Below, in pieces: positions 1 through 43,223 of a stretch of DNA of 43,223 nt. The position numbers and the translations under genes were made by a program. The notes under the pieces were generated by a model. The model saw only the letters and a program-made list of their open reading frames with translations. It had not been told where the DNA came from and did not search any database. This DNA is from a virus. The DNA lies in IMG/VR virus record IMGVR_UViG_3300036985_003399, positions 1 through 43,223 of that record; one strand, written 5' to 3'. Each line of letters opens with the position of its first letter. The first letter of the stretch is position 1.

Positions 1-1
1 A

Positions 2-2353
2 GAAGATGAATTGTCTGGCCGCGCAAATACAAAGTTATCGACTACCGGAAAACCATTGCTGCCGAGAAATGCTCAGAAAAATCTGAAGGGCGCCATCAAT
101 CAATCTAAAGGAAAGCATGGTCCTGTTGGAGTGTTGCCTGAAGGTCTCGGTGATGACTTCTCCGACATGGCCAAGGGAATGAAGAATAAAGATGGTTCTC
201 CTCGATTCGCCAATGTGCGTCAAGGCAAGCCACCAGTCAAGCCTGCTGGAAAAGCAACAGCACCAAGAGCCGCTGAAAAAGGTGCTACAAGCCCAGCAGA
301 CTGGTATGATCAAGCATCAGGTGGTCGTCGCTATACCGGTGACAGCAAGGTACCAACAGGAACAATGGTTGAGGGTTCTGGTCCCAAAGAAAAACAGAAA
401 CGACCATTTCAATCTTTAGATCAAATGCGAGATACCGCTAAACAAAAGTCCGAGAAAAATAAACAGGACAAGAAGGCATCAGCCGCAGAAAAGATTGGTA
501 AGAAACAAGTAGAAGAAGGTTACTACGCCACAGGTCGTAAGTCAAGTTACTCTGACGCTGTTCCTCAGGTCAAGATCATTCTTCAACACTCCAGACAACT
601 GGAAGAAGGCGAACGCCGCTATCGTGCGATTGAACGCATCTTCGTGGAAAATGCCGCTGGTGAACGCTTCCTGTTAGACACAACGAAGCCAGGTCTGGCC
701 CGTGTGTATGCCCGTCACATTGCAGAAGGCGGAACACCGTATGATGAACAAGGTAAACACATTCATTCGCTGTGCGAAGAATACACAAAGATGGCCGGAT
801 TCGTTCGCGCCACTCGCAATGGACAGTTCAACGAATCAACTCAATCTCTGGTGAATGAAGGGGTCAATCACTACAATAATCTGCGCGAGACTCTGCACAA
901 GATGGCTGGTCGTCGCGGATACAATGCTTACTTTGAATCATGGACTCCTACACTCACAGAAGATGAGGATTCAACTGACCTAAGCGAAATGTTCGCCTCG
1001 ACAGAACTCGATCCAAGAATTGAATCAGTGATGCCGATTCTGCGTAAGTTGAACAAAAACATCACCGAAGTTGATCACTCTGCTGAATTGGCCGAGTGGG
1101 CTGATGATGTCATTGATGAATCACTTGGCCTTGCCGAAGTTTCAAACGATTTACTTGGTCGTTATAAAAAAAAAGCCGGTAAAGAAGCCTCAGGCCTAGA
1201 TACATTTGCCAATGCCGTAGCCAAAAAAGGTGAAGACCCTGCCTACAGTAGGGCAGCAGACTGGGCAACAAAACGAGCCAACAAACGCTTCTCCGGCATC
1301 GTCAAAGCCACAAACAAAGAATTTGCCAATGATGCGAAACCAGTAGAAGAAGGTGATGGTCTTGAATCAAACAATCCGGAAGGCATTCCTGAAGCAACTA
1401 ATCCAAGACAAGCCGAGCGTGATCGTCGCAATGCCATCATGACCAGAGCAGCAATGCCCAATGAGCCTAAACAAACTCAGGCACCTTTCCCAGACACCAA
1501 GCAAGGTGCTGTGGCATCATTATCTAAAAATGCTAACCCAAGATTTGTCAAGCAAATGGATCTGCCAAACTGCGTGGTACATGCTGATCCTCAAGTCGAG
1601 GGTGTATGGGCCATTGACAACTACACAACAGGTGTGCGAGTAATCGTTTATCTAGCCGGATACAGAGGACCAATGGGTGATATTCGTGGACCATACGATG
1701 ACTTTGAAGAAGGTCAAATCCCAAAGAGAGAGATGATGCGTCATCAGCGTAATGATCAGGCCCAGAATGATGTGGAAGATGAAATGATGGAAAACCGAGA
1801 TGAACTAGACAATCAAAGTCGTGGCCTCCTCGCACCAGGTGGAATACTCAAAAAACTGAAGAAAGACCTAAGATATGCTCTGGACTCAGGACTCAGTTCA
1901 GAACAAGAGGTTGCCCGATTGCGAGCTAAGATTGCGGAACTTGAGGGTAGGAAGCAAGGCAAAGTGAGTGAAGCACTCGTTGGTTCAAATTCCGATATGG
2001 CAAAATACACTCACCCAGACATTGAAAACGAATCATTCAAGGTAGGTGACAAGGTAATCAAAACTTTTGGTGACGGTACCAAAGCAGAAGGAAAACTAAC
2101 CAAGCAAGCAAGAACAAGAACTGGTGCCGATGTTTTCTATTTCAAACCAACATCACCAATGGGTTCTCGTTGGGTAGGTTGGTGTAATGTCGCCGATCTA
2201 ACTAAGAAATCTATAGAAGAAGACCTCGGTCCGGAACAAAAGAAAGTCGGGCAAGCTGGACCAACCGACAAGGCACCGTTGCGTGGTAAGTTAGTCGGAG
2301 CATGTGAGAGTGTTGATCATTTGGCACACATCGTAAAACTCTCAAAAGGATAA
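2..2353 (+). CDS. Large conserved T4-like phage protein, 5' end outside window
   Basis: The reading frame is already open at base 2 (Glu-Asp-Glu before the first possible TTG at 11), so the gene probably starts upstream of the window. About 780 residues are visible. The first 170 are basic, low-complexity and Lys/Gly/Ala rich. A compact region follows at roughly residues 185-330, with segments such as IERIFVENAAGERFLL and RHIAEGGTPYD that resemble a family of uncharacterised proteins in T4-like marine phages (from memory, not searched). The middle is charged and probably disordered. A short beta-rich, SH3-like end (FKVGDKVIKTFGDGTKAEG, near residue 675) closes the protein. No enzyme motif is seen. 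A virion or head-associated role is inference only. Confidence 0.6.
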   Translation, partial: EDELSGRANTKLSTTGKPLLPRNAQKNLKGAINQSKGKHGPVGVLPEGLGDDFSDMAKGMKNKDGSPRFANVRQGKPPVKPAGKATAPRAAEKGATSPADWYDQASGGRRYTGDSKVPTGTMVEGSGPKEKQKRPFQSLDQMRDTAKQKSEKNKQDKKASAAEKIGKKQVEEGYYATGRKSSYSDAVPQVKIILQHSRQLEEGERRYRAIERIFVENAAGERFLLDTTKPGLARVYARHIAEGGTPYDEQGKHIHSLCEEYTKMAGFVRATRNGQFNESTQSLVNEGVNHYNNLRETLHKMAGRRGYNAYFESWTPTLTEDEDSTDLSEMFASTELDPRIESVMPILRKLNKNITEVDHSAELAEWADDVIDESLGLAEVSNDLLGRYKKKAGKEASGLDTFANAVAKKGEDPAYSRAADWATKRANKRFSGIVKATNKEFANDAKPVEEGDGLESNNPEGIPEATNPRQAERDRRNAIMTRAAMPNEPKQTQAPFPDTKQGAVASLSKNANPRFVKQMDLPNCVVHADPQVEGVWAIDNYTTGVRVIVYLAGYRGPMGDIRGPYDDFEEGQIPKREMMRHQRNDQAQNDVEDEMMENRDELDNQSRGLLAPGGILKKLKKDLRYALDSGLSSEQEVARLRAKIAELEGRKQGKVSEALVGSNSDMAKYTHPDIENESFKVGDKVIKTFGDGTKAEGKLTKQARTRTGADVFYFKPTSPMGSRWVGWCNVADLTKKSIEEDLGPEQKKVGQAGPTDKAPLRGKLVGACESVDHLAHIVKLSKG

Positions 2354-2381
2354 ATGAAATAATAAGTTTCCTGGAAGTTGG

Positions 2382-2389
2382 GATAAATA
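2382..2389 (+). promoter_or_regulatory. T4-type late promoter box GATAAATA upstream of gene 32
   Basis: GATAAATA, one base from the T4 late consensus TATAAATA, lies 4 bases upstream of a sigma70-type -35 element. Tandem late and early promoters fit gene 32, which in T4 is transcribed throughout infection. Confidence 0.45.
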
Positions 2390-2392
2390 ATA

Positions 2393-2421
2393 TTGACAGG
2401 TGCGAAGTATAAGTGTATACT
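2393..2421 (+). promoter_or_regulatory. Host-type sigma70 promoter for gene 32
   Basis: TTGACA (2393-2398), 17-base spacer, TATACT (2416-2421). The predicted start is near 2428, giving a leader of about 65 bases before the gene 32 ATG at 2493. Confidence 0.8.
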
Positions 2422-2492
2422 AGCATCTGTTAGTCGCTCATGGTGAGTGGCGAATATAAACCAAAGACCAACTTAATATAAGGAAATTTATT

Positions 2493-3464
2493 ATGGCAAC
2501 TCTCGCAGAAATCCGTGCCCGTATTGCGGCACAAGAAAACAAGTCTAACAAGTCATCTGGTACAGGTGACAAATCAATCTACGCACACTGGAACATGGAT
2601 GAGGGTACAACTACCACTCTCCGTCTCCTACCCGATGGTGACACCAGTAACCCATACTTTTGGGTCGAACGTCAAATCATCAAACTCCCATTTATGGGTG
2701 TCAAGGGTGACCCTTCGGCGAAGCGCGTAGAAGTTCAGGTGCCATGTGTTGAAATGTTCGGACCGGAGTATCACTGCCCGATTCTGGCAGAAGTGCGCCC
2801 GTGGTACAAGGATGAAACTCTCAAGGAACTGGCAAACAAGTACTGGAAGAAACGTGCTTATCTGTTCCAAGGTTTTGTTCGGGCAAATCCAATTGGTGAT
2901 GACGAAACACCGGCAAATCCGATTCGTCGCTTCATCATCTCTCCGCAAATCTTCACCATTGTGAAGGCTTCGCTGATGGATCCGGAAATGGAAGAACTGC
3001 CAACTGACTACCTTCGTGGTCTTGATCTGAACATCAAGAAAACATCCAAGGGTGGTTATGCGGATTACTCCACAAGCACATGGGCACGTAAGGAATCGGC
3101 ACTGACCGATGCCGAACAAGCCGCGATTGAAACACACAAACTGTTCAATCTTGCTTCCTTTCTGCCGAAGAAGCCAGGTGAAGCAGAACTGCGTATCATC
3201 AAGGAAATGTTTGACGCATCCGTTGACGGCAAGCCGTATGATCTGGAACGTTGGGGTCAATACTATCGTCCATGGGGGCTTGATGCTCCTGCTGGTACAT
3301 CGGCTCCGGTGACAGAAACGGCAACTCCGGCATCTAAGGCGCCCGAAGCATGGGAAGATGATGTCAAGGCAGCAGAGACATCGGTAGTGGTGCCTAAGGC
3401 AACAGGCGGTGACAAAGCCGCTGACATTCTTGCGCTGATTCGTTCGCGTCAGAAAACTGCCTAA
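2493..3464 (+). CDS. 32: Single-stranded DNA-binding protein gp32
   Basis: T4 gp32-family protein, 323 residues (T4: 301). It coats single-stranded DNA and organises the replication and recombination machinery. The N-terminal MATLAEIRARIAAQ segment corresponds to the basic cooperativity region. The OB-fold core follows (residues 30-260, including the aromatic-rich stretch around YFWVERQIIKLP). The putative zinc site has Cys85, His94 and Cys95, where T4 has one His and three Cys. The C-terminal third is Ala/Pro/Glu rich and ends in a conserved-looking ADILALIRSRQ tail. The ATG at 2493 is preceded by AAGGA with good spacing. An early and a possible late promoter lie upstream, and a UUCG hairpin follows. 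The uvsX-uvsY block is downstream. Confidence 0.93.
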   Translation: MATLAEIRARIAAQENKSNKSSGTGDKSIYAHWNMDEGTTTTLRLLPDGDTSNPYFWVERQIIKLPFMGVKGDPSAKRVEVQVPCVEMFGPEYHCPILAEVRPWYKDETLKELANKYWKKRAYLFQGFVRANPIGDDETPANPIRRFIISPQIFTIVKASLMDPEMEELPTDYLRGLDLNIKKTSKGGYADYSTSTWARKESALTDAEQAAIETHKLFNLASFLPKKPGEAELRIIKEMFDASVDGKPYDLERWGQYYRPWGLDAPAGTSAPVTETATPASKAPEAWEDDVKAAETSVVVPKATGGDKAADILALIRSRQKTA

Positions 3465-3468
3465 TCTA

Positions 3469-3490
3469 ATTGGGGACTTCGGTCCCCAAT
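3469..3490 (+). terminator. C(UUCG)G hairpin after gene 32
   Basis: Nine-base-pair perfect stem ATTGGGGAC / GTCCCCAAT closed by a TTCG tetraloop, 5 bases after the gene 32 stop. There is no T run, so it may act as an mRNA-stabilising or attenuating hairpin rather than a strong terminator. T4 uses the same type of hairpin between genes. Confidence 0.7.
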
Positions 3491-3504
3491 TCTAGGAGAA
3501 TATT

Positions 3505-3732
3505 ATGACCCTACCTGATGAACGTTACAGGGCCCTAAAGGCAGGTAAAAAACTATTGGAAGAACTATGTGATCCGGGCAAGACACCACGGGTACCAAGC
3601 ATAGTACGAGACAGAGCCAGAGGCGCCTTGAGGCATTATCCAAGCGATTATGAGTTTGAAAAAATGTCTGATCAATGCCCTGATCTGCTGAACAAAGTGC
3701 CGTGGACAATTTCACGGCTACACACTAATTGA
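3505..3732 (+). CDS. BPSL0761-like small protein
   Basis: A 75-residue protein with a good ribosome site (AGGAGA). The pattern ERYRALKAGKKLLEELC, then PRVPSIVRDRARGALRHYPS resembles the BPSL0761 family of short proteins known from Burkholderia and other betaproteobacteria (from memory, no search). Function is unknown. It sits between gene 32 and the uvsX block. Its stop is 9 bases before the preferred start of the HNH ORF. Confidence 0.6.
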   Translation: MTLPDERYRALKAGKKLLEELCDPGKTPRVPSIVRDRARGALRHYPSDYEFEKMSDQCPDLLNKVPWTISRLHTN

Positions 3733-3740
3733 AAGAAAAC

Positions 3741-4244
3741 ATGGCTAATAGAAGATGCTCCGAGCGTGACCTGGCAGTTCTCGCCGGAGAGTCAACATAT
3801 CATACAGGAAAATCCTGCAGGAGAGGTCATGTTGCAGATCGGTTTGTGTCTACCCATATGTGTGTTGAATGTTCACGGAATGAGTTATACTCTATAGATC
3901 GGGATCGTTATCGCTCTCTTGAAAATACACTAAGTTGGCAGTTTAGGGCACGAAAACAGCAGGCGCAGAAAAGGGGTATTCCATTTACAATTCAACTATC
4001 TGATATTGAGCAGCCTGAATTCTGTCCGATATTAGGTATCAAATTAAATTATGGTTGGGGAGGTAAAAATGGACATCTCAGGGATCCTTGTAAATCTACT
4101 ATTGACAAGGTTATCCCGGAACTTGGTTATGTGCCAGGAAATGTTTTTATTATCTCTTGGAGAGCAAATAAACTAAAGTCAGATATGACTTATGACGAAT
4201 TGGAGAAAATTATGAATTATATTAAGGAAAAAACCCATGGCTAA
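3741..4244 (+). CDS. HNH-type homing endonuclease-like protein
   Basis: About 167 residues from ATG 3741. A TTG at 3729 would overlap the previous gene and has no better ribosome site. The N-terminus has a Cys/His cluster (Cys26, His30, Cys41, Cys44) suggesting a zinc knuckle. The C-terminal half carries STIDKVIPELGYVPGNVFII and WRANKLKSD, the pattern of phage HNH nucleases (D-x-GYxxGNV...N-x-x-K). The sequence is visibly more A+T-rich than its neighbours. It overlaps the uvsX start by 8 bases and supplies that gene's ribosome site. A free-standing mobile nuclease beside uvsX is the likely reading. Activity cannot be judged because the first His of the HNH triad is not obvious. Confidence 0.65.
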   Translation: MANRRCSERDLAVLAGESTYHTGKSCRRGHVADRFVSTHMCVECSRNELYSIDRDRYRSLENTLSWQFRARKQQAQKRGIPFTIQLSDIEQPEFCPILGIKLNYGWGGKNGHLRDPCKSTIDKVIPELGYVPGNVFIISWRANKLKSDMTYDELEKIMNYIKEKTHG

Positions 4245-5298
4245 GCCCTTTGACATCAGTAAGTTCAGGAAAAGCATTACAAAGTCCATTGAAGGACTAA
4301 GCATCGGATACAATGATCCAACTGATTGGATCAGCACGGGCAATCATGCCCTTAATTACCTTATCAGTGGAGACTTCAACAAAGGTATTCCTCTTGGTAA
4401 GGTGACTGTATTTGCCGGAGAATCAGGATCAGGCAAGAGTTTTATCTGCTCTGGTAATCTGATTCGCAACGCACAAAAGCAAGGCATCTATGTTGTCCTC
4501 ATTGACAGCGAAAACGCCTTGGATGAAAAGTGGTTGACTGATCTTGGTGTTGACACATCTGAATCAAAACTGCTCAAACTGAACATGGCAATGATTGATG
4601 ATGTGGCAAAAACTATTTCTGAATTCATGAAGGAATACAAAGAGATGCCAACAGAGAGCAAGCCTAAGGTTCTATTCGTCATTGACTCACTTGGTATGTT
4701 GCTGACCCCGACTGATGTGAATCAGTTTGAAGCAGGTGACATGAAAGGTGACATGGGACGTAAACCTAAGGCGCTGACCTCGCTGGTTCGTAACTCTGTG
4801 ATGTTGCTCGGCTCACACAATGTCGGTCTGGTCTGCACGAATCACACATACGCCAGTCAAGACATGTTTGATCCAGATGATAAAATCTCTGGTGGTCAGG
4901 GATTCGTCTATGCGTCCAGTATCGTCGTGGCCATGAAGAAACTCAAGTTGAAGGTTGACGAGGATGGCAACAAGGTAACTGACGTTCTTGGTATTCGTGC
5001 GGCATGTAAGATTATGAAAACACGATATGCGAAGCCGTTTGAAACTGTTCAGGTTCAGATTCCGTATGCCACTGGTATGAGTCCTTACTCCGGTCTGGTA
5101 GATATGTTTGAGAAAGCAAATCTGTTGAAGAAGGAAGGCAACTCTCTGGTGTTCACCACGGTTGAAGGAGAAATCATCAAGAAGTTCCGCAAGGGATGGG
5201 AACGCAATGATGATCAGTGCCTTGACACTGTTATGGATGAGCAACAAAAGAAAGGATCTGGAATAAGTACTGTACAACCTGAAGAGGAAACAGTATGA
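4237..5298 (+). CDS. uvsX: RecA-like recombinase UvsX
   Basis: A 353-residue RecA/UvsX-family strand-exchange ATPase (T4 UvsX is about 390). Walker A is GESGSGKS at residues 61-68, the catalytic Glu is in IDSEN near residue 92, and Walker B is VLFVIDS near 145-151. The loop around KISGGQGFVYASS matches the UvsX family. The C-terminus is acidic. It forms filaments on gp32-coated DNA and acts with UvsY, encoded two genes downstream, in recombination-dependent replication. The ribosome site AAGGA lies inside the upstream HNH ORF. The last 4 bases (ATGA) overlap the next gene. Confidence 0.95.
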   Translation: MAKPFDISKFRKSITKSIEGLSIGYNDPTDWISTGNHALNYLISGDFNKGIPLGKVTVFAGESGSGKSFICSGNLIRNAQKQGIYVVLIDSENALDEKWLTDLGVDTSESKLLKLNMAMIDDVAKTISEFMKEYKEMPTESKPKVLFVIDSLGMLLTPTDVNQFEAGDMKGDMGRKPKALTSLVRNSVMLLGSHNVGLVCTNHTYASQDMFDPDDKISGGQGFVYASSIVVAMKKLKLKVDEDGNKVTDVLGIRAACKIMKTRYAKPFETVQVQIPYATGMSPYSGLVDMFEKANLLKKEGNSLVFTTVEGEIIKKFRKGWERNDDQCLDTVMDEQQKKGSGISTVQPEEETV

Positions 5299-5534
5299 GT
5301 TTAGATTTAGTTGCAGAAGTATGGGACGCTCTGCGTTCCCATGTAGATATGAACGAGCGCAAAGATGCCGCGGATACTCTGGTCAATATGTTAATTGACA
5401 ATGATTATGAGGCGACAGATATCAAAGAATCCTTTCGTGGTGACAAAGATATTCTTGGTGCGTTAAAGTTCTATGTGGAACAGCATGAACCTGAAGAGGA
5501 AGAAGAAGATGAAGACCTTGATGAATGGGACTAA
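5295..5534 (+). CDS. Small acidic protein conserved downstream of uvsX
   Basis: A 79-residue protein starting inside the uvsX stop (ATGA overlap), so translation is coupled. The body includes MNERKDAADTLVNMLIDNDY and the tail is almost purely Glu/Asp (EPEEEEEDEDLDEWD). Similar proteins between uvsX and uvsY-type genes occur in T4-like phages of marine bacteria (memory). Function is unknown. The acidic tail recalls partner-binding tails of single-strand-binding proteins, which is only a suggestion. Confidence 0.75.
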   Translation: MSLDLVAEVWDALRSHVDMNERKDAADTLVNMLIDNDYEATDIKESFRGDKDILGALKFYVEQHEPEEEEEDEDLDEWD

Positions 5535-5993
5535 ATGAATTGGCACACTCGCGTCAGTACAGACCTTTCGACAATTCCGGATTTCATCAGTCACTTTGAG
5601 GCGGAACTTACCGTGGCAAAGTTTGACTGTGGCATCAAAGGTAATGTGGAGAAGAATGTCGCGTCCCTTCCGGGAATTACTGAGCATCGCTTTAACCAAC
5701 TCCAAGAAGTGGAAGCGGTGCTCAATTTTCTTAACCTACAACTACGCAAGATTCGGCGAAAGCATTTCCAAAAGTATCTTGAGGCATACAACAGGGCACT
5801 GTCCAGTCGTGATGCTGAAAAGTATATGGAGGGCGAGGATGAGGTGATTGACTTTGAGACAATCATCAACTCTGTGGCGTTTCTGCGTAACCAATATTTG
5901 GGTCTGATTAAAGGACTTGAATCAAAGAACTTCATGCTTGGGCACATTGTCCGGCTTCGGGCAGCAGGTATGGAAGATATCACTCTCAATTAG
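5535..5993 (+). CDS. uvsY: Recombination mediator UvsY
   Basis: A 152-residue mostly helical protein placed two genes after uvsX. The C-terminal pattern FLRNQYLGLIKGLESKNF followed by HIVRLRAAG matches the UvsY family end. T4 UvsY (137 residues) loads UvsX onto gp32-coated DNA. It starts directly at the previous stop (TAA then ATG, no gap), indicating coupling. It is followed by a terminator hairpin. Confidence 0.82.
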   Translation: MNWHTRVSTDLSTIPDFISHFEAELTVAKFDCGIKGNVEKNVASLPGITEHRFNQLQEVEAVLNFLNLQLRKIRRKHFQKYLEAYNRALSSRDAEKYMEGEDEVIDFETIINSVAFLRNQYLGLIKGLESKNFMLGHIVRLRAAGMEDITLN

Positions 5994-5996
5994 GTT

Positions 5997-6024
5997 AAGC
6001 CGGTGTTGCAATACATCGGCTTTT
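5997..6024 (+). terminator. Rho-independent terminator after uvsY
   Basis: Stem AAGCCGGTG / CATCGGCTT (9 pairs with one G-T), 8-base loop TTGCAATA, then a short T run. The loop doubles as the -35 element of the next promoter. Confidence 0.65.
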
Positions 6025-6034
6025 CTGATATAAT
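6006..6034 (+). promoter_or_regulatory. Sigma70-type promoter nested in the uvsY terminator
   Basis: TTGCAA (6006-6011), 17-base spacer, TATAAT (6029-6034). Reads into the gene at 6061. The -35 occupies the loop of the preceding hairpin. Confidence 0.7.
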
Positions 6035-6060
6035 AAGTTCTTTAACTCTTCGGGATTACT

Positions 6061-6888
6061 ATGTCAGCCGGCAATAACGATACATTACATGCTTCTTCGG
6101 TATTAGCAAAACTTATGGCAATAAAAGCATGTACCCCGACCTTTCCTTCTGCGTATGATCCATCTGCAGGAACCTATTCGCTTGACGCAGTTGCCTCGCA
6201 ATCGGCCCAATCAAAGATATGGTGGGAAGGTGAAAATACCCATAGTGATCCATATGTGAAGAGGTACACCATTAGCGAATCAACTGAGGATCTATTGGCC
6301 CTTAGCACCGCATGGTACCGTCTCCGTAAAAACAAAGAGTTAGCGGTCCAACCAATGATCACGACTCTTACCGATCCGAACCTGTACAAGAGTATCACCG
6401 AAGAAGATCGGGTATTTGCCGATACCATCAGGGATTTCTACAGAAAGAAGTTCATCATTCTGGCGCTAAAGGAAATCAAACTGAGTTCGTACCGCGAGGA
6501 TCTACGCAAGTTTGTTCACAGTGACGGCAAGTTATTCACTGAGAAGGTTCTACCATTGGTATTCAGGCTTCCTGAGTTTTATGAATACGACACGGCGTTT
6601 GCCGACATGGTGCGTGGCCTGGCTCAGCATGATCCAGATCGGTTCCAAAGAACTGCGGCACATAACCTTCGCCCATTGAAGATGTTCAGGGTGAAACGCT
6701 CCACTGAGTATTGGTTTCAGGACGAGAACGACTGCGCAGTTGTGATCGTATTGGAGAATGCCAATCCATGCAAATCGCTGTTTGAGCGAGAGTACAAAAA
6801 GGAATCAATGAACATGGTGACAACCGGAGTGGTGTCTCCGCGTGATGGTTTCAATTTCTTCAGAGTGGGTAAATGGGACGTAGAATAA
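6061..6888 (+). CDS. Unrecognised protein, 275 residues
   Basis: Single gene behind its own sigma70-type promoter, with no strong ribosome site. The protein is soluble, mixed alpha/beta by composition, rich in aromatic residues and lacking a signal peptide or membrane segment. Notable stretches are IWWEGENTHSDPYVKRYTIS near residue 53 and RLPEFYEYDTAFADMVRGL near residue 168. No nucleotide-binding or nuclease motif is seen. It may belong to the replication/recombination block on position alone. Function is not assigned. Confidence 0.7.
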   Translation: MSAGNNDTLHASSVLAKLMAIKACTPTFPSAYDPSAGTYSLDAVASQSAQSKIWWEGENTHSDPYVKRYTISESTEDLLALSTAWYRLRKNKELAVQPMITTLTDPNLYKSITEEDRVFADTIRDFYRKKFIILALKEIKLSSYREDLRKFVHSDGKLFTEKVLPLVFRLPEFYEYDTAFADMVRGLAQHDPDRFQRTAAHNLRPLKMFRVKRSTEYWFQDENDCAVVIVLENANPCKSLFEREYKKESMNMVTTGVVSPRDGFNFFRVGKWDVE

Positions 6889-6895
6889 AATACGG

Positions 6896-6903
6896 TATAA
6901 ATA
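6896..6903 (+). promoter_or_regulatory. T4-type late promoter TATAAATA
   Basis: Exact TATAAATA in the short gap before the GIY-YIG endonuclease gene. Late expression of free-standing homing endonucleases is common in T4. Confidence 0.75.
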
Positions 6904-6991
6904 CTATTGATAATACTAACTGACTTTAAATCACCGGGCGTTTAGTCAGTACGCCGTTTCAATGTGTTATCGCACTTTTAGGAGAGCGATA

Positions 6992-7594
6992 ATGCTTCAT
7001 TTTTATGTATATGCGTATCTACGCAATAAGGACTCAATAACTGCCAAGGCAGGAACCCCGTATTATATTGGTAAAGGTACCGGTGATAGAGCATGGAAAC
7101 ATCTAAAAAGAGATGCCATTCAATCGCCTGTTGATAAGAACAATGTGGTAATTTTGGAACAACATCTAACTGAATTGGGGGCGTATGCGCTAGAACGACG
7201 CCTTATCAAATGGTGGGGACGAATAGACAAAACTACAGGGATTCTTAGGAATGGTTCTGATGGTGGACAGGGCGGATCTTGGTGGCTCGGCAAGAAGCGT
7301 GTTATGAAAGGCCGAACACTTAAAGCCCGTGTTAAGATTTTTGGCGCATGCGGTTGCTGTAGTAAGGTATTCTTTCGTGAATTCACTGCAACCGACAAGC
7401 GTTCAACGATCTTGCCACAGTTTTGCTCTCCAAAATGTAGGAACATATCAACAGGTAAAACCCGAAAATCCCCTTCTCGCCCACTAGGATTACCCAAGCG
7501 CATTTCATGTACTGTTTGCCGACGAGAAATATGTCCATCTGGGTTTACCAAACATTATGAAAAACATTTGACAACGTGCTATAATGATAAATAG
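6992..7594 (+). CDS. GIY-YIG homing endonuclease
   Basis: About 200 residues from ATG 6992, chosen over ATG 6962 because AGGAG lies just upstream. The N-terminal GIY-YIG nuclease core is clear: FYVYAYLR (residues 4-11), YYIGKG (24-29), a catalytic-type Arg in GDRAWKH, and the Glu-bearing helix [14 protein letters not shown] followed by [11 protein letters not shown]. The C-terminal half has two Cys clusters (CGCC...FCSPKC and [20 protein letters not shown]...C), probably zinc-binding DNA-recognition modules. It is expressed from a late promoter. This is a likely mobile free-standing endonuclease. Confidence 0.88.
7586..7593 (+). promoter_or_regulatory. T4-type late promoter GATAAATA
   Basis: GATAAATA overlaps the 3' end of the GIY-YIG gene. 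The next gene starts at 7682, leaving a leader of about 80 bases. Confidence 0.65.
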
Positions 7595-7681
7595 TAATGC
7601 TATAATAATGTAGCACCTAAGATAACAGAATTAAAACTTTGAGCACCTATTCTGTGTGCTGTTTAAATATAGGAAAATCAA

Positions 7682-8575
7682 ATGATGTATCATCAAAAAA
7701 TGGTCGCCTCCATAAAGGCAAACGGGCGTATCTTGCGCGAAAGTAATGAAACAGTTTATATCCCGTTCAGTTCGGAATATAGTATCCTTCTCAAAAATCT
7801 CAACACAGTTCGCGCAGTTGTCAATGTATTCATTGATGGTGATAATGTCGTTCCTGGCGGGCTCATTCTGGGAGTGGGTCAAGAGATTGATCTGGAGCGT
7901 TCAATCAAAAACAACAACCTCAACGAAGGCAACCGATTCCGATTCATTGAACGAACAGGATCGGTAGAGAAACACCGCGGTGTCAAGCTGGAAGACGGCC
8001 TGATCAGGATTGAATTTCAATTTGAGAAGGTTGTCCCTCAACAATGGGGCTGCATCTTGCAAGACCAGTGGAAAAATAGCAACCTTCAGTATCCCCCAGG
8101 GGTTCGTGGCGGCTTCAGCGGTTGGTCCGGCGCTGATCGTATGATTTTCGCTTCAACCAGTAGCATGAATATCGGCGGCACCATGCGTGGTGTTGATCAC
8201 AGCAAGGGTGAATTTGTTAAGGCATCCGCGGCATCGGCAATCAACAACTATTGTTTCACGAACAACATTCAATCGTCAGTTGGTGAAGTTCATGATGGAA
8301 TGGCCACTATGGATTGGATGCCGGCAAATGATGTGGGTGTCACAGTACCCGGTAGCAAGAGTGAACAGAAGTTCCAGACTGCATACATGGGCGCCATGGA
8401 AACAGAGAAGCATACCATTGTGCTGAAACTACTCGGTGAGACTCCTGACAATCGGCCCGTGGAGCGACCGGTCACAGTGAAGGCAAAGCCTAAATGTGTG
8501 ACATGCGGCAAGCAGAATAGGGCACATGCCAAGTACTGCACGGAGTGCGGCACAGCATTAGAAATCTTCGCATAA
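7682..8575 (+). CDS. Probable virion-associated protein with C-terminal zinc ribbon
   Basis: 297 residues; ATG 7682 and 7685 are both possible after AGGAAAA. The N-terminal half looks like a beta-sandwich (IPFSSEYSILLKNLN, then VVNVFIDGDNVVPGGLIL, then LERSI). The C-terminus is a four-Cys zinc ribbon, CVTCGKQNRAHAKYCTECGT. It is transcribed alone, between a late promoter and a strong terminator, which fits an abundant late protein. Related phage proteins with this pattern exist (memory) but have no settled function. A structural role is inference. Confidence 0.6.
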   Translation: MMYHQKMVASIKANGRILRESNETVYIPFSSEYSILLKNLNTVRAVVNVFIDGDNVVPGGLILGVGQEIDLERSIKNNNLNEGNRFRFIERTGSVEKHRGVKLEDGLIRIEFQFEKVVPQQWGCILQDQWKNSNLQYPPGVRGGFSGWSGADRMIFASTSSMNIGGTMRGVDHSKGEFVKASAASAINNYCFTNNIQSSVGEVHDGMATMDWMPANDVGVTVPGSKSEQKFQTAYMGAMETEKHTIVLKLLGETPDNRPVERPVTVKAKPKCVTCGKQNRAHAKYCTECGTALEIFA

Positions 8576-8576
8576 C

Positions 8577-8598
8577 AAAGGCCCCGAAAGGGGCTTTT
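8577..8598 (+). terminator. Rho-independent terminator, GAAA tetraloop
   Basis: Stem AAAGGCCCC / GGGGCTTTT around a GAAA loop, immediately after the zinc-ribbon gene. Separates the late gene from the early small-gene block. Confidence 0.85.
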
Positions 8599-8606
8599 GC
8601 CCAAAC

Positions 8607-8635
8607 TTGACAATAAATCCCGTTTCTGCTATAAT
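8607..8635 (+). promoter_or_regulatory. Early promoter, shared-spacer family (copy 1)
   Basis: TTGACA, 17-base spacer, TATAAT. The spacer is identical to that of the promoter at 9571 and closely related to four others in the window. Confidence 0.9.
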
Positions 8636-8664
8636 ACTTGTATTGAATCAACAAGTGAAACAAA

Positions 8665-8910
8665 ATGCTGACAAATGATCTGAAAAAAGGTGCCCGCGTT
8701 CAACTGCGTAACGGTTGGTACGCCAATGTCATGGACAATGCCAAAGGCAACACTCGCGTCTGTGAGGTCGAAGGTCTCTACACTGAAATTGGTTCGGTGT
8801 ATGCTCACGACATCATCAAGCATTTCACGAAAGATGGAGAAATCGTCCTCGTGGAACACAACGAAAAACAATTGAAACTGCGCGAACAAGTAATGGCCAT
8901 GGGATTCTGA
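8665..8910 (+). CDS. Small early protein, 81 residues
   Basis: First gene of the early block. The sequence KKGARVQLRNGWYANVMDNA then AHDIIKHF suggests a small beta-barrel. Similar uncharacterised proteins occur in T4-like phages (memory). Its TGA overlaps the next ATG (TGATG). Function is unknown; as an early small protein it could be a host-takeover factor, on position only. Confidence 0.7.
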   Translation: MLTNDLKKGARVQLRNGWYANVMDNAKGNTRVCEVEGLYTEIGSVYAHDIIKHFTKDGEIVLVEHNEKQLKLREQVMAMGF

Positions 8911-9134
8911 TGTTAGACTTCCTGAAACGAAAAATTGAAATCGGGGACCATGTTATCCTCATTAACCCGGGATACAAGGAATTGCTTCTGGCTCGCGTTG
9001 ACAGGTTCACTGCAAAGGGAAACGACTGCTATGTAAGGTGGGGCCCGGGTTCATACTACGAAAAACGACACCGTGGTGATCAACTTGTCAAAGTTGAAGG
9101 TCCTGATCTTGTAGTTTACTTATTGAAGAAATAA
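8910..9134 (+). CDS. Small early protein, 74 residues
   Basis: Starts within the previous stop (TGATG), so it is translationally coupled. IGDHVILINPGYKELLLARVD looks like an SH3/KOW-like beta-barrel start. No catalytic motif. It may be distantly related to the preceding gene, which has a similar small-barrel appearance. Function unknown. Confidence 0.65.
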   Translation: MLDFLKRKIEIGDHVILINPGYKELLLARVDRFTAKGNDCYVRWGPGSYYEKRHRGDQLVKVEGPDLVVYLLKK

Positions 9135-9135
9135 A

Positions 9136-9351
9136 ATGACAGTTGAACAAAATGCTCAAATGCTGGTGGACAATATGGCGAAGAAAGTCGCCAGCCGTCC
9201 CAGCGCAAACTGGCGCACACATGCTGACGTTGACTGGGCCGACCTTGAATTCTACGTTGGTCAGTGTCGCACCCGTCCTAACAAGGACAATTTTGACACC
9301 GCTCTGAAGGTGTTGACCGCTCTGAAATCTCAAGTATTGGATCGCAAATGA
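9136..9351 (+). CDS. Small early protein, 71 residues
   Basis: Soluble helical protein starting one base after the preceding stop. It ends in ATGA shared with the membrane protein that follows. No recognised domain. Confidence 0.6.
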   Translation: MTVEQNAQMLVDNMAKKVASRPSANWRTHADVDWADLEFYVGQCRTRPNKDNFDTALKVLTALKSQVLDRK

Positions 9352-9566
9352 ACGAACATCTAAAGTGGGCTGCCACTACAATTCTGGTACTTGGCACAAT
9401 TGCCAACTCTTTCAATTGGTATCCGTTGGGCCCGCTTCTCGGTCTCACAGGATCACTGATCTGGTTGGCAGTGGCAATTCGCTGGAAAGAAAACAGCCTG
9501 ATTGTGCTGAATTTGGTCATGGCTCTCGCCGGAGTTGCCGGGTTGCTATACACTTACCTAAAGTGA
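9348..9566 (+). CDS. Small membrane protein, DUF6552-like
   Basis: 72 residues with about three hydrophobic segments (around 5-20, 25-45 and 50-70), including SFNWYPLGPLLGLTGSLIWL. The pattern YPLGPLL...W..VAI.WKE..LI..NLVM resembles DUF6552-type phage membrane proteins (memory, not searched). Coupled to the previous gene through ATGA. Probably sits in the inner membrane; function unknown. Confidence 0.6.
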   Translation: MNEHLKWAATTILVLGTIANSFNWYPLGPLLGLTGSLIWLAVAIRWKENSLIVLNLVMALAGVAGLLYTYLK

Positions 9567-9570
9567 CAAT

Positions 9571-9599
9571 TTGACAATAAATCCCGTTTCTGCTATAAT
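9571..9599 (+). promoter_or_regulatory. Early promoter, shared-spacer family (copy 2)
   Basis: TTGACA-17-TATAAT with the same spacer sequence as the copy at 8607, 5 bases after the membrane-protein gene. Drives the gene at 9623. Confidence 0.9.
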
Positions 9600-9622
9600 A
9601 CATACTTACTCAGAAAGCAAGC

Positions 9623-9820
9623 ATGACAGCAACTAACGAAGCAATCCGCGTTTCCCATGCAATAAACATGGAAACTGAAATTGAAAAACTCAACTTCGCC
9701 ACCCGTGTATTCTTCTCGGCTCTGCGTGACTTCCAAGACAACACCGAAGTTGAAGTTGAGGACGCCATTGAGAATGTGGATCACATTGTTGATCAGTTGA
9801 CTTGCCGCATTGAGATTTGA
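9623..9820 (+). CDS. Small early protein, 65 residues
   Basis: Acidic helical protein (for example TEVEVEDAIENVDHIVDQL), likely a coiled coil or helical hairpin. Single gene between two promoters. Its TGA stop lies inside the -35 element of the next promoter. Function unknown. Confidence 0.65.
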   Translation: MTATNEAIRVSHAINMETEIEKLNFATRVFFSALRDFQDNTEVEVEDAIENVDHIVDQLTCRIEI

Positions 9821-9845
9821 CAACAAATCCCAAATCTGCTATAAT
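9817..9845 (+). promoter_or_regulatory. Early promoter, shared-spacer family (copy 3)
   Basis: TTGACA (9817-9822), 17-base spacer, TATAAT (9840-9845). Overlaps the stop codon of the upstream gene. It fixes the start of the next gene at 9871 rather than at an upstream ATG. Confidence 0.88.
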
Positions 9846-9870
9846 ACATACTTCAACAAACGGAGCTAAC

Positions 9871-10158
9871 ATGATTGCAAACACGAAACAAGTCCGCAAA
9901 GTCATTCGTCAAGCTGTGAAGAATCTCGGTGTTGTTTACACTCCCTCTTCATGGACGAACGGCTACAAGAACAAAGACGGCACTCGTAATGTCGGTTTCT
10001 GTTTCTCCGGCAGCGATGTTGATCGCGTTGCAATCAAAGCCCGTCACATTGCCCGTGAACTCGGGTACACCAACGAATTTCGTGTTACTGATGCGTCAAA
10101 GAAGAAACTTAGGTTCTACGGCGGACATTATGTTCGCGTGACGACTGTTTTGGCTTGA
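9871..10158 (+). CDS. Small early protein, 95 residues
   Basis: ATG 9871 is chosen because GGAGC lies upstream and the promoter -10 ends at 9845; a longer frame from 9817 would begin inside the promoter. Basic protein with KQVRKVIRQAVKNLG near the start and a beta-rich end (KLRFYGGHYVRVTTVLA). No recognised domain. Its stop also lies inside the following -35 element. Confidence 0.7.
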   Translation: MIANTKQVRKVIRQAVKNLGVVYTPSSWTNGYKNKDGTRNVGFCFSGSDVDRVAIKARHIARELGYTNEFRVTDASKKKLRFYGGHYVRVTTVLA

Positions 10159-10183
10159 CCGTAAATACCCATTCTGCTATAAT
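10155..10183 (+). promoter_or_regulatory. Early promoter, shared-spacer family (copy 4)
   Basis: TTGACC, 17-base spacer, TATAAT. The spacer keeps the TAAAT...CC and TCTGC blocks of the family. Drives the AAA+ ATPase gene. Confidence 0.82.
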
Positions 10184-10213
10184 ACATCTTTCAGTCAGTA
10201 ATTAAGGAAATAA

Positions 10214-11245
10214 ATGACTTCAACAGTGCGCGTTCTCCGTGGCGAATATCGTGGCAAACCCGTCGTCAATCAGACATTCACTCTTGTCAAGGGCTTCCAA
10301 AAGGGAGCAAATTCTGGCTACATCACCGTCAAGAACGACGGTAAATTCAAGACTGACGCCGACAAAGTGCGCGTCCTCGTCAAAGACCTCAAGTCCTTCG
10401 TGTTCACCGACGGTGGTGATCTGACTCCTGTCGCCGAAGCAGTCGTTGAGGTTGCGCCTAAGCCCGTTGAAACTGACGAACAAGCAATGAACCGCATTGC
10501 CACTCGTTTCGCAGTTCTGGATGAAATGAGCAAGGCCTGCATCGAAGGCAACATTCGCTCCATTATCGTGACTGGCCCTCCCGGCGTCGGCAAGTCCTAC
10601 GGTGTTGAACAGCAAATGGAAAAGGCTTCGTTGTTTGACAAGTTGACAAACAAGCGTTGCCGCTTTGAAATCGCTAAGGGCGCAATCACCGCCCTCGGTC
10701 TGTATGCCCTGCTCTACAAGTTCTCGGACAAGGGCAACGTGGTGATCATGGACGACTTGGATGTGTGGTCGGATGAACTGTGTCTGAACATTCTGAAGGG
10801 TGCTCTAGATTCGGGTAAGCATCGCAAAATCTGCTGGAACTCTGATTCTCGCCTGTTGCGCGAAGAAGGTATTCCGGACAGTTTTGAATTCCACGGTTCT
10901 GTGGTGTTTATCACCAACGTATCTTTTGCGAACATTCGTTCCAAGAAAATGCAGGAGCATTTGGAAGCATTGCAATCCCGTTGTCACTTCCTGGATCTGA
11001 CAATTGATTCGGAACGTGATCGTTTGCTGCGTGTGCATCAGGTTCACCGCGATGCCGATGGTGGTCTGTTCGCTGACTACGATTTTGAAAACGGCGAAGC
11101 CGATCAAATCTTCTCTTATATGAAGGAGAAGGCTGCGACTTTGCGCGAAGTGTCCATGCGGGCAGCGTTGAAGATCGCTGATCTGGTCAAGATTCGCCCG
11201 AACTCTTGGCGTGATCTGGCTGACGTTACTTGCTGCAAGGAATAA
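10214..11245 (+). CDS. AAA+ ATPase
   Basis: 343 residues. An N-terminal domain of about 65 residues (small beta-rich, FTLVKGFQKGANSGYITV) precedes a linker and an AAA+ core. Walker A is GPPGVGKS (121-128), Walker B is VVIMDDLD (176-183), a sensor-1-like VFITN lies at 231-235, and an Arg-finger candidate is in SRCHF near 256. Early expression from its own promoter suggests host remodelling or replication support. It is not the gp44 clamp loader by pattern. Substrate unknown. A string of tiny genes follows in the same operon. Confidence 0.8.
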   Translation: MTSTVRVLRGEYRGKPVVNQTFTLVKGFQKGANSGYITVKNDGKFKTDADKVRVLVKDLKSFVFTDGGDLTPVAEAVVEVAPKPVETDEQAMNRIATRFAVLDEMSKACIEGNIRSIIVTGPPGVGKSYGVEQQMEKASLFDKLTNKRCRFEIAKGAITALGLYALLYKFSDKGNVVIMDDLDVWSDELCLNILKGALDSGKHRKICWNSDSRLLREEGIPDSFEFHGSVVFITNVSFANIRSKKMQEHLEALQSRCHFLDLTIDSERDRLLRVHQVHRDADGGLFADYDFENGEADQIFSYMKEKAATLREVSMRAALKIADLVKIRPNSWRDLADVTCCKE

Positions 11246-11246
11246 C

Positions 11247-11435
11247 ATGAATACGATTTTGGTGTGGGTCTTGGTAACAATCGGCGGCGTCGGTGCCACT
11301 GAATTGAGATTCTCCCCACAGGTGGCTGATTTGGATAGTTGTGTGCGGATGCAAAAGGCCACAAACGAAATCAGCGAGAAGATCAATGCCCGACCCCCTT
11401 CTTCCAAGTGTGTTCAAATCTCGGTGGTGAAATAA
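11247..11435 (+). CDS. Small protein with signal-like N-terminus
   Basis: 62 residues from ATG 11247, one base after the ATPase stop, with AAGGA upstream. The N-terminus MNTILVWVLVTIGGVGATE reads as a signal peptide or membrane anchor. Two Cys follow (LDSCVRMQKATNE, SSKCVQIS), compatible with a periplasmic disulphide. Function unknown; a lysis or superinfection role is possible but unproven. Confidence 0.55.
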   Translation: MNTILVWVLVTIGGVGATELRFSPQVADLDSCVRMQKATNEISEKINARPPSSKCVQISVVK

Positions 11436-11602
11436 TGAGCAACAAACAAAAACAATACGGATTCTTGGCGGCAGTGGTTGTCGCCATAGTTGGACTCGCC
11501 TTGATTGACATTGCTCTGTACAAGGAAGTACTGTTCCTGATCGGTGCATGGCAAATCGGCTCATGGGCCTGCAACTATGCCCGAGCAAGGTGGCCGAAAT
11601 GA
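11435..11602 (+). CDS. Small membrane protein, 55 residues
   Basis: ATG 11435 overlaps the previous stop (TAATG). A strongly hydrophobic segment, FLAAVVVAIVGLALIDIAL, is followed by a second weaker one. Likely inner-membrane. Ends in ATGA with the next gene. No family recognised. Confidence 0.55.
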   Translation: MSNKQKQYGFLAAVVVAIVGLALIDIALYKEVLFLIGAWQIGSWACNYARARWPK

Positions 11603-11745
11603 AACTCGCATGGCTATTTTGGGAAATTGACTGGACCGAAGATGGTGACCCCGAGGGCGACGGTCACTGGGTTTTCAAGGAAGAGCGTGACGACTGGCGT
11701 CACGGAAAGTGGAAGAGAATTGTTTATTGTGAGGTGGAAGAATGA
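11599..11745 (+). CDS. Tiny acidic/Trp-rich protein, 48 residues
   Basis: Coupled to the preceding gene through ATGA. Contains WLFWEIDWTEDGD and ends CEVEE. Part of a chain of overlapping micro-genes after the AAA+ ATPase. Function unknown. Confidence 0.5.
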   Translation: MKLAWLFWEIDWTEDGDPEGDGHWVFKEERDDWRHGKWKRIVYCEVEE

Positions 11746-11852
11746 TTGATATTGAAGATGTCGGTGATGCTGGTTTGTACGGCGGGATACTAATTTTTAT
11801 TATCTTTGTGGTCATCTATCTGGTCTGGTCGGTGCCCGAAATCAATGCGTGA
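11742..11852 (+). CDS. Tiny single-span membrane protein (36 residues), frame continues past TGA
   Basis: ATG 11742 shares ATGA with the previous gene and has GAGGTGG upstream. A single hydrophobic helix (GILIFIIFVVIYLVW) is followed by SVPEINA and a TGA at 11850-11852. The same frame stays open for 24 more codons to a TGA at 11925-11927, encoding HDKGGVIVRIEGKDKC and a Pro/Glu/Lys tail. The gene may have been longer before a nonsense change, or the stop may be read through. A 15-codon frame starting at 11924 also follows; it is too short to support. Confidence 0.45.
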   Translation: MIDIEDVGDAGLYGGILIFIIFVVIYLVWSVPEINA

Positions 11853-12017
11853 CACGACAAAGGTGGCGTGATCGTTCGCATCGAGGGCAAAGACAAGTGT
11901 GTTGAACCTCCCGTGGAGAAGAAATGAATACCCTTCCCAATATACGTGCAAGCCCTGCTTCATCGGGCTAGTCACCCTAGTAAATTAAGATAGTATAATA
12001 GAGTATAATTGGTTAGT

Positions 12018-12041
12018 GAAGAGGGACTTCGGTCCCTCTTC
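12018..12041. terminator. C(UUCG)G hairpin between convergent transcripts
   Basis: Ten-base-pair perfect stem GAAGAGGGAC / GTCCCTCTTC around TTCG. It separates the plus-strand early operon from the minus-strand gene at 12048 and could stop either. No long T run on either side. Confidence 0.65.
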
Positions 12042-12047
12042 CGCCGG

Positions 12048-12482
12048 CTACTTCTTGTTTTTATCTGCGTTTTTTATAAAACTGTCAACTTTGGCCTGTT
12101 GCGCTGCAATAGACACTTGTTGTGCATGAAACTCAGCAGAAAGTTGTGAGTAGTCGTGCATCCCGTAAGTAAATGCTGTGAATACAATTGCCTGAATGAC
12201 AGACATGAAATACATAAACACCCGCGACCCGCCTTTTATTTGGGACATCATCGCAACCTCGGTCTCTATGTGCTGCATGAATTCTTCTCGGTGTGCTTTA
12301 AATTCTTTCTTGTGATCATATATCTCTGTGCTAAGGGCATTCAGTGCCATGGTGTTGGCACCAAGATTAATTGCCATTGCCTGAAGGATCAGAAGGTTTG
12401 CGCGTTTACCTGGGTCATTTTCAGCAGATATCAAGTCCAGAATGTTTTGATCTATGTTGTCTGTTGCTTTATGATACTCCAT
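12048..12482 (-). CDS. Coiled-coil membrane protein, paralogue of the gene at 33908
   Basis: 144 residues: an N-terminal helical region (LISAENDPGKRANLLILQAM, residues 17-36), a coiled coil, one transmembrane helix (about 88-109, FMYFMSVIQAIVFTAFTYGM), then a second helical tail rich in Ala/Gln. The same order and several positions (ENDP..RA.L.IL...I.L.ANT) recur in the plus-strand gene at 33908-34354. A minus-strand late promoter lies upstream. A role in lysis or membrane tethering is plausible for such topology, but no holin family is recognised. Confidence 0.65.
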   Translation of the reverse strand: MEYHKATDNIDQNILDLISAENDPGKRANLLILQAMAINLGANTMALNALSTEIYDHKKEFKAHREEFMQHIETEVAMMSQIKGGSRVFMYFMSVIQAIVFTAFTYGMHDYSQLSAEFHAQQVSIAAQQAKVDSFIKNADKNKK

Positions 12483-12503
12483 TACATGCCTTTTCGTTAC
12501 ATG

Positions 12504-12511
12504 TATTTATC
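12504..12511 (-). promoter_or_regulatory. T4-type late promoter GATAAATA (minus strand)
   Basis: Reads leftward into the membrane-protein gene. The predicted start is near 12498, 16 bases before its ATG. Confidence 0.6.
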
Positions 12512-12554
12512 GGATTTGGGTAAAACAGAAACCACTACTATTATGCCGTTGTGC

Positions 12555-12583
12555 TTGCTTTCTGTCACCAGTTAGTGTATACT
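12555..12583 (+). promoter_or_regulatory. Sigma70-type promoter for uvsW, start codon at +1
   Basis: TTGCTT, 17-base spacer, TATACT (12578-12583), then 6 bases and the uvsW ATG at 12590. The predicted mRNA would have no leader. Confidence 0.65.
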
Positions 12584-12589
12584 TACTGA

Positions 12590-14074
12590 ATGACAAAAAA
12601 ATGTGTAATACAAATAGCAGATGAAGTAAACTGCAAGATCCAAGGACTAGATTTACCCGAACGACGACAACTGATGAAGATGTTCTCGTTTGAAGTGCCA
12701 GGGGCGCGATATCTGCCGAGTGTCCGGCTGGGGCGATGGGATGGTAAAGTATCGTTCTTTTCGCTTGCTGGCAGCACCTATATCAATCTGCTTGAGGAAA
12801 TCATTCCGGTGCTTGACGGCGCCGGATATCACATTGATATTGATGACCGCAGAGAATACACACGATCTTTCACTTTTGATCAGGTTAAAGAGGACACATA
12901 TTCTGATACTCTCTGGCCTAAAGGGCATCCTGTCGAGGGCACACCAATTGTGCTTCGGGACTATCAGGTGGAGATTATCAATCGCTTTCTTGGAAATCCG
13001 CAATGTCTGCAGGAGATTGCCACCGGTGCCGGTAAGACGCTTATCACGGCATCACTGAGCAAGAGCATTGAGGCATACGGCCGCAGCATTGTCATTGTGC
13101 CTAACATCAGCCTTGTTACTCAAACAGAAGCAGATTACGTCAATATGGGCCTGGATGTAGGCGTATACTTCGGCGGACGCAAAGAGATTGGCAAGACACA
13201 TACCATATGCACCTGGCAATCACTGAATAATCTGTTGAAGAATACTAAGGCCGGTGAGGCAGAGGTGACCATTCAAGACTTCCTTGAGGGTGTGGTATGT
13301 GTCATTGTAGATGAGGTTCATCAGGCTAAGGCAGATGCCCTCAAAACTCTACTCACCGGAGTCATGAGCACCATTCCAATTCGTTGGGGCCTCACAGGAA
13401 CAATCCCTAAGGCAAAGTTTGAATCACAGGCTCTTCTGGTCAGTCTCGGTCCGGTGATCAATAAGTTAGCCGCAAGCGAATTACAAGAGCAAGGTGTTCT
13501 GGCAAATTGTCATGTAAATATTATTCAGATGCAGGATGAGGTTGACTTCCGTGATTACCAAACTGAATTGAAATATCTGGTGAGTAACGATGAGCGGATG
13601 ATTGCCATTGCCAAAGAGATTGCTCAGGTTAATCGCACCGGAAACACTCTGGTGCTGGTAGATCGTATTGAAGCCGGAGAGAAACTTCTGGCAAACCTGA
13701 CGAACTATAACACCCTAAAGGATGATGTGGTATTTGTGTCGGGAGGCACCAAGTCAACTAAACGAATTGAGCAATATGCTGATGTTGCCACTGCCACTAA
13801 CAAGATCATCATTGCCACATACGGTGTGGCGGCAGTCGGGATAAATATTCCACGATTGTTCAATGTGGTATTGATTGAGCCAGGCAAATCATTTGTGCGA
13901 ACCATTCAGAGTATTGGTCGCGGGTTGCGAATGGCCTCGGACAAAGACTTCGTCCAAATCACTGACATTACCAGCAGTTGCAAGTTCTCCAAACGTCATC
14001 TTACCCAAAGAAAAGCCTTCTATAAAGAGGCTTCGTATCCGTTTGACGTAACCAAGGTCAAGTATAAGCCTTGA
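12590..14074 (+). CDS. uvsW: RNA-DNA / branched-DNA helicase UvsW
   Basis: 494 residues (T4 UvsW about 503), superfamily 2 helicase. The N-terminal accessory domain contains ARYLPSVRLGRWDGKVSFF (39-57). Helicase motifs run in order: RDYQ (123-126), Walker A ATGAGKT (144-150), DEVH (241-244), LTGT (268-271) and QSIGRGLR near the end. UvsW unwinds R-loops, regresses forks and migrates Holliday junctions, and in T4 it switches replication from origins to recombination. The stop TGA is embedded in the next promoter's -35. No ribosome site is visible, consistent with a leaderless start. Confidence 0.94.
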   Translation: MTKKCVIQIADEVNCKIQGLDLPERRQLMKMFSFEVPGARYLPSVRLGRWDGKVSFFSLAGSTYINLLEEIIPVLDGAGYHIDIDDRREYTRSFTFDQVKEDTYSDTLWPKGHPVEGTPIVLRDYQVEIINRFLGNPQCLQEIATGAGKTLITASLSKSIEAYGRSIVIVPNISLVTQTEADYVNMGLDVGVYFGGRKEIGKTHTICTWQSLNNLLKNTKAGEAEVTIQDFLEGVVCVIVDEVHQAKADALKTLLTGVMSTIPIRWGLTGTIPKAKFESQALLVSLGPVINKLAASELQEQGVLANCHVNIIQMQDEVDFRDYQTELKYLVSNDERMIAIAKEIAQVNRTGNTLVLVDRIEAGEKLLANLTNYNTLKDDVVFVSGGTKSTKRIEQYADVATATNKIIIATYGVAAVGINIPRLFNVVLIEPGKSFVRTIQSIGRGLRMASDKDFVQITDITSSCKFSKRHLTQRKAFYKEASYPFDVTKVKYKP

Positions 14075-14099
14075 CTTTTATTCAATTTTATGTTATAAT
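14071..14099 (+). promoter_or_regulatory. Sigma70-type promoter, start codon near +1
   Basis: TTGACT (14071-14076, containing the uvsW stop), 17-base spacer, TATAAT (14094-14099), then 5 bases and ATG 14105. Confidence 0.75.
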
Positions 14100-14104
14100 A
14101 CACA

Positions 14105-14608
14105 ATGTTCATATTAACCCTTGACAACAATACCAGATATAATCTGGAAACTCTCCCGGATGAGATTGACGACCTACGGTTTGCCATTCTTGACAATTCA
14201 AATCCTCAGAATGTTGACTATCATTACATTCCGCTGATCTTTCTGGAATCATTCAATTCTCCTGCGCTGGTTCTAAGAATTGGTTCAAGCACGGTGAAGA
14301 TGCCAGTAGATTGGCAAATTGTCATTGGTGAAAAGGAACACGGTGATCTGGAAACATTGCCGCTGACCAGCATCAATGACCGCGGTTTCAACGCATTTGA
14401 ATTCAACCCGCTTACTTCATTCTCTCCCTCATTCCTTCCTATTGAAATTGTGGACATTTACAATGATGTCACATGGTATGCACCGCGCTTGAAGAATGGT
14501 CAATTCCTGTGCGTCCCCATTGAAGACGGACCGAAACCACGGTGCGTGTACTTTGTCAAAGAAGTATCACGTAATTGCGAAGTCATTGATTATTCACAGG
14601 CGTTTTAA
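14105..14608 (+). CDS. Conserved T4-like phage protein, 167 residues
   Basis: Mostly beta by composition. Stretches such as NAFEFNPLTSFSPSFLPIEI (132-151 region) and CVYFVKEVSRNCEVIDY at the end resemble an uncharacterised protein common in T4-like marine phages (memory). No catalytic motif. The start is fixed by a promoter whose -10 ends 5 bases upstream. The stop overlaps the next ATG (TAATG). Confidence 0.7.
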   Translation: MFILTLDNNTRYNLETLPDEIDDLRFAILDNSNPQNVDYHYIPLIFLESFNSPALVLRIGSSTVKMPVDWQIVIGEKEHGDLETLPLTSINDRGFNAFEFNPLTSFSPSFLPIEIVDIYNDVTWYAPRLKNGQFLCVPIEDGPKPRCVYFVKEVSRNCEVIDYSQAF

Positions 14609-15024
14609 TGTTGGTATTTACATATGGAATGTTGACAAACAGTAATATCATGTCAGCAGAAGCACGAAGATTAGGAGCGGCCGAACTGCCGGGATTCGCC
14701 TGGGAGATGCTCAGTCATGCCAACGTGTTTAGGCGTCCGGGTAACTCGGTCCTTGGCGTTCTATGGGAAATAGACTATAATCTGTTGAAGCAACTAGACA
14801 GACGCGAAGGATATCCTTATTCTTATACAAGGGAAATGGTCCGGGTCCAGCACCGCGGGCGAACAAGGGCAGCATGGGTTTACATCATGACACGGCATCA
14901 CCGTCGTCAAGTCCGTGAATGTTACCCAAGTGAGCATTATTTTTACTCGGTGTTAGAAGGTCTGGAAGAATCTGGAATTGCTGACCCTAATTTAGAACAC
15001 CATGACGCATACGGATATAATTGA
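14608..15024 (+). CDS. Gamma-glutamylcyclotransferase-like (GGCT/AIG2 fold) protein
   Basis: 138 residues. The N-terminal YGMLTN (6-11) corresponds to the YGxL substrate loop, and LDRREGYPYSYTRE (63-76) contains the conserved catalytic Glu (near residue 67) of the family. GGCT-fold enzymes cyclise gamma-glutamyl amines and release 5-oxoproline; the phage substrate is unknown. Coupled to the preceding gene by TAATG. It overlaps the next gene by 23 bases. Confidence 0.75.
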   Translation: MLVFTYGMLTNSNIMSAEARRLGAAELPGFAWEMLSHANVFRRPGNSVLGVLWEIDYNLLKQLDRREGYPYSYTREMVRVQHRGRTRAAWVYIMTRHHRRQVRECYPSEHYFYSVLEGLEESGIADPNLEHHDAYGYN

Positions 15025-15295
15025 TGATGTACACCGGATGATTCTGAAAGAGTGGGCGACAGATGCACTCAATGAATTCTTCCTAACCGGACTCCGAGAC
15101 GACAATACGCTGTCTAAATATCACGACTCTCTTGGCAGATACATTCGCAACGAATACAATCTGTGGAGTATTCCGTGGACACCTGAATTGGGTAGGTTCT
15201 GCGGATGCCTTTGTGATATGTCGCCGTGGCACCCCGATTCAGTCAGCATGACCATCGTCAAAGAAGTATGGAAGAAAGGTCCACATGGCAACTAA
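15002..15295 (+). CDS. Small phage protein, possibly DUF6794-like
   Basis: 97 residues. The pattern SLGRYIRNEYNLW followed by HPDSVSMTIVKEVW recalls DUF6794-type phage proteins (IRN..LW ... HPDd.S..I). The match is from memory and weak. Overlaps both neighbours, indicating a tightly coupled operon. Function unknown. Confidence 0.6.
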   Translation: MTHTDIIDDVHRMILKEWATDALNEFFLTGLRDDNTLSKYHDSLGRYIRNEYNLWSIPWTPELGRFCGCLCDMSPWHPDSVSMTIVKEVWKKGPHGN

Positions 15296-15872
15296 AGCGA
15301 AAGTACCAACTGACGAGAAGATTGATGCAGACCTCAATTTGTTTGAGGCACTGGCGGCACTGGATCGCAAAGACTACGACTATTATGATCGGTTGACTCC
15401 GGAACAACAGAAGAAGTTTGTGCCGTATATGTACACACATTGGATGAGCGCCATCAAAGGTGCCGGAGCACTTCAAGGATACTATCTACGCTCAGTGGAT
15501 TATCATGTGAACAAGTATCTGTTCAATGAGAATGTCTCCAAGCATCCTAAACTACAATGGCTGATGATGTGTGCCTCTTCTCCTGGTCTTGGCAAGCAAT
15601 TCCATCAATGGATTCCTCACCTAAGTTCTTCTGTGGTATCTCTGGACAAGGCAACAACGAAGAAGGAAGTATCCGAGTATTTCAAGAAAATCTATTCAAA
15701 GCAATCTCAGGATACCGTGAATCAATTGGCAGAGGCATTTGTGTCTGATCATGACCGGAAACGACATCTGGCCATGCTATTCCCTCTGATGAAACTCACA
15801 GACATTGAGGCCCTTTCGCATGTGGTCAGCGACGAAACCATAGCACAATATGACAGAGACAGCGGAAACTAA
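15285..15872 (+). CDS. Possible sliding-clamp loader small subunit (gp62-like)
   Basis: 195-residue, largely helical protein. The layout (LNLFEALAALDRKDYDYYD, then KKFVPYMYTHWMSAI, then KHPKLQWLMMC, then FHQWI) resembles the small clamp-loader subunit of T4-like phages, which is poorly conserved. T4 gp62 is 187 residues. No motif is decisive. Location next to uvsW and a conserved zinc-finger gene is compatible. The gp44 partner is not in the window. The start at 15285 has AAAGG upstream and overlaps the previous gene by 11 bases. Confidence 0.45.
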   Translation: MATKAKVPTDEKIDADLNLFEALAALDRKDYDYYDRLTPEQQKKFVPYMYTHWMSAIKGAGALQGYYLRSVDYHVNKYLFNENVSKHPKLQWLMMCASSPGLGKQFHQWIPHLSSSVVSLDKATTKKEVSEYFKKIYSKQSQDTVNQLAEAFVSDHDRKRHLAMLFPLMKLTDIEALSHVVSDETIAQYDRDSGN

Positions 15873-16548
15873 ACCGAAGTTCGGATGCGAGTTCTGCGGA
15901 CGAACTTTCCTTCGGGAGACCACAGAGTTCAAACATATCTGTGAGTATAAACACCGCTGGCAAGAAAAAGACAAGCAAGGTAATCGCATCGGCTTTCAAA
16001 CATGGCTGCAATTCTACACAAAGAATAGCACCAGTAAGAAGAATCGCACCTATCAGGAATTCATAAAGAGCGCATATTATACGGCGTTTGCAAAGTTCGG
16101 CACTCATTGTGTGAACATCAATGCAATCAATGTGTCAAGGTTTGCCGACTGGTTATTGAAAGAACAAATCAAGATTGACCAATGGTGTCACGATTCAATC
16201 TACACTCGGTATCTCATTGAGTATATAAGAATTGAGGATCCATTTGATGCCATTCATCGCAGCGTTGAAACCTGTATTCGGATGACCAAGGAAGAAGGAA
16301 TTCAACCAAATGATCTGCTACGGTTTGGGAACCCGAATAAAATCTGCTATCAGATCACCCTTGGCAAGATTTCGCCTTGGTTGTTGTATCAAAGCGACAG
16401 TGGTACCACCTTTCTCTCGACATTAAATCAAGATCATGTTAGAATAGTTATTGATTATATTAACCCGGAACAATGGGCAATTAAATTTAAGCGCGACCCC
16501 GATGCTGCTAAACAGGTAAAGGAGTTGTTACAACAAGCAGGATACTGA
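15850..16548 (+). CDS. Zinc-finger phage protein, 232 residues
   Basis: The N-terminus holds a zinc-finger pattern (CEFCGRTFLRETTEFKHIC at residues 13-31, with His35 also available). The rest is helical with Trp/Tyr-rich segments such as YQEFIKSAYYTAFAKFG and IKIDQWCHDSIYTRY. Similar uncharacterised proteins occur in T4-like phages near replication genes (memory). It may bind nucleic acid. Overlaps the previous gene by 23 bases. Its stop overlaps the first gene of the LRWS array (TGATG). Confidence 0.65.
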   Translation: MTETAETKPKFGCEFCGRTFLRETTEFKHICEYKHRWQEKDKQGNRIGFQTWLQFYTKNSTSKKNRTYQEFIKSAYYTAFAKFGTHCVNINAINVSRFADWLLKEQIKIDQWCHDSIYTRYLIEYIRIEDPFDAIHRSVETCIRMTKEEGIQPNDLLRFGNPNKICYQITLGKISPWLLYQSDSGTTFLSTLNQDHVRIVIDYINPEQWAIKFKRDPDAAKQVKELLQQAGY

Positions 16549-16778
16549 TGAACGCCAGAGAACGCAGACAAATTGAGAGACGGTTCAGCGAGAAAGTCGC
16601 CCTACGGTATACACATGTAGGCCCTGCCTCCGACGAATTTGACGACGAAGTAAGGGCTTGGTGCAACAAGACTATCGGACGAACGAATTGGATGCGTGAC
16701 AGCGGACACTGGTATAGTCGTTTGTACTTCTTCACCAAGCCCGAGCATTCCGTGTGGTTCAAGTTGAGGTGGTTATGA
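16548..16778 (+). CDS. LRWS-array gene 1
   Basis: 76 residues, first member of the array. It has the shared pattern WCNKTIG...LYFFTKPEHSVWFKLRWL. The 3' end reads TTGAGGTGGTTATGA, which is the C-terminus, ribosome site and overlapping start for gene 2. No catalytic motif; function unknown. Confidence 0.7.
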   Translation: MNARERRQIERRFSEKVALRYTHVGPASDEFDDEVRAWCNKTIGRTNWMRDSGHWYSRLYFFTKPEHSVWFKLRWL

Positions 16779-16972
16779 AACCATTTGGCAGAAAATATCC
16801 ATGGAGAACACCTCAGTATGTAAAGGGGTCTGATTGGTATGTCAACGTATGGAGAGAGATGAGTAGCTGGTGTACACAGGCATTTGGCCATGGTGAATGG
16901 GAGTTCTCTGATAACAGATTCATCTTCAAAACACAGGCTCATTTGGCGTTTTTTATACTGAGGTGGTCATGA
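16775..16972 (+). CDS. LRWS-array gene 2
   Basis: 65 residues from the ATG inside the junction repeat. Shared core WCTQAFGHGEWEF...FIFKTQAHLAFFILRWS. A GTG further upstream would start inside gene 1 and is not used here. Function unknown. Confidence 0.7.
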   Translation: MKPFGRKYPWRTPQYVKGSDWYVNVWREMSSWCTQAFGHGEWEFSDNRFIFKTQAHLAFFILRWS

Positions 16973-17241
16973 AAGTTGTCGTGGATCAGATCCGGTCAGC
17001 ATGGAGAGCGGCTAAGGAAGACTTCGCCCTTGATTGGATGGGTCAAAGTCCCATATGGAGGGACGGCGGGACTGATTTTGATGTTCTGGAATGGAGGAAG
17101 GGATTCTTCCTTTCTTTTTGCGCGAGGTACGGGATGGTCCCGATCTTTGAGAATGAACATTTGGCATCTACTCCGTCAATCAAATATGTTGAGGTCAACG
17201 ATGAACGATTGTTCGCGTGGTTTCTACTGAGGTGGTCATGA
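16969..17241 (+). CDS. LRWS-array gene 3
   Basis: 90 residues. Its own N-terminal half (IRSAWRAAKEDFALDWMG) is unlike the other members; the end AWFLLRWS is shared. ATGA overlap with gene 2. Confidence 0.68.
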   Translation: MKVVVDQIRSAWRAAKEDFALDWMGQSPIWRDGGTDFDVLEWRKGFFLSFCARYGMVPIFENEHLASTPSIKYVEVNDERLFAWFLLRWS

Positions 17242-17516
17242 ATGATCACAGGTACTTACATGTCAACACGGGCGTACACCCGAACCCCTGCAAGGAGATA
17301 TACATGAGAGACTATAATCCGCCGAAGTTTATGAAAATGTCTGAGGCAGATGTGGACGGAGCCATGTGGTATACCCTGTTCATTGAGCCTGAGGTCATGT
17401 TGTGGTTGAAGTCACTGAACTCCACACAATGGACCTATGTTCCTGGTGGAAGCTGGAGACTTCACGTTGACGTCCACGAACAACTGTATTTCATGTTAGT
17501 ATTGAGGTGGTCATAA
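17238..17516 (+). CDS. LRWS-array gene 4
   Basis: 92 residues, divergent N-terminus, shared end (YFMLVLRWS). The junction with gene 5 differs: Ser codon TCA is followed by TAATG, so the ribosome-site-to-ATG distance is 12 instead of 9. Confidence 0.65.
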   Translation: MNDHRYLHVNTGVHPNPCKEIYMRDYNPPKFMKMSEADVDGAMWYTLFIEPEVMLWLKSLNSTQWTYVPGGSWRLHVDVHEQLYFMLVLRWS

Positions 17517-17776
17517 TGGAATTGAAAGTCAAAGAAGAAAATTCCAATCATGAATACTTTGTTGTCGGGGTTGACGAAAGTAAATATGATTGGACACATG
17601 GTATAGGGCCAGCCAAAACAACGGAGCCATGGCACCTTGTCGATGATTGGTGTGAGCAAACATTTGGTCCGCATGGTCTATGGGGAGGTCAACCTAGTCC
17701 ATGGAAACGTATGGGACCAAACTATTTCTTTCAGTTTGAAAAAGACCGTGCATGGTTTGTATTGAGGTGGTCATGA
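17516..17776 (+). CDS. LRWS-array gene 5
   Basis: 86 residues with the full family pattern: VDDWCEQTFG, a Trp/Gly-rich loop, then YFFQFEKDRAWFVLRWS. One of the best examples of the shared domain. Confidence 0.72.
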   Translation: MELKVKEENSNHEYFVVGVDESKYDWTHGIGPAKTTEPWHLVDDWCEQTFGPHGLWGGQPSPWKRMGPNYFFQFEKDRAWFVLRWS

Positions 17777-18006
17777 ACATTATGCTGTCCAGTCATGGTC
17801 GGACTCTGGAACTATTTCCGTATTTCTATCATTCCACTCCCTTCATCAACGACGATGATGATAAGATTTTTACATGGTGCTTGAAGCAATTCGGTGAAAT
17901 ATCAATAATTGGTAACTCCGACACAGGCATCTGGTGTACTACGTTTCGCGGATTCTACTTCAAAGATGAGCAAGATTACATGCTGTGTATATTGAGGTGG
18001 TCATGA
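17773..18006 (+). CDS. LRWS-array gene 6
   Basis: 77 residues. Pattern FTWCLKQFG...GFYFKDEQDYMLCILRWS. Starts in the junction repeat of gene 5. Confidence 0.7.
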   Translation: MNIMLSSHGRTLELFPYFYHSTPFINDDDDKIFTWCLKQFGEISIIGNSDTGIWCTTFRGFYFKDEQDYMLCILRWS

Positions 18007-18212
18007 AAGGTTTCGCATACAAAGTAGAAACGACCCGACTTGATTACGCCGCGACTAAGTGGTGTAATGAAAACTTCGGACCAAGATGGAGTGCATTAGA
18101 TAACCATGACGGAATCTGGATGTGTTTCTGGGCAGGCCACATCACCGGCGGATACAACTGGCATTTCAAACATGAGAAAGATGCAATGATGTTTATATTG
18201 AGGTGGAAATAA
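18003..18212 (+). CDS. LRWS-array gene 7
   Basis: 69 residues. Pattern TKWCNENFGPRW...WHFKHEKDAMMFILRWK. The end is LRWK with a TAA stop directly abutting the next ATG (no overlap), a variant junction. Confidence 0.7.
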   Translation: MKGFAYKVETTRLDYAATKWCNENFGPRWSALDNHDGIWMCFWAGHITGGYNWHFKHEKDAMMFILRWK

Positions 18213-18518
18213 ATGCGAACACTACAGGCAAATTGGACCTGCGAGACATTTAGTGGTGACACTGCATACGACCAAGAACTGATTGATTCAATGTCCAAGT
18301 TGATACAGGAAGACATTGATTGGGGAATATTATCTACTATTCTGATCAGTTCAGGTTGGACTGCGGTTGATGCGGTGATAACCACTCGGTCAAATGATCC
18401 TGAAATCGTTGACAAATGGTTCGCTGAAAATATCAAAGGAAGCCACCGTAGTTATAACGGGCACTGGTTTTTTGAAAACGCTGCTGATGCGGCATGGTTT
18501 ATATTGAGGTGGAAATGA
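18213..18518 (+). CDS. LRWS-array gene 8
   Basis: 101 residues with a longer, divergent N-terminal region. The end WFFENAADAAWFILRWK is nearly the same as that of gene 9, at DNA level too, implying recent duplication or gene conversion of the 3' module. Confidence 0.68.
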   Translation: MRTLQANWTCETFSGDTAYDQELIDSMSKLIQEDIDWGILSTILISSGWTAVDAVITTRSNDPEIVDKWFAENIKGSHRSYNGHWFFENAADAAWFILRWK

Positions 18519-18775
18519 AGTTCTGGAACAAACACCCTGAGATAAGAAGGCGACACTGGACTATGGTGAAACTACCTCGGGATACCGATGCAGATAAGAT
18601 GTACCCGGCTGGGCACACGCCGTTTGCCGGATGGTATCAACGAGGGCCGTTTGATAAAATGAAACGAGAGTTACAACATACTCCGGGTAAAGGAAAGTTC
18701 TATATGATGATACTGAACAAAGAGATTTGGTTTGAAAACGCGGCTGATGCCACATGGTTTTTATTGAGGTTATGA
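18515..18775 (+). CDS. LRWS-array gene 9
   Basis: 86 residues, basic N-terminus (FWNKHPEIRRRHW). The end WFENAADATWFLLRL lacks the terminal Trp-Ser because the junction reads GAGGTTATGATGA: the stop falls one codon earlier. Confidence 0.66.
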   Translation: MKFWNKHPEIRRRHWTMVKLPRDTDADKMYPAGHTPFAGWYQRGPFDKMKRELQHTPGKGKFYMMILNKEIWFENAADATWFLLRL

Positions 18776-19053
18776 TGAATCCAGACACAATTAGTGGTTT
18801 TGCCCGTAAATATCGGATCAGCGGCATTGAGGTGAGGCGTAACACCAGAACCTTGGATCTGGGTTACGGCGGGCTGACGCGAGAGTATGTGTCCGGGCCC
18901 TCAGAGATTGATCTGACCATTGAAAGAGAGGGGCTGATGACTCTGATAAAACTTGACAAAAAAGCCGAGGAAGAGTATAATATCAGAATGAATAACTCGG
19001 CTGTTGCTGATGCGTATGAGAAATATCAGATGCTATTGGCACTATGTAAATAA
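18775..19053 (+). CDS. LRWS-array insert gene 10, no LRWS tail
   Basis: 92 residues. ATG 18775 is preferred over 18772 because it keeps the 9-base distance from GAGG. Ends LLALCK, so it lacks the family tail, and the gene downstream has no strong ribosome site. A consensus promoter (18953-18981) lies inside the coding sequence. Possibly an unrelated cassette insert. Confidence 0.6.
   Translation: MNPDTISGFARKYRISGIEVRRNTRTLDLGYGGLTREYVSGPSEIDLTIEREGLMTLIKLDKKAEEEYNIRMNNSAVADAYEKYQMLLALCK
18953..18981 (+). promoter_or_regulatory. Internal sigma70-type promoter in the array
   Basis: TTGACA (18953-18958), 17-base spacer, TATAAT (18976-18981), all inside array gene 10. It would transcribe the distal half of the array (genes 11-18) separately. 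Confidence 0.65.
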
Positions 19054-19475
19054 TGGTTATGGGTTACCTGCCACCTCCTCCGCCGTTTCCTGGCTTCTGG
19101 CGCCCGAATCAACCACATCCATGGCCTAATACAAAACTACAATGGGACGCACAAATGGCAATGTTCGAAATAAACAAACACGCCGGCAATCTTAAAGAAT
19201 GGCTATTCTGGAAATACGGGCGAGGCCCGACTATCACGGTGGCGTGGCCCTGCGGGCCAGTAGAGGTTCAACTTGGCCAATGCGCCGCCGTGCTGAAAGA
19301 ATCAGCAGACCCGAATGATCACTACCGCCCATGGTTAGAAAAGAATGTCGGGCGACAGAACCGAGATTGGGCCTGGCGGTGCTGCGATAATAACTGTGCA
19401 GAGAATAAATTGACAATCAAGTTCCGCAGAAGTAAAGCAAAGTTGGCAACGATGGCGGTGATGTTATGGGGCTGA
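19053..19475 (+). CDS. Array insert gene 11, Pro-rich, no LRWS tail
   Basis: 140 residues (ATG 19053, or ATG 19059 seven bases on). Pro-rich start (YLPPPPPFPGFW), then a Trp/Cys-rich body (RDWAWRCCDNNCAEN). Ends AVMLWG, only loosely like the array tail. Weak ribosome site. Function unknown. Confidence 0.55.
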   Translation: MVMGYLPPPPPFPGFWRPNQPHPWPNTKLQWDAQMAMFEINKHAGNLKEWLFWKYGRGPTITVAWPCGPVEVQLGQCAAVLKESADPNDHYRPWLEKNVGRQNRDWAWRCCDNNCAENKLTIKFRRSKAKLATMAVMLWG

Positions 19476-19702
19476 TGACTTACGAATGTGTCAATGACCC
19501 GGGTGTCATTGATTTTTATTGTGTTGATTTAGATACGCCGCAGTATACCGCCTGGACTATTGATGAACAAAACGCCCTATGGGCAATCAGAAATGATGCG
19601 CTGAAACAATTCAATGCTGAATATGTAGGATATCGATTGTTCTTCCGGACAAAAGAGCAGCAACAAAAGTTCCTAACCTGGTATGAATTGAGGTGGTCAT
19701 GA
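19475..19702 (+). CDS. LRWS-array gene 12
   Basis: 75 residues from ATG 19475 (TGATG overlap); an in-frame ATG at 19466 would add three residues. Pattern LKQFNAEYVGYRLFFRTKEQ then YELRWS restores the family tail after two non-members. Confidence 0.65.
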   Translation: MTYECVNDPGVIDFYCVDLDTPQYTAWTIDEQNALWAIRNDALKQFNAEYVGYRLFFRTKEQQQKFLTWYELRWS

Positions 19703-20109
19703 TTACTAAACACGATCCGGCATTGGTAAAATCTATAATCGCATCTTCGCAAAAGGTGCTGCTGCCGATGATTCGTCATGTATGGCCGAATACTATCGCT
19801 CAACAGATCATTGGCTGTCAGCCAATGACCGGACCGGTGGGTGAGATATTCACCATAAGTGCAGGGTACAGGCCGAAATCTAAGTACAAATTCTCCAGGG
19901 CGAAATGGTACGAGGCTGACAGGGCCATAGATCATTCTTCGCCGTGGCTGTTCATGAGATATAACAGAGAACAATTCAGTTGGTGTGTGGCACAATTCGG
20001 CCCGGCGCCTGATTATCCAGATGCCTGGAGTCGCTGGTATATGATCAATGATCGTTTCCGCTTCCGTGACGAAAGAGATTACATTCTGTTTACTCTGAGG
20101 TGGTCATGA
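19699..20109 (+). CDS. LRWS-array gene 13, largest member
   Basis: 136 residues. A unique 80-residue N-terminal extension precedes the shared domain FSWCVAQFG...RFRFRDERDYILFTLRWS. Confidence 0.7.
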   Translation: MITKHDPALVKSIIASSQKVLLPMIRHVWPNTIAQQIIGCQPMTGPVGEIFTISAGYRPKSKYKFSRAKWYEADRAIDHSSPWLFMRYNREQFSWCVAQFGPAPDYPDAWSRWYMINDRFRFRDERDYILFTLRWS

Positions 20110-20318
20110 CCCAAGATGAAACTGCTGTCTTGACTCAAGATGAAACTGATGTGTTTTACGCGATTGTCAATGCCTGGCATGAATTTGCTGGCAACGCTGC
20201 CTTGTTCAGAACATGGATAAAAGATGAATATGGGTTTATCTGGACGCCTCTCCCCAATTTTACATATGAAGTATTTGACGAGAAAAAGTTTATGTGGTTC
20301 AAGCTGAGGTGGTCATGA
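20106..20318 (+). CDS. LRWS-array gene 14
   Basis: 70 residues. N-terminus has an imperfect peptide repeat (TQDETAVL, TQDETDVF). End KKFMWFKLRWS. Confidence 0.66.
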   Translation: MTQDETAVLTQDETDVFYAIVNAWHEFAGNAALFRTWIKDEYGFIWTPLPNFTYEVFDEKKFMWFKLRWS

Positions 20319-20476
20319 AGTATCATGCCATAATTCCAATTGGCAAGGGTATTGGCGCAATGGGATGGTGCGAAGAAAATTTCGGCCAGCGCGGTGTCAA
20401 TTGGGACTGGAGAATTCCGTATTTCTATTTCAGACATAAGAAAGATTATGCCTGGTTTGTATTGAGGTGGTCATGA
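20315..20476 (+). CDS. LRWS-array gene 15, minimal member
   Basis: 53 residues, essentially only the shared domain: MGWCEENFGQRGVNW then YFYFRHKKDYAWFVLRWS. Defines the minimal cassette (162 bases). Confidence 0.7.
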   Translation: MKYHAIIPIGKGIGAMGWCEENFGQRGVNWDWRIPYFYFRHKKDYAWFVLRWS

Positions 20477-20697
20477 CCGTACATCAGACAACCATTGGTC
20501 GAGGACAATATCATCAACAACAAGAGATGGTGGATTGGTGCCGCGAACATATCGGACTGGGTAAATGGATAGAATGGGATCGTAACGTTTGGAAAGAGCA
20601 TGATTTAGCCTGGACTGTTGATGCCAGTTTTGGATACACCACTTTCTATTTCAAAGAGCAGGAACATTTAGCATGGTTCCTATTGAGGTGGGCATGA
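20473..20697 (+). CDS. LRWS-array gene 16
   Basis: 74 residues. VDWCREHIGLGKW, then FYFKEQEHLAWFLLRWA. The Ala end reflects a junction reading GAGGTGGGCATGA. Confidence 0.7.
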   Translation: MTVHQTTIGRGQYHQQQEMVDWCREHIGLGKWIEWDRNVWKEHDLAWTVDASFGYTTFYFKEQEHLAWFLLRWA

Positions 20698-20906
20698 TTA
20701 AGCGTCAATACAAAAGAGCGTACGGATACGATCCTCGTTGTTATTTTAATAACTTCATTGACGCCCACAATGGCGAGGATATCGTAGAAGAGGCGTTGAA
20801 ACCATACAAAGCAACTATAGGGAAGAGTAAGCGGAAAGATTATCTGATTAACATTAAGTGGCATGATCCGAAATTATATCTGATGTTTGTATTGAGGTGG
20901 TCATGA
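20694..20906 (+). CDS. LRWS-array gene 17
   Basis: 70 residues, Lys/Tyr-rich and divergent, with the shared end LYLMFVLRWS. Confidence 0.66.
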   Translation: MIKRQYKRAYGYDPRCYFNNFIDAHNGEDIVEEALKPYKATIGKSKRKDYLINIKWHDPKLYLMFVLRWS

Positions 20907-21091
20907 AAAAGTATTACTATTATAATACCAAAGTCAAAGGTCATGATGATCCGGTTACAATTGTAAAATGGCTCCGTAGAAACTTAGGGCAAAGAGGTGA
21001 AGGGTGGGACTTTACTTCTCACTCAGGAAATGTTATAATAGACATATGGGAGATTAGGCTTCAAGTAATGTATGAAATGTGGAAAGAATGA
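20903..21091 (+). CDS. LRWS-array gene 18, last member, degenerate tail
   Basis: 62 residues. Keeps the first half of the domain (VKWLRRNLGQRGEGW), but the end is YEMWKE, with no GAGGTGG. Being last, it would not need to provide the junction signal in the same form. ATGA overlap with the next gene is kept, with GGAAAG as ribosome site. Confidence 0.65.
   Translation: MKKYYYYNTKVKGHDDPVTIVKWLRRNLGQRGEGWDFTSHSGNVIIDIWEIRLQVMYEMWKE
21011..21039 (+). promoter_or_regulatory. Possible sigma70-type promoter at end of array
   Basis: TTTACT, 17-base spacer, TATAAT (21034-21039), inside array gene 18. The -35 is imperfect. Would serve the zinc-ribbon gene and exonuclease. Confidence 0.45.
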
Positions 21092-21312
21092 AAACTGAAA
21101 AGCACACCAAACTAAACGCATGGCGTACTCTAAAGGATTTGGAGCCGGTTCAATCTTGGCAATGCAGATTGGGCTGGCATCAATGGACAAATTGGGAATT
21201 ATTTGAAGAAGAATATGAGCGCGGCAGGGTATCAACGGCACAATGCTATTGTGCCAGATGCGGCATGCCCAGACGAGAAGCCCCACTAACACGTAAAAAG
21301 AAAGTAATATAA
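21088..21312 (+). CDS. Small putative zinc-binding protein, 74 residues
   Basis: Pattern WQCRLGWHQW ... AQCYCARCGMPR: Cys/His pairs arranged as in small phage zinc-ribbon proteins. ATGA-coupled to the array; the stop overlaps the next ATG (TAATG). Function unknown. Confidence 0.62.
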   Translation: MKTEKHTKLNAWRTLKDLEPVQSWQCRLGWHQWTNWELFEEEYERGRVSTAQCYCARCGMPRREAPLTRKKKVI

Positions 21313-21854
21313 TGGCCCACCTTATGATAGATTGTGAAACAATCGGAATAAAATCAACAGCAGTAATACTGACAATTGGAGCGGTGAAGTTTGACCCCAA
21401 GGGGACAGGAATCATTGACCGTCTGGAATTGCGACCGACAATGGAAGACCAAGAAGCCCTTGGACGAACCGTTGATGAGGGCACCCTTCAATGGTGGTCT
21501 ACACAGAGCGAATCAGCACAAGAGGAAGCCTTCTCTGATCGTGATCGTATTCCGTTCAAAGAAGCCATGGAGAAACTATACAAGTTCTGCTGGAACCAGA
21601 ACAATGTCTGGAGTCATGGTGCCTCATTTGATGTGGTGCTCATGGAAACATGCTGGCAATCGCTTGGTATGAATGAGCCGTGGAAGTTCAGCACAGTACG
21701 GGATACCCGCACTCTGTTTGATATCACCGGTGTGTCACTCAGAGACGGCGGATATGTCACCACTCACAAAGCAGTGGAAGATGCAGCCCGTCAAGCATTC
21801 ATTGTGCAAAAGGCATACCAGAAGTTGATTGCTGCTGGTGTTGTTGCTCCATGA
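21312..21854 (+). CDS. dexA: DexA-like 3'-5' exonuclease (DEDD family)
   Basis: 180 residues with the three DEDD exonuclease motifs. Exo I is MIDCETIG (Asp7, Glu9), Exo II is WSHGASFDVVLME (about 97-109), and Exo III is THKAVEDAARQA (about 155-166). T4 DexA is a non-essential 3'-5' DNA exonuclease of 227 residues; this protein is shorter. An RNase-type (Rv2179c-like) activity is an alternative. ATGA overlap with the DnaE-like gene may mean the two act together as polymerase-like and proofreading-like parts, which is inference. Confidence 0.78.
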   Translation: MAHLMIDCETIGIKSTAVILTIGAVKFDPKGTGIIDRLELRPTMEDQEALGRTVDEGTLQWWSTQSESAQEEAFSDRDRIPFKEAMEKLYKFCWNQNNVWSHGASFDVVLMETCWQSLGMNEPWKFSTVRDTRTLFDITGVSLRDGGYVTTHKAVEDAARQAFIVQKAYQKLIAAGVVAP

Positions 21855-22432
21855 AATTCAGAGGCGATGTTGATATTGATTTTGGTTCCAGGGAATTGAT
21901 TCTTGAGCATATCAAGCACACGCCTGCGTCAATGCGAGAAGTTTCTCCGATACGAAAACATTCCTCAGGAGTTCATATCACTGACGTTCCATACGATCCA
22001 GTAAATGACATGGCCTCAATTGATTATGCCAAAGCAGAAGCCCGTGGCTATTTCAAATTGGATCTGTTGAATGTTCATGTATATTCACAGGTACGCGATG
22101 AGGCACATTTGAAGTATCTGATGAGGGAACCCAATTGGGACATGCTTCTACATAAGGAAACAGTGGAGCAACTGATTCACCTCGGTAATCACTTCTACAG
22201 CATACAACGAATGCCTGATCCAATCAATAGTATTCCACGACTGGCAATGTTCCTGGCAATTATTCGTCCGGCAAAGAAACACCTCATTGGTCAATCTTGG
22301 TCAGATGTTTCTAAGCAAGTGTGGGAGAAGGATATGGATGGGGGATATGGGTTTAAAAAGTCGCATAGCCTCGCCTATTCAATGTTGGTCGTAGTACATA
22401 TGAATTTATTAGCGGGGCATAAAGGCGTGTGA
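21851..22432 (+). CDS. Miniature DnaE-like (C-family polymerase-derived) protein
   Basis: 193 residues. Motifs of bacterial DNA polymerase III alpha appear in order but tightly compressed. DVDIDF (6-11) matches the PDxDxDF catalytic aspartates. KHSSGVHIT (36-44) matches the KHxAGVxI motif. YFKLDLLN (67-74) matches the KFDFLGL catalytic Asp. LAMFLAIIRP (131-140) matches ALYRPGP, and FKKSHSLAYSMLVVVHMNLL (168-187) matches FNKSHAxAYxxxxxxTxxLK. Full DnaE is about 1,100 residues, so most of the palm insert, fingers and accessory domains are missing. Coupled by ATGA to a DEDD exonuclease. Polymerase activity is doubtful; an endonuclease, scaffold or other derived role is possible. Confidence 0.6.
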   Translation: MKFRGDVDIDFGSRELILEHIKHTPASMREVSPIRKHSSGVHITDVPYDPVNDMASIDYAKAEARGYFKLDLLNVHVYSQVRDEAHLKYLMREPNWDMLLHKETVEQLIHLGNHFYSIQRMPDPINSIPRLAMFLAIIRPAKKHLIGQSWSDVSKQVWEKDMDGGYGFKKSHSLAYSMLVVVHMNLLAGHKGV

Positions 22433-22445
22433 TTTTTTAAATAGG

Positions 22446-22453
22446 TATAAATA
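22446..22453 (+). promoter_or_regulatory. T4-type late promoter TATAAATA, start codon at +1
   Basis: Exact TATAAATA followed by 5 bases and the HNH gene's ATG. No ribosome site is present. Confidence 0.7.
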
Positions 22454-22458
22454 GTATT

Positions 22459-23130
22459 ATGCCTGCTCCTAAAGACTATATAAAAATTCAATATCCTAGG
22501 AAATGTAATCAGTGTAATTATATTTCTAACAATCCACAAATGTGGCATTATCACAATAGGACGCACAATCCTATTCTGCCCGATCAATTATGTGATCATG
22601 GCTGTGGTCAACCCGCACACTTTTTCAATACACACGGTAAATACACTTGCCAAAAGATAGCGCAACGCTGTCCTGAATACGTGAGAATACATACCGACCG
22701 AATCAAGCAGCAATGGGCTCGGCCTGAATCTGATGATCGAAAAAAAGCTACAGCAGATTCTATCCGCGCCCGACTTCATAATGAAGAAAGTTTTAAACGT
22801 GCTGCGGATTCTAAGCGAAAACGCTCCGGTACATATTCACCTGAAAAGGCAAAAGAGTATAGACATTACGCTAGATTTATTAGAGGTCGCGCACAGAAAT
22901 GGGCAAATGATAACGGACATGTTCTAGGAAAGCAAACCTTTCATGTAGATCATAAGTTTAGTGTGCTAGATTCTTGGAATAATAATTTGCCGGAGTCAAT
23001 TGTTAACCATCCCGCTAATCTAAGGATACTGGAGGCAAAATTAAATTCTAGTAAAGGATCGAAGAGTTCAATAACGTTAGAAGAATTGATGGGCATGATA
23101 CTTGCCGCATCAGGGAAGACGCCTGACTAA
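22459..23130 (+). CDS. HNH homing endonuclease with N-terminal zinc finger
   Basis: 223 residues. An N-terminal C2H2-like finger (CNQC...HYHNRTH) and a second Cys/His cluster (CDHGCG) precede a basic linker. The C-terminal nuclease core reads FHVDHKFSVLDSW...HPANLRILEAKLNSSKG, the phage HNH pattern (DH...NL...N..K). The same core recurs in the gene at 41737. A+T-rich compared with neighbours. The 3' end overlaps a convergent gene by 21 bases. Likely mobile. Confidence 0.8.
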   Translation: MPAPKDYIKIQYPRKCNQCNYISNNPQMWHYHNRTHNPILPDQLCDHGCGQPAHFFNTHGKYTCQKIAQRCPEYVRIHTDRIKQQWARPESDDRKKATADSIRARLHNEESFKRAADSKRKRSGTYSPEKAKEYRHYARFIRGRAQKWANDNGHVLGKQTFHVDHKFSVLDSWNNNLPESIVNHPANLRILEAKLNSSKGSKSSITLEELMGMILAASGKTPD

Positions 23131-23493
23131 AGTTATGGATCTTCGCTTTGATCTTCGTTTTGCCAGTTCTGTCATGGAACATGTCGGACCGTGTAGTATA
23201 ACAAGGCTCTTATTATTGAATGTTCGTATATACGGTTTGAATTGTGCCCAGTCTTCTCTGAGGAATAGATTGATTGGAATGAGTCTGTTTGATTCCCACC
23301 ACCAGATATCCCCAAGGGCCAGAAAGCGTTCTTTCTCACCAAGATCAATGATGGCGCCGTAGTCATATATAGTGGTTACAACATCATCCCTATTCTGAAC
23401 AATTCCAACATAGTCTTGACCTGCGTATGAAACGATTGTGATGAAAGGATGCGAGGTGGTCAGTCTTTCAAAAAACGGTTCAATAGAGGTCAT
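23110..23493 (-). CDS. Conserved T4-like phage protein, 127 residues
   Basis: Minus-strand gene behind its own late promoter, with ATG 4 bases after the GATAAATA box. Contains SYAGQDYVGIVQNRDD, then GDIWWWESNRLIPINLFL, then KRRSKRRSITLVR at the end, a set I associate with an uncharacterised protein of T4-like marine phages. The start of the fold looks like a small beta-barrel. Function unknown. Confidence 0.7.
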   Translation of the reverse strand: MTSIEPFFERLTTSHPFITIVSYAGQDYVGIVQNRDDVVTTIYDYGAIIDLGEKERFLALGDIWWWESNRLIPINLFLREDWAQFKPYIRTFNNKSLVILHGPTCSMTELAKRRSKRRSITLVRRLP

Positions 23494-23497
23494 GATT

Positions 23498-23505
23498 TAT
23501 TTATC
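23498..23505 (-). promoter_or_regulatory. T4-type late promoter GATAAATA (minus strand), start codon near +1
   Basis: GATAAATA on the minus strand, 4 bases, then the ATG of the 127-residue gene. Confidence 0.65.
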
Positions 23506-23537
23506 TGGTATGGATATCTTTGGAATAAACCGGCACG

Positions 23538-23545
23538 ACTAAATA
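23538..23545 (+). promoter_or_regulatory. Late promoter variant ACTAAATA
   Basis: Divergent from the minus-strand late promoter 33 bases away. An ATG (23550) sits 4 bases downstream; a better ribosome site precedes ATG 23628. Confidence 0.5.
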
Positions 23546-23627
23546 CCATATGTATTCAACACAAGTCTTTTTATACACCCAGAGGCAGATCGTCGTTCTG
23601 ATATCTGGAACTTCACCGAGGTCCTAC

Positions 23628-24320
23628 ATGCCACAATACGCCAAACCCCTTACCCTTCACCGTGGTGTTGACAATCAAATTCAATTTCAGTTCCTGAATC
23701 AGGAGCAGAAAAAGGTAGACATCACCGGTAAATCAATTACATGTCGGATTCTAAACGCCGATGGCACCGTGATTCTACTTGATAAAGCACTGACCATTCA
23801 GTTAGGTGCCACAGGAATTGCAGCACTGGAACTGAACGCCGCCGACCTTGAGAGTATTGACGCACAAAAATGCTTCTACTCTCTGGAGATACCAGTTGGA
23901 TCATTTGACTATCCTGTATTCGTTGATCAGAATGCCGGTGCCAGAGGTGACATGAACATTGTCAATTCTGTGCTGCCAAGTTTCGTGCCGTCTTACTCCA
24001 TAACGATTCCTACTGGTCAACCATTTCCAAATATTGATCAATATTCAAATGCCAATTCAAACGCCCAGACGTATTGGTCCAGCGTCATTTCAACGAATGA
24101 CAATCCAGTAATGAGTATCCAATCACAATACGATGGTTACTATGGCAATGTGACCATTCAAGGTTCCACTATTGTGGATGGTAACTGGTATCCTATCGTG
24201 GAGGAATCATTGGCAAACATTTCCGAAACAAAAGGGTATGTCATCAAGGGTTTCCATCCATATGTCAGAATTGAATACTTCAGTAATTGTGGTGCAGTAA
24301 CTAATTTATTGGCAAGATAG
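23628..24320 (+). CDS. Probable virion protein, beta-rich
   Basis: 230 residues from ATG 23628 (GAGG 6 bases upstream). The frame is open from ATG 23550 at the predicted late start site, which would add 26 residues that do not look like part of the fold. The N-terminal domain follows the pattern of phage tail/baseplate proteins: RGVDNQIQFQFLNQ, VDITGKSITCRILNADG, and the hallmark FVDQNAGARGDMNI. The C-terminal part is another beta domain (YDGYYGNVTIQGSTIVDGNW). Driven by a late-type promoter. Structural role inferred from composition, family memory and promoter. Confidence 0.62.
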   Translation: MPQYAKPLTLHRGVDNQIQFQFLNQEQKKVDITGKSITCRILNADGTVILLDKALTIQLGATGIAALELNAADLESIDAQKCFYSLEIPVGSFDYPVFVDQNAGARGDMNIVNSVLPSFVPSYSITIPTGQPFPNIDQYSNANSNAQTYWSSVISTNDNPVMSIQSQYDGYYGNVTIQGSTIVDGNWYPIVEESLANISETKGYVIKGFHPYVRIEYFSNCGAVTNLLAR

Positions 24321-24323
24321 GCA

Positions 24324-24352
24324 TTGATTTCTCCGACAGGATATGCTATACT
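24324..24352 (+). promoter_or_regulatory. Sigma70-type promoter for primase, start codon at +1
   Basis: TTGATT, 17-base spacer, TATACT (24347-24352), 6 bases, then ATG 24359. Confidence 0.65.
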
Positions 24353-24358
24353 GTCGTG

Positions 24359-25336
24359 ATGTTTGATATACTAAGTGTAATCCCGGGGAAGAAAAAAACT
24401 ACTGCCAGCGACTGGCATAGTTTCAACGGAGTTTGCTGCGGACATCAAGGCCATAAACCGGACAAGCGCATGAGAGCCGGTATCAAATTTGACGGCCAGA
24501 ACCGTTGGAACTACAATTGTTTCAACTGTCGGTTCACCTGTAGTTTCACTCTTGGTCGGGCCCTCAATTACAAAACCCAAAAGTTACTTGCCTGGTGCGG
24601 TATAGATCAGGAACAAATTCAGCGATGGAGTTTTGAAAGTCAACAACACAAAGACTTGTTAGATTTTACACATGCACCTCAGCATAAATCTAAGATCAGA
24701 TTCAAAGAACATACGCTGGAAAAAGACGCGGAGTTATTAGATGTTGATGACCCATCTCACCGAACATACTTGGACTATCTTAGCACACGCCATATCTCTC
24801 CTGACGATTACCCATTGTTGGTAACTCCCAAAGGACTTGGCCGATATCGTAATCGGATTATCATTCCGTACACTTACAAAAACAAGATAGTAGGACAAAC
24901 CAGTAGATTTTTAGACGGTCTTCAACCGAAGTATATCAATGAGCAACAACCGGGATATGTATTTGGATATGATTTTCAAAAGCCCAATTGGTCAGTATGT
25001 ATATTGGTCGAGGGGATTTTTGATGCGTTGAGTATCAATGGATGTGCCACTATGCACAATTCCATTGGCCCTGAACAAGCGCGGCTGCTGGCACAATTGA
25101 ACAGACAAATAATAATGGTTCCTGATCGTGACAAGACAGGGCTGGAGATATGTGAGCAGGCACTTGAATTAGGGTATAGCGTAAGTCTTCCGAAATGGGG
25201 AGCAGGGATCAAGGACGTAAATGATGCTGTGAGACGGTATGGTAGATTACCGACTCTGTTGAGTATATTACAATCAGCGACGACGAGCCGGATCAAGATA
25301 GAAATTTTAAGGAATAAACTTGTCAAAAAACTATGA
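24359..25336 (+). CDS. 61: DNA primase, gp61-like
   Basis: 325 residues (T4 gp61 is 342). N-terminal zinc-binding module CCGH...CFNC (about residues 26-57). TOPRIM core with VEGIFDALSING (Glu of the first motif) and VPDRDKTG (the DxD motif) near residue 255. It makes RNA primers on the lagging strand with the gp41-like helicase encoded immediately downstream (17-base overlap). ATG 24359 is preferred over GTG 24356; both lie at the predicted transcription start, with no ribosome site. Confidence 0.9.
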   Translation: MFDILSVIPGKKKTTASDWHSFNGVCCGHQGHKPDKRMRAGIKFDGQNRWNYNCFNCRFTCSFTLGRALNYKTQKLLAWCGIDQEQIQRWSFESQQHKDLLDFTHAPQHKSKIRFKEHTLEKDAELLDVDDPSHRTYLDYLSTRHISPDDYPLLVTPKGLGRYRNRIIIPYTYKNKIVGQTSRFLDGLQPKYINEQQPGYVFGYDFQKPNWSVCILVEGIFDALSINGCATMHNSIGPEQARLLAQLNRQIIMVPDRDKTGLEICEQALELGYSVSLPKWGAGIKDVNDAVRRYGRLPTLLSILQSATTSRIKIEILRNKLVKKL

Positions 25337-26768
25337 AAAAGAAGTGAAGTTATTGGAGTATACTCCAGATGTGCAGAAATTGTTTCTGAGAATGATGTTG
25401 ACCAACGCCGTGTTGTATGTGCGCGTGGCAAATATCATGAATACAGCCAACTTTGATAAAAGTATGCGACCAGTGGCAGAGATGTTCGTGGAGCACTCCA
25501 AGAAATACAATGTGTTACCGGATAGAACACAGATCATGGCCACAACTGGGATTGACATTGAACCAATTCCTGAATTGTCTGAGGGACATGGAGAATGGTT
25601 TCTTGATGAATTTGAATCATTTACCCGCAGACAGGAAGTAGAACGTGCCGTGTTCAAGTCGGCCGATCTACTGGAGAAGGGCGGGGACTTCGGGCCGATC
25701 TTTACGCTGATCAAGACCGCAGTCCAAATCAGTCTGCAAAAGGATCTTGGCACTGACTATTTCGCAGATCCAAGAGCGCGGCTACTAGCATTGAAGTCCA
25801 ACAACGGGCAGAATAGCACCGGTTGGAAAAGCATGGACCGGGCGTTATATGGCGGGTTCAATCGTGGTGAACTACAAATCTTCGCAGGAGGATCAGGCTC
25901 AGGTAAGTCTCTGTTCATGCAGAATCTTGCAATCAACTGGGTTGAGGCCGGACTGAACGGGGTGTATATCACTCTGGAACTTAGTGAAGGGCTATGTTCC
26001 ATGCGTATTGACAGCATGACCACAGGCACAAGTTCCAAGGATATCTTTAAGGATCTTGACAATGTGGAAATGAAGGTCAAGTTGAAGGCGAAGAAGTCAG
26101 GATCATTCCAGATCAAATACATGCCGGCGCAATCAACGGTGAATGACATACGGGCATACTGCAAAGAACTTCAGATCAAGTCAGGCATGAAACTTGACTT
26201 TCTATGTGTGGATTATCTTGATCTGTTGATGCCAATTGGAGTGAAGGTGTCTCCGGAAAATCTGTTCGTCAAGGATAAGTATGTCACCGAGGAACTGCGT
26301 AATCTGGCAGAGGAAATGAATGTGTTGTTTGTCACCGCTTCACAGTTGAATCGTGCAGCCGTTGATGAAATTGAGTTTGACCACAGTCATATCTCGGGTG
26401 GTATCTCTAAGATCAATACCGCTGACAATGTGTTCGGTATCTTTACCAGCAGGTCCATGCGCGAGAAGGGTCGGTATCAGTTACAACTGATGAAAACTCG
26501 TAGTTCCAGTGGCATCGGGCAGAAGATTGAACTGGATTTCAATGTGGAAACGCTCCGTATCACTGATCCTGACGATGAGGATGATGCTGCACCTGTTCGC
26601 CAGTCTGCACCGGGTCCTACTCCCTCCGCAGATCAAGAGAAGCCTACTTACTATACTGATACCGGCGTAATAGTGTCACAGTTCGCCGAAGAAAAGAAGC
26701 ATGTCACTGCGGATGTTCAAGGTTCCAAACTTAATGCCATTCTGAATTCGCTGAAGAATCGCCAGTAA
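25320..26768 (+). CDS. 41: Replicative helicase, gp41 (DnaB-like)
   Basis: 482 residues (T4 gp41 is 475). N-terminal helical domain, then a RecA-fold core with Walker A GGSGSGKS (190-197), a Walker B-type FLCVDYLDLL (near 294-303), TASQLNR (near 340) and the end of the core at LQLMKTRSS. Ring helicase moving 5'-3' on the lagging strand with gp61. The start is a TTG at 25320 preceded by AAGGA; the next ATG would remove conserved N-terminal sequence. The C-terminal 60 residues are acidic/Pro-rich and probably flexible. Confidence 0.93.
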   Translation: MSKNYEKEVKLLEYTPDVQKLFLRMMLTNAVLYVRVANIMNTANFDKSMRPVAEMFVEHSKKYNVLPDRTQIMATTGIDIEPIPELSEGHGEWFLDEFESFTRRQEVERAVFKSADLLEKGGDFGPIFTLIKTAVQISLQKDLGTDYFADPRARLLALKSNNGQNSTGWKSMDRALYGGFNRGELQIFAGGSGSGKSLFMQNLAINWVEAGLNGVYITLELSEGLCSMRIDSMTTGTSSKDIFKDLDNVEMKVKLKAKKSGSFQIKYMPAQSTVNDIRAYCKELQIKSGMKLDFLCVDYLDLLMPIGVKVSPENLFVKDKYVTEELRNLAEEMNVLFVTASQLNRAAVDEIEFDHSHISGGISKINTADNVFGIFTSRSMREKGRYQLQLMKTRSSSGIGQKIELDFNVETLRITDPDDEDDAAPVRQSAPGPTPSADQEKPTYYTDTGVIVSQFAEEKKHVTADVQGSKLNAILNSLKNRQ

Positions 26769-26769
26769 G

Positions 26770-26777
26770 TATAAATA
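26770..26777 (+). promoter_or_regulatory. T4-type late promoter TATAAATA, start codon near +1
   Basis: Exact TATAAATA, 4 bases, then ATG 26782. Lies just past the helicase stop. Confidence 0.65.
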
Positions 26778-26781
26778 CTTG

Positions 26782-27021
26782 ATGCAATCAAAAACCAAAA
26801 GCCTGCTTGAAGAACTTGAGTCTCTGGCTACGCAGAGAGACCAGACATCAGTGATTGAGGCAAGAGCCAATAACATCATTGCCAGTGCCATCAATCTATT
26901 GGAGATGATCGGAAAGCACTACACCGCAGAGCAATGCGAAGTGCTTGAGCGTAAGTTACTTGGTTCCATCAAGAGCCGTGATCAATCCCGGTTCGCAAAA
27001 TCCCTGAAAAAAAGCAAATAA
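26782..27021 (+). CDS. Small conserved T4-like protein, 79 residues
   Basis: Helical protein with VIEARANNIIASAINLLEMI and KLLGSIKSRDQSRFAKSLKK, resembling a short protein conserved in T4-like marine phages (memory). ATG 26782 or the TTG one codon earlier. No ribosome site; the start lies at the predicted late transcription start. Function unknown. Confidence 0.68.
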   Translation: MQSKTKSLLEELESLATQRDQTSVIEARANNIIASAINLLEMIGKHYTAEQCEVLERKLLGSIKSRDQSRFAKSLKKSK

Positions 27022-27052
27022 TCTGTGCTAAATTGACTTTTTTTGCATTTGG

Positions 27053-27060
27053 TATAAATA
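27053..27060 (+). promoter_or_regulatory. T4-type late promoter TATAAATA
   Basis: Exact consensus. Feeds a single virion-type gene that ends in a strong terminator. Confidence 0.8.
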
Positions 27061-27065
27061 AGTAT

Positions 27066-27092
27066 ATGCGGATCTATATGAACGCAAACTAA
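27066..27092 (+). CDS. Eight-codon leader reading frame
   Basis: ATG at the predicted late transcription start (5 bases after TATAAATA), eight codons, TAA. It may be an accident of the promoter's initially transcribed sequence or a short leader peptide before the gene at 27106. Confidence 0.2.
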   Translation: MRIYMNAN

Positions 27093-27105
27093 AAAGGAAA
27101 ATATT

Positions 27106-27522
27106 ATGTCAAATAATCTTACACAAACCCATGGTGACTATAAGCAAGTTGCTGTTTATGATGCTGGTGTCAGCAATGGTACTGGCGCTGGAACAAGCAC
27201 TGGTTTAAATGCTTTCACTTCTGGTGTTACAGTTCAACCACAAGGCCCTAAGTTAGAGTATGTTACTGTTACCTTCACTGGTACAGGCACAACCCCAACT
27301 CAAATGAATGCGGCTATCCAGACTATTCAACAATTGTCTACTGTCTACATTTATGAGTTCACTACGGTTGGTGCCGGTAACGACACTCTTGCAGTCGCTT
27401 GGTATCCAATCGGCGCATGGGGCGAGGATCCTACAACCGACGGCGTTGGTCTTGACCTTGCTCTGACCACTGCATGCGGTGAAGCAGTTGTAATTACTTC
27501 AACGGCTACATTCACAAACTAA
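27106..27522 (+). CDS. Probable abundant virion protein, 138 residues
   Basis: Ala/Gly/Thr-rich beta-type sequence (for example LEYVTVTFTGTGTTPTQM) with no Cys except one near the end. Strong AAGGA ribosome site, its own exact late promoter and its own strong terminator: the arrangement of a highly expressed structural gene such as a head decoration protein. Exact identity is not recognised. Confidence 0.6.
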   Translation: MSNNLTQTHGDYKQVAVYDAGVSNGTGAGTSTGLNAFTSGVTVQPQGPKLEYVTVTFTGTGTTPTQMNAAIQTIQQLSTVYIYEFTTVGAGNDTLAVAWYPIGAWGEDPTTDGVGLDLALTTACGEAVVITSTATFTN

Positions 27523-27534
27523 TCTAACGATTAG

Positions 27535-27568
27535 AAAAAGCCCGAGAAAGTTTCTCGGGCTTTTTTTT
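27535..27568 (+). terminator. Strong rho-independent terminator
   Basis: A run, then stem GCCCGAGAAA / TTTCTCGGGC around a single central G (an effective loop of a few bases), then eight T. Ends the virion gene at 27522. The A run makes it usable on the other strand too. Confidence 0.92.
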
Positions 27569-27571
27569 GCC

Positions 27572-27579
27572 TATAAATA
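27572..27579 (+). promoter_or_regulatory. T4-type late promoter TATAAATA, start codon near +1
   Basis: Exact consensus 4 bases after the terminator T run; the ATG of the next gene is 4 bases further. Confidence 0.75.
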
Positions 27580-27583
27580 ACAT

Positions 27584-28036
27584 ATGAGTTTTAGAATTAC
27601 CTGCTGGTGTCTGTTTGATATTACACAAACAGGAATTGTCAACCGATCCAAGCCAGGGGTCGATATAGTACCACAAGAGTGGCTGCACCGGCGAAACACC
27701 CAATGCAACCTTGATACTGTCCTGCAAGCAATCTCCCTGCGATCCCAACCAGAAATGATAAATTCCCCGGAGAAGAAGAACATCAGATTTGATGCTGCGA
27801 ACTTTGGATTTCTGTTTGAACAACAAGAGGATGAGGAATATCCCTGCTGGTCGTTCGAGTTTGACATACAGCATCCGAGTGTATTTGACGATGGAATCAC
27901 AGAGTTAGGTGCGTTGTATAGCGACTGTGACATGGTCCCGATGATAAAATGCGGCACAGAGTGGGACAAACTTCCGGCGTTTCTTGACACCTCAGAAGAA
28001 CTGAGAAATATTTACTTTAAGGTAACCCATGGCTAG
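27584..28036 (+). CDS. Conserved late protein, 150 residues
   Basis: Contains WCLFDITQTGIVNR and RRNTQCNLDTVLQAISLRSQ, a pattern found in uncharacterised proteins next to structural genes of T4-like marine phages (memory). No ribosome site; ATG at the predicted late start. Overlaps the next gene by 8 bases. Function unknown. Confidence 0.7.
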   Translation: MSFRITCWCLFDITQTGIVNRSKPGVDIVPQEWLHRRNTQCNLDTVLQAISLRSQPEMINSPEKKNIRFDAANFGFLFEQQEDEEYPCWSFEFDIQHPSVFDDGITELGALYSDCDMVPMIKCGTEWDKLPAFLDTSEELRNIYFKVTHG

Positions 28037-28511
28037 AAAGAAAAAACAAGTATTTGAACGGCTTGAAAAGATGATTCCGACCAGGGAGATGGCAGCGTTG
28101 CAAGACCTTGTAATCTATCAGGACACCGATGGATCATATCAACTATTCAATAAGTATGCAATTCGGAAGACACCGGTGGCATATGAGGTGACCATACTTA
28201 CCTCTGACAAAAAGTTGAGTTTCAACAGCCTGAAGAACGCCACCGCCTGGTGCATTTTTGACAAGCGCGATAAGTTCTACGAGACACGTAGGATAGAGGA
28301 ACTTGACGGTAAGATTGGCAGTCTGGACGTTGACATTCAGATTCAGCAGAAACTCTACCGAAATGCCAAAACTGAAGATGATCTGTTGATCAATGTCGCT
28401 AAACTAAGCGAGAGTAGGCTCCGAAAGAAGATCATGATTGAGGAGTTAGAGGGATATACCACAGATTCCAAGCATTGGCAGGAACGCCGCTTTGAAGTAA
28501 AACCACAATAA
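28029..28511 (+). CDS. Conserved late protein, 160 residues, partly coiled coil
   Basis: Basic start, a beta-type middle (YQDTDGSYQLFNKYAIRK), then a long helical C-terminal half (IEELDGKIGSLDVDIQIQQK). Cotranscribed with the previous gene. Virion or assembly role inferred from context. Confidence 0.65.
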   Translation: MARKKKQVFERLEKMIPTREMAALQDLVIYQDTDGSYQLFNKYAIRKTPVAYEVTILTSDKKLSFNSLKNATAWCIFDKRDKFYETRRIEELDGKIGSLDVDIQIQQKLYRNAKTEDDLLINVAKLSESRLRKKIMIEELEGYTTDSKHWQERRFEVKPQ

Positions 28512-28523
28512 TATCACCAAAAT

Positions 28524-28531
28524 GATAAATA
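28524..28531 (+). promoter_or_regulatory. T4-type late promoter GATAAATA
   Basis: 28 bases upstream of the ATG at 28559, giving a leader of about 22 bases. Confidence 0.65.
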
Positions 28532-28558
28532 AGATATACTAGTCTTGGGACCACAACT

Positions 28559-29260
28559 ATGAAATTAACAGAACTAAACTACTCATCTATCAATATTGCT
28601 AAAAAAGCACTGAACGAGCATTACAAAATGCCATTCAACGTTGATCGTATGACTTTGCCGGAAACAAAAACCATGCTCAAAAAGGTGCGTGGGTTGATGG
28701 CCGAGACAAAGCAATCATCTACTTTCTACCGAAGCCAGAGTGATCCATCATACCTAAAGATGGTGTTTATGGAACAGGCTCTGTCAACGCATCTTGCTTC
28801 TATGCCTCGCGGCAGCATTGTTACAGAGAACGAAGAGGTTGAAAAATCTCAGGTCGTTCTTGCTGCTCAAGATATGGTTGACTCTGTTCAGAAGATGTTG
28901 GAACAAGTTAGTGATATGCTGGTGAAGGAAATGCCTGCTCTGATTGACTCAGTTCAAAGCGAAATCGGTGTCAATGAGGCTGAACAATTCAGCAGTCAGA
29001 CAACTGAAGCACTCGGCTCACTTACCGCAGCACTCACGCAAACTAAAACTTCGCTGCAATCAGCACTCAATGTTATCACCGGTCAAGGCGACATGGGCGC
29101 ATTTGATGATGAGTCAATGGGCGACGAAGAAGATATGGGTATGGACGATGTAGGCGCAGAAGATGACATGGGCGGAGAGGGAGATTTCGGCGGAGATGCT
29201 GATTTTCCAGAAGAACCTGAGTCAGCACCAGTTGCTCCAGTAGGTCGCTCCCTTAGATAA
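28559..29260 (+). CDS. Probable prohead core / virion structural protein
   Basis: 233 residues, almost entirely helical (SQVVLAAQDMVDSVQKMLEQ), ending in a long Asp/Glu/Gly/Met tail (about 180-225). This layout resembles proteins annotated as prohead core or structural in T4-like marine phages. The acidic tail is typical of internal scaffold proteins. Followed after one base by the gene at 29262. Confidence 0.6.
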   Translation: MKLTELNYSSINIAKKALNEHYKMPFNVDRMTLPETKTMLKKVRGLMAETKQSSTFYRSQSDPSYLKMVFMEQALSTHLASMPRGSIVTENEEVEKSQVVLAAQDMVDSVQKMLEQVSDMLVKEMPALIDSVQSEIGVNEAEQFSSQTTEALGSLTAALTQTKTSLQSALNVITGQGDMGAFDDESMGDEEDMGMDDVGAEDDMGGEGDFGGDADFPEEPESAPVAPVGRSLR

Positions 29261-29261
29261 T

Positions 29262-29594
29262 ATGCTGCTATTTGAGTTTACCGGTCCGGACCCGTTGCTA
29301 ATCCATCTGGTTGCCACCATTGGGCAACTAAAGAGTAGCATTGATGCCGGACAGGAAAAACCTGATTGGACAGTGGATGAGTTACTTCAGTATCTAAAGG
29401 ACAGTGATATCATTTTAGACAGGGAAGACCTGTTAGATATGATTCAGAACGCCCCGCTTAATCACTCAATTTCAAACATTCAGGGCGACTCAGTAATCTT
29501 CAAGGGTCAGGACTCAGCCCCCGATGGTGAAGAGCAAGACCAAGACGAGAACAAGAAGATTGTAAAACAGATGGCTGCAAGAGCAACTCCCTAA
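29262..29594 (+). CDS. Conserved late protein, 110 residues
   Basis: LLIHLVATIGQLKSSID, then WTVDELLQYLKDSDIILD, then ISNIQGDSVIFKGQ and an acidic Gln-rich end. This set of blocks is familiar from T4-like marine phages next to the core-type gene. Likely assembly-related; function unknown. Confidence 0.68.
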   Translation: MLLFEFTGPDPLLIHLVATIGQLKSSIDAGQEKPDWTVDELLQYLKDSDIILDREDLLDMIQNAPLNHSISNIQGDSVIFKGQDSAPDGEEQDQDENKKIVKQMAARATP

Positions 29595-29603
29595 CCGATT
29601 CTC

Positions 29604-29632
29604 TTGACATTCGCCTCTAAAACATCTATAAT
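29604..29632 (+). promoter_or_regulatory. Sigma70-type promoter for the nuclease, start codon at +1
   Basis: TTGACA, 17-base spacer, TATAAT (29627-29632), 6 bases, then ATG 29639. Both hexamers match the consensus. Confidence 0.82.
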
Positions 29633-29638
29633 TCATAG

Positions 29639-30325
29639 ATGTATATTCCAAACAAATTTCAATATGTCTCAATCAGTCGTGAGACGGTCAATGGCGAACG
29701 AAAATACGCTACGCCCGATGGCGATAAACTCCCTTCAGTAACGACAATCCTTAGCGCAACTTCTCCCCCCGAAAAGATGCAAGCCCTCAATGAGTGGCGC
29801 AAGCGCATGGGTCCTGCTAAGGCGCAAGAGATTACTACTGAGGCTGCTGGCCGCGGAACTCGGATGCACAAGTATTTGGAAGATTACATCAAGACTGGTA
29901 TCCTCAATCCTCCAGGAAGTAACCCGTATAGCATCCAAAGTAACGGCATGGCAAAAACTATTGTGGAACAGGGACTGATCAAATGTAATGAGTTCTGGGG
30001 CACTGAGATTCCGCTTTACTTCCCTCAAATTTATGCCGGAACAACTGATCTGGCAGGACTCCATGAAGGCGCTGAGGCAATCATGGATCACAAGCAGACG
30101 AACAAGCCTAAGAAACGTGAATGGATTGATGATTATTTTATTCAGTTAGCGGCGTATGCCGCCGCACACAACGAGATACATGGTACAAACATCCGTAAAG
30201 GTGTCATTTTCATGTGTTCCGCTGCCAACGAGTATCAGGAATTCAGCATCAAGGGCGCCGAATTTGACAAATACTCAGATATGTGGTGGCGCCGAGTCGA
30301 GCAATACTACCAGCAATTAGTGTAA
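29639..30325 (+). CDS. PD-(D/E)XK nuclease, RecB/Cas4-like exonuclease
   Basis: 228 residues. Active-site pattern: AGRGTRMHKYLE (motif with His77), YAGTTDLAG (Asp137), IMDHKQ (Asp150, Lys152) and IQLAAYAAAHN (Gln169, Tyr173). The order H...D...DxK...QxxxY is that of RecB/Cas4-type nucleases. Likely processes DNA ends during recombination or host DNA breakdown. No Cys cluster for an iron-sulphur site is seen. Lies alone between structural genes, with an early-type promoter. Confidence 0.85.
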   Translation: MYIPNKFQYVSISRETVNGERKYATPDGDKLPSVTTILSATSPPEKMQALNEWRKRMGPAKAQEITTEAAGRGTRMHKYLEDYIKTGILNPPGSNPYSIQSNGMAKTIVEQGLIKCNEFWGTEIPLYFPQIYAGTTDLAGLHEGAEAIMDHKQTNKPKKREWIDDYFIQLAAYAAAHNEIHGTNIRKGVIFMCSAANEYQEFSIKGAEFDKYSDMWWRRVEQYYQQLV

Positions 30326-30331
30326 CTGGAT

Positions 30332-30339
30332 GATAAATA
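30332..30339 (+). promoter_or_regulatory. T4-type late promoter GATAAATA
   Basis: 22 bases upstream of the tail-fibre-like gene ATG at 30362. Confidence 0.68.
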
Positions 30340-30361
30340 GTATGATAAAGAAGATCATACT

Positions 30362-32209
30362 ATGGCAATAATTCAGATTTCAAAACTCCAGGTTCGTTCA
30401 GGTAATCTTGTAGACCTACCTCAACTTGATGACGCTGAGTTTGGCTGGGCAACTAATAGTAGGCAACTATACATTGGTAAAGGCTTACCGGCTGAGAACA
30501 TTGAAGTACTAACTTCCTACTCAAATATCAGTTTCAGTCAGATAGACGGCAGCGGTGGAAACATCTTTGCGACAACTGCACTTGATGGTCAGATTCTAGG
30601 ATTTGATGGAACTCAGTGGGTCAATAAAGGCGGAGTAGCCGGCGGAACAATTGATCTTGGCAGCGTAAATGATGTGAAAATTGCAGGCGGCTCCATTGGG
30701 TACGTTCTAGAAACAGACGGCCTCGGAACACTATCATGGACTAGCAAAGGTGTTCTGGTATCAAACATCATTGATGTAACTAAAGCAAACCCAGGTGTTG
30801 TAACTACGCTTGGTGATCACAATCTTCCGGATGAGTCTTCGGTGACCATCACCGACGTTCTTGGTATGATAGAACTTAATGGAAACGTGTACTATGCCAA
30901 AGTTCTAACTGGGGACACGTTTGCTTTATACTCTGACTCTGGCTGCACCGTACCCGTTAATACCACGGGATACACACTGTACATATCAAATGGCAAAACA
31001 GTATCGTCGGTCGGTGGCAGCGGAGTAGGAACCGCTGGTGGCTCAAACAACACCATTCAATTCAACGACAGCGGTATTTTAAATGGATCTGCTAACTTCT
31101 CTCTGAATGCCGGTGATCGTAGTTCAGCAACATTAGTTGGAACTTTCACTGCAGGCAATCTATCAACAGCGGGCACAGTCGGGGCCACAGGAAATATAAC
31201 CGGCGGAAATATTATTACAGGTGGTATTGTTCATGCCATTGGCAACGTCAGTGGAGCAAATCTGCTTGGCTCACATGCAAACGGCACCAGCAGCATTAAT
31301 ATGCCAGCGGCGTCTGGCAACATAAATCTGTCAGTTAGCGGTAATGCAAATATCATAGTTGTAACTGGGACCGGAGCAAACGTTGCTGGATATCTAACAG
31401 TCACAGGAAACATCACTGGAGGCAATGCAAATCTAGGTAACGCCGCGACGGCAAACTTCTTCATTGGCAGTGGTAACAACTTATCCAATATTCAGGGAGC
31501 AAATGTATCAGGGCAAGTAACATTCGCAGCAACAGCAAATGCAGTAGCAGGTGCTAATGTATCAGGGCAAGTAACATTCGCAGCAACAGCAAATGCAGTA
31601 GCAGGTGCTAATGTATCAGGGCAAGTAACATTCGCAGCAACAGCAAATGCAGTAGCAGGTGCTAATGTCAGTGGTACAGTTGCAAATGCAACATACGCAG
31701 TGACCGCAGGATCAACGACGACCGTAACTACTGGTGGATCAGTAACTACTACTACAATCACCTCGGGCGCAACTGCCACTGCAGGAACTATAACAGGTAA
31801 CTGGTCGTTGGGCGTAGGCTCAAAACTTAATGCCACATACGCCGACTTGGCTGAATGTTACGAGGCAGATAGAGAATACGAACCCGGCACAGTTCTGATG
31901 TTTGGTGGTACCAAGGAAGTCACTCTGGCGTCAGATGCCACAAACAAGGTAGCAGGTGTGGTCTCTACCAACCCTGCTTATGTAATGAATTCTCTTTGCC
32001 CTGGCGTATACATTGCCACGATTGCTCTTCAGGGCCGCGCCCCGTGTAAGGTGCGAGGAACAATTCATAAAGGCGATATGCTAATAGCAGGTGGCGATGG
32101 ATTTGCCAGACCGACTGCATCCCCCTTAATGGGAACAGTGATTGGAAAGTCACTAGAGGATTTTAACGGAGTTATCGGCATCATTGAATGTGCTGTGGGC
32201 CGTCTATAA
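30362..32209 (+). CDS. Tail-fibre-like protein with C-terminal chaperone-type domain
   Basis: 615 residues. The N-terminal 100 residues resemble phage fibre attachment regions (IQISKLQVRSGNLVDLPQLD then LYIGKG). A long Gly/Asn/Thr/Ala-rich shaft of beta repeats follows (TGNITGGN type, about 270-480), including three perfect 18-residue repeats. The C-terminal 130 residues begin YADLAECYEADREYEPGTVL, as in Peptidase_G2 / intramolecular-chaperone domains of fibre and tail proteins. Likely adsorption or side-fibre component. Confidence 0.75.
   Translation: MAIIQISKLQVRSGNLVDLPQLDDAEFGWATNSRQLYIGKGLPAENIEVLTSYSNISFSQIDGSGGNIFATTALDGQILGFDGTQWVNKGGVAGGTIDLGSVNDVKIAGGSIGYVLETDGLGTLSWTSKGVLVSNIIDVTKANPGVVTTLGDHNLPDESSVTITDVLGMIELNGNVYYAKVLTGDTFALYSDSGCTVPVNTTGYTLYISNGKTVSSVGGSGVGTAGGSNNTIQFNDSGILNGSANFSLNAGDRSSATLVGTFTAGNLSTAGTVGATGNITGGNIITGGIVHAIGNVSGANLLGSHANGTSSINMPAASGNINLSVSGNANIIVVTGTGANVAGYLTVTGNITGGNANLGNAATANFFIGSGNNLSNIQGANVSGQVTFAATANAVAGANVSGQVTFAATANAVAGANVSGQVTFAATANAVAGANVSGTVANATYAVTAGSTTTVTTGGSVTTTTITSGATATAGTITGNWSLGVGSKLNATYADLAECYEADREYEPGTVLMFGGTKEVTLASDATNKVAGVVSTNPAYVMNSLCPGVYIATIALQGRAPCKVRGTIHKGDMLIAGGDGFARPTASPLMGTVIGKSLEDFNGVIGIIECAVGRL
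31499..31660 (+). repeat. Three tandem 54-base repeats in the fibre gene
   Basis: Copies at 31499-31552, 31553-31606 and 31607-31660 encode ANVSGQVTFAATANAVAG three times, with one base difference (GCA/GCT at the first codon). A partial fourth begins at 31661. Such identity suggests recent slippage or recombination. Confidence 0.95.
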
Positions 32210-32221
32210 TAAAGGAATAAC

Positions 32222-32497
32222 ATGTCATCATACATTCAAACAGCAGGTGCAGGAACAGCATCTATCGGACCAATCGGAACTGACAAAGTAAGAATAGCAA
32301 CAACATCGTCGGCTATTGCGTTTAACATAGGTAACGCCGCAGTAACTGCTAATACAACCGCATGTGAAATCATTCCTGCAAGTACAGTAGAACGTAGCAT
32401 ACTAGTTGGACAAGGTAATTACATTGCTTATATCCATGCTAATGGCACAGCAGCACCGTTCAGTGTCACCGAACTCGGCATGCCACATGCTACATAA
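32222..32497 (+). CDS. Small virion-type protein, 91 residues
   Basis: Ala/Thr/Ile-rich beta protein (KVRIATTSSAIAFNIGNAAV, GQGNYIAYIHANGTAAPFSV). Cotranscribed with the fibre gene (AAGGA ribosome site). Resembles short structural proteins of T4-like marine phages. Role unknown. Confidence 0.6.
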   Translation: MSSYIQTAGAGTASIGPIGTDKVRIATTSSAIAFNIGNAAVTANTTACEIIPASTVERSILVGQGNYIAYIHANGTAAPFSVTELGMPHAT

Positions 32498-32508
32498 TCC
32501 AACCTTTG

Positions 32509-32516
32509 GATAAATA
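32509..32516 (+). promoter_or_regulatory. T4-type late promoter GATAAATA
   Basis: Leader of about 75 bases before ATG 32598. Confidence 0.65.
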
Positions 32517-32597
32517 GAATATACGTCTGCATTTCGCAGATTTATGCTGTACCATCAGCGTAGGACTAGAACTCCAAATTACATAAAGGAAAACAAA

Positions 32598-33908
32598 ATG
32601 GGACGCCCTCTTAAAAAATCATATTTCGGATCTGAAACTGTCAACGGCGAAAGCATTGCCAGTATCACAATCGGTGGTGTTAACAATGCCTACATCACAA
32701 TTCCAAATTTCACTGTTGCTGCTCCGACACTACCAGGTGGTGTAACAGCAACAACAGCAGTTCACATGGGTGTAGTTGGTATCACTAACTTCACCGCAGG
32801 AACAAGCGGATACGCCGCAGGTCAAACATTGACTCTCACTGGTGGAACAGGTACCCCAGGTACGCTGACAGTAAGCACAACCCGTGTCAACACAACTACT
32901 CTGGTAGCTCGTGGCACTGGATATGCTCCTACAAATCTGCTAACACTAGCGACAGGAACTGGAACTGCTGCAACAGCAACAGTTACAACAACTCAAGTCA
33001 AAACTGTAACCTGGACCGCAGGCGGCACAGGGTTTGCTCCAGGAGCATCAGTGCAGACAGTAGCCACCGGCACAGGTACTTCGGCAACAGTTACCGTCAC
33101 TGCTGACGGTGCAGGTGCTGTAACTGGCGTGGCATTCTTGACAGCAGGTTCTTATACTGTTAACCCGACGCTTATTGGTGTTGCGGTATCAGGTGGTGCT
33201 GCTGATTTGGTTGTTGATCTTGTTATGGAAATCGGAACAATTACTGGTCCTACTGGATACGGTTCATACACAGTCAATCCGACACTCACTGCCGGAGCAA
33301 CTACTGGGGCTGGCACCGATGCTACTATCACAGTGACTATGGGCGCGCTTACTGCCGTAGTTGCAACTGCCGGTGATTACACTGTGCTACCTGCTGATGT
33401 GACAATCGTGCCTGCTACGGGCGGTGGCACAGGAGCGTTATTCAATCTGACTTTCAAGGTTGTCAGCGCAGCAATCGTGCTTGCTGGTTCCGGATATGCT
33501 TCAGTTCCAGTAGTCACTGTGTCTGCAGGTAACGCAACTGGTGTGGCAGTATTGACGACTGGCGGCGCAAACGCAATCGTTGCTTATGCTTACACAGGCG
33601 GCAGCAACAAGATTGCTGACATTGTGAAGCAAGAAGGTTCAACATACTACAAGGTTCTGACTTCGGACAGCGTAGTTGGTGTTGATGATCGCGCTGTGTT
33701 ACAACCGCACACCCCAGCTGCTGTTGGTGAAATGACAATCACTGCGTTTGACGAGGGCGGTGGAACTTACTTTGTGACAAAACTCACAATGAATTTGGCA
33801 ACTCTTGTACCTGACACAGGTGTTGTGTATGCTGCTAATACAGCAGTTCAGTGGTCGTTTGCAGCAGCAGTTGACGCAACTCCAATCGTTCAGATTCAGA
33901 ACGCATAA
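32598..33908 (+). CDS. Large repetitive virion protein, 436 residues
   Basis: ATG 32598 after AAAGGAAAAC; an upstream ATG at 32544 lies in the leader and gives an unlikely basic peptide. The body is built from irregular Gly/Thr/Val/Ala repeats (GSYTVNPT, AGTSGYAAGQTLTLTGG, GSGYASVPVVTVSAG), consistent with beta-solenoid or stacked beta-sandwich modules on the virion surface. The C-terminal 110 residues differ and look globular. Late promoter. Identity not recognised. Confidence 0.62.
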   Translation: MGRPLKKSYFGSETVNGESIASITIGGVNNAYITIPNFTVAAPTLPGGVTATTAVHMGVVGITNFTAGTSGYAAGQTLTLTGGTGTPGTLTVSTTRVNTTTLVARGTGYAPTNLLTLATGTGTAATATVTTTQVKTVTWTAGGTGFAPGASVQTVATGTGTSATVTVTADGAGAVTGVAFLTAGSYTVNPTLIGVAVSGGAADLVVDLVMEIGTITGPTGYGSYTVNPTLTAGATTGAGTDATITVTMGALTAVVATAGDYTVLPADVTIVPATGGGTGALFNLTFKVVSAAIVLAGSGYASVPVVTVSAGNATGVAVLTTGGANAIVAYAYTGGSNKIADIVKQEGSTYYKVLTSDSVVGVDDRAVLQPHTPAAVGEMTITAFDEGGGTYFVTKLTMNLATLVPDTGVVYAANTAVQWSFAAAVDATPIVQIQNA

Positions 33909-34354
33909 TGGTGGATGATATGGAAACATCTCGACGCAAAACAGATTCGGTAACAGACATTTCGCTGATGATAGCGAATGAAAATGATCCGAAGCAGCGA
34001 GCCTTTCTGATTGTTCTGAACAGTATCAACCTGGCTCTTGAGGCTAACACCGCAACAGTCAGGGAGATAAGCCAAAAACTTGAACATCTTCTTGATGACT
34101 TTGACAATCATGTAACAGAAGATGAACGACTTGTTAATCAAGGTCGTGGAGCCTGGAAGGTCGCGGCTTGGGTCATAGGTATTGCTCAAGTAATGGCCAC
34201 CGGCGCTTGGGTTACACAACGAAATGAGATATCTGACCTTACTAAGGCGGTTCAGGCTGAATTGATTGTAGATACTCAGGTAAAGGCAAGAGTTGATGTA
34301 CTGGAAAAAACAGTAGCAAGTCACATTGACGCAAGCACCAGAAAAGGACCTTAG
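33908..34354 (+). CDS. Coiled-coil membrane protein, paralogue of the gene at 12048
   Basis: 148 residues starting at the previous stop (TAATG). Order: helical region with [19 protein letters not shown], coiled coil, one transmembrane helix (about 83-100, [17 protein letters not shown]), second coiled coil. Matches the minus-strand protein at 12048-12482 in order and in several positions. Placed at the end of a late operon, so a lysis or virion-membrane function is possible. Confidence 0.62.
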
Positions 34355-34366
34355 GGCCCTTTTTTT
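34342..34366. terminator. Bidirectional terminator between convergent genes
   Basis: AAAAGGACC / GGGCCCTTTT stem with one mismatch, small loop and seven T on the plus strand. Overlaps the 3' ends of the membrane-protein and NUDIX genes. Confidence 0.75.
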
Positions 34367-34770
34367 GTTGTTAACACTTTCAACTTGTCGATCACAACAT
34401 CAAAATTTACGGTGTTGAACAATCCGGGATGCAATGGTTTGGGATATTGATTATCCCCTACCCATGCATACCCGCAATGTTCATGATTTAGCACCGGAGT
34501 AAACTCGTTTTCAACCTCACAGAAGAAGGTGTGATACACAAACGAATGATTGGTAAACTTCTGAATAGGAATAAGTTTGGCCTCTGTAGGAAAGAATCCG
34601 ATCTCCTCTTGGCATTCTCTTGTGACGCCCTCAAGCAGAGTTTCACCATTTTCTACTTTACCACCAGGGACACCCCAATTGCTGGAGTTTTTCGGTGTGG
34701 AGCGTAACAAATACAAATATCGTTTTGTTTTTGATGCGTAGAAAAATATACCTGCGGCAACACTCATCAT
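34351..34770 (-). CDS. NUDIX hydrolase
   Basis: 139 residues. A complete Nudix box, G-x5-E-x7-RE-x2-EE-x-G, lies at residues 37-58 ([18 protein letters not shown] then QEEIGF). The context NWGVPGG precedes it. Hydrolyses nucleoside diphosphates linked to another group; T4 NudE cleaves ADP-ribose and related compounds, but the substrate here is not readable. Downstream of gp14 and gp15 on the same strand (26-base gap from gp15). Confidence 0.88.
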
Positions 34771-34796
34771 CTACTTATGATACCACAGGGCCCTCT

Positions 34797-36167
34797 CTAA
34801 ATTACTATGGAATAGTCACCTTGTTCAATCCAACCTTCCCAAGACTTCATCCACATATCTTGGGTGAACCTGTACTGGACATTGGTTGTGAGGTTGGTGA
34901 CATACTGAACGGCAGTCGCATTAATACTGTTGAAACTAACAAACCATTCCGCTGCCGTTGAGTCATATTCAATGATGTCATTGGCATTGGCAACTAATGT
35001 TCCCCATGCAACAGTGGAGTCACCAGGGTTGCCGATGTTTTCCACGATGAGATACCGACGCCCATTTACTGGACCCGGTAGTCCGGCATTAGGCCCCGTG
35101 AGCAATGGGTTGACTACACTATCAACTGGCAACAGGGTGTTCTGTGGCAAAGTATCAACGTCGATATTATAAATCAGCAGACGATCATCATTTGGGTCAA
35201 TGACAATGGTGCCGACAATCTCTGTGGTCATATACGGATTCTGAATCCAGATTTGAGATATACCAGGACGCATGGTGCCGTATACGTTCAGCACACTCGT
35301 CCAATAGACATCAGTATTCGGTGGCGCCGGCAAGTCAAGATCCTGGTTGTTAGGGTATGGTGCCGAGTCTGCAGGTAGAATCTGTAGAGAGTTGCCGAGT
35401 AATAACAATTTGTAGCCGTATGGAGTAATCTTCTGTCGTGTGCCGAGCAACAGATCATCATCCTGAATATCAGTAAGGGCATTTCCCTTGAAAATTGACG
35501 CAATGATCTTCTCAATGACGCCGAATTTCCTCAGCTTGGAAGCAGTGCTAATCCAGATAGGCATGTAGAACTTCCACGACATCACATCAATAGGATTACC
35601 GGTGCCTTGAGGTATTGTGCGTGAGGAGAAAGTTAGCCCGTCTTGAAATACCACACTCAGAGAGGTCCAGTCAATGAAGTTATCAGTTGATTGTATTTCT
35701 AATGCAGGATTGAATAGGGCACCGAGTTGCTCAATGATCTGTAACTTCTGATTATAGTTCGTGGTCCACATGTCAACTGTGACGCGCAGGGTATACGGCA
35801 CGGGCATCAATCTCTCAATGGAGAATGCCTGTCCTTGCACTTGCTCATATGATTGAGTTTCTGTATTGTATGAGCGTTGACGAACATTGATGCGGTCAAC
35901 GAAGGTTGGATCTTGTGTTCGCTTCTGATCATACTCAAGACCACTGATATAAAATGTAATCATTGGAGCACTCGGTAGATTGCTTGCACTGTTGTTAGCA
36001 ATGATAGTGGCGGCTTGTCTACTTGAATCACCATACATCACCGGAACTCGGACGATGATATCATTACCTGCAGGGTCTTTGCCTTTAGTTACATGCCAAT
36101 TGGAGAAAATCTTTCCAAATTGAATTAGAAATCTGCGTATTTGGTTATCATAGAAGAATTGTGCCAA
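34797..36167 (-). CDS. 15: Tail sheath stabiliser / tail terminator gp15
   Basis: 456 residues from a TTG at 36167 (AAAGGA 6 bases upstream on the minus strand); no ATG fits the conserved start. The N-terminal 220 residues match the gp15 family of T4-like marine phages: FFYDNQIRRFLIQFGKIFSN, VRVPVMYGD, and FNPALEIQSTDNFIDWTSLS. The C-terminal half is an extension (NGRRYLIVENIG, NDIIEYD, WEGWIEQGDYSIVI) also seen in such phages. gp15 caps the contracted tail tube and sheath. T4 gp15 is 272 residues. Confidence 0.8.
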   Translation of the reverse strand: MAQFFYDNQIRRFLIQFGKIFSNWHVTKGKDPAGNDIIVRVPVMYGDSSRQAATIIANNSASNLPSAPMITFYISGLEYDQKRTQDPTFVDRINVRQRSYNTETQSYEQVQGQAFSIERLMPVPYTLRVTVDMWTTNYNQKLQIIEQLGALFNPALEIQSTDNFIDWTSLSVVFQDGLTFSSRTIPQGTGNPIDVMSWKFYMPIWISTASKLRKFGVIEKIIASIFKGNALTDIQDDDLLLGTRQKITPYGYKLLLLGNSLQILPADSAPYPNNQDLDLPAPPNTDVYWTSVLNVYGTMRPGISQIWIQNPYMTTEIVGTIVIDPNDDRLLIYNIDVDTLPQNTLLPVDSVVNPLLTGPNAGLPGPVNGRRYLIVENIGNPGDSTVAWGTLVANANDIIEYDSTAAEWFVSFNSINATAVQYVTNLTTNVQYRFTQDMWMKSWEGWIEQGDYSIVI

Positions 36168-36177
36168 GATGAATCCT

Positions 36178-37875
36178 TTATAGCACAGGCGGAAGTGGAT
36201 CCGGTGCAAGTTGTAGTATTGAAGACAACGGCTGCTTCTGTGGCACCAGAGTGCCATCGGTCATCAATGTTTGGTTGTCGTTGTTGATGAAACTTGATGT
36301 TTGTGATTTGTCTGCTGTCGTCATGCCAGTGTCGGTTCTGACATCCGATGAAATTCTGATCCATAGTTGACCGTCCCAGCGATATAGTAACTGCGGGAAA
36401 TAATCAATACGGAGAAAGTAATCACCGATCTGTGGATTCGTCGGGAAAGTAATACCGGCGCCAGTTGGGAAACCGTTTGGTGCAGTGCCATCGCCCGCCA
36501 AATATCCTGTGGTGTATCCGAAAGATCGCGGGCTGCTACGAGCAATGTATTGGAACCGTGGATCGCAATCTGCGCGATAGTCCATGGTGTTTGGTCCATA
36601 CGGTTCAGTTCCTGTGAAGCCAGCAGCCTCTGGATTCTGATCTGCCGTGGCATACGTGTTGTCAGCAGTTCCATAAGGTCCTGTGACAGCCCCCATTGAT
36701 TGAACTGATAGAACGGTGTCACCACTTATCGGACCTGAACCAGATCCTATTCTTGTCGGCGGCAACTCAATTGATTGCAAACTCATCTGAAGGAATTCTG
36801 CCAGCGGTTCATTTGACATATCCGCTGTCATATCCCAGATGCTTTGTATAGCCTGCTTGGAGATGCGAATAGCAGGGCTGGCTGTCTTGAATTCAGGTGA
36901 GCGCATCATCACCACAGTTCCTACTGCCGGTGGTCCGCCTCCTGCAGTAACAACGATGTCAATAGGTGGTGCAGGTTGATTTAGGTTGTTTGAGTCTGCC
37001 CCGTATGTCGGAACAATGTATAACTTAGTGGTGTCGTATCCTGCTTTCGGTAACAACCTCTTCGCCTCTGCCAGAACAGCATCATTGACAGCAATGTTCT
37101 TGTTATAGGTTGACAGAATATCTTTTAGATTCTGATTAGGATCAAGTTCCCAATATAAAGGATCCGGTGGCATGATTCCTATTGGAACGTCCTGCTTGGA
37201 GATGTATGTCTTATCACCGAATGTAATTGAGTATCCCGCTGGGTATGTCTTTGCGGCATCCCATATTCCAAGAAAGTTATCCTGATTGATTGGCGCAGAG
37301 AGAATCTGTGAGAACTCTTGTGAGTCAACAAGTGGTTCGCATTTGATACGCCACAGATGTGGGAACCAAGTTGGAGAGAACCCCTCACTGGCATAGTTCC
37401 CGTCGGTGACTTGATAGAAGCGCCTAAGCGATGTTGGTATCTTGTCATTCAGTGGATTGTAGTCAAGCAAATGCGGCAACTCAAGCACATCACCTACAAT
37501 CAACTTACGACCGATAAGGTCAATCATGGTGTTGTAATGAACTGTGATGAACAGAATGTCGTTGTTCAGGAACAGACCGAACTGACTAAGATCGAAGTCC
37601 AGATTCTGTACGTTGTAGTGACCACGCAGCCTGATAATATCAGGTTCGTATGTTCTATCCCTGTTCTCCATAAACAGCAGATCCTGGATATGAGTAGGAT
37701 CCAGTGAATCATACTGCGGTTGAGTGGCATCAACCGATGGTCCCTGATTTGTTGGTCCGAGATACTTGTGAATGTACAGATCCGTGGCGCCAGCCTGGAG
37801 CATCTCGGCAATGGTACGATCAATGTACCGATAGTTATTTGACTTTTCGGGACGGTATAAACTTAGACGGGGCAT
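36178..37875 (-). CDS. 14: Neck protein gp14-like, with C-terminal extensions
   Basis: 565 residues from ATG 37875, which lies 5 bases after a minus-strand late box. The N-terminal 220 residues show the gp14-type layout (YIHKYLGP, FDLSQFGLFLNND, GDVLELPHLL, PHLWRIKCEPLVDSQEF). Next comes WDAAKTYPAGYSITFGDKTY...PPDPLYWEL, resembling a CBM5/12 carbohydrate-binding module. A Gly/Ser/Pro-rich region ends in GDYFLRIDYFPQLLYRWDG, a common phage surface module. T4 gp14 is 256 residues. Joins head and tail together with gp13. Confidence 0.68.
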   Translation of the reverse strand: MPRLSLYRPEKSNNYRYIDRTIAEMLQAGATDLYIHKYLGPTNQGPSVDATQPQYDSLDPTHIQDLLFMENRDRTYEPDIIRLRGHYNVQNLDFDLSQFGLFLNNDILFITVHYNTMIDLIGRKLIVGDVLELPHLLDYNPLNDKIPTSLRRFYQVTDGNYASEGFSPTWFPHLWRIKCEPLVDSQEFSQILSAPINQDNFLGIWDAAKTYPAGYSITFGDKTYISKQDVPIGIMPPDPLYWELDPNQNLKDILSTYNKNIAVNDAVLAEAKRLLPKAGYDTTKLYIVPTYGADSNNLNQPAPPIDIVVTAGGGPPAVGTVVMMRSPEFKTASPAIRISKQAIQSIWDMTADMSNEPLAEFLQMSLQSIELPPTRIGSGSGPISGDTVLSVQSMGAVTGPYGTADNTYATADQNPEAAGFTGTEPYGPNTMDYRADCDPRFQYIARSSPRSFGYTTGYLAGDGTAPNGFPTGAGITFPTNPQIGDYFLRIDYFPQLLYRWDGQLWIRISSDVRTDTGMTTADKSQTSSFINNDNQTLMTDGTLVPQKQPLSSILQLAPDPLPPVL

Positions 37876-37880
37876 AGTTA

Positions 37881-37888
37881 TATTTATC
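37881..37888 (-). promoter_or_regulatory. T4-type late promoter GATAAATA (minus strand), start codon at +1
   Basis: Drives gp14, gp15 and NUDIX leftward. Divergent from the early promoter at 37901. Confidence 0.7.
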
Positions 37889-37900
37889 ATTCCACCACGG

Positions 37901-37929
37901 TTGACAATAAACCCGAAATCTGCTATAAT
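37901..37929 (+). promoter_or_regulatory. Early promoter, shared-spacer family (copy 5)
   Basis: TTGACA, 17-base spacer of the shared type (ATAAA.CC...TCTGC), TATAAT. Early rightward and late leftward promoters share this 75-base gap. Confidence 0.9.
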
Positions 37930-37950
37930 ACGGGTTACTGAAAGAACATC

Positions 37951-38226
37951 ATGGAACCCGAAATCAAAGTCACCCGAATCAAGAATCGTTGGCATGCTCG
38001 ACTGATTGAAGATGGGCGCGTACACTCTGAAATGGCGTGTGCCGAGCGCGAAGATATCGGCTACATCTGCCGTACTCTGTTGCGTTGGTACGACAAGTGC
38101 GGTGGTGTCAGCATCTACGCACACAAGTCCCGCGAACGCCTGAACACCAAAGAAACGAACCTCGGTGGACCAATCGGACAGATTTGGCACTCGGGCTACT
38201 TTCTGACAACCCGTACCCAAACTTGA
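37951..38226 (+). CDS. Small early protein, 91 residues
   Basis: Contains CAEREDIGYICRTLLRWYDK, a block seen in uncharacterised small phage proteins (memory). Its TGA stop lies within the next -35. Function unknown. Confidence 0.68.
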   Translation: MEPEIKVTRIKNRWHARLIEDGRVHSEMACAEREDIGYICRTLLRWYDKCGGVSIYAHKSRERLNTKETNLGGPIGQIWHSGYFLTTRTQT

Positions 38227-38251
38227 CAATAATACCCAAATCTGCTATAAT
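38223..38251 (+). promoter_or_regulatory. Early promoter, shared-spacer family (copy 6)
   Basis: TTGACA, 17-base spacer, TATAAT; overlaps the upstream stop codon. Confidence 0.9.
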
Positions 38252-38280
38252 ACTTCTATCAACTCGCAAAACGACACAAA

Positions 38281-38640
38281 ATGACATACGACGAAAACAT
38301 TGTTTCTGATCTGCACAAAGACGCTTTCGGGTTCCGCCCGAGTCAGAACTGGTGGGCAGATTGGGGTTCAATGAACCCGGTGGAAAAGCAAGCCGAGTGG
38401 GACTCGCTGATCAGTGCGATGGAAGCATCGTCTGTCAGGGAAAAAGAGGATGAAGCTCACGCCATCGAGGTGTTTGAGATTCAAGTCACCCGTTGCAAAC
38501 TCAATGGCGCGAAGTCCCGCGAAATGGCCCTGCGCTGGCTCATGGAAGGTTCACGCGCCGACGGCGACTGGGAGTATTTCTGCTTCCTCAACGGTCTCCC
38601 CTACACTTATTTCAACACAAAATCGGAAATCTACGCATGA
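38281..38640 (+). CDS. Small early protein, 119 residues
   Basis: Trp-rich start (PSQNWWADWGSMNPVEKQAEW) and an end DWEYFCFLNGLPYTYF. The composition suggests a helical domain. Ends in ATGA. Function unknown. Confidence 0.68.
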   Translation: MTYDENIVSDLHKDAFGFRPSQNWWADWGSMNPVEKQAEWDSLISAMEASSVREKEDEAHAIEVFEIQVTRCKLNGAKSREMALRWLMEGSRADGDWEYFCFLNGLPYTYFNTKSEIYA

Positions 38641-38678
38641 AAACAAAACCCAAACAACCTGACGCCAAGGCAAACTAA
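38637..38678 (+). CDS. Possible 13-codon coupling gene
   Basis: Starts in the ATGA of the previous gene and ends in TAATG of the next, encoding a Lys/Pro/Ala peptide (MKTKPKQPDAKAN). It fills the gap exactly, which favours a translational bridge, but the product may have no role. Confidence 0.35.
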   Translation: MKTKPKQPDAKAN

Positions 38679-38947
38679 TGTTTCTTATCAAAGCCGGCAC
38701 TGTCATTCAGATCGAAGCTCTGAAATCGCAGAAGTTCTGGCACACCACAGGTTGGGTGCCGTACACCACGAAGGAAGACAAACTCTATGACAAAGAGGAA
38801 GTCTGGGATGCTGTATCGTGTTACAACGACCAAGCACTGTTGCCCATGTGGGCACATCGCAACATCATGGAACACGGCTATGTCGTGATCAAACGCGCCG
38901 GCAAGTACGCCATGGTGCGCCCCGCTAACATTCAGTATCTGGACTAA
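38678..38947 (+). CDS. Small early protein, 89 residues
   Basis: Contains KFWHTTGWVPYTTKED and HGYVVIKRAGKYAMVRPANI, probably a small beta domain. No known family recognised. Last gene of this early operon. Confidence 0.65.
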   Translation: MFLIKAGTVIQIEALKSQKFWHTTGWVPYTTKEDKLYDKEEVWDAVSCYNDQALLPMWAHRNIMEHGYVVIKRAGKYAMVRPANIQYLD

Positions 38948-38955
38948 CCAGATAC

Positions 38956-38984
38956 TTGACACCTTCTCTAAATAGTGTTATACT
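38956..38984 (+). promoter_or_regulatory. Sigma70-type promoter
   Basis: TTGACA, 17-base spacer, TATACT. The spacer is not of the shared family. Drives the 402-residue gene. Confidence 0.8.
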
Positions 38985-39001
38985 GACACATAAGGAAACT
39001 C

Positions 39002-40210
39002 ATGGCAACTCGTAAAATCAAAATCAAAAAGACCGAAGATCATTCACAAGTCAAGGCGCTAAACCCGCGTGACGCCGATCAAAAATATATGGGCGACGAA
39101 CCGCTATTTGCGGAACAGCCGATGCCCGAAAATCGTGGCTCTGCCATTGCCCGTTCACTGAACTGGTATCACCGCTTCTACTCCAAGAAAGACGCCCGCG
39201 ATATGCTGGCAACTTATCTTGACTTCCATGATCGCGTTGCCGACGGCAAGGTCATGCGTAAAGTTGACGATGCTGAATTCCGTCTGCCCACTTTTGCGTG
39301 GCTGTCTCGTATGGTTCTGCGCGGTCTGGATCTGACTGAACATGAAATGCTGGCACTGGAGAACGAAATCACCAGGTTGCTTCAAACAATTCACAAGCCC
39401 GAAGTAAAGGGCGTCAGTCAGTTCGGTAAAACAACAAAGTATCCGGATCAAGTTGCCACAGCAAAGAGCAACATCCAGGAAACGATGCGCGAAAAGGCAC
39501 GTGAAGCCGCAGGTGAACTTGAGGGTCTCTTTGACGAATACTTCCTCGCTGGTTCCCCGACGAAGCACTCGCTACGTCCTATGGATGAAGTATCCAAGAA
39601 GAATGTGCTGCCTCATCACATCAGCATGATCACCGAAGTTTGGACGAAGAAACTGAACGAAATGAAGGAACTCCTTGAAGGCAAGGACGCTCAATTGGTT
39701 CAGGCGTATGCTCATTACTCCAAGCAACAAATCAAGAACACCATCAAGTTCATTGAATTGGTGTTGAGTGACCTGAATAGTTACATCACCGTCAAGAAGG
39801 CAGCGAAGGCTCCTCGTGCCCGTAAAGCAGTTCCGGTGGAAAAGCAAGTCGCCAAGATGAAGTTCATGAAGGCGTTCAAGGATCCAGCAATGAAGTTGGA
39901 TCTGATCAGTGTGTCTCCTGTGAAGTTGCACGGATGCTCTGAGGCGTATCTGTACGATACCCAGTTGCGTAAGTTGACATATTTGGTTGCTGACGATTAC
40001 TCCAAGACATTGACGGTGCGCGGAACAACGATTCTTGGGTTTGATTCTGTGAAGAGCCAGACGAAAACTCTCCGCAAGCCGGCTGAGCAACTGAAGGAAG
40101 TTATGGGCAGCAAGCCTGCTGGTCGTAAATTCTTTGAGTCAATCAAGTCAGTTGGTATTACACCGAAGGGTCGTAGCAACGAGCGAACGATTATAGTCAA
40201 GGCTTGGTAA
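39002..40210 (+). CDS. Conserved phage protein, 402 residues
   Basis: Lys-rich. The N-terminal block (KTEDHSQVKALNPRDADQKY, then SLNWYHRFYSKKDARDML) recurs in uncharacterised proteins of T4-like and other large phages (memory). The middle is helical (residues 110-260) with a basic linker; the end is beta-rich (LRKLTYLVADDYSKTLTVRG). No catalytic motif. Early expression and basic charge make nucleic-acid binding possible. Confidence 0.68.
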   Translation: MATRKIKIKKTEDHSQVKALNPRDADQKYMGDEPLFAEQPMPENRGSAIARSLNWYHRFYSKKDARDMLATYLDFHDRVADGKVMRKVDDAEFRLPTFAWLSRMVLRGLDLTEHEMLALENEITRLLQTIHKPEVKGVSQFGKTTKYPDQVATAKSNIQETMREKAREAAGELEGLFDEYFLAGSPTKHSLRPMDEVSKKNVLPHHISMITEVWTKKLNEMKELLEGKDAQLVQAYAHYSKQQIKNTIKFIELVLSDLNSYITVKKAAKAPRARKAVPVEKQVAKMKFMKAFKDPAMKLDLISVSPVKLHGCSEAYLYDTQLRKLTYLVADDYSKTLTVRGTTILGFDSVKSQTKTLRKPAEQLKEVMGSKPAGRKFFESIKSVGITPKGRSNERTIIVKAW

Positions 40211-40213
40211 AAA

Positions 40214-40240
40214 GGAAATGGGGGCTTCGGCCCCTATTCC
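40214..40240 (+). terminator. C(UUCG)G terminator hairpin
   Basis: GGGGC TTCG GCCCC core extended by weaker pairs (T-A, A-T), right after the 402-residue gene. Third UUCG hairpin in the window. Only a weak T run. Confidence 0.7.
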
Positions 40241-40253
40241 TTCGCCTATTTTC

Positions 40254-40282
40254 TTGTGTTCTCTCCCTGAATAGTGTAAAAT
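40254..40282 (+). promoter_or_regulatory. Possible sigma70-type promoter for the MazG-like gene
   Basis: TTGTGT, 17-base spacer, TAAAAT. Both hexamers are imperfect; position and spacing fit. Confidence 0.5.
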
Positions 40283-40299
40283 ATCATTTTAGGAATAAC

Positions 40300-40704
40300 A
40301 TGATTGATCTGAATAAGTACGCTGAATTTGTCGAGGCCATAACAAGCCCGGCAAGCAATGACCTTCCCTCTTTTATCAACTCCGTTCATCGGGTTGAGGT
40401 CAACTCTGATGTGAATGTGCCACTGCTGCTGACCGGTGCCATGGGCATGTGTGGTGAAGCAGGTGAGTTTTCGGAGATTATCAAGAAGGTTGTGTTTCAT
40501 GGTAAGGAATTGACCCAAGAGGTTCACGATCACCTTGTCAAGGAACTGGGCGATGTAATCTGGTATTGGACAAATACATGCCGGGCACTGGGCGTATCAC
40601 AAGAGGAAGTGATTGTCCGGAACATGGAAAAGCTGATGCCGAGATATCCGGGCGGTGTCTTTTCAATTGATGCCAGCGAGAACCGCAAAGAAGGCGATAT
40701 CTAA
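40300..40704 (+). CDS. mazG: MazG-like nucleotide pyrophosphohydrolase
   Basis: 134 residues from ATG 40300 (AGGAA upstream). All-alpha NTP-PPase motif: CGEAGEFSEIIKK (Glu53, Glu56, Glu59) and KELGDVIWYW (Glu82, Asp85). MazG-type enzymes hydrolyse (d)NTPs or alarmones; in phages they are thought to adjust nucleotide pools or ppGpp. The C-terminal RYPGGVFSIDASENRKEGD is typical of phage members. The stop overlaps the next start (TAATG). Confidence 0.85.
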   Translation: MIDLNKYAEFVEAITSPASNDLPSFINSVHRVEVNSDVNVPLLLTGAMGMCGEAGEFSEIIKKVVFHGKELTQEVHDHLVKELGDVIWYWTNTCRALGVSQEEVIVRNMEKLMPRYPGGVFSIDASENRKEGDI

Positions 40705-40892
40705 TGGGAACGGACACCACGGATAAACTAATGGGTGCAATAACTTTCAAGATGGGCGACTCCGAAATGCTGCGGATTGAGAAAGATCGGTTTGTTGTCC
40801 GTGGTGTTTCTATCGGAAGCGAACAGGAAGCCGAAAAAGTATATGGCGCCTTCCGACAATGGCTCACCTGGGCCCTACTTCAACAACATTAG
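40704..40892 (+). CDS. Small protein, 62 residues
   Basis: Coupled to mazG by TAATG. MLRIEKDRFVVRGVSIGSEQEAEKVYGAF looks like a short beta-strand pair plus helix, a type common in phages. Function unknown. Confidence 0.65.
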   Translation: MGTDTTDKLMGAITFKMGDSEMLRIEKDRFVVRGVSIGSEQEAEKVYGAFRQWLTWALLQQH

Positions 40893-40908
40893 CCATGGCT
40901 CCTTCTCT

Positions 40909-40916
40909 GATAAATA
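40909..40916 (+). promoter_or_regulatory. T4-type late promoter GATAAATA
   Basis: Late box 18 bases upstream of the gp13 ATG, with a normal ribosome site (AGGGAAA) in between. Confidence 0.68.
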
Positions 40917-40934
40917 GATTATCAGGGAAACACT

Positions 40935-41699
40935 ATGGCCTCAGGACTTACATTAGACGAACTAAAACAAGAGATGTTTTCCAACCTGGGCTACAGGTTG
41001 GGTTCAGGCATCGTTGACATTGAACTTGACCCTACACACTACGAAGCGGCATATCAATATGCCATAAGAGTGTATAGGCAACGGGCTCAAAACTCCACAG
41101 AAGAAACTTACACCCTGTTCACCACAGAAAAAGATGTGGATACATACACCCTTCCGGAGCAGTTCATCAACATTCGATCATTGTTCAGACGCACCGTTGG
41201 GCTTGATACAGGACCGGCTTCTTCGTCATTTGATCCATTCAGTAGCGCCATACTAAACACTTATCTGCTGAACTACAACGCCGCTGGTGGTCTGGCCACG
41301 TATGATTTCTATGCAGGATATGTTGAACTGGCAGCAAGAATGTTCGGTGGCTATGTCATCTACACGTTCAATCCAGTTACTAAGGTGATGCGTATTGTGC
41401 GTGACCCTAAGGCAACTGGTGAGAAGATTCTCATCTGGGCCGACGTTCTGAAACCAGAAGAAGTTCTGCTGAAAGACCACGGATCAGGTGTTTGGATCAT
41501 GGATTGGACACTTGCCGAACTCAAGGTGATGATAGGTCAAGCCCGTGAAAAGTTCGCCATGATCGCAGGACCAGGTGGTGGTACTTCACTAAATGGCGCA
41601 GCAATGAAAGCCGAAGGCGAGAAGATGAAAACTGATCTGCTTGAAGACCTGAAACGGTTCGTTGACTATTCACAGCCCCTTACCTGGGTCCAGGGCTGA
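40935..41699 (+). CDS. 13: Neck protein gp13
   Basis: 254 residues. N-terminal LTLDELKQEMFSNLGYRLGS then VDIELDPTHYEAAYQYAIRV matches the gp13 neck family of T4-like phages, and KILIWADVLKPEEVLLKDH with WIMDWTLAELKVMIGQAREK continues it. gp13 with gp14 completes the head and forms the collar for tail joining. Unlike in T4, gp13 is on the opposite strand to gp14 and gp15 and about 3 kb away. Confidence 0.78.
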   Translation: MASGLTLDELKQEMFSNLGYRLGSGIVDIELDPTHYEAAYQYAIRVYRQRAQNSTEETYTLFTTEKDVDTYTLPEQFINIRSLFRRTVGLDTGPASSSFDPFSSAILNTYLLNYNAAGGLATYDFYAGYVELAARMFGGYVIYTFNPVTKVMRIVRDPKATGEKILIWADVLKPEEVLLKDHGSGVWIMDWTLAELKVMIGQAREKFAMIAGPGGGTSLNGAAMKAEGEKMKTDLLEDLKRFVDYSQPLTWVQG

Positions 41700-41723
41700 T
41701 TTACTTGGATTATCGGATGGCGG

Positions 41724-41731
41724 ACTAAATA
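41724..41731 (+). promoter_or_regulatory. Late promoter variant ACTAAATA, start codon at +1
   Basis: ACTAAATA, 5 bases, then the HNH gene's ATG 41737. Same arrangement as at 22446. Confidence 0.55.
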
Positions 41732-41736
41732 CAAGT

Positions 41737-42546
41737 ATGAAACAACTACTTGAAACCATACTATCAACCGATACCAGTTACAATAAATCAGCAACACGCT
41801 ATCTTCCAAGAACACACCCTGACCTCTGGGCAAAAATAGTAGAGGCTACTGCATTCCTACCAACTACATCTAAACCGAAACAACGGGCATGGCATATACT
41901 ACATGAAATATACGAGATACCAAAATGCCCCGTTACTGGCGAGGAAGTAAAGTGGTATGAAAATCGGTATTTGAAAACGCTGAACTACACAGCGAAGGCA
42001 AAAATGCAGCACGCTAGAGGTGACTTCGTAAATGCGAATGCTCCTGAACACAGAGAAAGTCGGCGACAAGGAAATCTACTGGCGGTGAAAAATGGCCGCA
42101 AGTATCGCAACAAAGCAACCTATTCAGCGGCTGACCGCGAGAAAGCAAAGCAAACATGTTTGGATAGATATGGCGTCGGAAACGGTAGTCAGTCTAAGTT
42201 TGCCCGAGACAAAATAAGTGACGCAAGAATAAGAAATGGGGCCACACCAAAACATCTAAGAGGGGCATATACCAAATACAATGAGGCTGTATTTACATAT
42301 ACAAGAGAAAGTTGGGTGGAGTTCCAGGATAAAATAAATCCCGACTGCTTACCTCGCGGAAGAACTTACACAGTCGATCATATCTACAGCATTTATCAAG
42401 GGTTTATGGAAAACATTCCGGCATACATCATCGGACATTGGACTAATCTACAGATGTTGACCCTAAGTGAAAATTCCCACAAAAATGCCCGGTGTCATAA
42501 AACGCAGGACCAACTATTTGAGGACTTTTTCGAGGTAATCGGATAA
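41737..42546 (+). CDS. HNH homing endonuclease
   Basis: 269 residues from ATG 41737. The N-terminal part is unlike known modules. A middle segment CLDRYGVGNGSQSKFARDKI is the kind of DNA-binding module found in Mob-type endonucleases. The nuclease core is YTVDHIYSIYQGF...HWTNLQMLTLSENSHKN (DH...NL...N..K), shared with the gene at 22459. A+T-rich. Likely a mobile insertion between gp13 and gp1. Confidence 0.82.
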   Translation: MKQLLETILSTDTSYNKSATRYLPRTHPDLWAKIVEATAFLPTTSKPKQRAWHILHEIYEIPKCPVTGEEVKWYENRYLKTLNYTAKAKMQHARGDFVNANAPEHRESRRQGNLLAVKNGRKYRNKATYSAADREKAKQTCLDRYGVGNGSQSKFARDKISDARIRNGATPKHLRGAYTKYNEAVFTYTRESWVEFQDKINPDCLPRGRTYTVDHIYSIYQGFMENIPAYIIGHWTNLQMLTLSENSHKNARCHKTQDQLFEDFFEVIG

Positions 42547-42554
42547 AATAGTTC

Positions 42555-42583
42555 TTGCTTTTCTTCGGCAGATATCGTATAAT
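42555..42583 (+). promoter_or_regulatory. Sigma70-type promoter for gene 1
   Basis: TTGCTT, 17-base spacer, TATAAT, followed by CAGGAG and ATG 42603. Confidence 0.72.
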
Positions 42584-42602
42584 ATCTGTTCACAGGAGTA
42601 TC

Positions 42603-43223
42603 ATGAACAAAATAATCTCAGTGTCGGGATTCATAGGATCCGGTAAGGATTCAGTCGCCGACTATCTCATATCAAAACACTATTTTAGAAAAATGAGTTT
42701 TGCGTCAACTCTCAAAGACGCAGTGGGCGCTGTCTTTAGTTGGGACCGAGAAATGCTCGACGGCCTTACTCCGGAGAGCAGAGCATGGCGTGATCAGGTC
42801 GATACCTGGTGGGCAAAACGACTGAAGATCAAGCACCTGACACCGAGATGGGTTCTCCAACAATGGGGAACTGAGGTGTGTCGTATGCACTTTCATAACG
42901 ATATATGGGTCGCCAGTGTAGAAAATCAACTACGATCAACGGCTGATGATATTGTCATCACAGATTCCAGATTCAAAAACGAATTGAAGTGTATCAAGCA
43001 AGTCGGTGGCACCACTATTAGAGTTCGCCGTGGCCCAGAACCCGAATGGTACAAAGCAGCATCAGATTATAATAAAGGTCCAGACGGAAACTGCGGATGG
43101 GCCATTGGTAAAGCAGTATTGGACAAGCACAAGGTTCATGCCAGTGAGTATTCATCGGTCGGCCTGAAATATGACTACCATCTGACCAATGATGATACCC
43201 TGGAAACACTCTACTCAAGTGTA
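42603..43223 (+). CDS. 1: Deoxynucleoside monophosphate kinase gp1, 3' end outside window
   Basis: 207 codons visible, still open at the window edge (T4 gp1 is 241 residues). Walker A GFIGSGKD (9-16), then DYLISKHYFRKMSFASTLKD and a helical lid region. DIVITDSRFKNE with GGTTIRVRRG later match the gp1 family. It phosphorylates dNMPs, in T4 including hydroxymethyl-dCMP; the specificity here cannot be read. Strong ribosome site CAGGAG. Confidence 0.9.
   Translation, partial: MNKIISVSGFIGSGKDSVADYLISKHYFRKMSFASTLKDAVGAVFSWDREMLDGLTPESRAWRDQVDTWWAKRLKIKHLTPRWVLQQWGTEVCRMHFHNDIWVASVENQLRSTADDIVITDSRFKNELKCIKQVGGTTIRVRRGPEPEWYKAASDYNKGPDGNCGWAIGKAVLDKHKVHASEYSSVGLKYDYHLTNDDTLETLYSSV

What the first reader, a model, noticed from the sequence alone, without database searches (positions are those of the whole stretch)
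21851..22432. 193-residue miniature of the DnaE polymerase
The catalytic aspartate motif, the KHxxGV motif, the third aspartate motif, the RPG-like motif and the NKSHAxAY-like motif appear in the right order within 190 residues, against roughly 1,100 in DnaE. All three metal-binding aspartate positions seem kept, yet most of the fold is absent. It is coupled by ATGA to a DEDD exonuclease. A shrunken polymerase active site could serve as a nuclease, nucleotidyltransferase or regulator.
Basis: partly seen in the sequence, partly recalled or inferred. Interest (0 to 1): 0.68.

Follow-up and report, generated by a model that had tools for sequence, protein, structure and literature searches.

The report
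Half of a split phage DNA polymerase
This small phage protein is one half of a stripped-down version of the bacterial replication polymerase; the other half of the active site is made by a separate gene elsewhere in the phage genome, a pairing that was proposed from sequence in 2021 but that I found no experimental test of.

Summary
The 193-aa ORF at 21851-22432 carries the DxDxDF, KHxxGV, KxD, RP and KSHxxAY motifs of DnaE (PolIII alpha) in order. The three metal-binding aspartates (D6, D8, D71 = E. coli D401, D403, D555) and the steric-gate histidine (H172 = H760) are invariant in relatives down to 34% identity. Template-free AlphaFold2 gives a confident fingers domain whose best solved matches are all PolIII alpha.

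The interpretation needs correcting. This is not a whole shrunken polymerase. It is the C-terminal half of a phage-specific split PolIII alpha. A separate ~170-aa gene supplies the other half of the palm, including the GRGS motif. The N-half stops at a residue equivalent to E. coli 393, and this protein begins at about 396. At least 61 of 63 phage records with the C-half also hold the N-half, usually tens of kb away. Iyer et al. 2021 already described the split pair from sequence, next to a PolB replicase. The exonuclease coupling is limited to close relatives.

Most likely the two proteins assemble into a thumb-less, low-processivity polymerase for repair or primer/gap filling. Activity is unproven. 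New here: the exact split point, its coincidence with homing-intron insertion sites in other phages, and a missing fingers segment.

The parts
21851..22432 (+). C-terminal half of split minimal DNA polymerase III alpha (193 aa, phrog_11778)
21866..21883 (+). DVDIDF: metal-binding aspartates D6/D8 (= E. coli D401/D403) plus D10 (= D405); first palm strand of this half
   Evidence: invariant in all relatives
21956..21973 (+). KHSSGV motif (H37/G40 = E. coli H511/G514)
22052..22069 (+). FKLDLL: third metal-binding aspartate D71 (= D555) and K69 (= K553)
22262..22279 (+). IRPAKK: fingers motif aligned to DnaE FRPGP (R639, P640)
22346..22378 (+). YGFKKSHSLAY: fingers O-helix motif, H172 = steric-gate H760
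   Evidence: H760 role from PMC8485763
21312..21854 (+). DEDD 3'-5' exonuclease (Rv2179c-like, PF16473), overlaps the C-half start by ATGA
   Evidence: found upstream in 70 of 80 near relatives, in none of the 8 named jumbo phages within the stretch read
22459..23130 (+). 223-aa gene between the C-half and its usual convergent neighbour; HNH-like by eye (HVDHKFSV), phrog_23051/5104
23110..23493 (-). convergent gene phrog_11637, unknown function, next to the C-half in nearly all relatives
24356..25336 (+). DNA primase (Toprim)
25320..26768 (+). DnaB-like replicative helicase

Best explanation
The protein is the C-terminal subunit of a split, minimal C-family (PolIII alpha) polymerase of T4-like jumbo phages. 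A separate ~170-aa N-subunit, encoded elsewhere in the genome near the clamp loader, carries the GRGS nucleotide-binding half of the palm. This subunit carries the three metal-binding aspartates and a reduced fingers domain with the steric-gate histidine. The two are proposed to assemble without a covalent join into one active site. They lack the PHP, thumb and clamp/tau-binding parts, so the enzyme should add few nucleotides per binding event, filling gaps or extending primers beside the phage's family B replicase. Shown here: homology, residue conservation, the complementary split point, co-occurrence, PolB presence and the replication-gene neighbourhood. Inferred: physical assembly, catalytic activity and the repair or primer-extension role.
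For: All three aspartates, K69 and H172 are invariant in diverse relatives. The AF2 model (no templates) aligns to E. coli PolIII alpha 2hnh at Z 8.5 (3.4 A, 123 residues, 66..192 onto 403..780), with 4iqj at 8.3 and 3e0d at 7.7; the best unrelated chain is 2.7. Most of residues 1-73, the palm strands, are predicted poorly on their own. The N-half model aligns to 2hnh 278..393 at Z 10.1, and 15 PolIII entries lead its list; its profile matches E. coli DnaE 318-393 at 4.9e-12. N-half ORFs end exactly at that point in 131 of 141 strong profile matches, and C-halves start at profile position 1-5. Co-occurrence: at least 61 of 63 phage records. PolB is in 13 of 14. The C-half lies just before primase and helicase, the N-half 3-4 genes from the clamp loader. 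dN/dS 0.09. Prior description: PMC7824862.
Against: No biochemical data were found. The fingers interval between RP and KSH is 33 residues against 121 in E. coli, so the stretch with family-invariant T680, Q687, E688 and R709 is missing; these may be needed for dNTP binding. No complex could be modelled, and the palm strands of this half are low-confidence. The window is a 43-kb fragment and does not contain the N-half, so the pair is inferred for this phage from relatives. A 200-kb contig with only the C-half and a 161-kb contig with only the N-half exist, although they are fragments.
Confidence: 0.62

Rival explanations
1. The pair assembles and is catalytic but not a templated DNA polymerase: a nucleotidyltransferase (for example end-tailing or nucleotide modification of DNA or protein) built on the Pol-beta-like palm.
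For: GRGS motif and catalytic aspartates are kept while the thumb and the invariant fingers stretch 680-709 are gone.
Against: The template/dNTP-contacting O-helix motif with the steric-gate histidine is invariant, and the gene sits with primase, helicase and (N-half) clamp loader.
Confidence: 0.17
2. A non-catalytic replisome subunit: a relic polymerase fold kept as a scaffold or regulator of the primase-helicase or clamp loader.
For: Stable replication-gene neighbourhood; a full family B polymerase is already present; large parts of DnaE are missing.
Against: Exactly the catalytic residues are among the invariant ones in both halves; relics usually lose these first.
Confidence: 0.12
3. A self-contained miniature polymerase, nuclease or nucleotidyltransferase that works alone.
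For: All three metal-binding aspartates lie in this one chain.
Against: Half of the palm (GRGS) is encoded by a co-occurring second gene ending where this one begins; the palm strands do not fold confidently alone.
Confidence: 0.05
4. The halves are rejoined into one chain by a split intein or by RNA trans-splicing.
For: Cyanobacterial DnaE is split by an intein (PMC3919608); group I introns and an intein interrupt other phage PolIII genes.
Against: Nearly all N-halves have no residue after the homologous end, and C-halves start at or within a few residues of the homologous start, leaving no room for intein pieces; no Rfam intron is found at the loci scanned.
Confidence: 0.02

Closest known systems
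Split minimal DNA polymerase III alpha of group 2.2 jumbo phages (Iyer et al. 2021, PMC7824862)
   Different: No substantive difference; this is a member from an uncultured phage. The figure with their accessions is not held, so identity with phrog_11778 is inferred from text, host phages and layout.
Bacterial DnaE / PolIII alpha (E. coli DnaE, C-family)
   Same: Collinear palm and fingers motifs, three metal-binding aspartates, steric-gate histidine, predicted fingers fold.
   Different: 193 + ~170 aa in two chains against 1160 aa in one; no PHP, thumb, HhH, OB or clamp/tau-binding regions; fingers stretch with invariant R709 missing.
Truncated PolIII alpha-like gene CBB_328 of phage CBB (PMC5259590)
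   Same: It is the N-half of the same pair (CBB 242974-243492; family).
   Different: Reported as a truncated alpha subunit; the C-half gene was not recognised in the passages read.
Cellulophaga phage phiST gp044/gp045
   Same: PolIII alpha in two genes cut at the same place, before PDIDxDF.
   Different: Genes adjacent and near full size, with PHP, thumb, complete fingers and HhH.

Membership tests
Split minimal PolIII alpha of jumbo phages (Iyer et al. 2021) | C-terminal part with catalytic aspartates and template-binding part as a standalone protein | tested here: met
Split minimal PolIII alpha of jumbo phages (Iyer et al. 2021) | Partner N-terminal protein encoded at a distant locus of the same genome | tested here: inconclusive
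   Met in relatives; cannot be seen for this phage because the window is a 43-kb fragment without it
Split minimal PolIII alpha of jumbo phages (Iyer et al. 2021) | Family B DNA polymerase in the same genome | tested here: inconclusive
   Met in 13 of 14 related records with the C-half; the window's own genome is incomplete
C-family DNA polymerases (DnaE/PolC) | Metal-binding D401, D403, D555 | tested here: met
   D6, D8, D71 invariant
C-family DNA polymerases (DnaE/PolC) | GRGS half of the palm in the same chain | tested here: not met
   Encoded by the separate N-half
C-family DNA polymerases (DnaE/PolC) | PHP and (HhH)2 domains, nearly universal (PMC3919608) | tested here: not met
   No room in either half and no Pfam hit for them
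C-family DNA polymerases (DnaE/PolC) | Fingers segment with invariant Q687, E688, R709 | tested here: not met
   33 residues between R139 and H172 against 121 in E. coli
C-family DNA polymerases (DnaE/PolC) | Template-dependent DNA synthesis | not testable with these tools
   needs reconstitution of both subunits

The most novel reading that the evidence does not exclude
The pair is the smallest known C-family polymerase, working as an obligate two-protein active site cut through the palm and catalysing without the fingers segment kept by the other DnaEs compared. The cut lies where homing introns insert in other phage PolIII genes, so the split may be a fixed product of mobile-element fission.
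Probability: 0.3. Interest if true: 0.78.

Novelty: new member of a known kind. Interest (0 to 1): 0.5.

Why it matters
A polymerase whose active site is shared between two unlinked gene products would define the minimal catalytic core of the bacterial replicase family and bear on how C-family polymerases arose (Iyer et al. propose it models an ancestral state). The alternative raised here is secondary fission at a homing hot spot. Both proteins are about 20 kDa and come from culturable laboratory phages (RaK2, PA5oct, 121Q), so the open question is directly testable.

Tried and rejected
Pfam and single-sequence PDB searches with the protein gave nothing. A profile search of PDB sequences gave only sub-significant PolIII hits, together with an artefactual GCN4 hit. 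Foldseek alone put PolIII chains at E>1 for this half, mixed with unrelated chains; only the realignment separated them. The N-half was sought in the window and in the close relative L001 and not found; both are fragments. A scan of 84,980 cellular genomes found two matches, both on metagenome-assembled contigs, so a cellular family is unlikely; the pattern was narrow. Fusion or close adjacency of the jumbo-phage halves was looked for in 255 loci: no ORF holds both, and the only loci with both are ordinary split DnaEs; the closest pair seen lies about 4 kb apart. An intein or intron rejoining the halves was considered and rejected. The idea that the exonuclease is a conserved obligate partner was rejected. 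A peptide deformylase gene, not a homing endonuclease, fills the gap after the C-half in several relatives. A mirror-tree test was not run because shared descent would confound it.

Full report
What is there. The ORF 21851-22432 (+) is real, 193 aa, and starts within the stop of the preceding gene (ATGA). It belongs to phrog_11778, labelled 'DNA polymerase' (1.2e-58), with weaker matches to full-length DnaE PHROGs over the KSHxxAY region (1.6e-5, 2.4e-5). tblastn finds it in 63 phage records, nearly all jumbo phages (RaK2-like, PA5oct-like, Atu_ph07, Phosso, SCTP-2, XacN1) plus two 141-kb Alishewanella phages, and in at least 150 IMG/VR contig stretches. A scan of cellular genomes gave two hits, both on metagenome-assembled contigs. 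Many deposited copies are called hypothetical or 'putative membrane protein'.

Conservation. In 18 relatives at 34-82% identity, the invariant columns include D6, D8, D10, H37, G40, K69, D71, R139, P140, K142, K169, H172 and Y176. Against an alignment of eight DnaE proteins with E. coli numbering, the main ones correspond to D401, D403, D405, H511, G514, K553, D555, R639, P640 and H760. D401, D403 and D555 are the metal ligands, absolutely conserved in the C-family (PMC3919608); H760 is the proposed steric gate (PMC8485763). Profile-profile comparison aligns residues 30-141 collinearly to E. coli 504-641 (probability 93%, E 2.6e-7), with the DxDxDF and KSH motifs in order on either side. Median dN/dS among 129 pairs is 0.09, so the gene is under strong purifying selection.

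Structure. AlphaFold2 with 42 relatives and no templates gives pLDDT around 90 for most of residues 90-160 and the last helix, but below 50 for most of 1-73. VIA-align places four PolIII alpha structures on top (2hnh Z 8.5, 4iqj 8.3, 3e0d 7.7, 2hqa 6.8), and the next chain has Z 2.7. Foldseek alone was not significant, and helical domains can reach middling Z, so weight rests on the gap to the unrelated rows together with the sequence evidence. The poorly predicted part is what would need the rest of the palm to fold.

The missing half. PF07733 (DNA_pol3_alpha) hits a separate gene of about 170-180 aa in 14 of 16 records holding the C-half. Its invariants include the palm motif GxGRGSxxxS and a C-terminal glutamate-phenylalanine pair. 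Its profile matches E. coli DnaE 318-393 (E 4.9e-12), and its AF2 model (pLDDT 87) aligns to 278..393 of 2hnh at Z 10.1, with 15 PolIII entries leading. The N-half therefore ends at the equivalent of residue 393 (FERFLN) and the C-half begins near 396, so the cut runs through the palm between the GRGS motif and the catalytic strand. Of 141 strong N-half profile matches, 131 have no residue beyond this point, and C-halves begin at profile position 1-5. The two halves do not resemble each other (negative control).

Co-occurrence. Of the 63 phage records with the C-half, 60 appear in the printed best list for the N-half and Slicko01 in the spread list; organism counts imply the second Alishewanella phage too. 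The remaining one is a 109-kb Klebsiella record. Two N-only records that I read (Cellulophaga phiST, Alicyclobacillus KKP_3916) hold PHP-containing PolIII genes of a different build. Distances range from about 4 kb (one viral contig) through 11-43 kb to over 180 kb (Atu_ph07, Phosso); no jumbo-phage ORF holds both. Among IMG/VR fragments the pairing is often seen but not always, as expected of fragments. Co-occurrence partly reflects shared descent. The window is a 43-kb fragment with no N-half.

Surroundings. The block C-half, convergent phrog_11637 gene, (structural gene), primase, DnaB helicase is kept from the window's kin to the named jumbo phages. The N-half lies 3-4 genes from the clamp loader (or an AAA gene in the same place) in Atu_ph07, CBB and PAC2. 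A family B polymerase is present in 13 of 14 records. The DEDD exonuclease was found upstream in 70 of 80 close relatives, in most of them overlapping or abutting the C-half, and in none of the eight named phages within the stretch read; a DnaQ-like gene lies about 4.4 kb upstream in CBB. The exonuclease is therefore not a constant partner, though it may proofread.

How it most likely works. Two ~20-kDa proteins meet to form one Pol-beta-like palm with a reduced fingers domain. With no thumb, PHP, HhH or clamp- and tau-binding regions, such an enzyme should be distributive, which suits gap filling, repair or short primer extension beside PolB. One departure argues for caution: between RP and KSH there are 33 residues against 121 in E. 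coli, so the part with family-invariant T680, Q687, E688 and R709 is absent. Either nearby basic residues (invariant R139, K142) take over, or the chemistry differs. Assembly, activity and role are inference.

Relation to the literature. Iyer et al. 2021 (PMC7824862) reported a 'phage-specific minimal version' of PolIII alpha in group 2.2 jumbo phages, split into two proteins from distant genes, beside PolB, and suggested cooperation in strand synthesis or repair. The pair is therefore not new. No experimental follow-up turned up in the searches made, which cover open-licence papers only. Earlier, CBB_328 was noted as a truncated alpha subunit (PMC5259590); it is the N-half.

A possible origin. 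Other phages have near-full-size PolIII alpha genes broken at the same place. In contig L254 an ORF with LAGLIDADG matches sits between ...FSRFYNNSR and SLPDIDVDF. In KKP_3916 a LAGLIDADG ORF and a group I intron (Rfam RF00028, 2.2e-16) follow ...FARFANKGRKGS. In phiST two adjacent genes meet there. This suggests the catalytic-motif boundary is a homing hot spot and that the jumbo-phage split may be a fixed fission. That competes with Iyer et al.'s view that the minimal form is ancestral. It is a suggestion from three cases, not a test.

Noticed in passing
window 16548-20906: A run of small ORFs (60-140 aa), 13 of which end in ...LRW(S/K/A/L), mostly with overlapping stop and start codons: a tandem family of tiny proteins with a shared C-terminal tail. 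L001 has 15, L003 has 7, and most of the 90 related loci scanned have at least one.
   Followed up: partly
L254 1-1800; L257 2092-5260; L256 1843-5443: PolIII alpha genes of other phages interrupted or split between FERFLN and PDIDxDF, the cut point of the jumbo-phage pair; LAGLIDADG ORFs in L254 and L257, group I introns in L257.
   Followed up: partly
L252, L253, L255: A different two-gene split of PolIII alpha, after the third aspartate (KFDxLG...), with the fingers ORF about 2 kb downstream and a DEDD-like exonuclease ORF between; L255 carries an intein-like insert after IIRPG.
   Followed up: partly
window 23110-23493 (-): Convergent gene phrog_11637 of unknown function stays next to the C-half in nearly all relatives; possible partner.
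   Followed up: partly
window 32525-32600 (+): Rfam RF02980 'freshwater-2' RNA motif above its gathering score (53.3 bits).
   Followed up: no
L082 5001-5576 (Atu_ph07 NC_042013 58304-58879): The RefSeq CDS for the C-half starts 27 codons later than the conserved start, so the annotated protein lacks the DxDxDF catalytic motif.
   Followed up: partly
L005, L026, L027, L041, L057, L062, L075, L079: A peptide deformylase gene sits directly or closely downstream of the C-half (family search run on the L005 copy).
   Followed up: partly
window 14608-15024: Gamma-glutamyl cyclotransferase-like gene (PF06094, 1.6e-15) in the replication region.
   Followed up: no
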